Shown: positions 1-64,000 of the stretch, piece after piece
How positions within the stretch are numbered: the first letter of the stretch is position 1
How the letters are laid out: the number at the start of each line of letters is the position of its first letter
Assembly (NCBI RefSeq): GCF_947495205.1
Contig: NZ_CANLXV010000001.1
Span: 186,001 to 250,000 of the forward strand
Reading direction: 5' to 3'
Origin: an uncultured Polaribacter sp.
GTDB taxonomy: Bacteria > Bacteroidota > Bacteroidia > Flavobacteriales > Flavobacteriaceae
Length of the DNA: 64,000 nt
The notes under the pieces: generated by a model
The model's database searches: none
Told to the model about the DNA's origin: nothing
What the model saw: only the letters and a program-made list of their open reading frames with translations
Made by a program: the position numbers and the translations under genes

Positions 1-73
1 AACTTTCTAAACTATTGAATAATTTCAAGTTTTTTCATTTACATGATTCAACAATTCAACAATTACACATTAA
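1..73. other. Intergenic end of window, no gene seen
   Basis: AT-rich spacer downstream of the BatA gene. It carries short direct repeats of the type 'attcaacaatt', a low-complexity pattern that resembles other intra-operon spacers in this window. No hairpin with a T-run is seen, so the operon may continue past the left edge (a BatB-type gene would be expected; inference). Confidence 0.4.
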
Positions 74-1078
74 TTATATAAAAGATTTAAAAATTGTATT
101 TCTAAGGATAAATTCAATCAACAAGAAACCTAATCCTAGTAACACAAAAATTCTAAATTTTTCTTGATAATTGTAATATTTAAACTCTTCTATTTTTGTT
201 TTTTCAAGCTTATCAATTTCATCATAAATCTCTTGTAAAGATTCGTTGTCTGTAGCTCTAAAATATTGTCCCTCTGTTTCAGATGCTATTTCTTGTAATA
301 ACTTTTCGTCTATTTCTACTTGTTGTCTTCTAAAATTTAATTTTCCTGTTCTTGGATCTCTACTCCAAGGAAAATCTGCCATTCCATTGGTTCCAATTCC
401 AATAGTATATACTTTAATTGCTAACTCTTTAGCTAATTCTGTTGCCGTTCTTGGATCTATATTTCCTGAATTGTTTACACCATCTGTTAGTAAAATAATT
501 ACCTTACTTTTTGCTTTACTTTCTTTTAATCTATTTACTCCAGAACCTAAGCCCATTCCAATTGCTGTACCGCCTTCTAATTGGCCCCATTTTAACTCAG
601 AAATGGTACGTTTTACAATTCCTTTGTCACTTGTAATTGGGGTTTGCGTAAAGCTTTCTCCTGCATAAACTACAATACCAATTCTATCATTTGGCCTTCT
701 ATCTACAAAGTTTACTGCAACTTTTTTAAGTGCCTCTAAACGGTTTGGTTTTAAATCTCTTGCCAACATACTTGCAGAAACATCTATTGCCATAACAATA
801 TCTATACCTCTGTTTGATTTTGTTTTTTTACTTACAGATACGTTTCTTGGTCTTGCCAAGGCAATAATAATTGCTACAAAAGCCAACATTCTTAACACAT
901 ATACAATTGGTTTTAATTTGACTACAAAAGATGTTGTTTTAAAACCTTTTACACTTGGCATGGTTAGTACAGCACTGTCTTTTTTACGCATAAAAAAGTG
1001 CCAAATTGCTAATAAAGGAATCAAAATTAGCAACCACAGAAACTCAGGACTATAAAATTCGAAATTATTCCAGTTCAT
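74..1078 (-). CDS. batA: BatA-like von Willebrand factor A membrane protein
   Basis: Inner-membrane protein of 334 aa with two N-terminal membrane segments (about residues 13-30 and 57-76), a vWA domain from about residue 91 to 290 and a C-terminal membrane segment. The metal-ion (MIDAS) motif DVSAS is visible at residues 99-103, followed by the TDG motif further on. Length and topology match the BatA/aerotolerance family of Bacteroidota. It is last in view of a minus-strand operon MoxR, DUF58, BatD-like, BatA, overlapping the preceding gene by 14 bp, which suggests coupled translation. The family is thought to act with MoxR AAA+ chaperones in envelope stress or oxygen tolerance; the exact role is not known. 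Confidence 0.9.
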   Translation of the reverse strand: MNWNNFEFYSPEFLWLLILIPLLAIWHFFMRKKDSAVLTMPSVKGFKTTSFVVKLKPIVYVLRMLAFVAIIIALARPRNVSVSKKTKSNRGIDIVMAIDVSASMLARDLKPNRLEALKKVAVNFVDRRPNDRIGIVVYAGESFTQTPITSDKGIVKRTISELKWGQLEGGTAIGMGLGSGVNRLKESKAKSKVIILLTDGVNNSGNIDPRTATELAKELAIKVYTIGIGTNGMADFPWSRDPRTGKLNFRRQQVEIDEKLLQEIASETEGQYFRATDNESLQEIYDEIDKLEKTKIEEFKYYNYQEKFRIFVLLGLGFLLIEFILRNTIFKSFI

Positions 1079-2075
1079 CCTCTTCTTTTTCTTCTTGTAT
1101 TGGTTTTGGCTTTAAATTGCCAATAATATGTTCTGCATCTTTTCTATCATCTTCAATTTCTATTGCCATTGGTTTTGATTTTGCAAATTTTACCAAATCT
1201 GCTTCTCTTAATAAACTTTTTAATTTATCTAATGTTTCTTGAGAAGTAGAAATGGTTTCTGCTTGTTTAAAATCGCGTAGCATTTCTAAAATATTATCTG
1301 TAGTGTTTTCTAAAGCAGGCACATTTAATTCTCTTTCTATGTAACCGCGTACAATTTCTGTAAGTTCAGAGTAATATTCTTTAACTTTATTATTTTGCCA
1401 CAATAGTTTTTCATCCAACTCATTTAAGCGAATTATAGCTTCTTCATAAGGTGGCAAAGTTCTGTAAGTTGGCGCCTCAACTTCTTCCTTTCTTTTTCTA
1501 ATTACAAACCAATAAATCCAAAAGGCAATAATGGCTAAAATTGCTAAAGCTATATAAATGTATATTTTAAAATCGTCAAAAGTATACGGTTCACTTTTAA
1601 TAGTTTTTATAGGAAATTTTTTAACTTTTGTAGTATCTACAGCTACTGTAGCAACATTTACTAAAAGCGAGTCTGTTAAATACGCCTGGTTTTTTACAAA
1701 TATTTGTTGTTGTGGAATGTAAAATGCTCCACTATCAAAACCTGTTAATACATATTTTTTAATTAGTTTATTTTTAAGCGTATCTGTTTTTGTAGAATCT
1801 ACAATTTCTAAACCTTTTAAAATTAATTTTGGAATAATTACATTCTTGGTTTCGTCTACAGAAATCTTTAAATTAAATTGTTCTCCAATTCTAATGTTGG
1901 TGGTATCAATTTTTGCTTCAACCATTGGTTGTTGGGCAAAGGCAGTAAAGCTGAAAAAAGAAAAAAGGAAAAAGAATCCTATCTCTTTAACTCTCTTTCC
2001 AAAGGAAAGAAAGCATTTAGGCTGTGATTTTTTATCAATTTTTTGAAAAATGATATTTCTATTAATTTTTTTCAA
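1065..2075 (-). CDS. BatD-like membrane protein of the Bat operon
   Basis: About 336 aa: hydrophobic secretion signal near residues 31-48 ending at AFAQQ, an extracytoplasmic beta-type region, one membrane segment at about 171-192 followed by basic RKRK, and a cytoplasmic helical tail. This is the layout of the short BatD-like protein that Bacteroidota keep between DUF58 and BatA. The assigned start is a TTG (2073-2075) and would give an unusually long 30-residue basic region before the signal; no in-frame ATG lies upstream of the signal, so the true start is uncertain. Its 3' end overlaps batA by 14 bp. Partner of the MoxR/Bat complex by context; biochemical function unknown. Confidence 0.75.
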   Translation of the reverse strand: MKKINRNIIFQKIDKKSQPKCFLSFGKRVKEIGFFFLFSFFSFTAFAQQPMVEAKIDTTNIRIGEQFNLKISVDETKNVIIPKLILKGLEIVDSTKTDTLKNKLIKKYVLTGFDSGAFYIPQQQIFVKNQAYLTDSLLVNVATVAVDTTKVKKFPIKTIKSEPYTFDDFKIYIYIALAILAIIAFWIYWFVIRKRKEEVEAPTYRTLPPYEEAIIRLNELDEKLLWQNNKVKEYYSELTEIVRGYIERELNVPALENTTDNILEMLRDFKQAETISTSQETLDKLKSLLREADLVKFAKSKPMAIEIEDDRKDAEHIIGNLKPKPIQEEKEEDELE

Positions 2076-2163
2076 CTTTAGTATTATCTTTTTTATTTAA
2101 ATAATTTTTAGTTTGATTTTAAATCTGAGTTTTTCTTCTATTTAAGAAGATTAAAACGGGCTT

Positions 2164-3033
2164 TTACCTTCCTTTATGCTTAAAATAACCTAATAATTTT
2201 TTTACATAATTTTCATCTACTCTTGTATTAACACTTCCTGCACCGCTTCTTTTAAACATATCTACATAATAATTATTTAAACGAAGTGCATTGGTTTTGT
2301 AACTTTTTCTTACCAATTTAGAGCTTGTATTTACTAAATTAATAGCACCAGATTCAGCATCTAACATGGGTACTACACCTAAATTAGGAATTTCTTGATC
2401 GTGTTTATCGTAAATTCTAATACCTGTTAAATCGTGTTTTTTGGCAGCTATTTTTAATGTTTTCTCATAATCATCATCCATAAAATCAGACAACATAAAA
2501 ACAATGGCTCTTTTTTTTAGTACACTAGATAAAAACTTTAATGCTTCAGAAATATTTGTTTTTTTACTTTTTGGTTTAAATTCTATTAATTCTCTAATAA
2601 TGCGTAATACATGGCTTTTCCCTTTTTTTGGTGGGATAAAAAGCTCAATATCATCAGAAAAGAGAATTAACCCAACTTTATCGTTATTTTGAGTTGCAGA
2701 AAAAGCTAATGTTGCCGCAATTTCTGTAACCGTATCTTTTTTAAATTGATTGCTTGTACCAAATAATTCAGAACCAGAAACGTCTACCAAAAGCATCATG
2801 GTTAATTCGCGTTCTTCTTCAAAAACTTTTATATAAGGCTCATTATAACGCGCAGTAACATTCCAATCTATGGCTCTAACATCGTCTCCAAATTGGTATT
2901 GGCGTACTTCAGAAAAAGTCATACCACGTCCTTTAAATGACGAGTGATATTCGCCACCAAAAATATGATCAGACAAACGGCGTGTCTTAATCTCTATTTT
3001 TCGAACTTTTTTTAGTATTTCTTTTGTATCCAT
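2164..3033 (-). CDS. DUF58 domain protein (MoxR partner)
   Basis: Soluble 289-aa protein of the DUF58 family. The signature region RAIDWNVTAR is at about residues 53-62, and a degenerate vWA fold follows with a DVSGS metal-binding motif at 84-88. These proteins are almost always encoded next to a MoxR ATPase and vWA membrane proteins, as here (MoxR upstream, BatD-like and BatA downstream). Probably a cytoplasmic adaptor that links the ATPase to the Bat membrane proteins (inference from family context). The start ATG is at 3031-3033. Confidence 0.9.
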   Translation of the reverse strand: MDTKEILKKVRKIEIKTRRLSDHIFGGEYHSSFKGRGMTFSEVRQYQFGDDVRAIDWNVTARYNEPYIKVFEEERELTMMLLVDVSGSELFGTSNQFKKDTVTEIAATLAFSATQNNDKVGLILFSDDIELFIPPKKGKSHVLRIIRELIEFKPKSKKTNISEALKFLSSVLKKRAIVFMLSDFMDDDYEKTLKIAAKKHDLTGIRIYDKHDQEIPNLGVVPMLDAESGAINLVNTSSKLVRKSYKTNALRLNNYYVDMFKRSGAGSVNTRVDENYVKKLLGYFKHKGR

Positions 3034-3148
3034 TTTGTAAGTATGCAGTCTCCAATTTGCAGTATTCAGTCAGTATTTTGTAACTAAGGTATTCAGTAAA
3101 TCAGATTCGAGTAAGCAACTGAGAACTGATTTTACTACCAACTCTTTT
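3034..3148. repeat. CAGT-type short repeats between MoxR and DUF58 genes
   Basis: This 115-bp spacer contains repeated 'attcagt' and 'gcagt' words (for example cagtattcagt near 3060-3075 and ggtattcagt near 3090) and an 'aactgagaactgatt' stretch. It is made of the same kind of words as the inverted repeat at 55222-55290. It lies inside an otherwise tight operon. No promoter or terminator is evident. Confidence 0.45.
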
Positions 3149-4138
3149 CTAAGGCACTTCTACTTCATTAATAATAGCGTTTATAATATCTACAGAGGTT
3201 ACGTTTTCTGCTTCAGCTTCATAAGTAATACCAATTCTATGACGTAAAACATCTGTTACAACTGCTCTTACATCTTCTGGAATTACATAACCTCTTCTTT
3301 TAATAAAGGCGTAACATTTTGCTGCTTTTGCTAAATTGATACTACCACGAGGAGAGGCTCCAAAACTAATTAAATCTTTAAGCTTTGCTAGGTTGTATTT
3401 TTCTGGATAACGCGTTGCAAAAATAATATCTAAAATGTATTTTTCTATTTTTTCATCCATATACACCTCACTAGCAACTTGCCTTGCTTTTATAATTTGG
3501 TCTACAGAAATAACTGGATTTACAGTTGCAAAACCACCGGTTAAATTCTGACGCATAATTACTTGTTCATCTTGTAAACGTGGGTAATCTATAACTACTT
3601 TTAGCATAAAACGGTCTACTTGCGCCTCTGGTAAAGGATAAGTACCTTCTTGTTCTACAGGGTTTTGTGTTGCCATTACTAAAAAAGGTTCGTCTAATTT
3701 AAAGGTTTCATCTCCAATAGTAATTTGGCGTTCTTGCATGGCTTCTAACAATGCAGATTGTACTTTTGCAGGTGCTCTGTTAATCTCATCTGCTAATACA
3801 AAATTTGCAAAAATAGGTCCTTTTTTAATCTCGAAGTTGTTTTGTTTCATGTTATAAATCATGGTACCAACAACATCTGCAGGTAATAAATCTGGCGTAA
3901 ATTGTACTCTACTAAAACTAGCTTGTACTGCTTTAGACAAAGTGTTAATAGCTAATGTTTTTGCTAAACCAGGTACACCTTCTAATAAAATATGTCCGTT
4001 TCCTAACAAACCAATTAACAGACTTTCTATCATTTGCTTTTGCCCAACAATAACCTTATTCATTTCTAAGGTTAAAATATCTATAAACGCGCTTTCTCTC
4101 TCGATTTTTTCGTTTATTGCTCTTACATCTACATCCAT
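3149..4138 (-). CDS. MoxR family AAA+ ATPase
   Basis: 329-aa AAA+ ATPase. Walker A GVPGLAKT is at residues 54-61 and Walker B LADEINRAP at about 114-122, with the family sequence VQFTPDLLPADVVG between them, sensor and lid regions following. It is the first gene of the MoxR-DUF58-BatD-like-BatA operon, the standard order in flavobacteria. MoxR proteins act as chaperones that help mature or insert vWA and metal-containing complexes; the client here is not known. Start ATG at 4136-4138. Confidence 0.95.
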   Translation of the reverse strand: MDVDVRAINEKIERESAFIDILTLEMNKVIVGQKQMIESLLIGLLGNGHILLEGVPGLAKTLAINTLSKAVQASFSRVQFTPDLLPADVVGTMIYNMKQNNFEIKKGPIFANFVLADEINRAPAKVQSALLEAMQERQITIGDETFKLDEPFLVMATQNPVEQEGTYPLPEAQVDRFMLKVVIDYPRLQDEQVIMRQNLTGGFATVNPVISVDQIIKARQVASEVYMDEKIEKYILDIIFATRYPEKYNLAKLKDLISFGASPRGSINLAKAAKCYAFIKRRGYVIPEDVRAVVTDVLRHRIGITYEAEAENVTSVDIINAIINEVEVP

Positions 4139-4242
4139 TATATATTGTATTAGATTTATTTTCGATTGGAAACAAATCTACAATTTTAACATACTGCAGT
4201 TTGTTAAAAGTTGGTTAAAGATTTTGTAAGTTTTTATTGATT

Positions 4243-5019
4243 TTAAAGGGAATTCTTATCGAATTTTAACAAATTGATACCATTATTGTTAAACTCTAAA
4301 TAAGTAAAATAAGTAATCCAATCGCCTAGGTTTATATAGGTAGCATTTTCTTGTAATTTTATTTCTAAAGGCAAGTGTCTGTGACCAAAAACAAAATAAT
4401 CTGAGTGATTTTGAGTGAGTTTCATTTTACAATACTGTACCAACCATTCGTTTTCTTCGCCTAAAAATTTTGCATCTTCATCTCCAGAAATAAGTTTATT
4501 TTTTACAGACATGTACTGCCCCAATTTTACGCCTAAATCTGGGTGAAACCAGCGAAACATCCACTTGAAAAGTGGAAATGTAAACACTTTTTTCATGCGT
4601 TTGTAGCCTTTGTCTCCAGGACCTAAACCATCTCCATGACCAATAAAAAACTTTTTATTGTTGATTAGAAATTGTTGTGGTTTATGATAAACAGGAATGT
4701 TGAGTTCTTTTTCGAAATAATCAGTCATCCATAAATCATGATTTCCTACAAAAAAATAAATAGGAATTCCGCTATCTTTTATTTCTGCTAATTTTCCTAA
4801 AACCCTTACAAAACCTTTTGGAACAACGGTTTTATACTCAAACCAAAAATCGAATAAATCTCCTAACAAAAAAATAGCTTCTGCGTCTTTTTTGATTTTA
4901 TTTAACCATGCAACAAATTTTTGTTCTCTAGGAAAACTAGTTTCTGGTGTAGGCGCACCTAAATGTTGGTCTGATGCAAAGTAGACTTTTTTATTTTGTG
5001 AGGTAGTGATTGTAATCAA
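4243..5019 (-). CDS. lpxH: UDP-2,3-diacylglucosamine diphosphatase
   Basis: 258-aa calcineurin-like metallophosphoesterase of lipid A synthesis; LpxH cleaves UDP-2,3-diacylglucosamine to lipid X and UMP at the inner membrane. Metal ligands are visible in order: SDQHLG (D17, H19), GDLFDFW (D54), GNHD (92-95), GHGDG and GHRHLP. Length is normal for the flavobacterial enzyme. The start is a TTG (5017-5019) placed two bases after the stop of the ParE-type toxin gene; no ATG lies before the first metal motif. Its translation therefore probably depends on the upstream toxin-antitoxin transcript or on a promoter inside it. Confidence 0.9.
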   Translation of the reverse strand: MITITTSQNKKVYFASDQHLGAPTPETSFPREQKFVAWLNKIKKDAEAIFLLGDLFDFWFEYKTVVPKGFVRVLGKLAEIKDSGIPIYFFVGNHDLWMTDYFEKELNIPVYHKPQQFLINNKKFFIGHGDGLGPGDKGYKRMKKVFTFPLFKWMFRWFHPDLGVKLGQYMSVKNKLISGDEDAKFLGEENEWLVQYCKMKLTQNHSDYFVFGHRHLPLEIKLQENATYINLGDWITYFTYLEFNNNGINLLKFDKNSL

Positions 5020-5021
5020 AG

Positions 5022-5318
5022 TTAAGAAATATTTTCTGGATTTTTCTGTGTAGGATACACTCTGGTAATGATAATATTTTTATCTATTATTTTATATAAA
5101 ACTCTAAACTTCTTATTAATAATCATTCTTCGAGAAGAGGAATCAAATTCATCAATTTGCCATTGTTCAGAAAAAATGGTTTCTTCAACTTTTAAAATAA
5201 TATCAATAATTTTTTGAGTAGATTTTTCTGGTGATACGCTAGTATAATATTCTTCAATATCATCTAAATCATTTTCTGAATCTGAAGACCAAATAATAGT
5301 ATCGAAATTTTTATTCAT
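5022..5318 (-). CDS. ParE/RelE-type toxin
   Basis: 98-aa basic protein with the RelE/ParE pattern: an N-terminal helix pair (DTIIWSSDSENDLDDIEEYY) followed by beta strands RRMIINKKFRVLYKI and IIITRVYPTQKNP. ParE toxins poison gyrase and RelE toxins cut mRNA on ribosomes; the sequence alone does not decide between them. It lies 6 bp downstream of a 104-aa antitoxin candidate and 2 bp before lpxH. A complete type II module in an envelope-biosynthesis operon suggests acquisition by transfer. Confidence 0.8.
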   Translation of the reverse strand: MNKNFDTIIWSSDSENDLDDIEEYYTSVSPEKSTQKIIDIILKVEETIFSEQWQIDEFDSSSRRMIINKKFRVLYKIIDKNIIITRVYPTQKNPENIS

Positions 5319-5324
5319 ACTAAA

Positions 5325-5639
5325 TTAAGCTTTCTTTTGGTATTTTTCTAAAATTTGTTTTTGAGTTTTAAAATTTCCATTTCTAAAAGATTCTATAGCT
5401 TGTTCGTTATTTTTTATATACGTTTCTCTAGAAATTGGTGTACCTTTTATTGAATACGCAACAATATCTTTTTCAGATAAAGAATTAGATTTCTTTTTAT
5501 TGTAATATATTAATTGTTCTTCGGAAACATTGTTTTCTTTTACTTTTTCTAGGTAAGAAAGAACCTTTTTTAAGATTGAAGCATCTTGAATAGTATTAAT
5601 TTCTTCTACTATTTTGTTTTTTATATTTAAAATGCTCAT
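5325..5639 (-). CDS. Antitoxin partner of ParE-type toxin
   Basis: 104 aa, placed directly upstream of the toxin gene as in type II modules. The N-terminal half is helical (leucine/isoleucine heptad-like spacing over residues 5-35). The C-terminal half is polar, with the sequence TPISRETYIKNNEQAIESF, as in several flavobacterial toxin-neutralising proteins. No clear ribbon-helix-helix or HTH is visible, so the DNA-binding role is unproven. Assignment rests on position and on size. Confidence 0.65.
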   Translation of the reverse strand: MSILNIKNKIVEEINTIQDASILKKVLSYLEKVKENNVSEEQLIYYNKKKSNSLSEKDIVAYSIKGTPISRETYIKNNEQAIESFRNGNFKTQKQILEKYQKKA

Positions 5640-5676
5640 GGTTTTCTAATTTGTTACTAAGATACAATTTTATAAG

Positions 5677-7248
5677 CTATTCTTTCTTAGTTTCCAACTC
5701 CAAGACTTTCTGCAACATTTTATCTTCTTGATGCATAATTCTATAAAAACCAACATCGCCAAAAAGGGTATTTGCAATAGAAGCTTTTAGATAACGTTGT
5801 ATACTTTTTTTAATTTTAAAAGAAGGTTTAACTCTATCTTTTATACTTGATAAATAGCTGTCGAATATTTTTTCATCAGCATCAAAATCATCAACAAAAC
5901 TAGCAACAGACCATTTTTCTAAAGCTGCACGATTGTTGTCTACATAATCAAACGCAAAATCATTAATGGTATTAAAGTAGAAGTTTGGCATGTAAGCAGT
6001 AGTATCTATTGCCACAAAAACATCTGGCACAATACCACCACCACCATAAACAATTTTACCTTTTGGTGTTTTAAATTGAAGAGAATCTACTACTTTAATA
6101 CTGTCTTTACTTAACAACTCGCCACTATTTACACGTTGTTGATAGTCTTTATAATAATTTTTATTACCATTACCAGCGTATGGTTTTTGTATAGATCTAC
6201 CAGTTGGTGTGTAATATCTTGCTGTGGTTAAACGCACTGCAGAACCATCTCCCAAAGGCATTTCTATTTGCACTAAACCTTTACCAAAAGAGCGCCTACC
6301 AATAATTGTACCTTTGTCATTATCTTGTAAAGCACCTGCTAAAATTTCTGAGGCTGAGGCAGAATTTTCATCAATTAAAATATACAAACCTCCTTTTTCA
6401 AAATCTCCTTTTTGTGTGGCAAAAGATTCGTTTATTTCGCCTTTGTTATTTTTAGTAAATACAATTAATTTATCGTCTTCTAAAAACTCATCAATAATAC
6501 TATTGGCTATATCTATAAAACCACCGCCATTTCCACGAAGGTCTAAAACCAAATCTGTTAGACCATTATCTATTAAATTATTTAATGAAGATTTAAATTC
6601 GGTATACGTATTTCTGGCAAAACGATCTAATTTTATATAGCCTACAGAATCGTTGATCATATATGCTAAATCTACACTTTTTATGTTTACATTTCCTCTG
6701 GTTACGTTTACATTGAAAAGCGAATCGTTACTTTTTCTATAAATTTGTAGGTTTACAGCTGTATTTGGTTTTCCTTTTAAATATTTGGGCACATTACTGG
6801 TAAACATTTTTTTACCAAAAAGAGTGTCTTTATCTGCCATTAAAATGCGGTCTCCAGCTTTTATTCCTGCTTTTATACTTGGGCCGCCTTTTATAGGTTG
6901 AATTACGGTTACAGAATCTAAAATCATACGAAATTGTACACCAATACCCACAAATTTACCTTGCATACTTTCTTGCACTGCTTGTAAGTTTTCTTTTGGT
7001 ATGTATACAGAATGTGGATCTAAATCTCCTAACATTTTTGTAATGGCACCGTCTAAAAGCGAGTCTGTAGAAACCTGGTCTACATAATCTCTTTCTATAA
7101 AATTAATAAGTTTTCTAATTTTTTTTTCTTGCACAGAACCTCCAGAAAAAGACAACATGTTATTAGAGCTTCTGCCAAAAGACATACCAATTAAAATACC
7201 AAATACAACGGCTATAGAAAGATAAAATGGTAGGTTTTTCTTATTCAT
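5677..7248 (-). CDS. ctpA: S41 family C-terminal processing protease
   Basis: 523-aa periplasmic protease with an N-terminal membrane anchor (residues 8-25), a PDZ domain (about 90-180) and a peptidase S41 domain. The DLRGNGGG motif is at 236-243, the catalytic serine lies in ENSASASE (294-301) and the catalytic lysine in RRSFGKGLVQ (K323). A C-terminal extension of about 150 residues is typical of Bacteroidota tail-specific proteases. It cleaves proteins near their C-termini in the periplasm. It overlaps the dCMP deaminase gene by 8 bp, so the two are co-transcribed. Confidence 0.93.
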   Translation of the reverse strand: MNKKNLPFYLSIAVVFGILIGMSFGRSSNNMLSFSGGSVQEKKIRKLINFIERDYVDQVSTDSLLDGAITKMLGDLDPHSVYIPKENLQAVQESMQGKFVGIGVQFRMILDSVTVIQPIKGGPSIKAGIKAGDRILMADKDTLFGKKMFTSNVPKYLKGKPNTAVNLQIYRKSNDSLFNVNVTRGNVNIKSVDLAYMINDSVGYIKLDRFARNTYTEFKSSLNNLIDNGLTDLVLDLRGNGGGFIDIANSIIDEFLEDDKLIVFTKNNKGEINESFATQKGDFEKGGLYILIDENSASASEILAGALQDNDKGTIIGRRSFGKGLVQIEMPLGDGSAVRLTTARYYTPTGRSIQKPYAGNGNKNYYKDYQQRVNSGELLSKDSIKVVDSLQFKTPKGKIVYGGGGIVPDVFVAIDTTAYMPNFYFNTINDFAFDYVDNNRAALEKWSVASFVDDFDADEKIFDSYLSSIKDRVKPSFKIKKSIQRYLKASIANTLFGDVGFYRIMHQEDKMLQKVLELETKKE

Positions 7249-7666
7249 AAGGTAAATGTGTAACTGCTACGTTTGCTTTTTTTAAAAAATCTATTCCAGA
7301 AAGGTCTTTGTAGGCGTTTGCGTACACTACTCTTTTTATACCTGCTTGGTGTATTAATTTACTGCATTGTGTGCAAGGAGAAAGTGTAATGTATAAAGTT
7401 GCATTTTTAGCAGATTGTGTAGAGCTTGCTACTTTTAAAATTGCGTTGGCCTCTGCATGTAAAACTTCCCATTTTGTAACTCCTTCTTTATCTTCACAAC
7501 AATTATCAAAACCTGTTGGTGTGCCATTAAAACCATCAGAAATAATCATTCTATCTTTTACAATTAAAGCACCTACTTGCTTGCGTTTGCAATGGGATAA
7601 TTTACCCCATTCTAACGCCATTCTTAAATAGGCTTTATCATATTTTAACTGCTTCTTTTCCGTCAT
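7241..7666 (-). CDS. dCMP deaminase family protein
   Basis: 141-aa zinc-dependent cytidine/deoxycytidylate deaminase. The zinc-site motifs HAEANAI and SPCTQCSKLI are both present; the glutamate after the histidine is the proton shuttle. ComEB-like enzymes convert dCMP to dUMP for dTMP synthesis. Length is normal. The gene overlaps the downstream S41 protease gene by 8 bp and seems to start this small operon. Confidence 0.92.
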   Translation of the reverse strand: MTEKKQLKYDKAYLRMALEWGKLSHCKRKQVGALIVKDRMIISDGFNGTPTGFDNCCEDKEGVTKWEVLHAEANAILKVASSTQSAKNATLYITLSPCTQCSKLIHQAGIKRVVYANAYKDLSGIDFLKKANVAVTHLPYE

Positions 7667-7761
7667 AAAAACAAAATTAACAAGATTACTAAAATTGTAA
7701 CGTTAATAAATAGACAAAATTCTTATTTAGAAATTGTCTTAATTTAGGCAAAGCATATGGT

Positions 7762-8343
7762 TTACCAAAAAACTCTGTCTAACATCATTTGTATGGCAAA
7801 ACCAATAACTATAGCTGATGTTACCAAAACCCAATCTCTACGGGTAACTCTAAAAAAGTTTTGCAAAAGTGTACCTATGATAAGAATTCCTAATACAATT
7901 ATTATTTGTGCAGCTTCTATACCTAAAGCAAATTCTAATAAAGGTACTAGTTTATCATCTTCCTTACCAATCATCATTTTAAAATAATTAGAAAAACCTA
8001 AACCGTGTATCAATCCAAAAAATAATGCAAAAACTAAGTTTGTATTTTCTTTACCTGTTGCTGATTTTTTAGCTGTAAAAACATTTATTATTCCCGTAAC
8101 AAATATGGTTACTGGTATTAAAAATTCAATTAAATTCATTTTAATATTTACAATACCATAGGCAGCTAAAGCTAAGGTTATAGAATGCCCAATTGTAAAT
8201 AAAGTAACCAACCAAAATACTTTTTTAAATTGATTGAAACTAAAAACAACTGCTAAAACTATTAAGAACAAAATGTGGTCGTATGCAGAAAAATCTAACA
8301 CATGATTTAAACCCATTTTAAAATATAAAATAAAATCTTCCAT
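7762..8343 (-). CDS. HupE/UreJ family membrane protein
   Basis: 193 aa with about six membrane segments. The N-terminal GLNHVLDFSAYDHILFLI and the TIGHSITLALA motif are hallmarks of the HupE/UreJ_2 family, and a later FGLIHGLGFSN motif carries another conserved histidine. Members are thought to be metal (nickel or cobalt) permeases or accessory proteins for hydrogenase/urease, but flavobacterial homologues usually stand alone, as here, so the substrate is unknown. Confidence 0.85.
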   Translation of the reverse strand: MEDFILYFKMGLNHVLDFSAYDHILFLIVLAVVFSFNQFKKVFWLVTLFTIGHSITLALAAYGIVNIKMNLIEFLIPVTIFVTGIINVFTAKKSATGKENTNLVFALFFGLIHGLGFSNYFKMMIGKEDDKLVPLLEFALGIEAAQIIIVLGILIIGTLLQNFFRVTRRDWVLVTSAIVIGFAIQMMLDRVFW

Positions 8344-8431
8344 TTTTTATTTTGATTTAGAGGAAAACCAAAGATATTAAAAACTTAAAAAATAGAATTA
8401 TTTTTACAGAGAGATATTTAGGTTGTAAAGT

Positions 8432-9574
8432 TTAGTTGTATTTTACTTTTCTCATAATTCGTAAAGTTTCTTTAAACTTTACATAAATGGTTTTATTTGC
8501 TAAATTTTTAATATAATTTTTTGTTTTTTTAAGTTGCTCTTCTGCTTCTAAAAAACCATGTAAATAAGAAATTAAATAATTGGTGGGTAACTTTAAAACA
8601 TCTTCTTTTTCTGTTTTAGAAAGTGCCTTATTTTCTACTATTTTATCGACTAAAAAATTAGAAGTGTTGTAAATATGTACCATTATTTCATTATTAAAAA
8701 CAGGAGATTTAAAAAGAAATTCTTTTACAATTGCATATTTCCCATTGTTTTTAAAGTTGATAATTGTTTTCTCTAAAGGATATTGTTTTTCCTGGTTTTC
8801 TAAACCTAAAAAAATAAATTCAGTAATAATAAAAGAGTTGGTATTGTAGGCAATTTTTACATCGTCTAAAGCAGAAAAAAAGAGTTGCACTTGCTCGTTT
8901 ATCAACTCAATATCTACTCTAGAAAAAAATTCTGAATTATTTATAAGCTTCTTTTTTCCTGCCCAACACAACACAAACTGCTCATGAAACACTTTGTATT
9001 GTGGGTGATGTTCTGGTTTGTGATTATTTACAAAATCGAAAACTCCATTTAAAGTTAATTCTATATTATTACTCGCGTTTTTTATAATAGCATCAACTGG
9101 TATTTTATTGGTGTTTTTTAGTTGAAAATTATCTCCTAAAAAAGGCATGGAATTGCTACCTCTTCTATAAAAAATAGTGTCTTTTTTATATTTCCAAACG
9201 TTTTTTAAAAGTGAGGTAACTTTGTTGTTTGGATAAATAGTAACCAAACCAATTACTTTATTTCTTGGTAAACGTGGAAAACTTACATTTTCATATTCAA
9301 TTTTTGGAGGATTGTATAAATACGCATTTACCAAATTCTGAATTTTAGAATCATCAAAAAAATCGACACCAATTATTTTGTTTTCTTCATCTTCTACTCC
9401 AATAATTATATAAGCATTGTTTTCTGAGTTAGAATTAGAGAGTGCACAAATGTGTTTTAAAAACTTAGCTTTACCATCTTTAGCACCAAAGAATAATTTT
9501 TGCTTTTTATCATAAAAACTATTCTCATTGGTATGAGAAAGTAAGTTTTTAATTAAAAGGCGTTTGTTAATCAT
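8432..9574 (-). CDS. AlbA_2 (Schlafen-type) domain protein
   Basis: 380 aa. The N-terminal 150 residues resemble the AlbA_2/Schlafen domain: ENSFYDKKQKLFFGAKDGKA, then NAYIIIGVEDEENKIIGVDF and PRNKVIGLVTIYPN. The C-terminal 230 residues form an alpha/beta region with no recognised domain. AlbA_2 proteins are predicted nucleic-acid binding regulators or, with extra domains, part of defence systems. Here no partner defence gene is adjacent; the downstream SDR gene is 13 bp away on the same strand. Exact role unknown. Confidence 0.7.
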   Translation of the reverse strand: MINKRLLIKNLLSHTNENSFYDKKQKLFFGAKDGKAKFLKHICALSNSNSENNAYIIIGVEDEENKIIGVDFFDDSKIQNLVNAYLYNPPKIEYENVSFPRLPRNKVIGLVTIYPNNKVTSLLKNVWKYKKDTIFYRRGSNSMPFLGDNFQLKNTNKIPVDAIIKNASNNIELTLNGVFDFVNNHKPEHHPQYKVFHEQFVLCWAGKKKLINNSEFFSRVDIELINEQVQLFFSALDDVKIAYNTNSFIITEFIFLGLENQEKQYPLEKTIINFKNNGKYAIVKEFLFKSPVFNNEIMVHIYNTSNFLVDKIVENKALSKTEKEDVLKLPTNYLISYLHGFLEAEEQLKKTKNYIKNLANKTIYVKFKETLRIMRKVKYN

Positions 9575-9587
9575 TTAGAATTTCTAT

Positions 9588-10340
9588 TTATGCTTTATTT
9601 AAAATAGTAGCACTTGCTTGCGCTGTTGGGTATACTACCAAATCTTCTATATTTACATGATAAGGTCTGGTAATTACAAAATAAATAATATCTGCAATAT
9701 CATTTGCCTGTAAGGCTTTATAACCTGTATATACTTGTTTTGCTTTTGCTGTATCGCCTTTAAAACGTACATCAGAAAACTCGGTTTCTACAGCACCAGG
9801 ATGTATACCAGCAACACGAATGTTGTGTTTGTTTAAATCTAATCGCATTGCTTTATTTAATGCGTTTACGGCGTGTTTAGAAGCGCAATATACATTGCCA
9901 TTTGGGTACACTTCTTTACCTGCAATAGAGCCAATATTTACAATAAAACCACTTTTTCTAGCCGTCATTTGCGGAATAATTGCTTTAGAAACGTACAACA
10001 ATCCTTTTACATTAATGTCTAGCATGGCATCCCAATCATCTATAGCTCCATCTTGTATGGCAGATAAACCGTGGGCGTTACCCGCATTGTTTATTAATAC
10101 ATCTATCTGTTTAAAATTTTCTGGAATAGATTTTATTGCTTTTTCTACTTCGTCTCTTTTAGAAACATCAAATTGTAATGTAGTTACTTCTGTAAATTTA
10201 CCAAGTTGCTTTTTTAACTCTTGTAAACGCTCTGCTCTTCTTCCGCATAGAATTAAACGAATGTTATTTTTTGCAAAAATTTCTGCAGTTGCTTTACCAA
10301 TGCCAGAAGTTGCGCCTGTTATAAATGCTGTAAGTTTCAT
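9588..10340 (-). CDS. Short-chain dehydrogenase/reductase (YdfG-like)
   Basis: 250-aa classical SDR. The nucleotide-binding motif TGATSGIG is at residues 8-15, NNAG near 86-89, catalytic serine in NIGSIAG, and catalytic YxxxK as YCASK. The arginine in CGRRAERL after strand two suggests NADP(H). Resembles the serine/3-hydroxy acid dehydrogenase branch (YdfG); substrate unproven. It is encoded upstream of the AlbA_2 gene on the same strand. Confidence 0.9.
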   Translation of the reverse strand: MKLTAFITGATSGIGKATAEIFAKNNIRLILCGRRAERLQELKKQLGKFTEVTTLQFDVSKRDEVEKAIKSIPENFKQIDVLINNAGNAHGLSAIQDGAIDDWDAMLDINVKGLLYVSKAIIPQMTARKSGFIVNIGSIAGKEVYPNGNVYCASKHAVNALNKAMRLDLNKHNIRVAGIHPGAVETEFSDVRFKGDTAKAKQVYTGYKALQANDIADIIYFVITRPYHVNIEDLVVYPTAQASATILNKA

Positions 10341-10476
10341 TGTTTTGTGTTTTTTCTTTTTAAGAATGAAGAAATTTGGTTTTTAAATTCAATTTTAAAT
10401 GCATTCTATAAAAATAGAAAAACTCTTTTTTATGACGTAGTTTAAAATACTTTCTTTTTAAATTTAGGCAAAGAAA

Positions 10477-10500
10477 AAACCGTCCTCCTCAGGACGGTTT
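10477..10500 (-). terminator. Rho-independent terminator after lipoprotein gene
   Basis: A 9-bp perfect stem (aaaccgtcc / ggacggttt) with a 6-nt loop. Read on the minus strand it is followed by a T-run (ttttttcttt). It lies 60 bp downstream of the 10560-11483 gene and ends its transcript. Confidence 0.85.
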
Positions 10501-10559
10501 CCCTTTTAATTGATTACCAAGCGGTAATCAACCAAAAATCAACTAACCAAACTTTATTT

Positions 10560-11483
10560 TTAAAATCTTTTACTTTTCATTCTTCTTTCTACTTTAGTAC
10601 GTTTTCTATTTGAATTCCTTACAATGTCTTTAGAAGTTTTCTTTATTTTTTCTCCTTTTAACAATTCTATAAAACCTCTACCTTCAAATTGGTAAGTAGT
10701 TTTAGAATTTACATTGTACAAACGTATTGTTCCATCATTTACAACGCTCAATTCAAATTCTTCTATATCTCCACCATCATAATTTAATGTTAAGATTTTT
10801 AAATCTTCGTAATCTCTAACGTCAAACACTTCATATCCTCCTACATAATCCCAAGTCTCATAATCAACTTTCGTCCCAGCTTCTTCTTGTGAACTGTAAA
10901 ACGTTGTTATATTTTTTGGTGTAAATTGCAAATAGTTTTCTGCATCAAAAGGGTTTGGTACACCACCATTTGTTGTTATTTTTTCCCAAGCTTGGTATTC
11001 TTGTAAAAAATATTCTATGTTTTCATAAAACAACTTATCATAATTAAAAGTATTTACTTGATAACCTATTAAAAAATAGGTGATGTTATTCCTATAATTA
11101 TGTAAACTAATTTCATTATTAGAAATAATAGTTACTTCAAAATCATTAAAACCATCTAAATCATGGTTGGTTTCTAACACGCCATTAATTGTATTATAAG
11201 TACCTACATCTATGCCTAAACCATTTCCTGTAAAACCAATATCTGCAATGTTATTGTTTGCATATAAAATTCCGTTTAAAAACGATAAGGTAAACGCTTT
11301 AGACGCAAATGGTATATCTCTATTACCAATGGTTCTATGGTAATCTACATACCATAAATCATAATCGGAAATTACCTCTTCTAGTGTAATTACATTTTCT
11401 CTAAAATCGTCTCTAAAAGATGTACAAGAAGTAATAATTGTACTTGTAATAATAATGGCAAAAAGTAGTTTTAAAGATTTCAT
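10560..11483 (-). CDS. Hypothetical lipoprotein
   Basis: 307 aa with a lipoprotein signal peptide whose lipobox ends at SC (residues 19-20). The mature part has two similar strand-rich segments that include 'ITSNNEISLHNY' and 'SVVNDGTIRLYN', suggesting two related beta modules. The C-terminus is strongly basic (RNSNRKRTKVERRMKSKRF). No function is recognised; a surface or periplasmic envelope protein is likely. It is a single-gene unit with its own terminator downstream. Confidence 0.7.
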   Translation of the reverse strand: MKSLKLLFAIIITSTIITSCTSFRDDFRENVITLEEVISDYDLWYVDYHRTIGNRDIPFASKAFTLSFLNGILYANNNIADIGFTGNGLGIDVGTYNTINGVLETNHDLDGFNDFEVTIISNNEISLHNYRNNITYFLIGYQVNTFNYDKLFYENIEYFLQEYQAWEKITTNGGVPNPFDAENYLQFTPKNITTFYSSQEEAGTKVDYETWDYVGGYEVFDVRDYEDLKILTLNYDGGDIEEFELSVVNDGTIRLYNVNSKTTYQFEGRGFIELLKGEKIKKTSKDIVRNSNRKRTKVERRMKSKRF

Positions 11484-11538
11484 AAGCTGTAATTTTAAGG
11501 TTACAATTACTAATACCCAAAATGTGTGCCAAAAAAAT

Positions 11539-11562
11539 AAACCACTCTATTTAGAGTGGTTT
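11539..11562 (-). terminator. Terminator after 11587-12075 gene
   Basis: An 11-bp perfect stem (aaaccactcta / tagagtggttt) with a 2-nt centre. On the minus strand it is followed by a run of Ts. It sits 25 bp past the stop of the lipoprotein gene at 11587. Confidence 0.8.
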
Positions 11563-11586
11563 ACGTATTGAAAATAAGTGTTTTAA

Positions 11587-12075
11587 CTACTTTTTATTTG
11601 CAGAAGGAAAAAATACAGGCTGCTCTTTTTTAATATTTTCTATCTTATAAAAAACAGTTTTACTTCCTTTTTTAAAACTTATAACGGCTTCAGAATCTTT
11701 TAAATCAAATGGATATTTGTTAATTATTGGTGGTGTGTTTTGCAATTCTTTAGTTGGGTCTGCATCTAAAATTAAATCTTTTTTTATAGTTTTATGTTTC
11801 GCAAAATAGCCTAATATATTTGTTTGTTTCTCTTTTTGTTGTAGGGTTACTTTGGTTTTTTTCTTCTGAAAGTAAAGCGAATCAAACTGAATATTTTCCG
11901 CGTTTTTTAAATGGAGTTCTAATTTTACACCGCCAACTCCGGCTTGCCCACCAGACCAATTGTTATAAAACGCTTTTTTTACTGTAAAAGGTGCTTTTTC
12001 TACAAATTTTGCTGTACTGCATTGTGTTAATCCAAATAATAAGGTTAGGATAGATAAAATTTTCATTGTTTTCAT
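11587..12075 (-). CDS. Hypothetical small lipoprotein
   Basis: About 162 aa from the ATG at 12073-12075; the longer reading frame from 12105 is less likely because the signal peptide (MKTMKILSILTLLFGLTQC) begins here, and a second ATG at 12064-12066 is an alternative. Lipobox GLTQC. The mature protein is lysine-rich with a beta-type pattern. Not recognised; probably a periplasmic or outer-membrane lipoprotein. Ends in a clear terminator. Confidence 0.65.
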   Translation of the reverse strand: MKTMKILSILTLLFGLTQCSTAKFVEKAPFTVKKAFYNNWSGGQAGVGGVKLELHLKNAENIQFDSLYFQKKKTKVTLQQKEKQTNILGYFAKHKTIKKDLILDADPTKELQNTPPIINKYPFDLKDSEAVISFKKGSKTVFYKIENIKKEQPVFFPSANKK

Positions 12076-12123
12076 CGTTTTATATTTTGAAGAATCTTTT
12101 TTCAAGATTTATGCCAAGATAAA

Positions 12124-12154
12124 ATAAAATCTACTCTTTTGAAGTAGATTTTAT
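12124..12154 (-). terminator. Terminator after ssb
   Basis: 12-bp stem (ataaaatctact / agtagattttat) with a 7-nt loop, 22 bp past the ssb stop codon. The following T-content on the minus strand is modest, so strength is uncertain; the stem is near-symmetric and could act in both directions. Confidence 0.6.
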
Positions 12155-12175
12155 CTTTTTCACAACAAATTCTCC

Positions 12176-12514
12176 CTATTTATTTCCTCCCAAAAGCAAT
12201 AACTCATTTGCCATAATTTCTGTTAAGTACCTTTTTTCGCCTGTTTTAGTTTCGTAAGAACGGTTGGTTAGTTTGCCTTCTATAGCAATTTCTTGTCCTT
12301 TATTTACATAGTTTTCTACTACGTTTACTAAGCCTCCTTTAATAACAATATTGTGCCAATATGCACGCTCTACTTTGTTACCTGCTTTATCCTTATAACT
12401 ATCATCTGTAGCCATAGAAAATTTTGCCATTTTGTTACCATCTTTAAAGGTAATAATTTCTGGCTCTTGCCCCAATCTACCAATTAACTGTACTGTGTTT
12501 CTTAACGTATTCAT
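12176..12514 (-). CDS. ssb: Single-stranded DNA-binding protein, short form
   Basis: About 112 aa from the ATG at 12512-12514 (MNTLRNTVQLIGRLGQEP), a better start than the one six codons upstream. It is a single OB-fold with the SSB pattern: VQLIGRLGQEPE, KMAKFSMATDD, ERAYWHNIVIKG, GQEIAIEGKLTNRSYE. The protein ends straight after the OB-fold at LLLLGGNK, without the glycine-rich linker and acidic tip (DDxPF-type) by which housekeeping SSB recruits repair proteins. It may therefore be an accessory SSB. Confidence 0.9.
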   Translation of the reverse strand: MNTLRNTVQLIGRLGQEPEIITFKDGNKMAKFSMATDDSYKDKAGNKVERAYWHNIVIKGGLVNVVENYVNKGQEIAIEGKLTNRSYETKTGEKRYLTEIMANELLLLGGNK

Positions 12515-12635
12515 AAGATAAGTTTTGTGCATTTTTTGTTTTTAAATGCCGATTTATAAAAAATTAATTTGTCTAAGCCTTTAATCTTGTTCCGTACTTT
12601 AGACACTGCAAAGTTGCGACACAACCCAAATTTTA

Positions 12636-12709
12636 TTCGGTTGTAAAGCAATTACTTTCGGTTGTAATTATTTGTAAACGTTTGTAAACGGATATTTTTA
12701 CTATATTTA
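12636..12709 (+). promoter_or_regulatory. Promoter with direct-repeat operators before the HNH-like operon
   Basis: A flavobacterial-type promoter is visible: TTTG (12681-12684), 17-nt spacer, TATATTTA (12702-12709; consensus TAnnTTTG). Upstream lie two exact copies of ttcggttgtaa (12636-12646 and 12657-12667) spaced 21 bp apart, two helical turns, and a tandem of tttgtaaacg (12671-12690) that includes the -33 element. The arrangement looks like an operator; the regulator is unknown, but the HTH-bearing first gene product is a candidate. Confidence 0.55.
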
Positions 12710-12732
12710 CCACTGAAAATAACAAACTACAT

Positions 12733-13281
12733 ATGAATTCATACAGAAACGAACAATGGAAGCTATTTGAAAAAGAAAACTACAATGTTGATAAAGAAAA
12801 AATTTACATATCTAATTATGGTAGGGTAAAAAAAGAAATAGAAGAACACCAGTACAAACAAGTGAGCATAAGTAAAATAAATAATTTTGAAACCTTTACT
12901 TATCCTAAAATAGATAGCAAAAAGCGAGCTAACGCTTATGTGCATAAGGTTGTAGGGTTGTTGTTTTTAGAAAAAGAAGAACATCACAAATTCGTAATTC
13001 ATAAAAACCATGATTTGAATGACAATTATGTTAAAAATTTAAAATGGGTAGATAGAAAGGAGTTGTCTCAACACCAAATTACCAACCCTAAAAGAATTGC
13101 AAAATTTGGCATAAAACCTGGCGCAAAACTTACGGAATCTAAGGTAAAGATAATCAAGAAAAAACTCTTAGACCCTAATAGAAGAACTAGATTAAGAATA
13201 ATTGCAAGTCAGTTTGGTATTACTACCCAACAGTTAAGAAGAATAAAATCTGGAGAAAACTGGAAAGAAGTAAAGGTTTAA
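12733..13281 (+). CDS. NUMOD4/HNH-like protein with C-terminal HTH
   Basis: 182 aa. The start resembles NUMOD4 (EQWKLFEKENYNVDKEKIYISNYGRVKK). The middle resembles an HNH_3-type homing-endonuclease core: AYVHKVVGLLFL, then FVIHKNHDLNDNYVKNLKWV. In the usual motif an N-H-K-D-G-N order is seen; here IHKNHDLND keeps the histidines but is altered. The C-terminal 45 residues look like an HTH (RIIASQFGITTQQLRRIKSG). It is not inside an intron. It may be a free-standing nuclease or a domesticated DNA-binding regulator. First gene of a three-gene operon. Confidence 0.7.
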   Translation: MNSYRNEQWKLFEKENYNVDKEKIYISNYGRVKKEIEEHQYKQVSISKINNFETFTYPKIDSKKRANAYVHKVVGLLFLEKEEHHKFVIHKNHDLNDNYVKNLKWVDRKELSQHQITNPKRIAKFGIKPGAKLTESKVKIIKKKLLDPNRRTRLRIIASQFGITTQQLRRIKSGENWKEVKV

Positions 13282-13299
13282 TAATATTTACCCCCGGCT

Positions 13300-13653
13300 A
13301 TGGAAAATAAAAAATGCTTAGAATGCAATGAAACTGTAAAAGGTAGAGTTGATAAAAAATTTTGTAGCGATTATTGCAGAAATGCTTATAACAATCGTGT
13401 AAATAAAGACAGTAAAAATCTAATAAGAAACATAAATAACCGACTTAGAAAAAATTATAAAATTTTAACTGAAATAAATACCTCTGGTAAAACTAAAGTT
13501 ACCAGAACAAAGTTGTATGATAAAGGTTTCGATTTTAATTTTTTTACATCGATATACAACACAAAAACGGGCAACACCTATTTTTATTTGTATGACCAAG
13601 GTTATTTGGCATTAGAAAACGAAACTTTTTTATTAATTAGAAAAGAACTTTAA
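13300..13653 (+). CDS. Small zinc-ribbon protein
   Basis: 117 aa. The N-terminus has a four-cysteine knuckle pair, CLEC (residues 6-9) and CSDYC (22-26), likely binding one zinc. The rest has basic helix NRLRKNYKILTEI and a C-terminal beta hairpin (NTYFYLYDQGYLALENETF). No named family recognised. It lies 18 bp after the HNH-like gene and 11 bp before the GIDE-domain gene, so it is co-transcribed with both. DNA or RNA binding is an inference. Confidence 0.65.
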   Translation: MENKKCLECNETVKGRVDKKFCSDYCRNAYNNRVNKDSKNLIRNINNRLRKNYKILTEINTSGKTKVTRTKLYDKGFDFNFFTSIYNTKTGNTYFYLYDQGYLALENETFLLIRKEL

Positions 13654-13664
13654 TTTACACATAC

Positions 13665-14351
13665 ATGAACAGTACCACCCTAATAATTTTATTGGCTTTG
13701 GTAGGCTTTAGTATTGTTTTTTTGGCATACTATTTTAATAATAAACAAAGTATTATAAGAACACTTAAAAAATTACCCAATAAGCCTATAAGTGGTCTAA
13801 AAACCAATCAATTTACAAAAGTAACGGGTAAAGCTAAAAATTTAGAGGAGCCTTTAATAGCACCTTACAGTAAAAGAAAATGTGTTTTCTATAAAATAAA
13901 AATAGAACAAAAGAAAAGGTCTGGAAAAAATAAATATTGGAGCACAATTGTTAATGAAGAAAAAATTCAAGATTTTTTTATTGAAAAAAACGGAGATTAT
14001 GTTATGGTAAAGCCAAAACAAAATCCTAAAAATTACAAAAGTTATTTAGTAGCAGATAAAAAAACAAGTTCGGGTATTTTTAATGAACCCACACCAGAAT
14101 TTTTAACGGTTTTAGAAAAATACAATATAAAAACACAAGGTTTTTTCGGCATAAATAAACAAATACGCTATTCTGAAGGAATTATAGAAATTGGAGAAGA
14201 AATTACGGTGGCAGGTATTGGTAAATGGCAAAGCATAAAAACGCCCATAGCCAATTACTCTTATTCTAAAATTGCGGCATTAGAAAGTACAGTAGACCAA
14301 AAATTAATTATTACTGATTTGCCAAATATAAGTTCTAAAAAAAGAGTATAA
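13665..14351 (+). CDS. GIDE-domain membrane protein
   Basis: 228 aa with one N-terminal membrane segment (residues 5-24) and a GIDE-like domain, the module also seen in the mitochondrial E3 ligase MUL1: KVTGKAKNLEEPLIAPYSKRKCVFYKIKIEQ is the clear stretch (about 49-80), then VAGIGKWQS near 185. No RING domain follows, so it is not a ligase. Bacterial members are membrane proteins of unknown function. It is last in the three-gene operon. Confidence 0.65.
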   Translation: MNSTTLIILLALVGFSIVFLAYYFNNKQSIIRTLKKLPNKPISGLKTNQFTKVTGKAKNLEEPLIAPYSKRKCVFYKIKIEQKKRSGKNKYWSTIVNEEKIQDFFIEKNGDYVMVKPKQNPKNYKSYLVADKKTSSGIFNEPTPEFLTVLEKYNIKTQGFFGINKQIRYSEGIIEIGEEITVAGIGKWQSIKTPIANYSYSKIAALESTVDQKLIITDLPNISSKKRV

Positions 14352-14579
14352 TTATATTGGTTTTCTATTAAAGTTTACTCATAATTATGAACCTAATTTT
14401 CTCATTAAACAATTCTCGTAGAACTCGCAAATTCTATTTCTATACTTACTTTTTTTCACACAAACTTACCTCATCAATTTATTGAGCATTTAAAAATGCT
14501 ACGCTAAAAAGTAACGCTGTAATTTTAAAAAAAATGTTATGAAATTAATTCTAATAAAAATTTAGTTTAGTTAAACCAA
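14352..14579. other. Non-coding stretch, no gene seen
   Basis: AT-rich spacer between the GIDE gene and the inverted-end element. No frame longer than a few dozen codons has recognisable content, and no strong terminator hairpin is visible. Confidence 0.4.
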
Positions 14580-14708
14580 TTATCGTTGTTGTATAAGCTT
14601 TGTTGCGTTGATTAAGCATAAAGTTAATAAATATTTACTGATTTAAAAGTGTGCGAGAATTTTCCAAAATAAACTATAAACAGCAATAAAACTTATACGG
14701 TGTTATAA
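14580..14708. repeat. Inverted-end element, copy 1
   Basis: A 129-bp element whose ends are imperfect inverted repeats: ttat-n6/7-gtataag-n5-ttgc on the left (14580-14606) and gcaa-n5-cttatac-n6-ataa on the right (14683-14708). The interior shares a 29-nt identical block (14620-14648) and lower similarity on both sides with copy 2 near 19293-19408. The right end also forms a hairpin (14688-14697 with 14704-14713) directly after the stop codon of the small lipoprotein gene. No transposase is encoded. Confidence 0.65.
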
Positions 14709-14714
14709 GTTTTT

Positions 14715-15062
14715 TTATTCTTTTATCCAAGTTTGGTTACTTTCCGCCCAAAAAAGTGTTGTTTCATTTTGAATAATAAATGTAAGGTCAAATTTTTCAC
14801 CATTTTCATAAGTGAATTCTATTTTGTTCTCTTTCAGTTGGTAATTAACTCTAAAAAGAATATCACCATAAATTAGGATATTTGCTTGTGAGTTAGCAAT
14901 AAATTCGATGTAATCAGTACAATTTAATTCAAAATTTCCTCCATTATCACAATTTGGATATTCATATAAATATCTACCATTTATCTCAATAAATTGAGAA
15001 TCATCTTTTGAACAGGAGATTAAAATACCAATAAACATTAATAATATTATTATTTTTTTCAT
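14715..15062 (-). CDS. Small hypothetical lipoprotein (cassette-like)
   Basis: 115 aa with a lipoprotein signal (MKKIIILLMFIGILISCSKDD, Cys 17). The mature part is short and beta-rich (NGRYLYEYPNC, KENKIEFTYENGEKFDLTFI), reminiscent of small lipocalin-like lipoproteins in Bacteroidota, with two or three extra cysteines (NCDN, LNCTDY) that could form a disulfide. Not recognised. It lies alone, directly upstream of the inverted-end element, which suggests a mobile single-gene cassette. Confidence 0.6.
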   Translation of the reverse strand: MKKIIILLMFIGILISCSKDDSQFIEINGRYLYEYPNCDNGGNFELNCTDYIEFIANSQANILIYGDILFRVNYQLKENKIEFTYENGEKFDLTFIIQNETTLFWAESNQTWIKE

Positions 15063-15113
15063 AGTTTTTTCTAATTATGGTTCAAATTACCTACAACTTG
15101 GTAAATAAATCTA

Positions 15114-15578
15114 CTACCAAGTATTGCCCTTAACACTTATAGCTGCTTTTAAAACATCTTTTTGACTTAATTGCCCTATCAGTTTACCGTTTTCTACCAC
15201 AGGAAAACGTCTTCTGCGCGAAGAAATAAACTTAAAAGCTGCATCAAAAATATTCATGTTTTTGTCTATAGTATCTACATCTGTAACCATGTATTTACCT
15301 ACAGTATTATTAATATCAGAAGGCATGTTGTAGTATTTACTTTCAGAAATGTGTTTAATGCAATCTGTTTCAGAAATAATACCAATTAATACGTTGTTAT
15401 CATTTACAACTGGTCCACCAGAAATTTTATTAGCAATTAATTGAGCAATAACATGATCTAAAGAATCTGTGGCTTTAAATGTTATTAATTTTGTAGTCAT
15501 ATAATCTGCCACTAAAATTTGCGCCTCTTCTTTTGCTGTATTTCCTTCTCTTTTTCCCTGAAAATTCTTGATTGCCAT
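15114..15578 (-). CDS. CBS-domain pair protein
   Basis: About 154 aa from the ATG at 15576-15578 (MAIKNFQGKREG), preferred to the longer frame from 15626. Two tandem CBS domains: YMTTKLITFKATDSLDHVI to LIGIISETDCIKH, then YMVTDVDTIDKNMNIFDAAF to LIGQLSQKDVLKA. Bateman modules bind adenine nucleotides and usually regulate a partner. No catalytic domain is fused and no partner is adjacent, so the target is unknown. Confidence 0.85.
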   Translation of the reverse strand: MAIKNFQGKREGNTAKEEAQILVADYMTTKLITFKATDSLDHVIAQLIANKISGGPVVNDNNVLIGIISETDCIKHISESKYYNMPSDINNTVGKYMVTDVDTIDKNMNIFDAAFKFISSRRRRFPVVENGKLIGQLSQKDVLKAAISVKGNTW

Positions 15579-15686
15579 GATAATATAATTTTTAGTTTTT
15601 CTAAAGTTAGCAAAAATTTTATTCATTTTCCTTTTTTCGGAAAGAATTTTAAGTTTCCTCCACTTATAAATTTCAAAATTTTTAAA
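15579..15686. other. Spacer upstream of the CBS gene
   Basis: Region likely to hold the CBS-gene promoter. No convincing promoter consensus could be read. Confidence 0.3.
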
Positions 15687-15758
15687 ATGAAGTGGTTTAC
15701 TGCCGTAGTTACAATGTTGCTAATTTTAATAAGTAAGTATTTACTGGAATTTTTCTGA
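15687..15758 (+). CDS. Possible 23-aa hydrophobic microprotein
   Basis: A short ATG-initiated frame, MKWFTAVVTMLLILISKYLL followed by EFF and a TGA stop. The composition is that of a single membrane helix with a lysine at each side. It lies divergent to the CBS gene in a gene-poor stretch. No homologue is known to me, and a chance frame cannot be excluded. Confidence 0.3.
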   Translation: MKWFTAVVTMLLILISKYLLEFF

Positions 15759-15910
15759 CAAACAACCGCTTTTAAAAATATTACTTTAGTAGTAATTTAG
15801 AAAGATTTTGATAGGAATAGGCAACAAAAGGTTCTAATACATTACCATTACAACCTAAAAGAATAGTTTATAAATTAGAATGTATTATCAAAAACAGAAG
15901 AAATGATACC

Positions 15911-15958
15911 AATGCTTTTTGTGACTAATAATGTTATAATTAGTAACAAAAAAGCATT
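15911..15958 (-). terminator. Long imperfect terminator hairpin after MbnP-like gene
   Basis: Arms 15911-15929 and 15939-15958 pair over about 19 bp with one bulge and one mismatch and a 9-nt loop. It lies 18 bp downstream of the stop of the minus-strand gene at 15977. There is a T-tract within the stem rather than after it, so the terminator role is likely but not certain. Confidence 0.55.
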
Positions 15959-15976
15959 ACAAATTGTTTGATAAAA

Positions 15977-16708
15977 TTAGTTTACCTCTCCTAAAGAAAA
16001 AACAGATTTCCCGTTAGAATTCATTAATTTTTGAGCTTCAAAATTTGGCATTAAAACGGTATTTAACTCATTTAAATTCCAAATATTTGGATTTTTAAAC
16101 CACTCTGCAATGTTCATTTTAATTTCAATTTCGCCATTGTTGGTAACCATTACCTGTCCAAAATCGACTTCAAAAGAAGTGTCTTCAAAAACTAAATTAT
16201 CTGGATTTGATCTATCTACTGCCCTTATTGCATGATAATTAAAATTTGCTTCTTGGGCGTTGGTATCTAAATATTTACCATCAAATTGCATATAATGGTA
16301 ACCACCACCTAACATAGTTGGTACATTAAAATTTACGGTATTTAAATCTTTATAGACACCATCTTGATTTTCTGCATCTAAAAAGCCAAATCTAAATTTT
16401 AAATTATAAGAACCAGGAGCTATGCCTTGTAATGTAATTAATGTACCTGTATTTTCACCAACATCTACCAAATGATAATTTCTACCATCAATAAAATTAA
16501 GATTAGAAACCACATAACGCAACCTATCTATACTTATTTTTTCTCCGTTTGCATTGGTAAATTTAAACGCATTAAAATCTTGATTGGTTACTGGAGTTCC
16601 TTCCCAATTATGGGTAAATTTAAGAGTTACAATATTATCTTCTTCGTTGTTTACACAAGCAACAAGTAATAATAGTGTAGCCGTAAAAATTAAACCTAAT
16701 TTTTTCAT
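15977..16708 (-). CDS. MbnP-like lipoprotein without the Trp site
   Basis: 243 aa. Lipobox VAC (Cys 18). The mature part matches the MbnP family pattern: RLRYVVSNLNFIDGRNYHLVD, then SYNLKFRFGFLD and GGGYHYMQFDGKY. In the second MbnP-like protein of this window (36788-37567) the last block is preceded by MMWSWQ; here the tryptophans are absent. MbnP proteins are periplasmic copper-binding proteins; this divergent member may have lost the modified-tryptophan site. It is encoded with two beta-propeller lipoproteins in one minus-strand run (3-7 bp spacing), which suggests a joint surface function. Confidence 0.75.
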   Translation of the reverse strand: MKKLGLIFTATLLLLVACVNNEEDNIVTLKFTHNWEGTPVTNQDFNAFKFTNANGEKISIDRLRYVVSNLNFIDGRNYHLVDVGENTGTLITLQGIAPGSYNLKFRFGFLDAENQDGVYKDLNTVNFNVPTMLGGGYHYMQFDGKYLDTNAQEANFNYHAIRAVDRSNPDNLVFEDTSFEVDFGQVMVTNNGEIEIKMNIAEWFKNPNIWNLNELNTVLMPNFEAQKLMNSNGKSVFSLGEVN

Positions 16709-16711
16709 TTT

Positions 16712-18040
16712 TTACTTTGTTTTTAAAATTAAAGCATCTGCAAAGCCATTATTTTTTGCAATATCAAAATCTGCACTACTGCTCTCTCCTACGGCAATAA
16801 TAGTTTTGTTTTGCAATTCTGTAATGCCATATAAAAAATCTATTTTAGAACCGCCAACAGTGTTTTGCCAAATTAAATTACCAAAATTATCAATTTTTAA
16901 AAGTAACGCATCATTTTGCCCATTATTTGTAAAATTATTGTCTAAACTTCTAGAGCTACCAGCAATTAAAAAATTATTGTCTTGCGTTCTAAAAACGGCT
17001 CTAGCAACATCAAAACTACTGCCACCAAAAGTTTTTTGCCAAATTATACTGCCGTCTGTGGCTATTTTTAGAGCCCAAATATCTGCGCCACCATTATTTT
17101 TGGTAACGTCTTTATCTGAGCTTCTTGTATCACCAACTATTAAAAAATTACCATCATTTGTGGTTGTAATGGCTCTTGCTTCTTCTATTGCTGAACCACC
17201 AAAAGATTTTTGCCAAATTAGTTTACCTATATTGGAGATTTTAATAATCCAAAAATCATAACCACCTTTATTGTTGGTAATATTAAAATCTTCGCTATCT
17301 GAAGAACCTGCAATTATAAATTCGTTTTCTGGCGTTTCTACAATTCCCAATGGTGTATCTGTAAAAGAACCACCAAAAAATTTACTCCATTTTAAGTTAC
17401 CAAAATTATCTGTTTTTATTACCCAATAATCTCCTCCTGCATGCGCTGTTGCTGTAGTTTTTGCCTCTCCTTGTCCGTTAGATGCAGATACATCTAAAAC
17501 TCCTGTAATTAAAAAACCATTATCTTTTGTTTCTATAAAACTGGTACCTAAATCTGCACCTAAAAACCCAAAAGATTTTTCCCAAAGTAAGCTTCCGCTA
17601 GCGCTTATTTTAATAAACCAAAAATCATTGGCACCATTGTTTTCAGAAACCTCTAAATCTGTACTTGTTGTGTGTCCTAAAATGGCATAATTACCATCTT
17701 TAGTTTGTAATACACTTGTTGCGATATCATCTTTAGAACCACCAAAATTTTGTTGCCATTCTAAAACGTTATCCGAAGAAAATTTTAATACTAAAAAATT
17801 AAAAGAATCATCTGTTTTATTACTAATATCTAGTGAATTGCTTTGTGTATAACCTACTGTAATATAACCACCATCTTTAGTTTTACAAACTGCATTTAAA
17901 ACATCATTTTTAACACCTCCAAAAGTGGTTACACTAATTTCTTTTTGATTTTCTAACGGATTTTCATCAAAAATAATTGAAGGCTCTGTAGCACAACTTA
18001 CTAAAAAAAAGACATAAAAAACAAAGCGGAAAATTTTCAA
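16712..18040 (-). CDS. Seven-repeat beta-propeller lipoprotein
   Basis: 442 aa. Signal peptide with lipobox VSC (about Cys 16). The mature protein is seven tandem repeats of about 55 residues, each beginning FGGS/GGSxxD, containing TxDgnfliaG and DxdvtxnnGgxDfWixKi and ending GxlxWqksFGG. Seven such repeats fit a seven-bladed propeller. Likely displayed at the outer membrane; ligand unknown. Flanked by the MbnP-like gene (3 bp) and the LVIVD-repeat lipoprotein (7 bp) in one operon. Confidence 0.75.
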   Translation of the reverse strand: MKIFRFVFYVFFLVSCATEPSIIFDENPLENQKEISVTTFGGVKNDVLNAVCKTKDGGYITVGYTQSNSLDISNKTDDSFNFLVLKFSSDNVLEWQQNFGGSKDDIATSVLQTKDGNYAILGHTTSTDLEVSENNGANDFWFIKISASGSLLWEKSFGFLGADLGTSFIETKDNGFLITGVLDVSASNGQGEAKTTATAHAGGDYWVIKTDNFGNLKWSKFFGGSFTDTPLGIVETPENEFIIAGSSDSEDFNITNNKGGYDFWIIKISNIGKLIWQKSFGGSAIEEARAITTTNDGNFLIVGDTRSSDKDVTKNNGGADIWALKIATDGSIIWQKTFGGSSFDVARAVFRTQDNNFLIAGSSRSLDNNFTNNGQNDALLLKIDNFGNLIWQNTVGGSKIDFLYGITELQNKTIIAVGESSSADFDIAKNNGFADALILKTK

Positions 18041-18047
18041 AATTTAG

Positions 18048-19262
18048 TTAAGATTTACTTTTTCTTATAACAAATAACCCACGATTTATGTCGCTAACAA
18101 TTATATTACCACTTGGTAAAAATGGGTACACATTCCATGCGCCATTAAAATCTGTGCTGTTATTTTCTGGATACGTATCAAAAAAACCAACTTCTTTAAT
18201 TTCTTTATTTTCAATATTTGAAATATCAATAATTCTAACGCCAGCTGTATAACTTGCTTGGTAAAATAAGTTCCCTTTTACATAACCATTATGGTCTATT
18301 GCTAAAGTTGGTCCAAAATAATCGAAATGAAATTTAGGATTGTCTAGATCTTTAAAATCAAAAATAATGGTTCTTGTATTGCCTCCAAAATCTTTTTCAT
18401 CTAACTCATCACCTAATAAAAAATAATTAAAATCTTCTGTAAACCAACCTTGGTGTGTGTACCCTATATTTGGGTAAGTAATTGTTGCTATTTCTAAAGG
18501 ATTTGCTTTATCTGTAACGTCCACAATTATTACTTCTGTTTCATTACTACTTATTAAAATTTCTTTACCCACATAATCTGTATCTGGGCCATTATACGTT
18601 ACAACTTGCGCATCATGAGAATAATCTAAAAAACCACCTTCTGCAACAGGTTTAAAAACGTCTTGAATATTAATAAATAAAGGGCCACCTTTAAAGGTTC
18701 CTTCTCTACTAGTGCCAACAGGATATGCGTAACCTTTACTTTGGTTGATAACAATATTATGAGCACTACCAAATTCTGTAAAAGCAGCGTCTTCTGCAAA
18801 TTGCACTGGAGGATTTACAACCTCTCTTAGCCTATTTAAATTAAAAATTTGCATGCCATGGTCTGCAGCCTCACTTACAATATAGGCTACATTATTATAA
18901 ATTTTTACATCTCTCCAAAGACTGTTTTCTGTTCTAGTTTCTAAAAAACCAACAATAGTTACCGTTTCAGGATTTGTAATATCTATAAAAGAAACACCTT
19001 TATTTGTGCACATTAAAGCATATTCTTTTTGGGTTACTTGGTCTACCCAACCCCAAGAATCGTTACCAGAAGTGTTTTCTCCAGCCATTTCTTCTAAAGT
19101 AACATGCGCCAACAAATCATAATCTTTACAAGGATAATTTCCTGCAAAACCATTTACACATCTATCAATAGGATTTATAATTAATTGTGTTTCTTGTTGT
19201 ACAACATCTTCTTTAGTACAACCTAAAGCCACTAAAAGCAATAAAACAAGTATTTTTTTCAT
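18048..19262 (-). CDS. Choice-of-anchor B family (LVIVD-repeat) lipoprotein
   Basis: About 404 aa from the ATG at 19260-19262 (MKKILVLLLLVALGCTKED), which gives a clean lipobox at Cys 15; the longer frame from 19283 is rejected. The mature part is a beta-propeller with LVIVD-like strands: KGVSFIDITNPETVTIVGFL, HGMQIFNLNRLREV, VIIVDVTDKANPLEIATI, VRIIDISNIENKEI. These proteins are common in Bacteroidota as 'choice-of-anchor B' lipoproteins; function unknown. First gene of the three-gene lipoprotein operon. Confidence 0.8.
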   Translation of the reverse strand: MKKILVLLLLVALGCTKEDVVQQETQLIINPIDRCVNGFAGNYPCKDYDLLAHVTLEEMAGENTSGNDSWGWVDQVTQKEYALMCTNKGVSFIDITNPETVTIVGFLETRTENSLWRDVKIYNNVAYIVSEAADHGMQIFNLNRLREVVNPPVQFAEDAAFTEFGSAHNIVINQSKGYAYPVGTSREGTFKGGPLFINIQDVFKPVAEGGFLDYSHDAQVVTYNGPDTDYVGKEILISSNETEVIIVDVTDKANPLEIATITYPNIGYTHQGWFTEDFNYFLLGDELDEKDFGGNTRTIIFDFKDLDNPKFHFDYFGPTLAIDHNGYVKGNLFYQASYTAGVRIIDISNIENKEIKEVGFFDTYPENNSTDFNGAWNVYPFLPSGNIIVSDINRGLFVIRKSKS

Positions 19263-19292
19263 GATTTTGTATTTAAAAAACAAAGTGTTAGG

Positions 19293-19408
19293 TAGTAATA
19301 TAAAGTTTGTTGCATTGATTTCTTGTAAAGTTAATAAATATTTACTGATTTAAAAATGTGAGAGAATTTTACAAAATAAGCAATTCATAGCAAAAAAAAT
19401 TATGTGCT
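19293..19408. repeat. Inverted-end element, copy 2 (diverged)
   Basis: Related to the element at 14580-14708. A 29-nt block (19327-19355) is identical, and the flanks align with scattered changes (tgttgcattgatt on the left; gagaattttacaaaataa on the right). The ends are degenerate: aatataaagtttgttgc (19297-19313) and gcaaaaaaaattatgtgc (19390-19407). As in copy 1 it lies just downstream of a small orphan minus-strand gene. Confidence 0.6.
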
Positions 19409-19462
19409 TTTGCCATTTCGTTGTTTTTCATTCTTAAGAATTTAAATCTTAATTCTGGGTTT

Positions 19463-19819
19463 TTATTCTTCTAAATGTTCTTTCAGTTCTTCTTTTAACC
19501 TATAATATGTTTTCAATTTACGGGTTATAATTTCTTTTTCAGATAAAGGACTTTTCATTGAAGTGGGACTGTCAAAATTATCGGATATTATTTCTATTGA
19601 GATTTTATCCTTTTCTTTTAATTTATTTTGAAACCAACGCGCCCTTTCTTTAGTATCAGAATTTAAACCCGAAATGGAGATATTTAATTCTTCAGATTCG
19701 TCATTTTTTCGTCTAATTGAATCTAAGATACAAGTTAATACTGAATTATTATTTTCAAATCCCGCTCGACAGATTTTTTCATCATTAATACTAATCTGAA
19801 ACCCAAATATTTTTTTCAT
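19463..19819 (-). CDS. Small orphan protein, hypothetical
   Basis: 118 aa, soluble, charged, no signal peptide. Composition suggests an alpha/beta protein with a helical C-terminus rich in lysine and glutamate (EIITRKLKTYYRLKEELKEHL). No family recognised. It stands alone directly upstream of copy 2 of the inverted-end element, in the same layout as the 14715-15062 gene. Confidence 0.55.
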   Translation of the reverse strand: MKKIFGFQISINDEKICRAGFENNNSVLTCILDSIRRKNDESEELNISISGLNSDTKERARWFQNKLKEKDKISIEIISDNFDSPTSMKSPLSEKEIITRKLKTYYRLKEELKEHLEE

Positions 19820-19990
19820 TTTTTTAGATTATGATTGCGTTCCATAAATAAAAGACAACATCCTAATAATAAAAACGCAATTTTAGCAATTTAGTATGTT
19901 ACACAAAGTTGTTCTTCAAAAATAACCCTATTAAAGTAAATTATTTGCACATCTGTGTTAAAGTAATTCTGTATTCGTTTTTATTGTAAT

Positions 19991-19998
19991 TATCTTTG
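19991..19998 (+). promoter_or_regulatory. -7 element of thiL promoter, nearly leaderless
   Basis: TATCTTTG matches the Bacteroidota -7 consensus TAnnTTTG. The thiL ATG (20003) follows only four bases later, so transcription would begin at or next to the start codon. Confidence 0.5.
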
Positions 19999-20002
19999 CA
20001 AG

Positions 20003-21049
20003 ATGTTAGCAGATAAAAATCCACAAAAAACGTCGTTGGCTGAACTTGGTGAGTTTGGTTTAATTAAACATATTACACAATATTTTAAATTGAATAATAC
20101 TACCTCTATAAAAGGTGTTGGTGATGATGCCGCTGTTTTAGATGCTTCTAAAAAACAAACCTTGGTAACTACAGATTTGTTAATAGAAGGTGTACATTTT
20201 GATTTGAGTTATATGCCATTAAAGCATTTGGGATACAAAGCTGTTATGGTAAATCTTTCTGATGTGTATGCCATGAATGGCGAAGCAGAACAAATTACAG
20301 TTTCTATTGCGGTTTCTAACCGTTTTCCTTTAGAGGCTATTGAAGAGTTGTATGCTGGAATTCAGCTAGCTTGTGATACTTATAAAATTGATTTGGTTGG
20401 TGGAGATACTACCTCTTCTACCAAAGGAATTTTAATTTCTGTAACTGCAATTGGTAAGGCAAACGCAGCAGATATTGTTTATAGAAATACAGCAAAAGAA
20501 ACCGATTTAATTGTGGTTTCTGGAGATTTAGGCGCCGCTTATTTAGGTTTACAAGTTTTAGAACGAGAAAAACAGGTTTTTAAAGTAGACCCTAACAATC
20601 AGCCAGATTTAGACAATTATACCTATTTAATTGAACGCCAATTAAAACCAGAAGCGCGTAAAGATGTTGCTGGTTTGTTAAAAGAATTAAAGGTAAAACC
20701 TACCAGTATGATTGATATTTCTGATGGCTTGTCTTCTGAGTTATTTCACATTTGCACGCAAAGTAAAGTAGGTTGTAAAATTTATGAAGATAAATTGCCT
20801 TTAGATCCTCAAGTAATTTCTACTTGCGAAGAATTTGAATTGGATTCTACCATGGTAGCTTTAAGTGGTGGCGAAGATTACGAATTGTTATTTACAGTAC
20901 CAATTGGAGATTTTGATGCCATTAAAAACAACCCAAATTTTTCTATTGTTGGACATATTACTGCAGAAAATCAAGGTTTGCAATTAATTACAAGAGCCGG
21001 CCAAGAAATGGAGTTAAAAGCACAAGGTTGGAATTCGATGAAAGAATAA
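20003..21049 (+). CDS. thiL: Thiamine-monophosphate kinase
   Basis: 348 aa of the PurM/ThiL ATP-dependent kinase fold. It phosphorylates thiamine monophosphate to the cofactor thiamine pyrophosphate in the cytoplasm. Motifs: ELGEFGLI near the start, GVGDDAAVL (about 40-48), GGDTTSS, MIDISDGLSSEL and LSGGEDYELLFTV near residue 290. Length is normal. It stands alone on the plus strand with its promoter almost touching the start codon. No TPP riboswitch is visible upstream. Confidence 0.95.
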   Translation: MLADKNPQKTSLAELGEFGLIKHITQYFKLNNTTSIKGVGDDAAVLDASKKQTLVTTDLLIEGVHFDLSYMPLKHLGYKAVMVNLSDVYAMNGEAEQITVSIAVSNRFPLEAIEELYAGIQLACDTYKIDLVGGDTTSSTKGILISVTAIGKANAADIVYRNTAKETDLIVVSGDLGAAYLGLQVLEREKQVFKVDPNNQPDLDNYTYLIERQLKPEARKDVAGLLKELKVKPTSMIDISDGLSSELFHICTQSKVGCKIYEDKLPLDPQVISTCEEFELDSTMVALSGGEDYELLFTVPIGDFDAIKNNPNFSIVGHITAENQGLQLITRAGQEMELKAQGWNSMKE

Positions 21050-21102
21050 TAGTTTTAAAGTAATTTTATTTAAAGTTGAATTTACAGTCTCTAAAAATAC
21101 TA

Positions 21103-21951
21103 TTATTGCATAATATCTAAAAGCTCAACTGTTTTCCATTCTGGATTATAATCAATAAATTCTTTAAACATTGCTATATGGCTGGCTCCAGATATAATTA
21201 ATATTCTATCGTCCTTATCTTCTATTGCTTTTTGTATAATAGCATACATGTATAAATTTCTTCTGTACCATTCTGATGTCAAATAAGCTCCCACAAAATT
21301 ATCTTTTTCTCCACCTTGGTTTGCAAGATTTACGTACCAATTAATATCTTCTTTTCTTCTTTTAGCGTTATTGTAATAACACAGAATTTCTAATAGTGTT
21401 TTGTTTGATGAAAATAATTCATTTTCTGATCTCTCAATTTTATCCAACTCCAAACTATCTTTTCTTAACAACTCAAATTGTTTTGCTTTTTCCATTTGTT
21501 TGAATAAACTATCTGCGGGAAAATTTGTTCTCAAATCATACCCATATATTTTTTTATGTTGTAAACTTTTAGCAACTCTAAAACCTATTTGATAATTTTC
21601 ATTTCTTTTCACTTTACTATAATTAGTTGCAGTAAAGTTACTGTACAGAGAGTCTAGCTTTTTTTGTTTACTAAATGGATATTCTATAAATATTTTATCA
21701 GGATTAAAATTACTTATTTTATCGGTAATTGATTTTAATTCTTTTTGGTTTCTATCTGTTAAGACATCATTTACATTTACTTTAACAAGATCTGCATTTC
21801 TATTTGAATTAAAATTTTCAAAATGATACGTCCCAAAAAGTAATACTTTTAATTTTGCGTTTTCTTTTACCTTTTTATTTTTTAAACTAGTTTCTTTTTG
21901 ATAACATGAAAAAAGAGATAGGAAGCATATAATTTTAATGGTATTTTTCAT
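21103..21951 (-). CDS. DUF5694-like lipoprotein
   Basis: About 282 aa from the ATG at 21949-21951; the frame from 21969 starts with TTG and is less likely. Signal peptide with lipobox FSC. The mature part starts KLKVLLFGTYHFENF, with NADLVKVNVNDVLTDRNQKE, FIEYP and a C-terminal RILIISGASHIAMFKEFI. These match the DUF5694 pattern, related in layout to TraB/ChaN-type domains with conserved H and E residues. Substrate unknown. Stand-alone gene. Confidence 0.7.
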   Translation of the reverse strand: MKNTIKIICFLSLFSCYQKETSLKNKKVKENAKLKVLLFGTYHFENFNSNRNADLVKVNVNDVLTDRNQKELKSITDKISNFNPDKIFIEYPFSKQKKLDSLYSNFTATNYSKVKRNENYQIGFRVAKSLQHKKIYGYDLRTNFPADSLFKQMEKAKQFELLRKDSLELDKIERSENELFSSNKTLLEILCYYNNAKRRKEDINWYVNLANQGGEKDNFVGAYLTSEWYRRNLYMYAIIQKAIEDKDDRILIISGASHIAMFKEFIDYNPEWKTVELLDIMQ

Positions 21952-22059
21952 CTGTTTGTAATTTTTCAACTAACTAAAAGACAATAACTTGCTAAATATA
22001 TAATCATTCCGTTGTGTGTCTAAAATTTAGTCATGAATGTTTCATTTTATAAATATAGG

Positions 22060-24432
22060 TTAATTACTCCTTCTCTGCTCATCATCATTACCAAAACCTC
22101 TGTTTTTAACCTTTACTTTTTTGTTACCAAAATCATAAGAAAGTGCTATTCTAAAGTTTCTAGAACTTGCATTTTGAAAGTAACTTTGATCTATACCACT
22201 TACTGTAGAATTGTAATCTCTTAAACTACCTGTGTTTAAAACATCATTAAATTGCATGGATAATTTTAGGTTGTTTTTGAAATTGTGCTGCATTCCAAAT
22301 GATAAATGGAACATTTCTCCAACACTAAATAAACCATCATTATGAAAAGAACTATACCAAGCATTGGCTTGTAATTTTGTGTTTTCATTTAATGAAAACG
22401 TATGGTTAGATTCTGCATAAAATTGAATTCCGTTATTAATTTCTGCGTCAATATTTTTGGTAAGTTCTGTAATGTGCACCAATGCTCTTACATCGTTCTG
22501 ACTTTTCCACCAAGAAAAAAAGCGGTATGAAAAACTTTCTTGCAATTGGTACGTGTACTTTTTAAAATAATTTTCTCTTGTTACAATTTGATCTTGATTT
22601 GCAACATCTGTATTAAAAAATACACCAAAACCATCTGAAGTTATGTTTAGTGAAACATTGGTGTTCCACATATTTTTATACAAATGTGAGATCTCAAAAT
22701 TATCTGAAAAAGAAGGTTGTAAAAACGGATTACCAACACTGTAACTGTTATCATTAATATAAAAACGAAATGGATTTAAATCTCTAAAATTGGGTCTATT
22801 AATTCTTTTTCCATAAGAAAAATTAAAGTTATTGTTTTCATTTTTTGCATAAGATAAATACAAAGTAGGAAAAAACTTACTGTAATTATTTTTGTTTTCC
22901 TGATTCATATCTGCACTTATTCCTGTGGTTTTAGTGTCTTCAAAACGCAACCCAAATTGCATGGTTAATTTGTTGTTTAAATTTGTATTTCCAGAAAAAT
23001 AAGCCGCCAAAACATTTTCTTCATATTTAAAATCTGTAGATTGATTTGGGTCTAAAATTGATGCACCAGAAAGCGTATCAAAAAACAAAACACCACTATT
23101 TGTATTGGTAAAACTTGCTTTAACACCGTAAGAAAGATTTACTTTTTCTAGAGGTAAATCCATATCTAATTGCGTACTAAAATTTTCTATTTTTTGATTC
23201 GAAATATTTAAAGCAGATGAACTTATGCCTTGAGAATTCCCAGAAACATCAAATTGTTCCGTATTAAAATCTAAATTTCTATCTGAAGTAAATGTAAAAT
23301 AATCGGTATCAAAAGAAATTTGTTTTCCTAAAGAATCTAGTTTTGAAATGATGTGTAAATTAACAGAATGGTTGTTGTTATCAACATCATTTTTTGCCTT
23401 GTTTACCAAATTTTTTTCTAAAGTATTGTTGGTATCAAAAATAGCTGAGGTTGTTGTAGCATCTATTCCTGGTTTTGTTTTATTTCCTAAATACTGAATG
23501 CCAAAAGTGGTGTTATTAGAAATAGCATAATCAAACAAAAAACGTCCAGAAATTTGGTCACTTTGCTGTTTACCATCAATATCAATATTCCACGTATTAG
23601 TAGGATATGCTATTACTAAACCTTCTAAATTTTCAAAATCTCCTAAACTTGCATTTACACTTGCAGAAATAGAAACTTTATTTTTATTGTAGAAAAAATT
23701 GTTATTTAAGTTGGTGAAATTGTATTTATTTTGATTGTAAGCAACAGTTGTTGCGTTTTTCCAAGAATTTTGTGCGCCTTTCTTTAAAATAATATTGATT
23801 AAACCTCCATTTCCTGATGCATCATATTTTGCAGGCGGATTTGTAATAACTTCAACCTTTACAATATCACTTGCAGATAATCCACTTAAAAACGCCACTA
23901 ACTCATCTCCAGCCAATGGAGATAATCTTCCATTAATTAGTATTTGGGTTGCACCTCTTCCTAAAATAGATAAAGTGTTGTTTTGTAATTGCACGCCTGG
24001 AGTTACTCTTAAAACATCAACTCCATTTCCGCCAGTTGCAGCAATACTTTTTTCAACATTAAAAACCAAACGATCTATTTTTCTTTCAATAATTCTTTTT
24101 TCTGTTTTTACAACAATCTCTTTTAAAGCTTGTGCATTTTCTTCTAGAAAAATTGTTCCTAAATTGATATTTTTAGATAGTATAATTGTTTTCGAGAAAG
24201 TTTTATATCCTAAATAACTAATCTCTAAAGTATAATTGCCAGATTTTGCATTTAACGCAAAGCTGCCTTCATCTGTTGTTGTAGTTCCTGCAATTGTTTT
24301 GTTATTAGCATCTTTTAAGATTGCATTTGCAAACGGAATAACGTTTATTTTGTCGGTTACTTTTCCTGTAATTGTTTGTGAAAATAATGATGTAGAAAAA
24401 AGTAAAATTATAAGTAGTTTAATGGTTTTCAT
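22060..24432 (-). CDS. Outer-membrane TonB-linked beta-barrel receptor
   Basis: 790 aa. Signal peptide ending at LFSQ; CarboxypepD_reg-like Ig-type domain (about 18-105, GKVTDKINVIPFANAILKDA, ISYLGYKTF); plug domain (about 120-215, VDVLRVTPGVQLQNNTLSIL, GRGATQILINGR, VEVITNPPAKYDASG); then a 22-strand-type barrel of the OMP_b-brl_3 family with an aromatic C-terminal region. It lacks a clear TonB box. It is 2 bp downstream of a secreted serine hydrolase gene, and three 7TM-AraC regulators lie further upstream. Substrate unknown; peptide or siderophore uptake is possible. Confidence 0.85.
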   Translation of the reverse strand: MKTIKLLIILLFSTSLFSQTITGKVTDKINVIPFANAILKDANNKTIAGTTTTDEGSFALNAKSGNYTLEISYLGYKTFSKTIILSKNINLGTIFLEENAQALKEIVVKTEKRIIERKIDRLVFNVEKSIAATGGNGVDVLRVTPGVQLQNNTLSILGRGATQILINGRLSPLAGDELVAFLSGLSASDIVKVEVITNPPAKYDASGNGGLINIILKKGAQNSWKNATTVAYNQNKYNFTNLNNNFFYNKNKVSISASVNASLGDFENLEGLVIAYPTNTWNIDIDGKQQSDQISGRFLFDYAISNNTTFGIQYLGNKTKPGIDATTTSAIFDTNNTLEKNLVNKAKNDVDNNNHSVNLHIISKLDSLGKQISFDTDYFTFTSDRNLDFNTEQFDVSGNSQGISSSALNISNQKIENFSTQLDMDLPLEKVNLSYGVKASFTNTNSGVLFFDTLSGASILDPNQSTDFKYEENVLAAYFSGNTNLNNKLTMQFGLRFEDTKTTGISADMNQENKNNYSKFFPTLYLSYAKNENNNFNFSYGKRINRPNFRDLNPFRFYINDNSYSVGNPFLQPSFSDNFEISHLYKNMWNTNVSLNITSDGFGVFFNTDVANQDQIVTRENYFKKYTYQLQESFSYRFFSWWKSQNDVRALVHITELTKNIDAEINNGIQFYAESNHTFSLNENTKLQANAWYSSFHNDGLFSVGEMFHLSFGMQHNFKNNLKLSMQFNDVLNTGSLRDYNSTVSGIDQSYFQNASSRNFRIALSYDFGNKKVKVKNRGFGNDDEQRRSN

Positions 24433-24434
24433 TT

Positions 24435-25493
24435 TTATTTTGTTTTAATGATTTCAAGTATGTTGTAGAATAATTCTTGTCTTAATTTGTGATTTCTTTG
24501 GTTTAGAAAAAGGACAATTCCCCAATTGTGTTCTCTATCATAAGCCATTATAGAGGATTGCCCCAGTAGATCTCCTGTTTTAAGAAAAACAGTATTTTTT
24601 TCGTCTTTTAAGATGTTTAAACCTAATCCCAATTGCCTTCCACCTTTATTATACTGTGTTTCTTCACATAATAAAGCAGCTTTACCTAAAGTGTTATTTT
24701 CATTTAAAACAGCTTTTAAATAGGTTGTCATATCTAAAGTGTTCGATTTTACCAAACCTGCAGAACCTGTAATATTCCAATTAAAAAGTTCTTGTGTTCC
24801 TCCATTAGCATTATAACCTTGCACAGTATTATCAACCCTAAATTCTGTTGAAAATGTTCTTGTTAATTTTAATGGACTTGTTAATTTTTCCTTCAGTAAT
24901 TCTGGATATGTTTTGTTGTAAACCGTTTCTAAAATTTGCCCTAATAAAACATAACCAATTGTAGAATATCTGTAGTTTCCATAATCTATCAGCGCTGAAC
25001 AATTGTTTATGATTTCTGATAATGTTTGTTGATTTACAGCGTCTATTGGTTGTTGAGAATTTGCATTGATTAATGCTCTAAAATCAATATCTGGCAAACC
25101 AGATTGATGAGAAGCCAAATCAGAAATTTTAATTTTTTGTTGCAATTTTTTATGCAACTGATATGCTTTTGGCAAATAAGCATCAATAAAATCGTTAGTG
25201 TTTAACTTACCTTCCAGCGCTGCATTTGCAATTAAATTTGATGTTAAGATTTTAGTTATCGAAGCAATTTCAAAAAGCGACCTTTTATCAACCTTAATGG
25301 TGTTTTCTCTATTTAAATTTCCATAAGAAGTATAAAATTCAGTATCGTTTTTTATAAAACCAACGCTAAAACTAATATTCGAATTTTTAGCATGTGCGTC
25401 TTTTAGTATTGAATCTATTTTTCTGTAAACATCTTGACTAAAAGAAAAATTAGCCATTAATAATAAAGTAATAAACAGTTGTAAAGTTTTCAT
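24435..25493 (-). CDS. Secreted beta-lactamase-family serine hydrolase
   Basis: About 352 aa from the ATG at 25491-25493 (MKTLQLFITLLLMANFSFSQ), which begins the signal peptide; longer frames are less likely. Class C/DD-peptidase fold: SxxK as SITK (about 78-81), a YxN-like motif RYSTIGYV, and a KTG box (FLKTGDLL). Catalyses hydrolysis of an ester or amide; native substrate unknown. It sits in front of the TonB-linked receptor (2 bp) and behind a spacer with repeated operator-like words, forming one unit. Confidence 0.85.
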   Translation of the reverse strand: MKTLQLFITLLLMANFSFSQDVYRKIDSILKDAHAKNSNISFSVGFIKNDTEFYTSYGNLNRENTIKVDKRSLFEIASITKILTSNLIANAALEGKLNTNDFIDAYLPKAYQLHKKLQQKIKISDLASHQSGLPDIDFRALINANSQQPIDAVNQQTLSEIINNCSALIDYGNYRYSTIGYVLLGQILETVYNKTYPELLKEKLTSPLKLTRTFSTEFRVDNTVQGYNANGGTQELFNWNITGSAGLVKSNTLDMTTYLKAVLNENNTLGKAALLCEETQYNKGGRQLGLGLNILKDEKNTVFLKTGDLLGQSSIMAYDREHNWGIVLFLNQRNHKLRQELFYNILEIIKTK

Positions 25494-25570
25494 TGTTGTA
25501 TTCATCGTATTTGTTTTTTTGTTGATGATACAAATGTGCGAATGAAAAGAAGTTTGTGCGACCGAAAACA

Positions 25571-25634
25571 CAAAGTCGAACCATTTTCTATAAAAGAAAT
25601 CGGTTCGACTTTGTTTTACAAACGTTCGACTTTA
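25571..25634. promoter_or_regulatory. Operator-like repeats before the serine hydrolase
   Basis: The word caaagtcgaacc (25571-25582) is exactly inverted as ggttcgactttg (25602-25613), and a third direct copy gttcgacttta follows near 25624-25634. Two 'gtgcga' words lie just beyond near 25536 and 25556. The spacer lies between the AraC genes and the serine hydrolase/receptor pair, so it is a likely binding site for one or more of those regulators. Confidence 0.55.
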
Positions 25635-25650
25635 CGTTAAGTAATTGATT

Positions 25651-26760
25651 TTAAGCGGTTTTTCTAAACTGAGTTGGTGTTAAGCCTGTATGTTTTTTAA
25701 AAGCAGTATTAAAAGAAGATTTAGAATTAAAACCAACTTCGTACAAAATTTCTAGTACTGTAAACTCTTTTTTTGCAGGATTTTTTAGCATTTCTTTTGC
25801 TTCTTCAATTCTGTATTCATTCACAAAATCGAAAAAATGTTGATTTAAATTTTGATTGATTAAAACAGATAAGTCTCTAGGATTCATTTGAATTTCTTCT
25901 GCCAAATTTCTAATAGATAAAGACGGATTTAAATATGGTTTGTGAGCTACCATAAATGTAGAAAGTTGGTTAATTTCTTCTTGATTTTCACCTTGATTTT
26001 GTTGCTGATCTAAATTTTTGATTAATTCTATTTTAGAATTTACACCCTTAAATAAATTAGGATATTTTAGAATTTTTAGCACATACCAGCAAACAAAATA
26101 TAAAGTAACACCACTTAAAATAATTTCTGAAATTTGAAAATAATCGCTATCTCCAAAATATTTAAATAAATTTTTAATTAAAGCAAGACTATATAAAACT
26201 CCAATAAAAAGCAACAATTGAAACAACCAATTGTAAGTTGCTATAGTGCCACTAGAATAATTTTCTACAAATATTTTCTTGGCTCTTTTTAAAACAATAA
26301 ATCCTATAATTAGGTAAATAACAAATTGAATATGCAAAGAAAAATGTTGATAAATAATTTCAAAGTGTTCATTATAATTTTCATAAAGTGCTAGTTTTTC
26401 TGACGAGTTACTTAAATAAAATCTGGGCAACATCACTAGATTTCCTGCAATATAAGGTAGCATATGCCATAAATGTTTCCATTTTAATTTAAAATCTGAA
26501 TAACAAACAGAAAGAATGTATAGGTAAAAAACGGGCATTAACAAATGCGATAGTTGGCTTTTAAAAATTAAAATATTACTTGTTATATCTATAAATAAAG
26601 ACCAAGACGTAAATTCAAAAGCACTTAATGTTAAATAAGCAGCAAAAATTTTATTGCTGAATTTATTAGTAGATTCAACAGAGAAAATAAAAAATGCTAA
26701 AAGCAACGATATTGATGAAGAAATAATTCCTATTAAGTCTGATGCTTCTAAATTCTCCAT
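25651..26760 (-). CDS. 7TM-linked AraC family regulator, paralogue 1
   Basis: 369 aa. About seven membrane segments fill residues 8-235, and a cytoplasmic AraC/HTH_18 domain fills about 265-367 (ending TAFKKHTGLTPTQFRKTA). It shares long near-identical stretches with paralogues 2 and 3; the pair MAHKPYLNPSL and NQHFFDFVN are in all. Such proteins sense signals directly at the membrane and bind DNA. One bp separates it from paralogue 2. It lies next to the operator-like spacer. Confidence 0.85.
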   Translation of the reverse strand: MENLEASDLIGIISSSISLLLAFFIFSVESTNKFSNKIFAAYLTLSAFEFTSWSLFIDITSNILIFKSQLSHLLMPVFYLYILSVCYSDFKLKWKHLWHMLPYIAGNLVMLPRFYLSNSSEKLALYENYNEHFEIIYQHFSLHIQFVIYLIIGFIVLKRAKKIFVENYSSGTIATYNWLFQLLLFIGVLYSLALIKNLFKYFGDSDYFQISEIILSGVTLYFVCWYVLKILKYPNLFKGVNSKIELIKNLDQQQNQGENQEEINQLSTFMVAHKPYLNPSLSIRNLAEEIQMNPRDLSVLINQNLNQHFFDFVNEYRIEEAKEMLKNPAKKEFTVLEILYEVGFNSKSSFNTAFKKHTGLTPTQFRKTA

Positions 26761-26761
26761 C

Positions 26762-27877
26762 TTATTTGTTTTTTCTAAACTGAGTTGGTGTTAAACCTGT
26801 GTACTTTTTAAAAGCAGTATTAAAAGAAGATTTAGAATTAAAACCAACTTCGTACAAAATTTCAAGAACTGTAAACTCTTTTTTTGCGGGGTTTTTTAAT
26901 ATTGATTTTGCCTCTTCAATTCTATATCCATTTACAAAATCAAAAAAATGCTGATTTAAATTTTGATTGATTAAAACAGACAATTCTCTTGGGTTCATTT
27001 TAATTTCTTCTGCTAAATTTCTAAGCGTTAAAGACGGATTTAAATACGGTTTGTGCGCTGCCATAAATGTAGAAAGTTGTTCAATTTCTTTCTTATTTTG
27101 CTTCTTATTAGGTTTTTGAACAAAATCTGTAGTTAATTTTATTTTAGAATTTACACCACTAAATAATTGAGGGTATTTTAATGCTTTTAAAACATACCAA
27201 CACACAAAAATTAATACAGAAATTACAATTACGTTATGAGATATTTCAAAAAAAGCTGGTGTTCCAAAAAATTTTAATCCGTTTTTTACAATAGCAAAAC
27301 CATAAAGAACAGCCGTAAACAATATCAATTGAAATAACCAATTATAAGTTGCTATAGTATTACTAGAATAGTTTTCTTTAAAAATCTTTTTTGCTCTTTT
27401 TAAAACAATAAAACAAGCTGTTAAATAAATTATAGATTGAAGGTGCAGTGCTGTATGCGCAAAATAAGATTCGAATAATGAATTGAAGTTATTAAACAAG
27501 TCTTTTTTTTGTGCCAATGATCCTAAATAAAATCTTGGAAACATTACCAAATTACCGATAAGGTAAGGTATTATATGCCATAAGTGTTTCCACTGTAATT
27601 TAAAATCTGAATAACAAACCGATAAAATATAAAGGAACAAAACCGGCATTTGTAGGTAAGAAAATTCTCTTGAAGCTACTAAGAAATTATTAGGTTCATT
27701 AAATAAAAGAGACGTGTAAAAGCCAGTAAACTCAATAGCATTAAGCAGTAAAAAAGTTGCAAAAAGCTTGTTGCTAATTTTATTGTTAGATACTACAGAA
27801 AACACAAAAAATGCGAGTAATACCAGTATAAAAGTAATTACAATACCTATAATGTTCGTAAACGTTACATGCTCCAT
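26762..27877 (-). CDS. 7TM-linked AraC family regulator, paralogue 2
   Basis: 371 aa, same layout as paralogue 1: membrane segments to about residue 240 and C-terminal HTH_18 domain. Highly similar to paralogue 1 in the C-terminal 100 residues (LNPSLTLRNLAEEIKMNPRE). It is in the middle of the tandem array, 1 bp from paralogue 1 and 7 bp from paralogue 3. The near-identity over the HTH region suggests recent duplication or gene conversion. Confidence 0.85.
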   Translation of the reverse strand: MEHVTFTNIIGIVITFILVLLAFFVFSVVSNNKISNKLFATFLLLNAIEFTGFYTSLLFNEPNNFLVASREFSYLQMPVLFLYILSVCYSDFKLQWKHLWHIIPYLIGNLVMFPRFYLGSLAQKKDLFNNFNSLFESYFAHTALHLQSIIYLTACFIVLKRAKKIFKENYSSNTIATYNWLFQLILFTAVLYGFAIVKNGLKFFGTPAFFEISHNVIVISVLIFVCWYVLKALKYPQLFSGVNSKIKLTTDFVQKPNKKQNKKEIEQLSTFMAAHKPYLNPSLTLRNLAEEIKMNPRELSVLINQNLNQHFFDFVNGYRIEEAKSILKNPAKKEFTVLEILYEVGFNSKSSFNTAFKKYTGLTPTQFRKNK

Positions 27878-27884
27878 TTTTTAA

Positions 27885-29006
27885 TTACAAAAATTGTTTT
27901 CTATATTCTGTTGGTGTTGTACCTGTATGTTTTTTAAAAGCAGTGTTAAAAGACGATTTAGAATTAAAACCAACTTGGTACAAAACTTCTAAAATAGTAA
28001 TTTCTTTTTTTGCAGCATTTTTTAAAATCGCTTTCGCATCTTCAATTCTATAAACATTTACAAAATCAAAAAAATGTTGCTTCAGGTTTTGATTAATTAA
28101 AATCGATAAATCTCTTGAACTTAAATTTAAATTTTCTGCTAAAATTCTAATGGTTAAAGCCGGGTTTAAGTATGGTTTTTCAGCCATCATATATTTTTTC
28201 AAAGCTGTAATTTGCTGGTTAATTTCAATATCTTCTTTACTAGATTTTATTTCTTGAGACGTTTTCAAATCAACATCAATTCCTTTAAATAATTTAGGAG
28301 AATTTACCGCTTTTAAGAATAGCCAACAAATAAGAAATACCCCAAAAAGTAAGATTATAGTTCTTAATGTGTTTGTGTTTTCTAAATTGAAATTAATGCG
28401 AGAATAGTTTTTTACCCAAGTTAAGACTTGTCCAACAAACAATAAAATAACCAATTGTTTCAACCAATTGTAGTTTTCAAAAGCAGCTTTATCTGTAAAA
28501 TTTTCTAACAACAATTTTCTATATCTTGTAATGTAATATACTTCTGCAATCAAATAACTTAGTGATAAAAAATCTCCAAAATAATCCAAAAACTGAATCT
28601 CAATATTTTGGTTATAACTTTTTAAAAAGGTAATTTTTGCTTCATCATCTACCAAAAAGAAATTGGGAGTTAAAACAGAAATGGTAATTACCCAAGGTAA
28701 TAAATGAACAAGATGTTTACCTTTTAATTTAAAGTTTGAATAAATAATTGATAATATGTATAAAAATAAAAGCGGATTTTTAAAAGCAGAGACACTATTT
28801 CTTAGCATTTCTATACTTAATGGTAATTCTATAATTGTAGTGTAAAAAAATGCACTAATATCAATTGCAGTAACCGTTAAAAAAGTTGCTAATAATTGAT
28901 TAGAAAGTTTTTTTTCTGCTTTAACAAACAACAAAAATCCAGCAAATAGCAAAAATAAAACAACAATAAGAACCGCTAAAAAAGGGATGATTGCCTCAAA
29001 ATTCAT
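27885..29006 (-). CDS. 7TM-linked AraC family regulator, paralogue 3
   Basis: 373 aa, the most divergent of the three: seven membrane segments, then HTH_18 (LNPALTIRILAENLNLSSRD, NQHFFDF replaced by KQHFFDF, ending TGTTPTEYRKQFL). It is the first gene of the array in transcription order. Likely the ancestral copy from which the other two arose (inference from divergence). Confidence 0.85.
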   Translation of the reverse strand: MNFEAIIPFLAVLIVVLFLLFAGFLLFVKAEKKLSNQLLATFLTVTAIDISAFFYTTIIELPLSIEMLRNSVSAFKNPLLFLYILSIIYSNFKLKGKHLVHLLPWVITISVLTPNFFLVDDEAKITFLKSYNQNIEIQFLDYFGDFLSLSYLIAEVYYITRYRKLLLENFTDKAAFENYNWLKQLVILLFVGQVLTWVKNYSRINFNLENTNTLRTIILLFGVFLICWLFLKAVNSPKLFKGIDVDLKTSQEIKSSKEDIEINQQITALKKYMMAEKPYLNPALTIRILAENLNLSSRDLSILINQNLKQHFFDFVNVYRIEDAKAILKNAAKKEITILEVLYQVGFNSKSSFNTAFKKHTGTTPTEYRKQFL

Positions 29007-29150
29007 AACCTCGAAGATACTTAAAAAAATGAATTGCTACTTTTAAATTAAAATGAATATTAAGTTTCTTTAAAGATGTTTTCTAAACAGTTCTTCATAA
29101 AAAACAACAAATTAATTTAAGTATTTTTTAAAAGAGGCTTTCATAAATTT

Positions 29151-29447
29151 CTATGCAATGTGTGTCATTTCATTTAATTCAAATTTTTCTACAGCGCCCT
29201 CTGTTGCATTTGCGTACTCCGTTAAATGTGTATTCTTCATATGGGTTTGCCATAATTCTCTGCTTTCCCAATTTTCATAAAACAAAAATAAATTTTCATT
29301 TTCATTGTCTTGGTGTAAATCATAGTTTATACAGCCTTTTTCTGCTTTTGTAATATCAATTAGTTTTTGCAACTCTTTCTTAACCAAATCTCTTTTTTCT
29401 GGTTTTGCTACAATTTTTGCTACAATTGTTAATTTTTGATTCCTCAT
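29151..29447 (-). CDS. ABM-domain quinol monooxygenase-like protein
   Basis: 98-aa antibiotic-biosynthesis monooxygenase (ABM) fold. Pattern: LTIVAKIVAKPEKRDLVKKEL, GCINYDLHQDNENENLFLFYENW, LWQTHMKNTHL. Cofactor-free members of this dimeric family act on quinols or aromatic substrates; the true substrate is unknown. Encoded 40 bp downstream of an alpha/beta hydrolase on the same strand. Confidence 0.8.
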   Translation of the reverse strand: MRNQKLTIVAKIVAKPEKRDLVKKELQKLIDITKAEKGCINYDLHQDNENENLFLFYENWESRELWQTHMKNTHLTEYANATEGAVEKFELNEMTHIA

Positions 29448-29487
29448 AATTTTAGTTTGTTCGTATTAATTTAGCACTCTGCTTGGT

Positions 29488-30276
29488 TTAACCTTTTCTT
29501 ATAAAGTTTTGTAAAGAAATAATTAAATCTTCTTTGTTTTCTATATGGCTCATATGCCCACCACTTAAGACAACAAGTTCTGTCTTTGTATTTTTAGCTT
29601 CTTCTAAAGAAGTTTCAAAATTTAAAACAGGATCTTTTTTACCAACAATTATTAATTTTTTAAAACTATTTTCTGATAAAACAGCATTGGTATTCTCTCG
29701 AATTCGCATACCTTCGTTTGCTGCTATATAACCTTGTATTGGAGTTTTTAAAGCTTCATGTAAAGCTAAATTAATTTCATTTTTATAGCGTTCTCTACTT
29801 TTTTTACCAAATAAATTCAAAAAAGACATTCTAACCAGATTATTAAAATTATTTTGAATCATTTTATTGGCTCTAAAACGTAATTTTTTACGTTCTTCAT
29901 CATCTGCATTAGATGTTGAATTTACTAAACACAACCCTTTTATTTGCAATGGTTTTTTTTGGGCAAGTGCTAAAGAAATATAACCTCCTAAAGAATGGCC
30001 AACCAAAAAATATTTACGAATTCTTAATTCTTTTAAAACAAACAATACAGCTTCTGCAAACAACTCCATAGAATGCACATAACCCAAACAATCACTTTTT
30101 CCATGACCTAACAAGTCTATTGTAATAATTCTATTTCTTTTGGTTAATTCTGGCACTATAGTATTCCACATTGTCCCATTTTCTAAAAAACCATGCAGTA
30201 AAACAACTGCAGCTCCTTTACCTACATCAGAAAAAGAAATGTTTGCATTTTTAAAAGTGATCGATTTTTGCATCAA
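29488..30276 (-). CDS. Alpha/beta hydrolase
   Basis: 262-aa soluble alpha/beta hydrolase. The oxyanion motif VVLLHGFLENG is at about 24-34, the nucleophile motif GHSLGG near 94-99, the acid in KKDPVLNFE and the catalytic histidine in SGGHMSHIE. Substrate unknown. The gene is divergent from brnQ, with only 41 bp between them, so their promoters overlap. Confidence 0.85.
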   Translation of the reverse strand: MMQKSITFKNANISFSDVGKGAAVVLLHGFLENGTMWNTIVPELTKRNRIITIDLLGHGKSDCLGYVHSMELFAEAVLFVLKELRIRKYFLVGHSLGGYISLALAQKKPLQIKGLCLVNSTSNADDEERKKLRFRANKMIQNNFNNLVRMSFLNLFGKKSRERYKNEINLALHEALKTPIQGYIAANEGMRIRENTNAVLSENSFKKLIIVGKKDPVLNFETSLEEAKNTKTELVVLSGGHMSHIENKEDLIISLQNFIRKG

Positions 30277-30317
30277 ACAAAAATATGTATATTTAAAGAA
30301 TAATAATTCATCTAATT

Positions 30318-31604
30318 ATGAACAAAACAAAAGAAATTTGGATTGCCGGTTTTGCGTTATTCTCACTATTTTTTGGTGCAGGTAATTTAATTTTACCACC
30401 AAGTTTAGGCGCAAAATCTGGTACAGACTGGTTTGTTGTTGTTTTGGGTTTTATAATTACAGGAATTGCCATACCAATTTTAGCCATTTTTGCACATGCA
30501 AAACTACAAGGCACGTTGTATGATTTTGGTAAAAAAGTATCGCCAATTTTTAGCACCATATTTTGTTTTTTAATTTATAGCATTGCCTTTGCAATACCAT
30601 CTCCAAGAACTGCTGCAGTAACGCATGAAATGGCAATACAGCCTTTTTTTGATTCGCCAGCATTAATAACAAGTATTGTTTATTTTGTTTTGGTATTTCT
30701 TTTTGCCATTAACAGAACCAAAATTATAAGTTTAATTGGGCAGTTTTTAACACCAATAATTGTAGTTATTTTACTAATAATTATAAGCATTTCCTTTTTT
30801 GTAGCACCAGGAACGTTGCAAACCTCTACTTTTAAAAATCCGTTTGTAGATGGTATTTTAGAAGGCTACCAAACCTTTGATGCTATTGCAGGTGTTGTAG
30901 TTGGTGCAGTAATTATTATTTCTTTAAATTATAGCAATCATACCACTTTTTTTGAAAAAAGAAAACTAATTACTAAAGCGGGTTTTATTGCAGGTACAGG
31001 TTTATTTTTAATTTATGGCGGCTTAATTTTAAGCGGTGCTTTATTTTCATCAACCTTTGCAGAAAACACAACTAGAACAGCAATTTTATCTAGTTTAAGC
31101 GCACAAACATTGGGCGGTTTTGGCACTACTTTTTTAAGTATTTTAGTAGCTTTGGCTTGTTTTACAACTGCTGTAGGTATTGTAACAGGTACAGCAGATT
31201 ATATAAAAGGTATTTGCAATAACTCTAAAATTGCATTTGTTAGTACTGCTGCTTTTGCTTCTATTGTAGGCATTATTGTGGGCAGCTATCAAGTAGATTT
31301 TATTATAACTTTGGCAGTACCTGCATTAATGTTTGTATACCCAATTACAATTGTATTGATTTTACTAAATGTTTTGCCAGAAAAATTTGCTTCTAAATTA
31401 GTTTTTAGAACCGTAGTTTTAGCTACTTTTATGTTTAGTATTCCAGATTTTTTGGGTTTTATTCCAGGATTTAAAATAATGGCGCAAGATTTGCAAAACT
31501 TAATTCCCTTAGGAAAATTTAGTTTGGGCTGGGTTTTGCCTGCATTGCTCACTTTTGTAATTGCCAACCTTACTTTTTTAACAAAAACTTCTAAGTACAA
31601 TTAA
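30318..31604 (+). CDS. brnQ: Branched-chain amino acid carrier
   Basis: 428 aa, about twelve membrane segments. The LIVCS family pattern is clear at the start (WIAGFALFSLFFGAGNLILP) and in GVVVGAVIIISLNYS. BrnQ carriers import leucine, isoleucine and valine with sodium. Length is normal. It stands between a hydrolase and a GH26 gene with no functional link evident. Confidence 0.93.
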   Translation: MNKTKEIWIAGFALFSLFFGAGNLILPPSLGAKSGTDWFVVVLGFIITGIAIPILAIFAHAKLQGTLYDFGKKVSPIFSTIFCFLIYSIAFAIPSPRTAAVTHEMAIQPFFDSPALITSIVYFVLVFLFAINRTKIISLIGQFLTPIIVVILLIIISISFFVAPGTLQTSTFKNPFVDGILEGYQTFDAIAGVVVGAVIIISLNYSNHTTFFEKRKLITKAGFIAGTGLFLIYGGLILSGALFSSTFAENTTRTAILSSLSAQTLGGFGTTFLSILVALACFTTAVGIVTGTADYIKGICNNSKIAFVSTAAFASIVGIIVGSYQVDFIITLAVPALMFVYPITIVLILLNVLPEKFASKLVFRTVVLATFMFSIPDFLGFIPGFKIMAQDLQNLIPLGKFSLGWVLPALLTFVIANLTFLTKTSKYN

Positions 31605-31688
31605 AAATAACACGTAATTTTTGCTATAAAAATTATAATAATTTTAAGCTTTATGTAAAAAAAGAGCTTGTTATACGACAGAATACTT

Positions 31689-32840
31689 ATGAAAACATCT
31701 ATCCTAAACTTATTACTACTCGTTTCTATTTTTATCAGTTGTAACAATCAAGATGATTTTTTTAATCCAAATGCAGAAAGAATACCGCCTGTTATTAATG
31801 TGCCCACAAATTTTGCAGACCCAAACTTAAATGAACAGGCTAAAGATTTATATCAAAGATTAATAAACACCACTCAAAAAGGCATTGCCTTTGGGCAACA
31901 ACAACCTTTTGGTACAGGCAATAATTTTCCAGTAACAAATCAACTAGAAAACGATTTTTTTGAAGTAGCAGGAGATTACCCAGCAATAGCAGGTTTTGAT
32001 TTAGAACTAATAGGTTTGCAACCAGATACAGACTCTAATGTTGCTTTTCTTTTAGACGAATTTATAGATCAATTTACAGCAGCCATTAAAAAAGCACACG
32101 AAAACGGCAGTATCATAACTATAAGTTGGCATCACACAAATCCTAGAGGTTTTGGCACACCAAATGATGGCAGTTTTAATAATGTTGTAAAAGGTTTTTT
32201 AGAAGGTGGCGAATTTAGAGAAGTATACATTAGACGCCTTGCAAGAGCTGCAAGATTACTAAATAAATTAGTAGACGCTAATGGAAATTCCATTCCTGTA
32301 TTGTTTAGACCTTGGCATGAAATGAATGGCGATTTCTTTTTCTGGGGCGAAGGATTTAGAACTACGCAAGAATACATTCAACTTTGGCAAGATACTATTC
32401 AAATTTTATCAGAAGATTTTAATGTGCACAATTTATTATACGTTTACGCGCCAAATTTTGTTGCAAGCCGTTCAGAATATTTAAGAAACTATCCTGGAGA
32501 CCAGTTTGTAGATGTTTTAGGTATAGATGTTTACGATTTTAGAAACAGAAGATTTTTAACAACTGCACTCAAAAATTTAGAAATTGTAGAAAACATCAGT
32601 ATCGAAAAAAATAAACTTTTTGCATTAACAGAAACAGGCTTAACAAACGTAGTGCAAAACACATGGTTTACAGAAAGCTTGTATAAAGCCATAAGAGCCA
32701 GCAGCATTTCTTACGTTATGCTTTGGCGAAATGATATGACTACCTTTTTTCATACACCTTTTTTAGGACATCCAGCAGAAAGTAATTTTAAAGAGTTTTT
32801 AGAAAAGGAAGAAATACTTTTAAGTAGCGATATTTTATAA
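31689..32840 (+). CDS. Glycoside hydrolase family 26 lipoprotein
   Basis: About 383 aa from the ATG at 31689 (MKTSILNLLLLVSIFISC), which gives a clean lipobox; the longer frame from 31668 is rejected. GH26 signatures: ITISWHHTNPRGF, the acid/base glutamate in RPWHEMNGDFFFWG and the nucleophile in ALTETGL. GH26 enzymes are mostly beta-mannanases. Anchored on the cell surface or in the periplasm. An AraC regulator gene follows 66 bp downstream, but no SusC/D pair is adjacent, so it is not in a typical PUL. Confidence 0.88.
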   Translation: MKTSILNLLLLVSIFISCNNQDDFFNPNAERIPPVINVPTNFADPNLNEQAKDLYQRLINTTQKGIAFGQQQPFGTGNNFPVTNQLENDFFEVAGDYPAIAGFDLELIGLQPDTDSNVAFLLDEFIDQFTAAIKKAHENGSIITISWHHTNPRGFGTPNDGSFNNVVKGFLEGGEFREVYIRRLARAARLLNKLVDANGNSIPVLFRPWHEMNGDFFFWGEGFRTTQEYIQLWQDTIQILSEDFNVHNLLYVYAPNFVASRSEYLRNYPGDQFVDVLGIDVYDFRNRRFLTTALKNLEIVENISIEKNKLFALTETGLTNVVQNTWFTESLYKAIRASSISYVMLWRNDMTTFFHTPFLGHPAESNFKEFLEKEEILLSSDIL

Positions 32841-32906
32841 AACTAACCCATATTACACTTTTTGGCAAAAATTACTGTAATTTTACTAACAATGAAAACC
32901 AAATAA

Positions 32907-33746
32907 ATGGCAGTTCAAGAAATTATAAAATACACCTATAAAGACCTCTTTACGTTAAGTACTGTAGAATTTGAAAAAGCATGTACAATAGATCATTCTA
33001 TACAAAAAAACGCCTATTCTATTTATTGGATTCAAGAAGGAAAAGGAACCTATAATATAGATTTTGAAAAATATGAATTTAAAGATAACGTACTATTTTT
33101 CTTAACACCAGGCCAAGTTTTTACTGTAGATTCTGAACAAATAAAAACAGCCTACAAATTTACTTTTGTTAAAGATTTTTACTGCATACAAACCCATGAT
33201 AAAGAAGTAGCTTGTAACGGTATTTTATTTAATAATATATACGAAACACCTTTTGTAAAACCTTGTAAAAAAGACACGCAAAAACTACAATTTATTTTAG
33301 AAAGTTTAATTGAAGAATTTCAACAAAACGAAGCCGCACAATACGACATGTTGCAAGCTTACCTAAAACAATTTATGATTTGTGCCGTACGCGTACAAAA
33401 AGAAAATCATATTATAAAAGAAGATACAGAAACCCGTTTATTTAAAGACTTTAGCTTATTGGTAGAGCAAAATTTTAGAACCCTACATGCTGTTACAGAT
33501 TATGCAAACAGGTTAGGCATTTCACCAAAATCAATAACCAAACACTTTCAAAAATTAGGCGCTACAACACCTTCTCAATTTATAAAAAACCGAATTTTAT
33601 TAGAAGCAAAACGCCTGTTAATCTACACAGAAAAAAACGTAAAAGAAATTGCTTTTGAGTTAGGTTTTAATGATCCTGCGTACTTTACACGTTTTTTTAC
33701 AAAAGCCATAGAAAAATCTCCACTTCAATTTAAAAAAGAGTATTAA
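32907..33746 (+). CDS. AraC family regulator with cupin-like sensor
   Basis: 279 aa. N-terminal AraC-binding/cupin-like region (about 20-115; AYSIYWIQEGKGTYNIDFE, NVLFFLTPGQVFTVD), then HTH_18 with NRLGISPKSITKHFQKLGA and KEIAFELGFNDPAYFTRFF. Soluble regulator of a nearby set; candidates are the microprotein and cupredoxin genes downstream. Ligand unknown. Confidence 0.85.
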   Translation: MAVQEIIKYTYKDLFTLSTVEFEKACTIDHSIQKNAYSIYWIQEGKGTYNIDFEKYEFKDNVLFFLTPGQVFTVDSEQIKTAYKFTFVKDFYCIQTHDKEVACNGILFNNIYETPFVKPCKKDTQKLQFILESLIEEFQQNEAAQYDMLQAYLKQFMICAVRVQKENHIIKEDTETRLFKDFSLLVEQNFRTLHAVTDYANRLGISPKSITKHFQKLGATTPSQFIKNRILLEAKRLLIYTEKNVKEIAFELGFNDPAYFTRFFTKAIEKSPLQFKKEY

Positions 33747-33817
33747 AAACCACTATTCTTGTAGTAAAAATATCCTTTTCAAGACCGTAAAAATCTTAAT
33801 ATAAAATTATCTATTTT

Positions 33818-33936
33818 GGGCGTGCCCACACAAAAAAGTGTGGTCAGGCTTTCCATTATATCTTTTTTATTTGTCAATTTTTCGCTATCGCTCAAAAAAG
33901 ACAAATAAAAAAGGATGCCATTTCAATCCTTCACGC
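33818..33936 (+). ncRNA. Structured RNA candidate (multi-branch)
   Basis: A compact set of helices is readable. The outer pairing gcgtg (33820-33824) with cacgc (33932-33936) encloses ccacac/gtgtgg (33826-33831 with 33838-33843) and a long helix of 16 bp with one bulge (33860-33875 with 33900-33916), whose loop carries tcgctatcgct. It lies between the AraC regulator and the microprotein gene. It recalls dispersed flavobacterial RNA elements that I remember seeing in front of genes; the family cannot be named from here. Confidence 0.55.
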
Positions 33937-34058
33937 AAGCATTTTTGCCAACCTTCTTACCAGTCCAAACAGTAGGAACTTTTGTCCAATTTTTAAGCCT
34001 AAAATTGGTTGCATCTTTACAACATCAAAATAACATATTAATTTAAAACATAAAAATC

Positions 34059-34154
34059 ATGAAAACAATAGCAGAAACAAATTGCCCAAACTGTTGGGGT
34101 TACCAAACATATGACGAGCAAAATGAAGACAACCAAGTTTACACCAAAAATTAA
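34059..34154 (+). CDS. 31-aa CPNC microprotein
   Basis: ATG-started frame of 31 codons: MKTIAETNCPNCWGYQTYDE and a polar tail. The CPNCWG motif matches the N-terminus of longer flavobacterial small proteins that have a second CxxC pair near the C-terminus; here the protein ends early, with only one knuckle. It lies 28 bp upstream of the cupredoxin-fold gene on the same strand and probably shares its mRNA. Too short for standard annotation. Confidence 0.55.
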   Translation: MKTIAETNCPNCWGYQTYDEQNEDNQVYTKN

Positions 34155-34182
34155 ATAATTAACAACCTAACAAATAGATAAA

Positions 34183-34569
34183 ATGAAAAAAGTAATCGCA
34201 ATTTTAGTAGTAGTATTAGCATTCGCATTTCAAACAAATGCACAAGACAATATGAAAAAAGAAACTGTAAAAACAGTAGCTTTAGAACAAACTCAAGGTG
34301 AGTTTACCCAAAAAGAAATTAAAATCTCTGAAGGAACTTACATTTTTAAAGTTACCAACAATAATGCCGCTAAAGAAGTAGGTTTGGTTTTAATTGAAAA
34401 TGGTAAAGATGGTAAAAATACAGAAAATCATATAAAAAACGCTTACGTTACACAAATGGTAAAGCAGGGTAAAACAGAGGCTTCTAAACCTGTAACCTTA
34501 AAAAAAGGAACATACCAATACTTTTGCCCTTTTAACAAAACACCACAATACAAATTAATTGTAGAGTAG
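34183..34569 (+). CDS. Secreted cupredoxin-fold protein lacking copper ligands
   Basis: 128 aa with a signal peptide ending at NAQ. The mature part looks like a cupredoxin (FTQKEIKISEGTYIFKVTNN, KPVTLKKGTYQYFCPFNKTP). The usual type 1 copper site has Cys-x-x-His-x4-Met at the end; here the cysteine (YFCPFN) is followed by no histidine or methionine ligands. It may bind metal otherwise or have a structural role. Follows the microprotein gene. Confidence 0.7.
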   Translation: MKKVIAILVVVLAFAFQTNAQDNMKKETVKTVALEQTQGEFTQKEIKISEGTYIFKVTNNNAAKEVGLVLIENGKDGKNTENHIKNAYVTQMVKQGKTEASKPVTLKKGTYQYFCPFNKTPQYKLIVE

Positions 34570-34594
34570 TTTTTTTTTGCACTAAAAATTTAAT

Positions 34595-34618
34595 GTATCG
34601 TTATTTTTAAAACGATAC
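34595..34618 (+). terminator. Hairpin after cupredoxin-like gene
   Basis: 8-bp perfect stem gtatcgtt/aacgatac with an 8-nt loop, 26 bp past the stop codon. Without a clear T-run; probably works with the stronger hairpin that follows. Confidence 0.5.
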
Positions 34619-34627
34619 AAATTAAAA

Positions 34628-34660
34628 AAAAGGCAAACACAAATAATGTGTTTGCCTTTT
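34628..34660. terminator. Bidirectional terminator
   Basis: 13-bp perfect stem aaaaggcaaacac/gtgtttgcctttt, 7-nt loop, followed by a T-run on the plus strand and flanked by an A-run on the left that becomes a T-run on the minus strand. It separates the converging cupredoxin-like gene and the outer-membrane barrel gene. Confidence 0.85.
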
Positions 34661-35683
34661 TTATTTTGTGTTCAAATTAAAATTTACATACACAGCAATA
34701 GCTTGTTTTGGCGTTACATTACCACCAAACAAATTATGCGAAATTGGTGCTGTATAATTGGCACCAAAAATAAATTTTTGAGTAGTTATTTCTGCCCCAA
34801 AAGTTCCGTTAAAAACAGTACCATCTGTGTTTGCAATCGTTTCACCAAACTGTTCTATAGAATTGTAAATATTGCCAGAAATACCTGCAAAAGGCAAAAG
34901 CATAAACTTTTCTTTAGCAATTGCATAAAACAAATTAGCTGCATAACTAAACTGATTTCCAAACCTATATTCGTTTTTATTTTCTCCTTTAAAATAATAG
35001 CTTAAAGTTGTATTTACACCAAATTTATCGCCTCCATAATTGTAAGCAACACCAAAAATACCATCTAAACTTCCTGTTCCTAATTGAAAACCTGGGTTTA
35101 CTCTGTCTGTTAAAATCTGTTCAAATTTACCTGTTGGCAATTTTGCTCCCAAACCAATTTCTATTGAGTGACCAGAAGGTTCTTTAGGCACATTTGAATA
35201 CAAGTTTGCTTTTTTAACATCTGGTTTTTTATAAAACCTAATTTTATACCAACCCATAACAGTAGCATCTCCAAAACCATTAATGTTTTCATTTCTATCT
35301 GTAAAAGCTCTTTTTAAATCTTGATAAGGTAAAATAGCACTTACATAAAATTTATCTGTTATTGGTACTCTTCCCCAAAGTTGGTAGGTATTAAAATTCT
35401 CTGTACTTGTTGGCGAATTTGAAAAGATACCATCTTTAGAAACAAATTTTTGGTAAATATATCTTACTCCTACAAAACTTGCGTTATTTAAGGTTCCTGC
35501 ACCAAAACTACCATTACTTGTTGCACATCCGCACAAATCACAAAAATAATATTTAAAGGAACCTACTTCATGGGCGCTGCATAAATTTTCTTTTTCATGT
35601 GCATAATTTTGCATGGAAATAGAAGAAAAAATCAACAAAAAAAGAAGACTTTGTTTGTTAAAACTCTGCAAAACGTTCATCAT
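34661..35683 (-). CDS. Outer-membrane barrel of MbnP/MbnH operon
   Basis: 340 aa with a secretion signal (about 10-28), then a cysteine cluster YFCDLCGCATSNG, and a beta-barrel-like remainder (alternating strands, ending VYVNFNLNTK). Homologues in Bacteroidota are often called transporter-like. It overlaps the diheme peroxidase gene by 26 bp and closes the operon MbnP, MbnH, barrel. A channel for copper or for electron exchange at the outer membrane is conceivable (inference). Start ATG at 35681-35683 or 35678-35680. Confidence 0.65.
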   Translation of the reverse strand: MMNVLQSFNKQSLLFLLIFSSISMQNYAHEKENLCSAHEVGSFKYYFCDLCGCATSNGSFGAGTLNNASFVGVRYIYQKFVSKDGIFSNSPTSTENFNTYQLWGRVPITDKFYVSAILPYQDLKRAFTDRNENINGFGDATVMGWYKIRFYKKPDVKKANLYSNVPKEPSGHSIEIGLGAKLPTGKFEQILTDRVNPGFQLGTGSLDGIFGVAYNYGGDKFGVNTTLSYYFKGENKNEYRFGNQFSYAANLFYAIAKEKFMLLPFAGISGNIYNSIEQFGETIANTDGTVFNGTFGAEITTQKFIFGANYTAPISHNLFGGNVTPKQAIAVYVNFNLNTK

Positions 35684-36710
35684 TTAAAAAAGTATTATCT
35701 GTTAATGTTTTTAAAAATGCAATTACATTTTCTTTATCTTCTTGGGTTAAATCAATTCCCAAATTACCATTTGCTTTTCGTAAAATAGGATCTACTTCGC
35801 TACCATTTTCTACCATTCCATCTGTATAAAAATTTAAAACATCTTCTAACGTTCCAAATCTACCATCATGCATATAAGGAAAAGACATTTCTGTATTTCT
35901 AAGACTTGGTACTCTAAATTTATAGAAATCTTCTGCAAAACCAGAAACTCGTTTTCTACCTTCTTCCTCAGGAAATCTTGGGTTTACAGGTATGCCATTA
36001 TTTCGATAACTTTTATCTGTAAACAAAGCTCCAGAATGGCAAGAAGCACAGGTATTGTTAAAGATTTGAAAACCTTTTTCTTCTTTAACCGTAAAAGCCT
36101 CGTTCTCTTCTTTTCTAACTACTTTATCGTATTTAGAATCTCCAGAAATCATAGTAACCATAAATTGAGAGAGTGCTTTTAACAATCTTTCTGAGGTAAC
36201 TTCTGCATCACCAAAAGCATTGCTAAACAAAATATCATACTCTTTGTAACTGCTTAATTTAGAAATTACAGAAGGTATGGTTTCATTCATCTCAAAATCA
36301 CTTGTAATGGGAATTATAGGTTGCAGATCCAAATGAATTGCGGCACCATCCCAAGTAAATTCGCTAAAAAAAGCTAAATTTTGTATAGGTTGTGCATTTC
36401 TAAAACCAGTTTTACCGTCTACTCCATGGCTTGTTGTGTGCCCATGATGTGTAAAAGCAGAAGCTTGTTCATGACAAAAACCACAAGATATTATGCCGTC
36501 AGAAGCTAATCTACCTTCGTAAAAAAGTTTTTTCCCTAAAGCAACGCCCTCTTCTGTTAGTGGATTTTTACTCAAATCGTATACTATATCAGGAAAATTA
36601 CTAGGAATCTTTAAATTGATATTGGTAGGGATTTTTACATACTCCTCTTCCTCTTTAGTACAAGAAAACAAAAGCAAAAAGCCCAAACTAATTAAAAATA
36701 AATTTTTCAT
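35658..36710 (-). CDS. Diheme cytochrome c peroxidase, MbnH/MauG type
   Basis: 350 aa, lipoprotein signal with lipobox FSC. Two c-type heme motifs CGFCH and CASCH are visible about 150 residues apart, with GRFGTLEDVLNFYTDGM near the C-terminus. This is the layout of the CcpA/MauG/MbnH peroxidase family. In methanotrophs MbnH oxidises a tryptophan of MbnP to kynurenine, and an MbnP gene lies directly upstream here. Placed at the periplasmic face by its lipid anchor. Confidence 0.85.
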   Translation of the reverse strand: MKNLFLISLGFLLLFSCTKEEEEYVKIPTNINLKIPSNFPDIVYDLSKNPLTEEGVALGKKLFYEGRLASDGIISCGFCHEQASAFTHHGHTTSHGVDGKTGFRNAQPIQNLAFFSEFTWDGAAIHLDLQPIIPITSDFEMNETIPSVISKLSSYKEYDILFSNAFGDAEVTSERLLKALSQFMVTMISGDSKYDKVVRKEENEAFTVKEEKGFQIFNNTCASCHSGALFTDKSYRNNGIPVNPRFPEEEGRKRVSGFAEDFYKFRVPSLRNTEMSFPYMHDGRFGTLEDVLNFYTDGMVENGSEVDPILRKANGNLGIDLTQEDKENVIAFLKTLTDNTFLNDERFAEF

Positions 36711-36726
36711 TTTTTTAAAATGAAAC

Positions 36727-36777
36727 CTGCTATTTAAAAGGTTTTCAACTCAATAAATACTTAATTTTAAATAGCAG
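36727..36777 (-). promoter_or_regulatory. Hairpin between mbnP and mbnH-like genes
   Basis: Perfect 13-bp arms ctgctatttaaaa (36727-36739) and ttttaaatagcag (36765-36777), 25-nt loop, lying in the 77-bp gap between the MbnP and peroxidase genes. Read on the minus strand it could act as a partial terminator or as an mRNA-stability element that lowers expression of the downstream genes. Confidence 0.55.
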
Positions 36778-36787
36778 ATTTACTTTT

Positions 36788-37567
36788 TTAGTTATGTACG
36801 TGATCTACAGTAAACATTTGGTTTACATTGGTAGCAATTTGTGGAGATTTTACACCATCTACATGAATTTGTGCAGCATCATCTAACATAAATTTTGTAT
36901 TACCTTGTAATATGTTTGCAACATCTGCAACTATGTGAATTTCTGGAGTTGCGTCTACCCTAACTCTTGCAGAATTTGTGAAGTCTAAACTAACTTCTTT
37001 ATAATTGTCTAAAGCACTTCCATGACTTCCCATATGAAATGCAAAGGCTGTTTCTTCGGCTGTATTTGCAGAAGTGTACACACCTTCAAAAACCATAAAC
37101 TTATAGCCTGCTTGCCAACTCCACATCATACCAGCATCTTTTGCCAAACTTAAAAAATCGCCTTGTCCTGTGGCACCTTCTAAATATTTATCTTGATCTA
37201 CACCAATACCAAAGGTTAATTTGGTATAATCTTCTTCTGGAATGTTATTTAAAGTAATAAATTGAGATGAAATAACCTCTTCATTTACAATAAAATAAGA
37301 TTGGTTTTTAGGATATGTAAAAACAGTACCATCTGCAGTTTCTAAGCGAACATTACTTACAATATATTTTACTTTAGAAATTTTAATTTGTTCGGTTTCG
37401 TTTGCTTTATAAGGTGTTGTTTTTAATAATAAATCAGACGTTTTATAGGCATTATCAAATTTTAAGGTTAAAGCACCTTCGCCGTCTAAAATTTCAGTTT
37501 CATTACTAGAGCAGCTGTAAATTGTTACTGCTAAAATAGCAGCAGTTAAGTATTTTAAAATTTTCAT
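36788..37567 (-). CDS. mbnP: MbnP-like periplasmic lipoprotein with WxWQ site
   Basis: 259 aa, lipoprotein signal (TIYSC). Family pattern: KVKYIVSNVRLETADG, LTFGIGVDQDKY, then MMWSWQAGYKFMVFEGVY and AFHMGSHGS with a C-terminal HVHN. The WxWQxGYKF block is the conserved tryptophan-bearing site. Copper-binding MbnP proteins are paired with MbnH, encoded next here. The His-rich C-terminal end may add metal ligands. Confidence 0.82.
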   Translation of the reverse strand: MKILKYLTAAILAVTIYSCSSNETEILDGEGALTLKFDNAYKTSDLLLKTTPYKANETEQIKISKVKYIVSNVRLETADGTVFTYPKNQSYFIVNEEVISSQFITLNNIPEEDYTKLTFGIGVDQDKYLEGATGQGDFLSLAKDAGMMWSWQAGYKFMVFEGVYTSANTAEETAFAFHMGSHGSALDNYKEVSLDFTNSARVRVDATPEIHIVADVANILQGNTKFMLDDAAQIHVDGVKSPQIATNVNQMFTVDHVHN

Positions 37568-37644
37568 TTTTTAAATATTTTTTACTTCAATTTTATTTTG
37601 AAGTTTAAATTTATTGTTAATAACAGTATAATGTTGCATTATGC

Positions 37645-37666
37645 TTTTATCTTTTTAAAGATAAAA
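37645..37666 (-). terminator. Hairpin after CxxxCH protein gene
   Basis: 10-bp arms ttttatcttt/aaagataaaa with a 2-nt centre, 48 bp past the stop of the 37714 gene. A neighbouring ataatg/cattat inverted pair lies at 37629-37643. AT-only stems make it a weak terminator. Confidence 0.4.
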
Positions 37667-37713
37667 ACTCAACGCAAAAAATGACATAAACTTAATTATG
37701 CAAAAACAAGTAT

Positions 37714-38115
37714 TTATAAATGAAAATCTGGTGGCTGCTCTAAACCACTGGTAAAATTTTTAGCATACAAGGAGTTCTTATTAAAAATAAGTTTCCTTTT
37801 TTGGAAAGTTATTTGTTGCAAAACAAAGCTTGCTATTTGTTGATGAAATACAGGAAAAAAAGCATCTGAAGCTACTGTAAAACCTTGAACATCATCTTTA
37901 GATACATCTACTTTTGGTGCAATTTTTTTTGCTAAATGACATTTTCCATTACATTGCAATTGTGGTTTTTCTTTGTTAACACAGTAAGTTTCTACAATGT
38001 AATCTATATTTAAAGCAAAATAACCAATATACCCTAAATGATAAACGGGTCTAACAGCCAATGCTAAAAATAATATGATACAAAAGGTTTTTTTCAACAA
38101 AAAAAATTTTTGCAA
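37714..38115 (-). CDS. Small secreted CxxxCH protein next to MbnP
   Basis: About 127-133 aa. One membrane/signal segment (about 10-28) followed by YCVNKEKPQLQCNGKCHLAKKI, with the CNGKCH cysteine/histidine cluster. No in-frame ATG exists; three TTG codons (38113-38115, 38098-38100, 38095-38097) are possible starts, and the last gives a normal signal start, MKKTFCIIL. Homologues accompany heavy-metal-related operons in flavobacteria; here it is upstream of MbnP on the same strand. Function unknown; copper handling is likely by context. Confidence 0.6.
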   Translation of the reverse strand: MQKFFLLKKTFCIILFLALAVRPVYHLGYIGYFALNIDYIVETYCVNKEKPQLQCNGKCHLAKKIAPKVDVSKDDVQGFTVASDAFFPVFHQQIASFVLQQITFQKRKLIFNKNSLYAKNFTSGLEQPPDFHL

Positions 38116-38233
38116 AGATAGTATTTAATAGATTTTTACGTTAAATTTTAACTAACAAAAAGAAATAAATGACACAAAAACTCTGTAAAACTCTAAATAT
38201 GCGTTAATTTAGCATTTGTAAAAGAATATAATT

Positions 38234-39016
38234 TTGTTAAATTACTACACATATCCACATAATACTTCTAAAGATTGGGTAACTTTTGTACACGGTGCAG
38301 GAGGTAGTAGTTCTATTTGGTACAAGCAAATTAGAGATTTTAAAAAACATTTTAATGTATTAATTTTAGATTTAAGAGGCCATGGAAACAGCCAGCCTTC
38401 TTTAAAAGATACATTTAAAGCAAAATACACTTTTGATTCTATTACCGCAGATATTTTAGAAGTTATCGATTATCTTAAAATAGAAAAATCGCATTTTGTT
38501 GGTATTTCTTTAGGTACAATTTTAATAAGAAATTTAGCCGAAAAAAGAGCACAGTTAGTTAAAAGTATGATTATGGGTGGTGCAATTATTAAAATGAATT
38601 TTCGCTCGCAACTTTTAATGAAAGTAGGTAACGTGTTTAAATCTGTTGTGCCTTACATGCTGTTGTATAAACTCTTTGCATTTATTATTATGCCAAAGAA
38701 AAATCATAAAAAATCGCGATTGCTTTTTGTAAATGAAGCTAAAAAATTATATCAAAAAGAATTTATACGTTGGTTTAAATTAACATCAGAAATAAACCCA
38801 CTTTTGCGTATTTTTAGAGCAAAAGACATTAAAATACCTACCTTGTATGTAATGGGCGCAGAAGACCATTTATTTTTGCCTTCTATTAAAAAAATAGTTT
38901 CAGAACACCTTACTTCTACTTTATTTGTAATTGATAATTGTGGCCATGTGGTTAATGTAGACCAACCAGAAACCTTTAACAATCAAACTATAAAGTTTAT
39001 TTTTTCTATTTCATAA
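38234..39016 (+). CDS. Alpha/beta hydrolase, TTG start
   Basis: 260 aa. FVHGAGGSS (about 18-26) oxyanion loop, nucleophile motif GISLGT (about 95-100), acid in GAEDHLFLP and histidine in CGHVVNVDQPE. The start is a TTG (38234-38236); the N-terminus LNYYTYPHNTSKDW is the right length for homologues that start at this point and no ATG is nearby. Substrate unknown. Confidence 0.82.
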   Translation: MLNYYTYPHNTSKDWVTFVHGAGGSSSIWYKQIRDFKKHFNVLILDLRGHGNSQPSLKDTFKAKYTFDSITADILEVIDYLKIEKSHFVGISLGTILIRNLAEKRAQLVKSMIMGGAIIKMNFRSQLLMKVGNVFKSVVPYMLLYKLFAFIIMPKKNHKKSRLLFVNEAKKLYQKEFIRWFKLTSEINPLLRIFRAKDIKIPTLYVMGAEDHLFLPSIKKIVSEHLTSTLFVIDNCGHVVNVDQPETFNNQTIKFIFSIS

Positions 39017-39085
39017 AACTAAATCAACAACTTAATTGATTACCCAATTTTTATCTTTTATATTTACTTTTTAAAAGAAAGTACT

Positions 39086-40090
39086 ATGAATCAAATAATT
39101 ACATTTGGCGAAGTTTTAATGCGTATATCTCCTTTAGGAAATAGAAAGTTTATGCAATCTAATGCTGTAGAATTCTATTTTGGTGGTACAGAAGTAAATG
39201 TTGGTATTTCTATTGCCAATTTTGGAGGAAATGTAAAACATATTTCTTGTATTTCTAATGATTTTATTGGAGACACCGCAATTTCTTATTTAAATAAATT
39301 TGATTTAGATACCTCTGCAATTGTGCGTTCTGGAAGACCTTTAGGCGTTTATTTTTTAGAAGTTGGCGCTGTTATGAGGCCAAGTTCTATTTCTTACAAT
39401 AGATCACATTCTTCTTTTTCTGAAATTTTACCAGAAATGGTAAATTGGCAAAAATCTCTAGAAAATGGCCATTGGTTTCATTGGACGGGTATTACACCTG
39501 CTTTATGCAAAGGAGCAAAAGAAACCTTAAAAGAAGGTTTAGCTTTAGCCAGAAAAAAAGGAATGATAATTTCTGCAGACCCAACCTACAGAAGTGGTTT
39601 ATGGAAATATGGAGAAAATGCTAAAGAAGTTTTAACAGATTTAATACAATATTCTACCATTTTTATTGGTGGAATAAATGAAATAAACGAACTTTTAGAT
39701 ACAAATTACATGTATTCTAATGACGATTTTATAAAAGCATCTAAACACTTAATAGCAACGTATCCTTCTATAGAAAAGGTTTTTGATAAGATTAGAACCT
39801 CTATAAATTCTTCTTGGCACAAAATTAAAGCAAGAATGTGGAATGGCATAGAGTTTAAAGAAACCCAAGATCTAGACATTACACATGTTGTAGATAGAAT
39901 TGGAACTGGAGATGCTTTTGCTGCAGGATTAATACATGGTTTACAAAAATTTAACGACTACAAAGCAATGGAATTCGCTTCAGCAGCTTGCGCTATAAAA
40001 CATACGTATTTGGGTGATGTAAATTACGCCAATGAAAAAGATGTTATTTTTATATTAGAAGGAAATACTACTGGAAGATTAAATCGATAA
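39086..40090 (+). CDS. kdgK: 2-keto-3-deoxygluconate kinase (PfkB family)
   Basis: 334-aa PfkB sugar kinase. N-terminus ITFGEVLMRISPLGNRKF, GGTEVNVGISIANFGG, and C-terminal signature VDRIGTGDAFAAGLIHGL with the catalytic aspartate. KdgK phosphorylates 2-keto-3-deoxygluconate in uronate catabolism. The sugar specificity is inferred from overall resemblance. Stand-alone gene on the plus strand. Confidence 0.8.
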   Translation: MNQIITFGEVLMRISPLGNRKFMQSNAVEFYFGGTEVNVGISIANFGGNVKHISCISNDFIGDTAISYLNKFDLDTSAIVRSGRPLGVYFLEVGAVMRPSSISYNRSHSSFSEILPEMVNWQKSLENGHWFHWTGITPALCKGAKETLKEGLALARKKGMIISADPTYRSGLWKYGENAKEVLTDLIQYSTIFIGGINEINELLDTNYMYSNDDFIKASKHLIATYPSIEKVFDKIRTSINSSWHKIKARMWNGIEFKETQDLDITHVVDRIGTGDAFAAGLIHGLQKFNDYKAMEFASAACAIKHTYLGDVNYANEKDVIFILEGNTTGRLNR

Positions 40091-40093
40091 AAA

Positions 40094-40115
40094 ACAAGGG
40101 AGCAAGCTCCCTTGT
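40094..40115 (-). terminator. Terminator between kdgK and pepP
   Basis: 10-bp perfect stem acaagggagc/gctcccttgt with a 2-nt centre; on the minus strand it is followed by a run of six Ts, so it mainly ends the aminopeptidase P transcript. Its A-rich left flank gives it less strength for the plus-strand gene. Confidence 0.8.
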
Positions 40116-40120
40116 AAAAA

Positions 40121-41413
40121 TTATGAGTTCATAATAGCCTCAATTTCTTCTGCTTCTATAGGTATATTTTCCATTAAATTAAAAGGTGCTCCTTTCTGTT
40201 GAATTACAACATCGTCTTCTAATCTTATGCCAAAACCTTCTTCTGGTATATAAATACCAGGTTCTACAGTAAATACCATGTTTGCTTGCATGGGCTCATG
40301 CAACAAACCATAATCATGAGTATCTAAACCAATATTATGGCTGGTACCATGCATAAAATACTTTTTGTAAGCAGGCCAATCTTTATCTTCATTTTGTACA
40401 GCTGCTTTGTCTAAAAGACCCAAAGCTAATAATTCTGAAGTCATAATTTTACCAACTTCTGTATGATATTCTTTCCAAATTGTGCCTGGAATTAACATAT
40501 TTGTAGCTTCCTTTTTAACTCGATTTACGGCATTATAAACTGCTTTTTGTCTCTTAGAAAAACACCCAGAAACAGGTATTGTTCTTGTTAAATCACTAGA
40601 ATAATTAGCGTATTCTGCTGCTACGTCTAGTAAAATTAAATCGCCACTTTTACATTGCTGATTATTTTCTATATAATGCAAAACATTGGCATTATTACCA
40701 GAAGCAATTATTGGTGTGTATGCAAAACCTTTAGATCTGTTTCTAATAAATTCGTGAATTAATTCTGCCTCAATTTCATATTCCCAAACACCAGGTTTTA
40801 CAAACGCTAAAAGTCTGCGAAAACCTTTTTCTGTAATATTACAAGCGTGTTGCATTAAATCCAATTCAACTTGATCTTTTACCGAACGTAAACGTTGCAA
40901 AATAGGATTGCTTTTTGCTACGTTATGTGCAGGATATTTGGCTAACAACCATTTTGTAAAACGATCTTCGCGCGTTTCCGTTTGTACATTTGCTCTATAA
41001 TGTTCATTTGTATTTATGTAAAAAGTATCTGCATAAGACGCCATTTCAAACAAAACTTTTTCTAAATCTTTTAACCAAAAAATTGTTTGTACACCACTTG
41101 TTTTGGTCGCTGCTTTTTTGGTTAATTTTTCACCTTCCCAAACGGCAATATGTGCATTGGTTTCTGTTACAAATAATACTTCTTGCAAATTTTTATTTGG
41201 GCAATCTGGAAACAATAGTAACACACTTTCCTCTTGATCTACACCAGATAAATAGAAAATATCTCTGTTTTGTTGAAAAGGCATTGTACTGTCTGCTCCT
41301 ATTGGATAAACGTCATTAGAATTAAAAACCGCCATACTTTTTGGTTGCATTGCAGCCATAAAATTCTTACGGTTTTTTATAAAAAGTTTAGAAGCTATAG
41401 GATTGTATTTCAT
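40121..41413 (-). CDS. pepP: Xaa-Pro aminopeptidase P
   Basis: 430-aa creatinase-fold metallopeptidase that removes N-terminal residues before proline. Metal ligands are visible in order: LLDVAAEYANYSSDLTRT (two Asp), HGTSHNIGLDTHD (His), FTVEPGIYI (Glu) and GIRLEDDVVI (Glu). N-terminal creatinase domain precedes. Length is normal. Single gene with its own terminator. Confidence 0.93.
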   Translation of the reverse strand: MKYNPIASKLFIKNRKNFMAAMQPKSMAVFNSNDVYPIGADSTMPFQQNRDIFYLSGVDQEESVLLLFPDCPNKNLQEVLFVTETNAHIAVWEGEKLTKKAATKTSGVQTIFWLKDLEKVLFEMASYADTFYINTNEHYRANVQTETREDRFTKWLLAKYPAHNVAKSNPILQRLRSVKDQVELDLMQHACNITEKGFRRLLAFVKPGVWEYEIEAELIHEFIRNRSKGFAYTPIIASGNNANVLHYIENNQQCKSGDLILLDVAAEYANYSSDLTRTIPVSGCFSKRQKAVYNAVNRVKKEATNMLIPGTIWKEYHTEVGKIMTSELLALGLLDKAAVQNEDKDWPAYKKYFMHGTSHNIGLDTHDYGLLHEPMQANMVFTVEPGIYIPEEGFGIRLEDDVVIQQKGAPFNLMENIPIEAEEIEAIMNS

Positions 41414-41486
41414 GTTGTATCAATTAGAAAATCAAAGGTAAGAAATCTAAATGCCAACGTAAAATGAGAAAGTTTATAAAACACAA

Positions 41487-41559
41487 TTTGTCACGCTGTA
41501 AGCGTCTCAAGCAAGAATAAAAAAGCAATGTGTGTGTGGGACGCTTTCAGCGTGACAAA
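41487..41559. repeat. REP-like inverted repeat
   Basis: Arms 41487-41507 and 41539-41559 pair over 21 bp with one internal and one terminal mismatch (core tgtcacgctg and cagcgtgaca), 31-nt loop. It lies downstream of the DEAD-box helicase gene and upstream of pepP. The core resembles dispersed palindromes common in flavobacterial spacers. It may end the helicase transcript or stabilise its mRNA. Confidence 0.6.
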
Positions 41560-41629
41560 CAAGTAGAAAAAAATTACCACAAAGATGGCTATATTTTCTG
41601 TGTTTCTATATGGTAAAAAGTGGTAAAAA

Positions 41630-42964
41630 CTAATAACGTTTCTTTTTAGGTGCTCCACTTCTTCCTCTTCCTGTAGCTGGTTTTGGTTTATTCTCTTTAA
41701 AATGTGGTTTTCTTTTTTGTGCTGATGTAGTTTCTGTAGCTCTTTTTTTGTTGGAATTACCAGAATTGCTTCCACCTTTTTTCTTTCCAAAAGATTTTTT
41801 ACTTGTAGCAGCTCTTTTTGGAGGCGCAGTATCTGTAGGTTCAAAACCTTTAACTACGGTAGTTTTAATTTTCTGCTTTAATAATTTTTCTATCTCATTT
41901 TGGTATTCTGTTTCTTCACTACAAACCAAAGAAATGGCTTCTCCTGCAGCTCCAGCTCTTCCTGTTCTACCAATTCTATGTACATAATCTTCGGGTACAT
42001 TTGGCAATTCAAAATTAATTACATTTGGTAATAAAGGTATATCTAAACCTCTTGCAGCAATATCTGTAGCCACCAAAACTTTAATTGAATTCTCTTTAAA
42101 ATTTTGCAACGCTTTGGTTCGCGCTCCCTGACTTTTGTTTCCATGTATTGCAGCAGAAGAAATTCCTGCTTGAATTAACTTTTTGGTTAATTTGTTAGCG
42201 CCATGCTTTGTTCTGGTAAAAATTAACACCTGTTTCCAGTTGTTGTCTTTTATTAATTTTATGGTAAACTCGGTTTTTTTACCTTTATCAACTTGATACA
42301 CATTATGCGTAACCTTTTTTGCAGTAGAATTTTGTGGCGCCGTTTCTACTTCTACAGGATTTCTTAAAATACCGGCTGCCAATTGCTTAATATCTTTAGA
42401 AAAGGTTGCAGAAAACATCAAATTTTGACGTTTAACTGGCATAAAACTCATTATTTTGTTAATATCTCTAACAAAACCCATATCTAACATACGGTCTGCT
42501 TCATCTAAAATTAATACATCTATACGTTTAAAAGAAACCGCTTTTTGGTCGTGTAAATCTAACAATCTACCAGGTGTTGCCACTAAAATATCTACTCCTC
42601 TTTTTAAGGTTGCTATTTGTGGTTTTGCATTAACACCACCAAAAATTACGGCAGATTTTATGTTTACATACTTGCTGTATTCTCTTACATTTTCATAAAC
42701 TTGCGCAGCCAATTCTCTTGTTGGCGTTAACACCAAGGCACGCAAAGGCCTGTATTTTGGATGTTTTGTAGCTACTAAATAATTTAAAACAGGCAAGGTA
42801 AAACCCGCTGTTTTTCCGGTTCCAGTTTGTGCAGATGCTAAAATATCTTTACCGTTTAAAATATGTGGAATCGCCTTTTCTTGTATAGGCGATGGTTTGG
42901 TGTATCCTTTCTCTTCTACAGCTTTCAAAATTGCATCAGATAAACCTAAATCTTTAAATGTCAT
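41630..42964 (-). CDS. DEAD-box RNA helicase
   Basis: 444 aa. Q motif and motif I ([10 protein letters not shown]), motif Ia PTRELAAQ, motif II DEAD (LILDEADRM), motif III SAT (MFSATFS), motif [11 protein letters not shown] and [10 protein letters not shown]. The C-terminal 75 residues are basic and glycine/serine-rich ([15 protein letters not shown]...), an RNA-binding tail. Probably RhlE-like, for ribosome assembly or RNA decay. Confidence 0.93.
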
Positions 42965-43340
42965 AAATACTATTTATAAAAATCGCTTTATTTAGCGTTT
43001 TCATTGGCAAAGATACGTTGTTTAAAATAGAAGAAATCATATCATTTTTTTGTTTTTCTTTTTCTTTTGGTGTTTTAAAGGCTTTCGCTGCTTGCTTCCT
43101 CCTAAAAAGCAGCAGAACTTAAATAACCAGACTGTCTTAAGCGAAGTTAAAAAGGCTCTTTATTTAGAGCAGATTGTTTGTTTGTATGATTTTCTTATTC
43201 GGATTAAAATTTTGAAAATATTAATAAAAAGTAACTATTACAGTTTTAAAACGATAGTTCAAACGCCCAAAACATGTTAATTTTTTTGATATTGCTTTTA
43301 CAAGTAGTAAATTCATCACCTTAAACTAAACTTTACTATA
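42965..43340. other. Non-coding region between helicase and BNR protein
   Basis: No coding frame with recognisable content. It includes a small hairpin (gctgctt/aagcagc near 43088-43114) and a possible promoter near 43283-43317 (TTG with a TAAATTCA -7-like word), probably for the plus-strand BNR gene. Confidence 0.35.
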
Positions 43341-46178
43341 ATGAAATCTATTTATACGTTTTTCTTCTTTTTGTCTGTTGTAACTTTTGCACAAACGCCA
43401 ACAAGTTCAAAAACTGTGCAAAAAGCATTAACTCAAAAATCAATGATGATGCAATCTTCTTTGGTTAAAAATATTGAGTTTACCAATATTGGGCCAACGG
43501 TAATGAGTGGTCGTGTTGCAGATATTGCTGTAAATCCAAACAATCCAACAGAATTTTACGTAGGCTATGCTTCTGGTGGTTTGTGGCATACTACTAATAA
43601 TGGAACTACTTTTACGCCTTTGCTAGACAATTCGCCCACGCAAAACATAGGCGATATTGCTGTAGATTTTAACTCTGGAACGATTTGGGTAGGTACAGGA
43701 GAAAAAAATTCTTCGCGCTCTTCTTATGCGGGTATTGGTTTACTAAAATCTACAGATAATGGTAAAACTTGGCAAAATATGGGATTAACAGATTCGCATC
43801 ATGTGAGTAGAATTGTGATTAACCCAAATAATGTAAATGAAGTGGTAGTTGGTGTTATTGGGCACTTGTATTCTCCCAATGCAGAACGTGGTATTTTTAA
43901 AACTACAGATGGTGGAAAAACCTGGAAAAAATCGCTTTTTATAAATAACAATACTGGTATTATAGACGTTGCCTTTGCACCAGAAAACTTTAACATTATG
44001 TATGCTTCTTCTTGGGAAAGAGAGCGTAAAGCTTGGAATTTTACAGGAAACGGAAACAATTCTGCCATTTATAAAAGTACAGATGCGGGTAATACGTGGT
44101 CTAAAATATCTAAAAATGCTGGTTTTCCAACAGGAAACGGTGTAGGTAGAATTGGTTTGGCGGTTTTTAATGCAAATACGGTTTATGCACTGCACGATAG
44201 TCAGTACAGAAGACCAAAAGACAAAAATAAAAACGCTATAAATGGTTTAACCAAAGAAGATTTTAAAACCATGAATGCCGCCGAATTTTTAAATTTAGAC
44301 GAGAAAAAATTAAACACCTACTTAAAAAATAACGGATTTCAAGAAAAATATAGGGCTCAAAACGTAAAGCAAATGGTGCGCGTAGGTTCTGTAAAACCCA
44401 TAGATTTAGCAAGTTATTTAGAAGATGCAAATGCTATGTTATTTGACACACAAGTTATTGGAGCAGAAGTTTTTAAAACCACAAATGGAGGCAAAAATTG
44501 GCAAAAAACCCACACAGATTATTTAGACGGTATTTACAGTTCTTACGGTTATTATTTTGGTGAAATTAGAGTAGATCCTAAAGATGAAAATGGTATTTAT
44601 GTACTGGGAGTTCAACTTATAAAATCTAAAGATTCAGGAAAAAACTTTACGTTAATTAGTAGAGAAAATGTGCATTCAGATCATCAAGCATTGTGGGTAA
44701 ATCCTAAAAAACCGGGTCATTTTATTAATGGTAATGATGGTGGTTTAAATATTTCTTATGATGATGGTGAAAGTTACATTAAACTAAACAACCCGCCTGT
44801 TGGGCAATTTTATTCCGTTTATGCAGACAATCAAAAAAACTACAAAGTTTACGGTGGTTTGCAAGATAATGGGGTTTGGGTTGCCAATAATAATGCAAGT
44901 GTAAACAAACGTTGGCATCAAACAGGGCAAAATCCATATCAATCTATTATGGGAGGAGATGGTATGCAGGTGCAAGTAGATAATAGCAACCCAAATATTG
45001 TGTATACTGGTTATCAATTTGGTAATTATTTTAGAATTGATAGGGCTTCTGGCAAGCAAAAATACATTCAACCAAAACATACTTTAGGCGAAATTCCATA
45101 CAGATTTAATTGGCAAACTCCAATTCATTTATCTAAACACAACCAAGATATTTTATATTTAGGCGGTAACAAATTACATCGTTCTTTAAATAAAGGTGAT
45201 GCTTGGGAAACTATTTCTGATGATTTAACTACTGGCGGAAAAAAAGGAAATGTTGCTTATGGAACATTAACCTCAATTTCTGAAAGTCCGTTTCAATTTG
45301 GTTTAATTTATGTAGGCTCAGATGATGGTTATATTAATCTAACCAAAAACGGTGGTGGCAGTTGGACTAAAATTTCTAACAACTTACCTCAAAATTTATG
45401 GGTTTCTAGAGTAATTGCTTCAACTCATAAAAAAGAGCGCGTTTATGCTACTTTAAATGGGTATAGATTTGATGATTTTACGCCTTATATTTTTATGTCT
45501 GATGATTTTGGTACAACTTGGAAAAATATTGGAAATTCAATTCCAACATCAGCAGTAAACGTAATAAAAGAAGATCCTGCAAATGAAAACGTTTTATATG
45601 TTGGTGCAGATAATGGTTTGTATGTTTCTTTTAATAAAGGCAATTCTTGGGAAGCATTTAGTAACAATTTACCAAATGTAGCAATACACGATTTGGTTAT
45701 ACAACCCACAGCAAAAGAATTGGTTGTAGGTACTCATGGTAGAAGTTTATACAAAGCAAATATTGCCCCTTTACAAGAGCTTACTGCTGAAGTTTTAGCC
45801 AAAGAAAATTATGTTTTTGCAATAAAATCAATCAGAAAAAATAACAATTGGGGCCGTTCTTTTAGTCAGTGGAGAGATGCGTACACGCCAGAAATTAAAA
45901 TTCCGTTTTACACAAAAACTGCAAAAAAAGTAACTGCAAAAATTTATGCTGATAATACAGAGGTAAATTCTATTACTACCAATGCAAAAAAAGGTTATAA
46001 TCAAATGTTATTTGATCTTTCTTTCTCTAAAAAAGGAAGAAAAGCATTTGAAAAAGCAAGTAAAAACAAGGCAACAAACTTAACATTAAAACAAGCTCAA
46101 AATGGGGTTTATTATTTACCAAAAGGAAAATACATTGTTAAAATTGGCAATTCTGAAAATGAGTTTGAAATAAAGTAA
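43341..46178 (+). CDS. Large secreted BNR/VPS10-like propeller protein
   Basis: 945 aa, signal peptide ending at TFAQ. Asp-box motifs recur (STDNGKTW, TTDGGKTW, STDAGNTW, TTNGGKNW, KSKDSGKNF), the mark of BNR/sortilin-type propellers. A helical lysine-rich insertion of about 90 residues (around residues 292-380, KEDFKTMNAAEFLNLDEKKL) interrupts the propeller. No T9SS sorting domain is visible at the C-terminus. Often called VPS10-domain or glycosyl-hydrolase-like; enzymatic activity is not shown. Stand-alone gene. Confidence 0.8.
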   Translation: MKSIYTFFFFLSVVTFAQTPTSSKTVQKALTQKSMMMQSSLVKNIEFTNIGPTVMSGRVADIAVNPNNPTEFYVGYASGGLWHTTNNGTTFTPLLDNSPTQNIGDIAVDFNSGTIWVGTGEKNSSRSSYAGIGLLKSTDNGKTWQNMGLTDSHHVSRIVINPNNVNEVVVGVIGHLYSPNAERGIFKTTDGGKTWKKSLFINNNTGIIDVAFAPENFNIMYASSWERERKAWNFTGNGNNSAIYKSTDAGNTWSKISKNAGFPTGNGVGRIGLAVFNANTVYALHDSQYRRPKDKNKNAINGLTKEDFKTMNAAEFLNLDEKKLNTYLKNNGFQEKYRAQNVKQMVRVGSVKPIDLASYLEDANAMLFDTQVIGAEVFKTTNGGKNWQKTHTDYLDGIYSSYGYYFGEIRVDPKDENGIYVLGVQLIKSKDSGKNFTLISRENVHSDHQALWVNPKKPGHFINGNDGGLNISYDDGESYIKLNNPPVGQFYSVYADNQKNYKVYGGLQDNGVWVANNNASVNKRWHQTGQNPYQSIMGGDGMQVQVDNSNPNIVYTGYQFGNYFRIDRASGKQKYIQPKHTLGEIPYRFNWQTPIHLSKHNQDILYLGGNKLHRSLNKGDAWETISDDLTTGGKKGNVAYGTLTSISESPFQFGLIYVGSDDGYINLTKNGGGSWTKISNNLPQNLWVSRVIASTHKKERVYATLNGYRFDDFTPYIFMSDDFGTTWKNIGNSIPTSAVNVIKEDPANENVLYVGADNGLYVSFNKGNSWEAFSNNLPNVAIHDLVIQPTAKELVVGTHGRSLYKANIAPLQELTAEVLAKENYVFAIKSIRKNNNWGRSFSQWRDAYTPEIKIPFYTKTAKKVTAKIYADNTEVNSITTNAKKGYNQMLFDLSFSKKGRKAFEKASKNKATNLTLKQAQNGVYYLPKGKYIVKIGNSENEFEIK

Positions 46179-46337
46179 TAGCGTTATCAATTCAAAAATA
46201 GAAAGAAACCATAATATTCTAGCTTGATTTCTCTTTAATTTAGAAATAACCAAACCAAACAGCCATAAATAAAAGCGACTCTAAAATAAATTTCAAAAAA
46301 AACGAAACAACTCATTCATTCGCCCTATTTTCATCAT

Positions 46338-46958
46338 ATGAAAAAATTACTCTTTTTACTTTTTTTTACAAGCATTATATCTTTAAACGCTCAATCCAAA
46401 CCTAAAGGTTTTTTTGAACTTTCTACACCCATAAAAATGTGGGTAATATTTCATCCGTTTAAAGCAAAAAAATCTTACCAAATAGCATTAGAAACTAATA
46501 AAGTATCTGATTCTATTGCCAAAACAAATGCACTAGATAAAGACAAAAGTGGCGGACAAGTAGATGCGTTTAGACATGCATATTGGTTGGCACGCTTAAA
46601 ACAAGATTTGGGAGAAAAAGCTGCACGCTCTTTAGGTGAAGCACATGAAAAAGACAACTACATTACTTACAAAGAAAGAAAATTAGAAGATGGTGTTGTG
46701 CCCGATGAAATTTCTTCTGAAATGGATTTATATAACAACGAACAAGGTTTAAAATTAATACAAAAAAAGAGTAAAATCTCTAGAAAAAACCTCATTCATA
46801 AAATTGTTAACGCCATTAAAGAAGGTAAAATGAAAATTATTAAGAAAGATAAAAAAGGACGTTTTTTAACTTGTAAAGGTAAAATTATCTCCAAAGAAGA
46901 ATTAAAAGGAAAATGGAAAAACAATAAATGCTTGGTGTCTTCTAACGTTAAAAATTAA
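46338..46958 (+). CDS. DUF6973-like secreted protein
   Basis: 206 aa with a signal peptide ending at SLNAQS. The core GGQVDAFRHAYWLARLKQDL, LGEAHEKDNY, EISSEMDLYNNEQGL with conserved H and E/D residues resembles the DUF6973 family, which may be a hydrolase. The C-terminus is lysine-rich (KIIKKDKKGRFLTCKGKI). Encoded before the sdh operon; no functional link seen. Confidence 0.7.
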   Translation: MKKLLFLLFFTSIISLNAQSKPKGFFELSTPIKMWVIFHPFKAKKSYQIALETNKVSDSIAKTNALDKDKSGGQVDAFRHAYWLARLKQDLGEKAARSLGEAHEKDNYITYKERKLEDGVVPDEISSEMDLYNNEQGLKLIQKKSKISRKNLIHKIVNAIKEGKMKIIKKDKKGRFLTCKGKIISKEELKGKWKNNKCLVSSNVKN

Positions 46959-47041
46959 CAGTTTTGTCATTTTTTGTTAAAGGTTAAACCAATTTATTTA
47001 AAACAATTCTAAATACTATTGAAAACGTTGTAAATTCTTTG

Positions 47042-47069
47042 TTTGCGTAACTGTTTACCCTTATTTTTG
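47042..47069 (+). promoter_or_regulatory. sdhCAB promoter
   Basis: TTTG (47042-47045), 16-nt spacer and TATTTTTG (47062-47069) match the Bacteroidota -33/-7 consensus (TTTG, TAnnTTTG) well. The sdhC ATG is 28 bp downstream of the -7 element. Confidence 0.7.
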
Positions 47070-47096
47070 TACACTAAATTAATAATTAATTATACA

Positions 47097-47771
47097 ATGG
47101 GCGGATTTTTCAAATCTTCAATTGGAAGAAAAGTGGCAATGGCACTTTCAGCATTTTTTTTAATGTTCTTCTTACTTCAGCACTTAGCAATTAATATTTT
47201 ATCAGTTGCAAACCCAGATTTATTTAATGAAGTTTCGCACTTTATGGGTACAAACCCGGTTGTTCAATTTGCATTGCAACCTGTTTTAATTTTTGCAGTT
47301 GTTTTTCATTTTGTAATGGGTTTTATCCTAGACATCAAAAATAGAAAAGCAAACGGTGCTAAATATGCTAAAAACAATGGTGCTGCAAACTCAACCTGGT
47401 TTAGTAGAAACATGGTAATTAGCGGAATTACAATTTTAGCTTTCGTTTTATTACACTTTATTGATTTTTGGTTTCCAGAAATCAATACAAAATTTATACA
47501 AGGAGATTGGTCTGGTACCATGCCTGGTGTAGATGGCTTTAGATATCACGAAGAATTGGTGCATAAATTTATGAATCCAGCAAGAGTTGTTGCTTATGCA
47601 GTTGCTTTTGTTTTCTTAGGCTTACACTTAGCACATGGTTTTACCTCTGCTTTTCAATCTGTAGGTGCTGCATCTCTTCGTAAAAAATTAGAGAAAGTAG
47701 GTATTGCTTATTCAGTAATCGTTCCTTTCGGCTTTATTTTTATTGCATTATATCATTTTTTTAACCATTAA
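47097..47771 (+). CDS. sdhC: Succinate dehydrogenase cytochrome b subunit
   Basis: About 224 aa from the ATG at 47097 (MGGFFKSSIGRKVAMALS); the longer TTG frame is rejected. B-type cytochrome b with five membrane segments and histidines for two hemes (FLLQHLAIN, FHFVMGF, FRYHEELVH, LHLAHGF, ALYHFFNH). Accepts electrons from the SdhB iron-sulfur protein and passes them to menaquinone. 12 bp from sdhA. Confidence 0.93.
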   Translation: MGGFFKSSIGRKVAMALSAFFLMFFLLQHLAINILSVANPDLFNEVSHFMGTNPVVQFALQPVLIFAVVFHFVMGFILDIKNRKANGAKYAKNNGAANSTWFSRNMVISGITILAFVLLHFIDFWFPEINTKFIQGDWSGTMPGVDGFRYHEELVHKFMNPARVVAYAVAFVFLGLHLAHGFTSAFQSVGAASLRKKLEKVGIAYSVIVPFGFIFIALYHFFNH

Positions 47772-47783
47772 TCTTAAACAATT

Positions 47784-49781
47784 ATGGCTTTAGATTCAAA
47801 AGTACCTCAAGGTCCAATTAAAGATAAATGGACAGATTATAAAAATAAAATTAACTTGGTAAATCCTGCCAACAAACGTCATATAGATGTTATTGTGGTT
47901 GGTACAGGTTTAGCAGGTGGTTCTGCTTCTGCAACTTTAGCAGAATTAGGCTACAATGTAAAAGCATTTGCTTATCAAGACTCTCCAAGAAGAGCGCACT
48001 CTATTGCCGCTCAAGGAGGAATTAATGCAGCTAAAAACTATCAAGGAGATGGAGATTCTACTTACCGTTTATTTTACGATACTGTAAAGGGTGGAGATTA
48101 TCGTTCTCGTGAAGCAAACGTTTATCGTTTGGCAGAAGTTTCTGCAAATATCATCGATCAATGTGTAGCACAAGGTGTACCTTTTGCTCGTGATTATGGT
48201 GGTTTATTAGACAACCGTTCTTTTGGTGGAGTTTTAGTTTCTAGAACTTTTTACGCAAAAGGGCAAACGGGTCAACAATTATTATTAGGAGCTTATTCTG
48301 CCATGAACAGGCAAATTGCTCGTGGTAAAATTGAAATGTTTAACAGACATGAAATGTTAGACGTTGTTATTGTTGATGGTAAAGCAAGAGGAATTATTGC
48401 ACGTAATTTGGTTACAGGAGAAATAGAGCGTCATTCTGCACATGCAGTTGTAATTGCTTCTGGTGGTTATGGAAACGTTTATTTCTTATCTACAAACGCC
48501 ATGGGTTCTAACGTAACTGCAGGCTGGAAAGTACATAAAAAAGGAGCTTATTTTGCAAACCCTTGTTATACACAAATTCACCCAACTTGTATACCACGTT
48601 CTGGAGATTATCAGTCTAAATTAACCTTAATGTCTGAATCTTTAAGAAATGATGGACGAATTTGGGTACCAAAACATTTAAAAGATGTTGAATCTATAAG
48701 ATCAGGAAAATTAAAACCTACGCAATTAAAAGAAGAAGATAGAGATTACTATTTAGAAAGACGTTATCCTGCTTTTGGTAATTTAGTACCAAGAGATGTT
48801 GCTTCTAGAGCAGCAAAAGAACGTTGTGATGCTGGTTATGGTGTAAATGCAACTGGTGAAGCTGTGTATTTAGATTTTGCAGCATCTTTTGTAAGATATG
48901 GAACAGAGCAAGCGAAGATTCAAGGTATTTCTAATCCTTCAGAAGCAAAAATAAAAGAATTAGGTCAAGAAATTGTAAGAGCAAAATACGGGAACTTATT
49001 TCAAATGTACGAGAAAATCGTTGATGAAAATCCGTATGAAACACCTATGATGATTTATCCTGCAGTACATTACACAATGGGTGGTGTTTGGGTAGATTAC
49101 AACTTAATGACTACCATTCCAGGTTGTTATGCAATTGGAGAAGCAAATTTCTCTGATCATGGTGCCAACAGATTAGGTGCCTCTGCATTAATGCAAGGTT
49201 TAGCAGATGGTTATTTTGTATTACCATATACCATTGGAGATTATTTAGCTGATGATATTAGAACAGGAAAAATTTCTACAGATACACCAGAATTTGAAGC
49301 TGCAGAAAAAGAAGTAAAAGAAAGAATTGATTTCTTTGTTAATAATAAAGGAACCCATTCTGTAGATTACTACCACAAAAAATTAGGTAAAATTATGTGG
49401 GATAAATGTGGTATGTCTAGAAACGCAGAAGGTTTAAAATCTGCTATCGAAGAAATTTCTGCATTGCGTAAAGATTTCTGGGAAAATGTAAATGTACCAG
49501 GAACAGATAAAGAATATAATGAGCAGTTGGCAAAAGCAGGTAGAGTTGCAGATTTCTTAGAATTAGGAGAGTTGTTTGCTAAAGATGCTTTAGTAAGAGA
49601 AGAATCTGCAGGAGGACACTTTAGAGAAGAGCACCAAACTCCAGAAGGAGAAGCAAAACGTTTAAAAGAATTCCAATTTGTTTCTGCTTGGGAATATAAA
49701 GGTGAGCCAAAAGATGCAGTATTGCACAAAGAAGAATTGGCTTACGAAAATATAGAAGTAAAAGAAAGAAGTTATAAATAA
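47784..49781 (+). CDS. sdhA: Succinate dehydrogenase flavoprotein subunit
   Basis: 665 aa, catalytic subunit, oxidises succinate to fumarate. FAD-binding [17 protein letters not shown] (about 37-53) and the FAD-linking histidine in [11 protein letters not shown] (about 72-82). Substrate site motifs follow ([40 protein letters not shown]). Length fits the B-type enzyme of Bacteroidota. In the sdhCAB operon, complex II at the inner membrane. Confidence 0.96.
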
Positions 49782-49860
49782 TGTAGTTTATGGTTGATGG
49801 TTGTTAGTTTATGGAAACAACAACTAACAACAAACAACTAAAAACCAAAAACTAATAAAA
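49782..49860. repeat. Low-complexity spacer between sdhA and sdhB
   Basis: Short words in both orientations (gttgttagtttatgg, then aacaacaactaacaac and aaaaaccaaaaacta) make a loose inverted repeat. It sits inside the sdh operon, like the CAGT-type spacers at 3034 and 55222. Confidence 0.4.
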
Positions 49861-50601
49861 ATGAATTTAACACTTAAAATTTGGAGACAGAAAGACGCTA
49901 ATTCAAAGGGTCAAATGACAGATTATAAAGTATCTGAAATTTCAGAACACATGTCTTTCTTAGAAATGATGGATGTTTTAAATGAACAGATCATTAATAA
50001 AGGTGAAGAACCTGTTGCTTTTGATCATGACTGTAGAGAAGGAATCTGTGGTATGTGTTCTATGTATATTAATGGTGAAGCACATGGTCCAGATAGAGGC
50101 GTAACAACCTGCCAACTACACATGCGCATGTTTAAAGATGGCGATACTATTACTATTGAGCCTTGGAAAGCAGCTGCTTTTCCTGTGGTAAAAGATTTAG
50201 TTGTAGACAGGTCTGCTTTTGATAGAATACAACACGCTGGTGGTTATATTTCTGTAAATACTTCTGGAAATACGCAAGATGCGAACTCAATTCCTATTGC
50301 CAAAGAGGCTGCAGACACAGCAATGGATGCTGCAACTTGTATTGGTTGTGGTGCTTGTGTAGCAACTTGTAAAAATAGCTCTGCAATGTTATTTGTAGGT
50401 GCCAAAGTTTCTCAATATGCATTATTACCACAAGGACAAGTAGAAGCTGCAGATCGTGTGAAAAACATGGTAGCTCAAATGGATTTAGAAGGTTTTGGGA
50501 ACTGTACCAATACAGGTGCTTGTGAGGTAGAATGTCCTAAAGGAATTTCTTTAGACAACATTGCAAGAATGAATAGAGAATTAATGAAAGCTTCTATTTA
50601 A
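49861..50601 (+). CDS. sdhB: Succinate dehydrogenase iron-sulfur subunit
   Basis: 246 aa with three cluster motifs: [2Fe-2S] at [12 protein letters not shown] plus the later cysteine in TTCQ, then [13 protein letters not shown] and [14 protein letters not shown] for the [4Fe-4S] and [3Fe-4S] clusters. Electron relay from SdhA to SdhC. Last gene of the operon, followed by a bidirectional terminator. Confidence 0.96.
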
Positions 50602-50649
50602 AAACATAAGTGATTGCGAGGTACGAAGCAATCTTTTAATTAAAAATAA

Positions 50650-50679
50650 AAAACCCAAAACGAATTCGTTTTGGGTTTT
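50650..50679. terminator. Bidirectional terminator after sdhB
   Basis: A perfect 15-bp palindrome (aaaacccaaaacgaa and its inverse) with T-runs on both sides. It ends both sdhB (plus) and the converging HTH gene (minus). Confidence 0.9.
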
Positions 50680-50955
50680 TTATTTAAACTCCTTAAAAAA
50701 AGTACTTGGACTAATTTTTAAAAACTCTAATATATTTAAAAGTCTTAGCAAATCTAACTTTGTGGTTCCTTTTTCTACTTTAAAGTAACCATTTTCTCCT
50801 ATACCTAAATAATTACAAATATCCATTTGGGTTACTCCTTGTGCTTTTCTTTCTGCAATAATTTTGTCTAAAATAGCAAAATACGTTTTATTGATATTTG
50901 AATTTTCTTTTTCTTTTTCTTTTTCTTTTTCTTTTTCTTTTTCTTTTTTATTCAT
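50680..50955 (-). CDS. Small XRE-type HTH regulator with KE repeat
   Basis: About 91 aa from the ATG at 50953-50955, preferred over 50985 because the longer frame gives an unlikely hydrophobic extension. After MNK there are seven KE dipeptides, encoded by a hexanucleotide tract, then a HTH (KAQGVTQMDICNYLGIGENGYFKVEKG). The C-terminus is short. A DNA-binding protein of unknown target; alone between the sdh operon and a non-coding stretch. Confidence 0.7.
   Translation of the reverse strand: MNKKEKEKEKEKEKEKENSNINKTYFAILDKIIAERKAQGVTQMDICNYLGIGENGYFKVEKGTTKLDLLRLLNILEFLKISPSTFFKEFK
50907..50948. repeat. Hexanucleotide microsatellite
   Basis: Seven near-perfect copies of ctttttc-phase repeat (unit tttttc) on the plus strand, coding KE pairs on the minus strand. 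Unit length of six keeps the frame, so changes would alter the charged linker length, not switch the gene on or off. Confidence 0.8.
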
Positions 50956-51004
50956 AATAGCATTTATTTTAAACAAAAATACCACTAATTTTTTAAATAT
51001 TTAT
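50956..51004. other. Spacer with start region of HTH gene
   Basis: AT-rich; no recognisable site. Probably the promoter region of the HTH gene. Confidence 0.3.
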
Positions 51005-51073
51005 TTCCATTTTGGAGTAGCTGAATTCAGGGATGCAACACCTATCCCTGAATTCAGCTACTCCAAAATGGAA
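51005..51073. repeat. Long perfect inverted repeat
   Basis: Arms 51005-51033 and 51045-51073 are perfect complements over 29 bp (inner core ctgaattcag), with an 11-nt loop (tgcaacaccta). Both arms contain the word gaattc. It lies in a 530-bp stretch with no gene, between the HTH gene and a small secreted protein gene. No T-run follows either arm, so it is not an ordinary terminator. Confidence 0.8.
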
Positions 51074-51489
51074 GGGTAGTTTCTTTGGTTTTTAAAATAA
51101 TGTTTACGTAATTTGAAAAAAAGAAAAACTATGAAAAGGAAAGAGTCTAAATTAAGTATGTAAAATACTTACCTATTGTAAGTTGAAACCCTACCCTTTC
51201 CACCTCTTTTTTTTATTATTTACAGCACTACTAAACTATTTTAAGGAAGTAGAAAAAAGTATAAACCATAAAAAAACATCCGCTTGCGGAAAAACATAAA
51301 AAATCTTGCAAATAAATTATAATTTAAACCAAATGCCTATGTAAAGCCATAAACAACAAACAGAGGAAGTGTTACAAAAGTAATTCTTTTTCTACAAGTT
51401 TTTAAAGATTTTTAGACTTGTTTACTCACTTAAAATCTTAAAAATTTCAATTAATAAACCCAATTTAAATGGGTAATAAAATTTAAAAA
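51074..51489. other. Non-coding stretch with secondary hairpins
   Basis: No gene seen. A short hairpin taagtat/atactta lies at 51153-51171. The gaagggtagttt word beside the long hairpin has an imperfect inverse, aaaccctaccctttcc, near 51186-51201, followed by a T-run, so a longer RNA with a terminator end is possible. A palindrome accca/tgggt precedes the next gene near 51459-51476. Confidence 0.4.
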
Positions 51490-51741
51490 ATGAAAAAAGT
51501 AATATTACGCATGGCAGTAATGATGCTTTTAATGTCATTTACAAACAAAAAAACTACTAATACTAATGTTGATGAAATTTTCTCACCAGAATGCTTTGAT
51601 TTTGCTGATGAAATTATAGAAGAACTAAATATGGCAGGTTGGTCTTTTGATGATTATGAACTTCAACACAGCTTTTGGGAAGCACAGTATGACTGGTGTG
51701 AATCAACAACGGATTATGACGAATTTCAATTTCCAAATTAA
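51490..51741 (+). CDS. Small acidic secreted protein
   Basis: 83 aa with a signal-like start (MKKVILRMAVMMLLMSF), then an acidic mature part with two cysteines (SPECFDF and DWCEST) and many aromatic residues. No family recognised. It lies 12 bp before the GLPGLI gene and is probably co-transcribed with it and the receptor. Confidence 0.55.
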   Translation: MKKVILRMAVMMLLMSFTNKKTTNTNVDEIFSPECFDFADEIIEELNMAGWSFDDYELQHSFWEAQYDWCESTTDYDEFQFPN

Positions 51742-51753
51742 TATTTATAATTA

Positions 51754-52503
51754 ATGAAGGCATATCTACAAGTTTTATTATTTATTATTTTAATAAATAA
51801 TTCATTTAGTCAAAAGAATAATTTTATTGCAGAATATAAGTTGATTTACAAGCCAATAAAGTTTGATTCTTTAACAAAAAAGAAAAGTAATAATGAAAAT
51901 GTTGAATTTCAAAAATATTTTAAATCTTTGATTTATAATTTAAAAAATGCTGGGAACTCGTTGGAAAATATTAGTTATAAATTAGAATTTAATAAACAGG
52001 CATCATCATTTACAATAAACCCAATTTTAGAAAGTGATATTTCAAGAGGCAAGCTTTTAAGAACTATGTTAGGTATAAAAGATGAAACTTATTTCACTAA
52101 TGATGAATCAATAATAAATAATAAAAACTCATATGGTGAGGACTTTCTTGTAGATATGCCTAAATTAAAATGGAAAATATTTAATAAAAAAAAGAAAATT
52201 GGCAATTATTGGTGTTATAAAGCAACTACTATAGTTTACAGAGAAAATTCTAAAAAAAAATTTAACAAAACTGTGACTGCTTGGTTTACACCAGAAATAT
52301 CTTACAATTATGGTACGAAAAATTATTCTGGTTTACCAGGTCTTATTGTTTTATTGAAAGAAAATGATAATATAAGTTTGCAATTAGTTAAAATTCAAGA
52401 AAAAAGATATAGTATATTATCTAAACCTAAAAAAGGAAAAAAAATATCCGAAAAAGAATTTAAAGCATTGAGCAAAAAAATGTATGAGAATAGAAAGAAC
52501 TAA
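51754..52503 (+). CDS. GLPGLI family protein
   Basis: 249 aa, signal peptide ending at SFSQ. The family motif YSGLPGLIVLL is at about residues 191-201. GLPGLI proteins are secreted Bacteroidota proteins usually encoded beside TonB-linked receptors, as here (44 bp before). Predicted beta-rich periplasmic protein; function unknown. Confidence 0.85.
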   Translation: MKAYLQVLLFIILINNSFSQKNNFIAEYKLIYKPIKFDSLTKKKSNNENVEFQKYFKSLIYNLKNAGNSLENISYKLEFNKQASSFTINPILESDISRGKLLRTMLGIKDETYFTNDESIINNKNSYGEDFLVDMPKLKWKIFNKKKKIGNYWCYKATTIVYRENSKKKFNKTVTAWFTPEISYNYGTKNYSGLPGLIVLLKENDNISLQLVKIQEKRYSILSKPKKGKKISEKEFKALSKKMYENRKN

Positions 52504-52547
52504 ATTAATATAAAATTATTTTTTTTACGCTTTTACTTTAGATTATC

Positions 52548-55217
52548 ATGAAAAAAGTCACACAATTATTTTTTTTATTAGTGTACAATTGCTTCTTCGC
52601 CCAAAAAGTAACCCTTTCTGGTTCTGTAAAAGACAGCTTACAAAACCCAATGCCTTATGCCAATGTTATTGCAAAACCCAAAGATGTTTCTAAAAACCTG
52701 CAATTTGCTATTACAGATAACGAGGGTTTTTACAAATTGGTTTTAGAACAAAAAGATACTATTACTATAAGCATTTCTTATTTGGGCTACAAGCCCATAG
52801 AATATCAATTTATTGCGCTTAAAAACACTAAAAAAGATTTTGTTTTGCAACAATCTTCAGAAAGTTTAGATGAGATTGTTATAGAAATGCCAGTAACTGT
52901 TAAAGGAGATACCACCACTTATAAAACAGACAAGTTTATAGATGGTTCTGAGAGAAAACTTAAAAACGTTTTAAAAAAATTACCAGGTGTAGAAGTTTCT
53001 AAAAACGGTACTGTTACTGTACAAGGCAAAAAGGTTACCAAAATGTTGGTAGATGGCAAAAAGTTTTTTGGTGGCAACTCTAAATTGGCTGTAGAAAACA
53101 TACCAGCAGATGCAGTTGGCAATGTAGAAGTTATAGACAATTACAACGAAGTCGCTTTTTTAAAAGGCTTAACAGATTCTGACGATATGGCAATGAACAT
53201 TAAGCTAAAAGAAGACAAAAAACGCTTTGTTTTTGGTGATGTAGAAGCTGGTAAAGGAAACAAAGATTTCTACAAAACCAGCGCCAATTTATTTTATTAT
53301 GCACCCAAAATAAATGTAAACTTTATTGGAAACCTAAATAACGTAAACGAAAAAACATTTACGTTTAGAGACTATTTAAGTTTTTCTGGTGGCATAAACA
53401 GTGTTTTTAGTGGTAATTTTAATTGGAGAGGTGGAGATTTTTCTCAGTTTATGCAAAGTAATGATGTTGTAAAAAGCAATCAAAAATTTGGGGCTTTAAA
53501 TATTACAAAAACAGCTTCTTCTACATTAGACGTTTCTGGTTTTGCCATTTTTTCTAGCAGCAATATTGGTAATTTTAAAGAAGATTTTAATGAGTACAAT
53601 ACCTTTACAGAGCAAAGAACCAACAATACAAATGCAGATAATTTACTGGGAATTGGAAATTTAAATATAGAATTTACACCCAATTCTAAAGAAAAATGGT
53701 ATGCACGTTCTCAAGTAAAAAGAACCAACAACACACAAATAAATAGCTTAAATTCTATAGTAAATGCCACAGAAAACAACATACAAACCAACAGAGATTT
53801 AACAGCAACGTACATTAATCAAAATATAGAATGGCACAAAAGACAGAACGAAAAACACACATTTTCTAGTGTTTTTAACTATGTTTTTGATAAAAGTAAT
53901 AAAAACGCATTTTGGGAAACCCAAAACCCAATTTTACAAGGTTTAATTCCTACAGATAATAGCCAAAATCTAATTAGAATTTTACAAGAAAAAAATACCC
54001 AAGAGCAAAATATAGATGGTGTTTTTAAGCATTTTTGGGAGTTGAATAATGCGAATCATATTTATACAACTGTAGGGAATAAGTTTTTAAGCGAAGATTT
54101 TTTTACAGAAGATAGCCAACTATTAGATAATGAAAGTAGCAATAATTTTAATACCAATGGTTTTGGAAATAATTTAAATTTTAAATTAAATGATCTTTTT
54201 GCAGGTGTACATTATAAATTTGGAACAGGCATTTTTACTTTTAAACAAGGTGCTTTTGTGCACAATTACAATTGGCAAGTAAACCAACAAACACAAACTA
54301 CCAATAATAAATGGGTAGTTTTGCCAGATTTTTTAGCTAAAATTGAGTTTAATAAATCTAAAAAAATCACCATTAATTACAATTTAAAAACCTCTTTTTC
54401 GGATGCTAGTAGGTTTGCAAATCAGTTTTATTTACAGTCGTATAATTCGGTTTTTAGAGGAAATGAAAATTTAGAAAACAACTTATATCATGCAGCAAGA
54501 ATTTATTATAGCCGATTTAGTTTGTACAGAGGTTTAATGCTTTTTGTAAATTTAAATTACAACAAACAAATACAAGGCGTTAGAAACACCGTTGCTTTTG
54601 ATGTTAATAACGCAGATCCTGCTCAGAGAATCAACCAGTTTTTAACGGCAAAATTGTTTCAAAATCCATCCGAAGATTTGAGAGGAAATATTCATTTAGA
54701 AAAAAGCATAAAAGACATAAAATATAAGTTTGATGTTGGTTTTAATAATAGCAATTACTTACAAGAAATAGACAACAACCTACAAACCAATAAAAATAAC
54801 AGCTATAATTACGAGGTTGGTTTTGAAACGATGTTTGATAATTTTCCAACCATAGAACTAGGAATCAGCAGAGATATTGGGAAATTTACATCGCCTTTAA
54901 ACACTTCTAAATTTATTACCACAGAACCTTTTGCAACAATAGATTATAACTTTTTAGAAAGTTTTATTTTTAATTTCGATTACAGAAAAAGTATTTACGA
55001 AAATAAAGATTTAGGACAAAAAAACACCTACGAAATTGCCAATACAACACTTTCTTATAAAAAAGAAGACTCTGCTTGGTCTTACAAAATATCTGCACAA
55101 AATTTATTTAATGCGCAGTTTAAACAAAGTAATCGCTTTTCAGATTTTATAGTTTCCGACAGTAAAACTTTTATTTTACCAAGAATTATTATGTTTAGTA
55201 TTGGGTATAATTTGTAA
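52548..55217 (+). CDS. Outer-membrane TonB-linked beta-barrel receptor (GLPGLI-type)
   Basis: 889 aa. Signal peptide ending at FAQ; carboxypeptidase-regulatory domain (about 20-105; SGSVKDSLQNPMPYANVIAK, ISYLGYKPIEYQF); plug-like region (KNVLKKLPGVEVSKNGTVTV, QGKKVTKMLVDGKKFFGG, VEVIDNYNEVAFLKGL); beta-barrel to the C-terminus (IMFSIGYNL). It belongs to the receptor-like branch that accompanies GLPGLI proteins. Ligand unknown. Confidence 0.85.
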   Translation: MKKVTQLFFLLVYNCFFAQKVTLSGSVKDSLQNPMPYANVIAKPKDVSKNLQFAITDNEGFYKLVLEQKDTITISISYLGYKPIEYQFIALKNTKKDFVLQQSSESLDEIVIEMPVTVKGDTTTYKTDKFIDGSERKLKNVLKKLPGVEVSKNGTVTVQGKKVTKMLVDGKKFFGGNSKLAVENIPADAVGNVEVIDNYNEVAFLKGLTDSDDMAMNIKLKEDKKRFVFGDVEAGKGNKDFYKTSANLFYYAPKINVNFIGNLNNVNEKTFTFRDYLSFSGGINSVFSGNFNWRGGDFSQFMQSNDVVKSNQKFGALNITKTASSTLDVSGFAIFSSSNIGNFKEDFNEYNTFTEQRTNNTNADNLLGIGNLNIEFTPNSKEKWYARSQVKRTNNTQINSLNSIVNATENNIQTNRDLTATYINQNIEWHKRQNEKHTFSSVFNYVFDKSNKNAFWETQNPILQGLIPTDNSQNLIRILQEKNTQEQNIDGVFKHFWELNNANHIYTTVGNKFLSEDFFTEDSQLLDNESSNNFNTNGFGNNLNFKLNDLFAGVHYKFGTGIFTFKQGAFVHNYNWQVNQQTQTTNNKWVVLPDFLAKIEFNKSKKITINYNLKTSFSDASRFANQFYLQSYNSVFRGNENLENNLYHAARIYYSRFSLYRGLMLFVNLNYNKQIQGVRNTVAFDVNNADPAQRINQFLTAKLFQNPSEDLRGNIHLEKSIKDIKYKFDVGFNNSNYLQEIDNNLQTNKNNSYNYEVGFETMFDNFPTIELGISRDIGKFTSPLNTSKFITTEPFATIDYNFLESFIFNFDYRKSIYENKDLGQKNTYEIANTTLSYKKEDSAWSYKISAQNLFNAQFKQSNRFSDFIVSDSKTFILPRIIMFSIGYNL

Positions 55218-55221
55218 ATTT

Positions 55222-55290
55222 CAGTCTACAGTCTACAGTTGGCAGTCGCAGTTTACAGAGTTTAGCTGACTGCTAACTGTAGACTGAGTT
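55222..55290. repeat. CAGT-type inverted repeat
   Basis: Arms 55229-55247 and 55268-55286 (19 bp) pair with one mismatch; core cagtctacagtt. The left arm is doubled (cagtctacag at 55222 and again at 55229). It separates the receptor gene from the converging RNase H gene and may act as a bidirectional end. Similar words fill the spacer at 3034-3148. Confidence 0.6.
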
Positions 55291-55303
55291 ACTGAAAACT
55301 ATT

Positions 55304-55939
55304 TTACTTCCTCCCAAAATCTGCAGGAATTTCTCCCCAAGCTTTGGTTTCCCATTTTAAAATAGGGTTTTTAAACGTGTTTTCTTTCAACCAATTTTCT
55401 GCTCTTTTAATCAATTCTAAAAGTTCTTTATTTTCATTATTAAAAGACAATTTGGTTTTGCATTTTTTCTGACGAATCCAGCTCATGGCAATTTTAGAAT
55501 CTGAATAAATAGGTATATCTTCTTTCTTTTTCGACTTTAACAATGCTATTCCATGCACCAAAGCTAAAAACTCTCCAATATTATTGGTTCCTTTCTTAAA
55601 CGGGCCTTTTCTAAAAATTTCTTGTTTGTTATGAGTAAAAACACCTCTATATTCCATTTTGCCAGGGTTTCCTGCACAAGCAGCATCTACAGAAATGCTT
55701 TTTAAAATAGGTGCACCGTATTTTTCTTTTTCAGCTATAGAAAGTGTAGGTTTTTTCGTGTTTTTTCCTTTATAATCTTCATATTTTCCTTTAGATGCAA
55801 TTTCAGCTTCGTCTAAATTTGCAAAAGATTTATATTGTGCGTTCTCAAAACCATCAATTTGCTTTTTACAAACCGCCCAAGAAGAAAAAACACCTTTTCT
55901 TCTACCATTCCAAACAACATAAAACTTCTTTTTAGCCAT
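55304..55939 (-). CDS. Ribonuclease H with viroplasmin domain
   Basis: 211 aa. The N-terminal 45 residues are a viroplasmin (hybrid-binding) domain (KFYVVWNGRRKGVFSSWAVC). The RNase H domain has SVDAACAGNPG with the first Asp, NIGEFLALVHGIALL with the Glu and IYSDSKIAMSWI with the second Asp. Cleaves RNA in RNA-DNA hybrids. Overlaps purN by 8 bp. Confidence 0.9.
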   Translation of the reverse strand: MAKKKFYVVWNGRRKGVFSSWAVCKKQIDGFENAQYKSFANLDEAEIASKGKYEDYKGKNTKKPTLSIAEKEKYGAPILKSISVDAACAGNPGKMEYRGVFTHNKQEIFRKGPFKKGTNNIGEFLALVHGIALLKSKKKEDIPIYSDSKIAMSWIRQKKCKTKLSFNNENKELLELIKRAENWLKENTFKNPILKWETKAWGEIPADFGRK

Positions 55940-56504
55940 TATCAGATAAAATTACCTCTTCTATTACTTTTGGAAAATAACGTTGCTCTAAAACATGAAT
56001 TTTTTCTGCAATTTTTGCTGCTGTATCCTTTTCATTTAAAGCTGTTTTTGCTTGAAAAATAATGGCTCCCTCGTCATAATGCTCATTTACATAGTGAATT
56101 GTAATCCCAGTTTCCGTTTCTTTATTTTCTTTTACAGCATTATGCACATGCATTCCATACATACCTTTGCCTCCATAATTAGGCAATAAAGCAGGGTGAA
56201 TATTTATAATTTTATTGGGAAAAGCATCTACAATTTTCTGCGGAATTCGCCATAAAAAACCCGCCAAAATAATGTAATCTGCTTGTTCTTTTAGACGATT
56301 TAGTACAGTATCTGTCTTAGAAAAATCGACTCTATTAAAGTGTAAACATTTAATATTTAAGTTTTTACATCTTTCAAAAACTTTGGCATGTTCATTGTTA
56401 CAAAACACTTGAGTAACCTTAGCGGTTTTAGTGTGATTAAAAAACTTTATAATATTCTCTGCGTTCGATCCAGAACCAGATGCAAAAATAACAATACGCT
56501 TCAT
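55932..56504 (-). CDS. purN: Phosphoribosylglycinamide formyltransferase
   Basis: 190 aa. FASGSGSNAENIIKFF near the start for phosphate binding, then INIHPALLPNYGGKGMYG and HYVNEHYDEGAIIFQ with the catalytic Asn/His/Asp set (N in INIHP, H in IHPALL, D in YDEG). It transfers a formyl group from formyl-THF to GAR in purine synthesis. Divergent to acpP; overlaps the RNase H gene by 8 bp. Confidence 0.94.
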   Translation of the reverse strand: MKRIVIFASGSGSNAENIIKFFNHTKTAKVTQVFCNNEHAKVFERCKNLNIKCLHFNRVDFSKTDTVLNRLKEQADYIILAGFLWRIPQKIVDAFPNKIINIHPALLPNYGGKGMYGMHVHNAVKENKETETGITIHYVNEHYDEGAIIFQAKTALNEKDTAAKIAEKIHVLEQRYFPKVIEEVILSDNG

Positions 56505-56636
56505 ATCTATCTTTCTAAGCTACAAAAAAAAGAATAATTATTAACAAACCGATTATTTTTAGAAAAGATTAAATATTTTTCTTTACTTTTAGTAATCATT
56601 TTTCGGTCAAAAATTAGTTATAATTAATAAGATTTG

Positions 56637-56644
56637 TATTTTTG
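56637..56644 (+). promoter_or_regulatory. acpP -7 promoter element
   Basis: TATTTTTG matches TAnnTTTG exactly and lies 32 bp before the acpP ATG; a -33 word is less clear. This is probably the start of the acpP-fabF-rnc operon. Confidence 0.55.
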
Positions 56645-56675
56645 CCGAGATTTAAAATTTAAAATTAAAAAAATT

Positions 56676-56912
56676 ATGTCAGACATTGCATCAAGAGTAA
56701 AAGCTATTATCGTAGACAAATTAGGAGTAGACGATAACGAAGTAACAACAGAAGCTAGCTTCACAAACGATTTAGGAGCAGATTCTTTGGATACTGTTGA
56801 GTTGATTATGGAATTCGAAAAGGAATTCGATATTCAAATTCCAGACGACCAAGCTGAAAATATTGGAACAGTAGGTCAAGCAGTTAGCTATATAGAAGAA
56901 GCAAAAAAGTAA
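56676..56912 (+). CDS. acpP: Acyl carrier protein
   Basis: 78 aa from the ATG at 56676; the longer frame from 56634 would run through the promoter. The phosphopantetheine attachment site is in [11 protein letters not shown] (Ser 37). Strongly acidic, four-helix fold. Carries acyl chains in fatty-acid synthesis. 7 bp before fabF, the standard pair. Confidence 0.97.
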
Positions 56913-56919
56913 AATTTAT

Positions 56920-58173
56920 ATGCAATTAAAACGAGTTGTAGTCACTGGACTTGGCGCATTAACGCCAATTGGTAATAATATAGAAGAATATTGGAACGGC
57001 TTAGTTAACGGCGTTAGCGGAGCAGCACCTGTAACATATTATGATGCTGCCAAGTTCAAAACTCGTTTTGCCTGTGAATTGAAAAATTTTACGGTTACCG
57101 ACTTTATCAATAGAAAAGACGCCCGTAAAATGGATAGATTTACGCAATATGCAATGGTTGCCTCAGATGAAGCTATTGCAGATGCCAAACTAAATCTAGA
57201 CGAAATTAACAAATTGCGCGTTGGTGTAATTTGGGGAGCAGGAATTGGTGGTTTAGAAACTTTCCAGAACGAAGTATTAAACTTTGCTGATGGAGATGGT
57301 ACACCTAGATTCAATCCTTTCTTTATTCCAAAAATGATTGCAGATATTGCGCCTGGAAATATTTCTATTAAAAATGGATTTATGGGCCCAAATTATACTA
57401 CAGTATCTGCTTGTGCATCTTCTGCAAACGCAATGATAGATGCCTTAAACTACATTAGATTAGGTACTTGTGATGTTATTGTAACTGGTGGTTCTGAAGC
57501 CTGTGTTACTATTGCTGGTATGGGTGGTTTTAGTGCAATGCATGCTTTGTCTTCTAGAAACGATGATCCAAAAACAGCTTCAAGACCTTTTGATGCTGAA
57601 AGAGATGGTTTTGTTTTAGGTGAAGGCGCAGGAGCAATTGTATTAGAAAGTTATGAACACGCTAAAGCAAGAGGTGCTAAAATTTATGCAGAAGTAATTG
57701 GTGGAGGAATGTCTTCTGACGCTTACCACATTACTGCACCACATCCAGAAGGAATTGGTGTAATTGCTGTAATGAAAAACTGTTTAGAAAATGCTGGTAT
57801 TAAACCAGAAGAAGTAGATCACATTAACACACATGGAACTTCTACTCCACTTGGAGACGTTGCAGAGCTTAAAGCAATCTCAGAAGTATTTGGAGACCAT
57901 GCAAAAAACATCAACATTAATTCTACAAAATCTATGACTGGGCATTTATTAGGTGCTGCTGGTGCTATAGAGTCTATTGCTTCTATTTTAGCAATGGAAC
58001 ATGGTATTGTGCCACCAACCATAAACCACGCCAACATAGATGAAAATATAAACCAAGAATTAAACTTAACTTTAAACAAACCTCAAAAACGAGAAATTAA
58101 CGTTGCCATGAGTAATACGTTTGGGTTTGGCGGACACAATGCTTGTGTTGCCTTTAAGAAATTAGATGAATAA
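56920..58173 (+). CDS. fabF: Beta-ketoacyl-ACP synthase II
   Basis: 417 aa of the thiolase fold. Catalytic Cys in SACASSAN (C165), His in NTHGTSTPLGD and Lys/His in STKSMTGHLLGAAGA. Elongates acyl-ACP by condensing with malonyl-ACP. Length is normal. 3 bp before rnc, so acpP-fabF-rnc form one operon as in many flavobacteria. Confidence 0.97.
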   Translation: MQLKRVVVTGLGALTPIGNNIEEYWNGLVNGVSGAAPVTYYDAAKFKTRFACELKNFTVTDFINRKDARKMDRFTQYAMVASDEAIADAKLNLDEINKLRVGVIWGAGIGGLETFQNEVLNFADGDGTPRFNPFFIPKMIADIAPGNISIKNGFMGPNYTTVSACASSANAMIDALNYIRLGTCDVIVTGGSEACVTIAGMGGFSAMHALSSRNDDPKTASRPFDAERDGFVLGEGAGAIVLESYEHAKARGAKIYAEVIGGGMSSDAYHITAPHPEGIGVIAVMKNCLENAGIKPEEVDHINTHGTSTPLGDVAELKAISEVFGDHAKNININSTKSMTGHLLGAAGAIESIASILAMEHGIVPPTINHANIDENINQELNLTLNKPQKREINVAMSNTFGFGGHNACVAFKKLDE

Positions 58174-58176
58174 TCT

Positions 58177-58914
58177 ATGGGGTTTATTCGTAATATCATA
58201 GAATCTCGATCAGAAGAAGATTTACAATTATATCACGAATTAAAAAAACTGCTCAATTTTTCTCCAAGAAAAATTAATCATTACAAAAAAGCATTTACAC
58301 ACAGGTCTGTGCAAATGTTAGATAAAAAAGGGATTCCTATAAACTATGAACGTTTAGAGTTTTTAGGAGACTCTATTTTAGGTTCTGTAATTGCCGCCTA
58401 TCTTTATAAAAAAGTACCTAAAGGAACAGAAGGTTACTTAACGCAAATGCGCTCTAAAATTGTTAGTAGAGAACATTTAAATGAACTCGGTAAAGATTTA
58501 AACCTTATTCAATTTGTAAAAAGTAATATAGACCAGGCCAATGTTGGCGATAATATTCATGGAAATATTTTTGAAGCACTAATTGGCGCTATTTATTTAG
58601 ACAAAGGCTATAATTTTTGTCAAAAATTTATTTACAACAAAGTGATTGTACCTTATGTAGACATTGAAAAACTAGAGGGAAAAATTACAAGTTACAAAGG
58701 TTTAATTATAGAATGGTGTCAAAAACAAAAGAAAAAATACAATTTTGATACTTACGAAGATACTGGTAATGAACCTGTAAAACACTTTAGTGTAAGAATT
58801 AGTATAGATGGTATACAAATAGCTAAAGGTAGAGCTACCTCTAAGAAAAAAGCAGAAGAACAAGCATCTAAACGTGTTTATTATGTTTTTCAAAAAGAAA
58901 TTTCTTTAAATTAA
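58177..58914 (+). CDS. rnc: Ribonuclease III
   Basis: 245 aa. RNase III signature ERLEFLGDSILG at about 59-70 with metal ligands, HGNIFEALIGAIYLDKG for the second site, and a dsRBD in the C-terminal 70 residues (VKHFSVRISIDGIQIAKGRA, KKKAEEQAS). Cuts double-stranded RNA in rRNA and mRNA processing. Confidence 0.95.
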   Translation: MGFIRNIIESRSEEDLQLYHELKKLLNFSPRKINHYKKAFTHRSVQMLDKKGIPINYERLEFLGDSILGSVIAAYLYKKVPKGTEGYLTQMRSKIVSREHLNELGKDLNLIQFVKSNIDQANVGDNIHGNIFEALIGAIYLDKGYNFCQKFIYNKVIVPYVDIEKLEGKITSYKGLIIEWCQKQKKKYNFDTYEDTGNEPVKHFSVRISIDGIQIAKGRATSKKKAEEQASKRVYYVFQKEISLN

Positions 58915-59005
58915 AACGATAACGTTTTCGTTAAATTAATAGTAAAAGCTCGCAAACTATTAGTAAATTAGCAAGATTAAATGCACTAAACGTTTACTTA
59001 CAAAT

Positions 59006-59476
59006 ATGCCAGTTCATGCTTTAGATTTAAATGATTTTTGTGAAGAAGCATATGCTTTAATAGGTATACATACTTCATTAGAAGATTATAGGCTGGCTTA
59101 TTTATTAAATAAAAACTTAAAAACACATTTTACCAAATCTAAAGAAGATTTAGTGTACACAAAAGAAGGTGTAAAAGCCTCTTTTTCAATCTATAATTAT
59201 ACAAGTAAAGTGTATGATTTTGAATGGTTTTTAATTGCAAACAGTTACAAAAAAGAAAACCAGACGGCGCTTAACGAACTGTTGCTAACAACAGAAACAA
59301 AAACGTATTTAATACCAGAAAAAAAGAAAATAGATTTTTTTATAAAAATATCTGGAGAAACCAACAATAATTATGTTGTTGAACAAATAAATAAAATAAA
59401 ATGTATTGAGCAAGTAATAACCGCTTACACAATAGAGAAAACCACATTAAAGTCTAAAGACCATTTAATATTTTAA
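59006..59476 (+). CDS. IPExxxVDY family protein
   Basis: 156 aa, a Bacteroidota-specific protein. The motif here is IPEKKKIDFF at about residue 103, I in place of V and F in place of Y, within the family range. The first half is helical. Usually found before pyruvate kinase, as here (2 bp apart). Function unknown. Confidence 0.82.
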   Translation: MPVHALDLNDFCEEAYALIGIHTSLEDYRLAYLLNKNLKTHFTKSKEDLVYTKEGVKASFSIYNYTSKVYDFEWFLIANSYKKENQTALNELLLTTETKTYLIPEKKKIDFFIKISGETNNNYVVEQINKIKCIEQVITAYTIEKTTLKSKDHLIF

Positions 59477-59478
59477 AT

Positions 59479-60906
59479 ATGGAATTATATAAAAAAACTA
59501 AAATAGTTGCAACCCTAGGTCCTGCAATAAATACCAAAGAAAAAATGAAAGATTTAGCCGTTGCTGGTGTAAACGTTTTCAGAATAAATTTTTCTCATGC
59601 AGACTATGATGTTGTAAAACAAAACGTAACTAGGATTAGAGAAATTAATGAAGAAAATGGTTTTAACGTTGCCATCTTAGCAGATTTACAGGGCCCTAAG
59701 TTACGTGTTGGTGTAATGGAAGATGATGTTATTTTAAATGATGGTGACAACTTTACATTTACTACAGAAAAATGCATTGGTACCAAAGAAAAAGCATTTA
59801 TGACCTACCAACGTTTTCCTAAAGACGTAAAAGTTGGGGAACAAATTTTAGTAGATGATGGTAAATTACTTTTTGAAGTAGTTTCTACAGATAAAGACAA
59901 AGAAGTAGTGGTTAAAACTATTGTTGGTGGTCCTTTAAAATCTAAAAAAGGTGTAAACTTACCAAATACAGCTATTTCCTTACCTGCTTTAACAGAAAAA
60001 GACAAACAAGACGCCGTTTTTGCATTAGGTTTAGAAGTAGATTGGATGGCACTTTCTTTTGTGAGAACACCAGAAGATTTAAGAATGCTGCGTGATTTAA
60101 TTGCAGAACATTCTGAATATAGAGTGCCTGTAATTGCAAAAATAGAAAAACCAGAAGCAGTTGCTAATATAGACTCTTTAATACCGTATTGTGATGGTTT
60201 AATGGTAGCTCGTGGAGATTTAGGTGTAGAAATACCAATGCAAGACGTACCCTTAATTCAAAAGAAATTAGTAAGACGTGCAAAAAGAGCAAGAATTCCT
60301 GTAATTATTGCTACACAAATGATGGAGACCATGATTGAAAACTCTGTACCAACAAGAGCAGAAGTTAACGACGTTGCCAACTCTATTATGGATGGTGCCG
60401 ATGCTGTTATGCTTTCTGGAGAAACTTCTGTAGGTAAAAATCCATTAAGAGTTATTCAAAAAATGACAGAGATTATTACAGCCGTAGAAAACTCTAGAAT
60501 GATTAAAGTACCACATGATGCACCACATATTAGAACAAGTAGATTTATTACAAAATCGGTATGTCATCATGCAGCCTCTATGGCAAATGATATTGGTGCA
60601 ACTGCAATTTCTACATTAACTAGAAGTGGTTATACAGCCTTTCAAATTTCTGCTTGGAGACCACAATCTAGAATTTTGGCGTTTTCATCAGAAAGAAGAA
60701 TTTTAGGAAAACTAAATTTACTGTGGGGCGTAAAAGCATTTTATTATGACAAAAGATTAAGTACAGATGATACTGTTGTAGATATCAATAAAATAACAAA
60801 AGACAAAGGATACGTAAACCAAGGCGATTTAATGATTAATCTTACCTCTATGCCAGTAGAAGCAGAGGGAATGGTAAATACATTAAGAGTTTCTGAAATA
60901 GAGTAA
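59479..60906 (+). CDS. pyk: Pyruvate kinase
   Basis: 475 aa. Catalytic motifs KIVATLGPA, NFSHAD, DLQGPKLRVG, KIEKPEAVANID, ARGDLGVEIP and MDGADAVMLSGETSVGK. Converts PEP and ADP to pyruvate and ATP. The C-terminal allosteric domain is present. Co-transcribed with the IPExxxVDY gene; ends in a bidirectional terminator. Confidence 0.96.
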   Translation: MELYKKTKIVATLGPAINTKEKMKDLAVAGVNVFRINFSHADYDVVKQNVTRIREINEENGFNVAILADLQGPKLRVGVMEDDVILNDGDNFTFTTEKCIGTKEKAFMTYQRFPKDVKVGEQILVDDGKLLFEVVSTDKDKEVVVKTIVGGPLKSKKGVNLPNTAISLPALTEKDKQDAVFALGLEVDWMALSFVRTPEDLRMLRDLIAEHSEYRVPVIAKIEKPEAVANIDSLIPYCDGLMVARGDLGVEIPMQDVPLIQKKLVRRAKRARIPVIIATQMMETMIENSVPTRAEVNDVANSIMDGADAVMLSGETSVGKNPLRVIQKMTEIITAVENSRMIKVPHDAPHIRTSRFITKSVCHHAASMANDIGATAISTLTRSGYTAFQISAWRPQSRILAFSSERRILGKLNLLWGVKAFYYDKRLSTDDTVVDINKITKDKGYVNQGDLMINLTSMPVEAEGMVNTLRVSEIE

Positions 60907-60927
60907 ACAACTATTTTTTAAAATATT

Positions 60928-60961
60928 AAAAAAGCATTTTGAGTATTCAAAATGCTTTTTT
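60928..60961. terminator. Bidirectional terminator after pyk
   Basis: Perfect 15-bp stem aaaaaagcattttga/tcaaaatgctttttt with a 4-nt loop and T-tail on both strands. It separates pyk from the converging ketosynthase gene. Confidence 0.9.
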
Positions 60962-60973
60962 TATGCTAAAAAT

Positions 60974-62242
60974 TTAATATTTCTTAAAAATAACACAAGC
61001 ATTTACGTCTCCAAAACCAAAACTAGCTTTGGCTAAATAGGTAATATTTGTATGCAGTTTTTTTACAGGAATTTTCTCTTTCGCTATTAAATTAGTTATT
61101 TCTGGGTGTATATCTTCACAATTGATATTTGGAAATACAAACTGCTCTTTTACTTGTAAAATACAAGCGACAGTTTCTATAGCGCCAGCAGCTGCTAGGC
61201 AATGCCCCACTTGAGATTTTAAAGAATTTATATAGGGAAAATTAGTGCCGTGTCTTTGCAACGCTTTGGTCCAGTTTTCTATCTCTAAACAGTCTTTACT
61301 TGTAGCAGTTAAATGTCCGTTAATTACATCAATATCATTTGCAGAAATATTAGCATCTATAATTGCATCTTTAACACACCTTTGTACCGCTTCTGCATTT
61401 GGCGCAGTTAAAGTACCACCATTTCTTTGTCCGCCAGAATTTATGTTGCCACCTAAAACCTCTGCATAAATCGTTGCATTTCTTGCCAAAGCACTTTCTA
61501 AAGATTCTATAACCAAGGCTCCTGCTCCACTTCCTGGAACAAAACCAGCGGCAGTTGCACTCATAGGTCTTGAACCTTTTTCTGGAGAATCATTATGTTT
61601 ATAACTCATTACGCGCATTGCATCAAAACCACCCCAAGTGTACAAACTACTATCGCTAGAACTACCTACCAACATTCGTTTTGCCTTGCCAGATTTTATA
61701 CGATTAAAACCCAATAACAAGGCTTCTGTACCAGTTGTACACGCAGATGAATTTGTAGTTACTTGGTTGCCCAAACCTAACATACCACCCAAATACGCAG
61801 AAATACCACTAGCCATTGTTTGCAATACAGAAGTACTTCCTAATCGCCTTACTTTTTGATCATCTATTTTATAAATAGATTCTCTAAATTTTTCAATTCC
61901 AGAAGTTCCAGTGCCAAAAATTAAACCACTATCGTAATCTAAAGACGAATTTTCATCAACAGAAAACCCAGCATCTTTCCAAGCATCAACACCTGCCATA
62001 ACGCCATATAAAATGGAAGTACTATTAAAGCCACGCAACTGTAAAGCAGATAAATATTCGGCTTTTTTTTCTTCAGAAACGTCTGGAATGCCGCCAATAC
62101 AACAAGAAAATCCTTTGTCTTTTAACTGTTGATGAAATGTAATTCCAGATTTACCAGATTTTATGGCATTTGTAAAATCTTGCAAACCCACACCATTTGG
62201 CGCCACAACTCCTAAACCTGTTATAACAACTCTTGTTTTCAA
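60974..62242 (-). CDS. Beta-ketoacyl synthase of the T3PKS-linked cluster
   Basis: 422-aa KAS I/II family protein distinct from fabF. Cys in NSSACTTGTEAL, His in INGHLTATSKD (a G to L change after the His and no N before D compared with FabF), Lys/His in SLKSQVGHCLAAAGA. So the active site is intact but the specificity loop differs. Encoded with a hotdog dehydratase and a type III polyketide synthase; probably makes a special acyl chain (resorcinol or aryl-lipid; inference). Confidence 0.85.
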   Translation of the reverse strand: MKTRVVITGLGVVAPNGVGLQDFTNAIKSGKSGITFHQQLKDKGFSCCIGGIPDVSEEKKAEYLSALQLRGFNSTSILYGVMAGVDAWKDAGFSVDENSSLDYDSGLIFGTGTSGIEKFRESIYKIDDQKVRRLGSTSVLQTMASGISAYLGGMLGLGNQVTTNSSACTTGTEALLLGFNRIKSGKAKRMLVGSSSDSSLYTWGGFDAMRVMSYKHNDSPEKGSRPMSATAAGFVPGSGAGALVIESLESALARNATIYAEVLGGNINSGGQRNGGTLTAPNAEAVQRCVKDAIIDANISANDIDVINGHLTATSKDCLEIENWTKALQRHGTNFPYINSLKSQVGHCLAAAGAIETVACILQVKEQFVFPNINCEDIHPEITNLIAKEKIPVKKLHTNITYLAKASFGFGDVNACVIFKKY

Positions 62243-62289
62243 TTTTTAAATATTTTTAGATACAGAAATTACAAAGCTTACTTTTTACT

Positions 62290-62775
62290 TCACTTTTTAT
62301 TTTTAAAATTTTCCCTTTGGGAAATGTCCTGAAAGGACAATGGGATAATCATTCCAGAAATTTCTCCTCTACAAACCAATTCATTTTCAGCATTCATCAT
62401 TTTTACTTTGCATTTTAATTTGTTAAATCTAAAATACACTTTTTCAGAAATTACGGTTACTTTCTCACCTGGTAAAACTGTTTTATAAAAATCTACTTGA
62501 TTAGAGGTTAAAGCAATTTGTGGTTTTACTTCGGATGAAATTTCATCCTTTAGTAAAAAAATGCCCAAACAAACCACACCAATTTGCGCCATAGTTTCTG
62601 TTAAAATTACACCTGGTGTAATTGAATTTTCTTTAAAATGCCCTTTGTAAAAAAATTCGTTTTGTTTAAATGTATAGTTTCCTGTAATTCCGTTTTCTGA
62701 AATTGCTGTAAGCTCATCAACAAACAAAAAAGGTGATGTATAAGGTAAGCACTTTATAATTTCTGCTGGTTTCAT
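62290..62775 (-). CDS. Hotdog-fold 3-hydroxyacyl-ACP dehydratase-like protein
   Basis: About 161 aa from the ATG at 62773-62775; the longer frame starts inside the REP at 62792. Catalytic histidine in FFYKGHFKENSITPGVILTE and the acid in LTETMAQIG, as in FabZ. The last 20 codons (from PLSFQDISQREN onward) are encoded by two small palindromes (ttccc/gggaa at 62311-62323 and tgtcct/aggaca at 62325-62339), so the C-terminus appears to be made of repeat DNA. Works with the neighbouring ketosynthase. Confidence 0.82.
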   Translation of the reverse strand: MKPAEIIKCLPYTSPFLFVDELTAISENGITGNYTFKQNEFFYKGHFKENSITPGVILTETMAQIGVVCLGIFLLKDEISSEVKPQIALTSNQVDFYKTVLPGEKVTVISEKVYFRFNKLKCKVKMMNAENELVCRGEISGMIIPLSFQDISQRENFKNKK

Positions 62776-62791
62776 TTTGTTCTTTTTAACA

Positions 62792-62822
62792 GACCTCATA
62801 GGTTTTAAAAACCTGTGAGGTC
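62792..62822. repeat. REP palindrome, left of RAYT
   Basis: 31-bp palindrome beginning gacctcataggtttt and ending with its inverse with one mismatch (aaaacctgtgaggtc). It lies between the dehydratase and the transposase and covers the alternative start of the dehydratase. Confidence 0.85.
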
Positions 62823-62833
62823 TTGTTTTAGAA

Positions 62834-63394
62834 TTATTCTAAAGTTAATAATTCTAAAATAATTACTTCTTTAATTTTATGAGAATCAATAAAATTTTGT
62901 TTGTCTTCAAAAATATTTATAACCTCTTCTCTTAATAAACTTGTAGGTTTACTTGATAAAATTGAATAATACGAAGAATGTTTATACTTCCTAAAATTAT
63001 CAACAAAATTATGATGTGTTGGATTTAAATGAATATATAAAACCAAATTCTTTAAATATTCTTCATTATCTATCTTAACTCTAGAAAACCGGTCTTTAAA
63101 TAAACTCCCACTTCTACCGTACTTTTTATTAATACTTTTAGAATATGCGTTAAACAAATTAGAAAAAGATTGAGAGATTTCTTTTGATAAAACTCTTTCT
63201 TTAGTTTTTATGATAAAATGAAAATGATTTTTTAACAAACAATACACTAAAATATCAGAAGTTTTGGAAAGGTGTTTTTTTACCAACTTTAAAAAATAAT
63301 TATAATTCTGTTCTTCAATAAAGATGTTTTCTTTATTGTTTCCACAATTATAAATGTGATAAAAAGAGTCTTCGACTAAAACTTCGTATTTCAT
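62834..63394 (-). CDS. REP-associated tyrosine transposase (Y1, IS200-like)
   Basis: About 186 aa from the ATG at 63392-63394; the frame from 63418 would begin inside the right REP. HUH motif FHFII (His-hydrophobic-His) near residue 60 and the catalytic tyrosine in NAYSKSINKKYGRSGSLF are both present. N-terminus FYHIYNCGNNKENIF and RVKIDNEEYLKNLVLYIHLN are typical. Such RAYTs cut REP single-strand hairpins; many are domesticated. No disruption of the frame is seen. Confidence 0.85.
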   Translation of the reverse strand: MKYEVLVEDSFYHIYNCGNNKENIFIEEQNYNYFLKLVKKHLSKTSDILVYCLLKNHFHFIIKTKERVLSKEISQSFSNLFNAYSKSINKKYGRSGSLFKDRFSRVKIDNEEYLKNLVLYIHLNPTHHNFVDNFRKYKHSSYYSILSSKPTSLLREEVINIFEDKQNFIDSHKIKEVIILELLTLE

Positions 63395-63410
63395 AAAAAT
63401 TCCTTTTTCA

Positions 63411-63442
63411 GACTTCATAGGTTTTAAAAAACCTGTAAGGTC
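63411..63442. repeat. REP palindrome, right of RAYT
   Basis: 32-bp palindrome beginning gacttcataggtttt and ending aaaacctgtaaggtc, related to the left REP with changes in both arms. It lies just before the stop codon of the type III polyketide synthase. Confidence 0.8.
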
Positions 63443-63446
63443 TAAA

Positions 63447-64000
63447 TTACCATTCTAACAAAACGCGTTGTGCAGAAAAACCTGGCCCAAAACTTAGCAT
63501 TATTCCACGTTCTCCTTTTTCCGGATTTCTATCCATAAAACGCTCTAAAACATACAATACAGTTGCACTAGACATATTGCCATACAAACGCAAAACTTCT
63601 TTTGTGTCTTTTATATTTTTACCTAATTTACCAAATAAATCTTCTACAGTTTGTACAATTTTTTTACCTCCTGGATGAAAAATTAAATGATCTATATCTT
63701 TAATAGTTAGCTTGTTTTTTTCTAAAAACGGATGAATAATATTTGGAAAGTGTTCTGCAATTTTTTGGGGTACTTCTTTATCTAGTATCATTTGCAAACC
63801 TGTGTTTACCAAATTAAAACCCATCATTTTAGTGGCATCATAAAAATGATACATTTCTTCATCTATAATTTTTGGCCCTTCATCTTCATTATAAGAAGAG
63901 AGAATTACGCTAGAAGCACCATCACCAAAAATGGCGGCGCTTACAATGTTTGTCATAGAAAAATCATCTAATTGAAATGTTGCTGTGGGTGCCTCTACTG
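63447..64000 (-). CDS. Type III polyketide synthase, 3' part (gene leaves the window)
   Basis: The frame is open to the right edge; upstream residues read VEAPTATFQLDDFS, so the protein starts outside. C-terminal motifs of the chalcone-synthase family are visible: IFHPGGKKIV (catalytic His), YGNMSSATVLYVL (catalytic Asn) and GFSAQ-type end (FGPGFSAQRVLLEW). The catalytic Cys is beyond the edge. Type III enzymes make alkylresorcinols or pyrones from acyl starters; in Bacteroidota they sit with ketosynthase and dehydratase genes, as here. Confidence 0.85.
   Translation of the reverse strand, partial: VEAPTATFQLDDFSMTNIVSAAIFGDGASSVILSSYNEDEGPKIIDEEMYHFYDATKMMGFNLVNTGLQMILDKEVPQKIAEHFPNIIHPFLEKNKLTIKDIDHLIFHPGGKKIVQTVEDLFGKLGKNIKDTKEVLRLYGNMSSATVLYVLERFMDRNPEKGERGIMLSFGPGFSAQRVLLEW

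Follow-up and report, generated by a model that had tools for sequence, protein, structure and literature searches.

Flavo-1 copies in these Polaribacter genomes are largely site-stable structured repeats at gene 3' ends, as observed in three genomes and at one site that recurs in several genera. The copy that led to this observation lies in a 64,000-nt stretch of DNA from an uncultured Polaribacter sp. (the window), where the region 33818-33936 is a Flavo-1 element and so belongs to an established family. Weinberg et al. described Flavo-1 in 2010 (PMC2864571), and the available text of PMC9723704, PMC2864571, and PMC9029176 gives no function for it. By cmscan, window positions 33838..33941 on the minus strand matched Rfam RF01705 (Flavo-1) over the full length of the model, positions 1 to 76, with 58.2 bits against a gathering score of 42, and Flavo-1 was the sole Rfam family above gathering score across the 64 kb. 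A sequence-only reading of the region had likened it to dispersed flavobacterial RNA elements and had put Flavo-1 forward as a family to try, and the match bears out that suggestion. The folded region to which it gave an extent of 119 nt is real, but the element extends slightly beyond both ends (33816-33952). The region was rightly described as being without coding content, as only mechanical ORFs of 41 to 45 codons overlap it, and as flanked by an AraC regulator (32907-33746) and a microprotein gene, the latter being a 31-codon ORF. No tRNA was found within window positions 32000-36000. The features of the locus are as follows.

32907..33746, plus strand: AraC-family regulator (Pfam HTH_18); the element lies antisense beyond its stop codon
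33816..33952, minus strand: whole Flavo-1 element with 5' flank, three-way junction, and 3' CCCAA (extended model, 76.7 bits, E 3.6e-16)
33932..33936, minus strand: 5' arm of the P1 closing stem, GCGTG (from the sequence; columns 17-21 of alignment A3)
33846..33930, minus strand: P2 arm, with an AGG/CCT base, A.G mismatch, TT/AA, GAA/GGA internal loop, AT/AT, GGC/ATA internal loop, ATC/GAT, and bulged C
33863..33912, minus strand: P2 apical helix TTTTTTATTTGTC/GACAAATAAAAAA, 13 bp and a variable loop (from folding)
33826..33843, minus strand: P3 side hairpin CCACAC-TTTTTT-GTGTGG, a variable slot that is not in the Rfam model
33820..33824, minus strand: 3' arm of the P1 closing stem, CACGC (from the sequence and the araC-site alignment)
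34059..34154, plus strand: 31-codon ORF (MKTIAETNCPNCWGYQ...), the first ORF past the element (read from the sequence; no Pfam match)
34183..34569, plus strand: cupredoxin-like protein, 128 aa (PF13473, E 4.5e-08)

The fold of 33818-33936 is real. The 119 nt folded at -33.7 kcal/mol on the plus strand (z -5.25) and at -39.3 kcal/mol on the minus strand (z -4.97), with none of 200 shuffles as low in either case, and the better fold and the Rfam match were both on the minus strand. All of the pairings listed in the sequence-only reading were found in the sequence, including the closing stem GCGTG/CACGC. Its 16-bp helix proved to be 13 contiguous pairs and 3 more beyond one bulged base, and its tcgctatcgct loop is present but partly paired in the minimum-energy fold. 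Alignment of copies extended the plan beyond the Rfam model to a three-way junction of P1, a long P2, and the side hairpin P3, which sits between P2 and P1 and is missing from some copies. Across copies, P2 carries an A.G mismatch, two 3x3 internal loops with conserved purines, a bulged C, and a long A+T-rich terminal helix; in this helix the sister of the window's copy (L177/L071) shows, by eye, a T-A to G-C double change. The elements measure roughly 90 to 190 nt with conserved mismatches and come with two main internal modules (GGCATCC/GATATA and TTGTTTGAGCTC/GCGAGT) and two end types (GCGTTA...TAACGCC and TAGCC...GGAAATAGC). We built a model that includes P1 and P3 (R1; 98 positions, variable loops extra).

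The structure persists intact at the araC site across genera. R1 found Flavo-1 at 30 of 72 araC loci (one of 73, L143, a fragment from another family, was left out), in Polaribacter, Tenacibaculum, Ulvibacter, Lacinutrix, Oceanihabitans, Crocinitomix, and further Flavobacteriaceae. In every case the element lay 5 to 150 nt past araC on the opposite strand, and R1 matched nothing else in those loci. On a tree of 73 AraC proteins, 33 of them scored as element-bearing (L082 and L085 by eye), presence required 7 changes compared with 24.4 under shuffled labels, and 0 of 500 shuffles were as low. The closest relatives of the window's AraC protein were from Polaribacter, at 96% identity. Three araC relatives (L096, L098, and L099) had neither the element nor an evident hairpin instead, as judged by eye, and no DNA similar to the window's copy was found in the phage and plasmid collections searched. 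We note that a GTCC...GTCC motif and a CATCTTT box lie ahead of the ORF past the element (window 33960-34030), and that by pattern match the GTCC pair is downstream of araC in 61 of the 72 loci; perhaps it is an AraC operator.

Covariation in homologous regions, the absence of which had been named as grounds for refutation, was strong across the araC-site sequences. The alignment holds 21 loci and the window in 21 distinct rows and covers the first internal module only, omitting 9 of the 30 elements that have the second. In it, 97.2% of cells were standard pairs, compared with at most 60.3% for slid structures; the rows were fitted to the model, yet strongly conserved anchors bracket the pairs. 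Six pairs were altered on both sides, and one P2 pair was G-C in 10 sequences, U-A in 10, and A-U in 1. The covariation score was 0.177 compared with 0.067 in shuffled alignments, and 0 of 500 shuffles reached it. Of five covariation measures, four were above nearly all shuffles, and the one that was not was the count of further pair types (8, compared with 8.7 shuffled). P1 was invariant, and of three outer P2 pairs, one varied in a single sequence. Module exchange itself can imitate covariation, however, and we caution that covariation in repeats may partly stem from copy-to-copy exchange.

Flavo-1 is dispersed, as had been anticipated, and a search for copies gave 55 matches at an E value of ≤1 in the window's own genome, 41 of them above the cutoff. 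This limit is loose, and 5 of 14 unrelated control genomes gave matches too, none above the cutoff. Among relatives, 23 of 39 had a match and 21 of 39 had one above the cutoff, and within the genus copy number at an E value of ≤0.01 ranged from 0 to at least 91 in 23 other genomes, 19 of which had at least one copy; up to 91 candidates per genome were scored, and a single genome came up to that figure. Fourteen own copies with the second module (TTGTTTGAGCTC...GCGAGT, assigned by eye) had Rfam scores from 45.9 down to 23.6 bits. Two elements lie head to head in L046 (1477-1789), separated by a spacer that is an imperfect inverted repeat, and the pair is also found in L215 from the sister genome.

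Many sites were shared with sister genomes. When the own genome was compared with sister G039, 21 of 49 own copies had both flanks in common with a registered element, 11 were scored as sharing one flank (two of these, L004 and L012, in fact match both), and 17 had no partner among the sister stretches compared. Similarly, of 15 copies in G040, 9 had both flanks in common with a Flavo-1 locus in G000 or G039, 2 had one flank in common, and 4 had neither; at L008, L191, and L182 the partner was not registered as an R1 hit. Not every site was shared. The element at G039 41471 has no counterpart in the aligned own region, and at window positions 43052-43265, where G039 has an element (192063-192143), there are instead about 215 nt that do not match Flavo-1 but include fragments resembling GGTGTTTTAAAGGCTTTC; the window segment is possibly a decayed or replaced copy.

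While sites persisted, sequences did not follow them closely. In 22 orthologous pairs the true partner was the most similar element in 12 and ranked 9th to 18th in four. By eye, the internal module was switched at L029/L148, L053/L208, and L039/L196. Moreover, a 61-nt apical module is common to L032 and L036, which occupy different sites (local score of 57, compared with 13 for the best shuffle); the sister's orthologous site lacks this module and has another. L002 and L003 share a module with the loop inverted. The simplest reading is that copies exchange modules and keep their sites; for each pair, the alternative is fresh insertion of one of two like copies. The literature searched, insofar as its text was available, held no description of such module exchange.

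The P3 slot may take in foreign sequence as well. A palindrome of about 20 bp, CCTGCCTGCCGGCAGG, occurs at 10 loci in sister genome G039 with one mismatch allowed and, at the same tolerance, is absent from the own genome. Eight of the 10 loci lie inside Flavo-1 (seven by Rfam and one, L230, by eye), and by eye seven of these eight palindromes are in the P3 slot, the other (L237) being in the base of the P2 5' arm. The remaining two are in an ORF that by eye resembles an IS transposase. Uptake in the P3 slot in 7 of 8 nested cases would imply folding in the living cell and something acting on the folded form. We also note that the palindrome at these loci (L225-L240 in G039) has the form CCTGCCTGCCGGCAGGCAGG, that variants with more mismatches occur in L148, L200, L206, and L218, and that neither of two 16-mers of the palindrome was found in the literature searched.

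Flavo-1 sits at gene ends with a preferred orientation. The placement of 122 copies was taken from three genomes (49 own, 58 from G039, and 15 of 30 matches from G040, after removal of seven duplicate, partial, or weak rows from 129 and widening of the L052 span to the whole element), with genes being ORFs called by length. In tandem contexts 67 copies were antisense and 22 sense (30 and 8 in the own genome alone), and of the rest, 20 were convergent, 8 were divergent, and 5 had no neighbor on one side. In 42 of the 122 copies the start lies no more than 16 nt from the stop codon found 3' of the element, and the usual order near gene ends was stop, T-rich spacer, element. Neighboring genes include cytidine deaminase, dihydropteroate synthase, uracil-DNA glycosylase, and an enoyl-ACP-reductase-like dehydrogenase, and no common function was found among 10 adjacent proteins, two of which had no Pfam match.

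How Flavo-1 might act at gene ends can be framed around its fold, and we infer, with a probability of roughly 40%, that it acts as a folded gene 3'-end module. Transcription from the neighboring gene or from the opposite side would run through the element, and the read-through RNA would form the three-way junction, only a few nucleotides away from the stop codon. The folded junction might then shield the transcript end or separate it from what comes next; at the araC site, araC would in this way be kept apart from the operon that follows. Under this reading, shape and not sequence would be the target of selection. Hairpin modules would be copied between Flavo-1 copies within a genome, perhaps by a mechanism resembling gene conversion, a pattern evident in the shared modules, such that sequence turns over while site and pairing persist.

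Placement right behind stop codons could instead indicate a bidirectional intrinsic terminator or transcription block, and in two element-free araC loci (L080 and L091) the same place is taken, as judged by eye, by a simple hairpin that ends in a T-rich tail. We consider this quite improbable. A pattern scan found no intrinsic terminator at the element, neither end of the structure leads directly into a U-tract, and on the Rfam strand the sequence after the structure is A-rich, not U-rich. Stable hairpins were no more common adjacent to the element (18 of 120) than further off (21 of 120). Insertion behind existing intrinsic terminators was also considered and rejected; L013, L018, and L054 are strong single cases, yet there was no excess over control windows. 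Canonical terminators lay ahead of the element in 12 of 61 cases (21 of 61 when those inside and behind were counted) and at 12 of 46 control gene ends, and in convergent contexts they preceded the element in 2 of 16 cases compared with 4 of 34 controls. Terminators are thus about equally common at the element and at control gene ends, no substitution is seen, and we discarded terminator replacement by Flavo-1 as well.

Which strand folds was read from wobble pairs and stability. Among 103 matches at an E value of ≤1e-5 from 100 sources, read on the Rfam strand, cells of P2 and the middle and inner helices held 17 G.U and 3 A.C, and the apical extension held 22 and 8. P1 and P3 were excluded, as copies with type A ends do not form the modeled pairs there; over all 24 pairs the counts were 27 G.U and 32 A.C, with one P1 pair giving 24 of the A.C cells. 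A model-free parse by regular expression gave 25 G.U and 11 A.C in the apical helix and 3 and 0 in the middle helix, from 49 copies (52 rows less 3 false or duplicate ones) chosen by perfect P1 complement, so that its P1 counts are biased. With RNA energies the Rfam strand was the more stable one in 80 of 122 copies, and with DNA energies it was so in 87 of 122; in these strand tests copies from sister species share sites and so are not independent. The wobble and stability asymmetry indicates that the fold is probably kept on the Rfam strand, antisense to most neighboring genes. Such an antisense fold is hard to square with a role in the mRNA of the gene itself, and the asymmetry fits RNA and single-stranded DNA equally.

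A fold on the Rfam strand would also suit a free-standing small RNA gene acting in trans, and Rfam labels the family "Gene; sRNA." This is the least probable of the readings weighed here. Dozens of diverged copies speak against it, and no conserved promoter was seen in the 80 nt upstream, where only the element's own flank, GGCAAAC, stood out; the profile covers 63 of 121 copies, class A only, a crude split by regular expression having put at least 11 GCGTTAGC copies into that class. In Flavobacterium psychrophilum, the available text of PMC9723704 reports Flavo-1 hits that were indistinctly sense or antisense to transcribed regions, with many outside them, describes no consistent transcript, and states that no real clues to function came from the hits. 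These published expression data are ambiguous, and the "RNA" status of Flavo-1 is supported by structure, not expression.

Selfish DNA is nearly as likely an explanation as the gene-end module. Flavo-1 would then be a nonautonomous mobile DNA hairpin of the REP or MITE kind that brings no benefit at its sites; an unknown enzyme would recognize the shape as single-stranded DNA, and continuous copying or conversion would keep the copies folded. The range of copy number in the genus (0 to at least 91), near-identical modules at unrelated sites, the sister element at G039 41471, and the 17 own copies without a partner among the sister stretches compared all favor it, and the strand asymmetry fits one single-stranded DNA strand as well as it fits RNA. 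Against it, many sites are old, as shown by the 21 own copies with both flanks common to a sister copy, an intact structure persists at one site across genera, and neither of two candidate enzymes tracked copy number. Within the genus, IS200-like Y1 transposase was found in 5 of the 10 genomes that have 10 or more Flavo-1 copies and in 5 of the 13 that have fewer; three genomes (G001, G008, and G021) had 57 to 62 Flavo-1 matches and no Y1, and another (G002) had 6 Y1 matches and no Flavo-1. Reverse transcriptase was in slight excess, with a match in 6 of the 10 copy-rich genomes and 3 of the 13 copy-poor ones, but copy-rich G004, G009, G013, and G021 had no match, and a tie to retroelements or group II relatives was rejected because the enzyme showed no consistent link with copy number.

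The window does encode a RAYT-like gene (62834-63418, minus strand; Y1_Tnp PF01797, E 3.9e-06), which scored 61.1 bits, under the cutoff of 80, against NCBIfam NF047646, REP-associated tyrosine transposase. It sits between what by eye are apparent fatty-acid/polyketide enzyme genes and is flanked (62791-62823 and 63410-63443) by palindromes of the AGACCTCATAGGTTTT...CCTGTGAGGTCT kind that are unrelated to Flavo-1, an arrangement that recurs in L065. Other RAYT-like genes are close to Flavo-1 copies, at 0.6 kb in G018 and at 1.4 kb in G005. Y1/RAYT was rejected as the mobilizer because both the L065 gene and the window's gene come with palindromes of their own and because gene counts do not track Flavo-1 counts.

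It is less likely than not, though quite possible, that Flavo-1 elements are fixed gene-end "docking" structures, and not an RNA gene, with sites inherited, modules exchanged, and a foreign palindrome taken into the P3 slot. Whatever the role, a shape kept at the same gene end while hairpins are swapped gives a handle on it, and comparison turns Flavo-1 into a testable object. The araC site is one cross-genus location where the element can be deleted, the sister-species pair allows hairpin exchange and palindrome entry to be followed, and P1, P3, and the two exchangeable internal modules are a basis for rebuilding the Flavo-1 model.

The P2 arm and internal loops are of the same kind as in Flavo-1 RF01705, but the Rfam model is without P1 and P3 and scores the second internal module poorly. 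REP and REPIN sequences are short extragenic structured repeats present in dozens or more per genome and often at gene 3' ends. Flavo-1 is likewise short, extragenic, present in dozens per genome, and found at gene 3' ends, but it is a three-way junction rather than a single palindrome or an inverted pair of 20- to 40-bp REPs, and RAYT-type Y1 genes do not track it. Finally, integron attC sites lie behind a gene and are imperfect folded stems in which certain unpaired bases are conserved and the terminal structure varies. Flavo-1 fits the same description, but it is dispersed at syntenic sites and not in cassette arrays.
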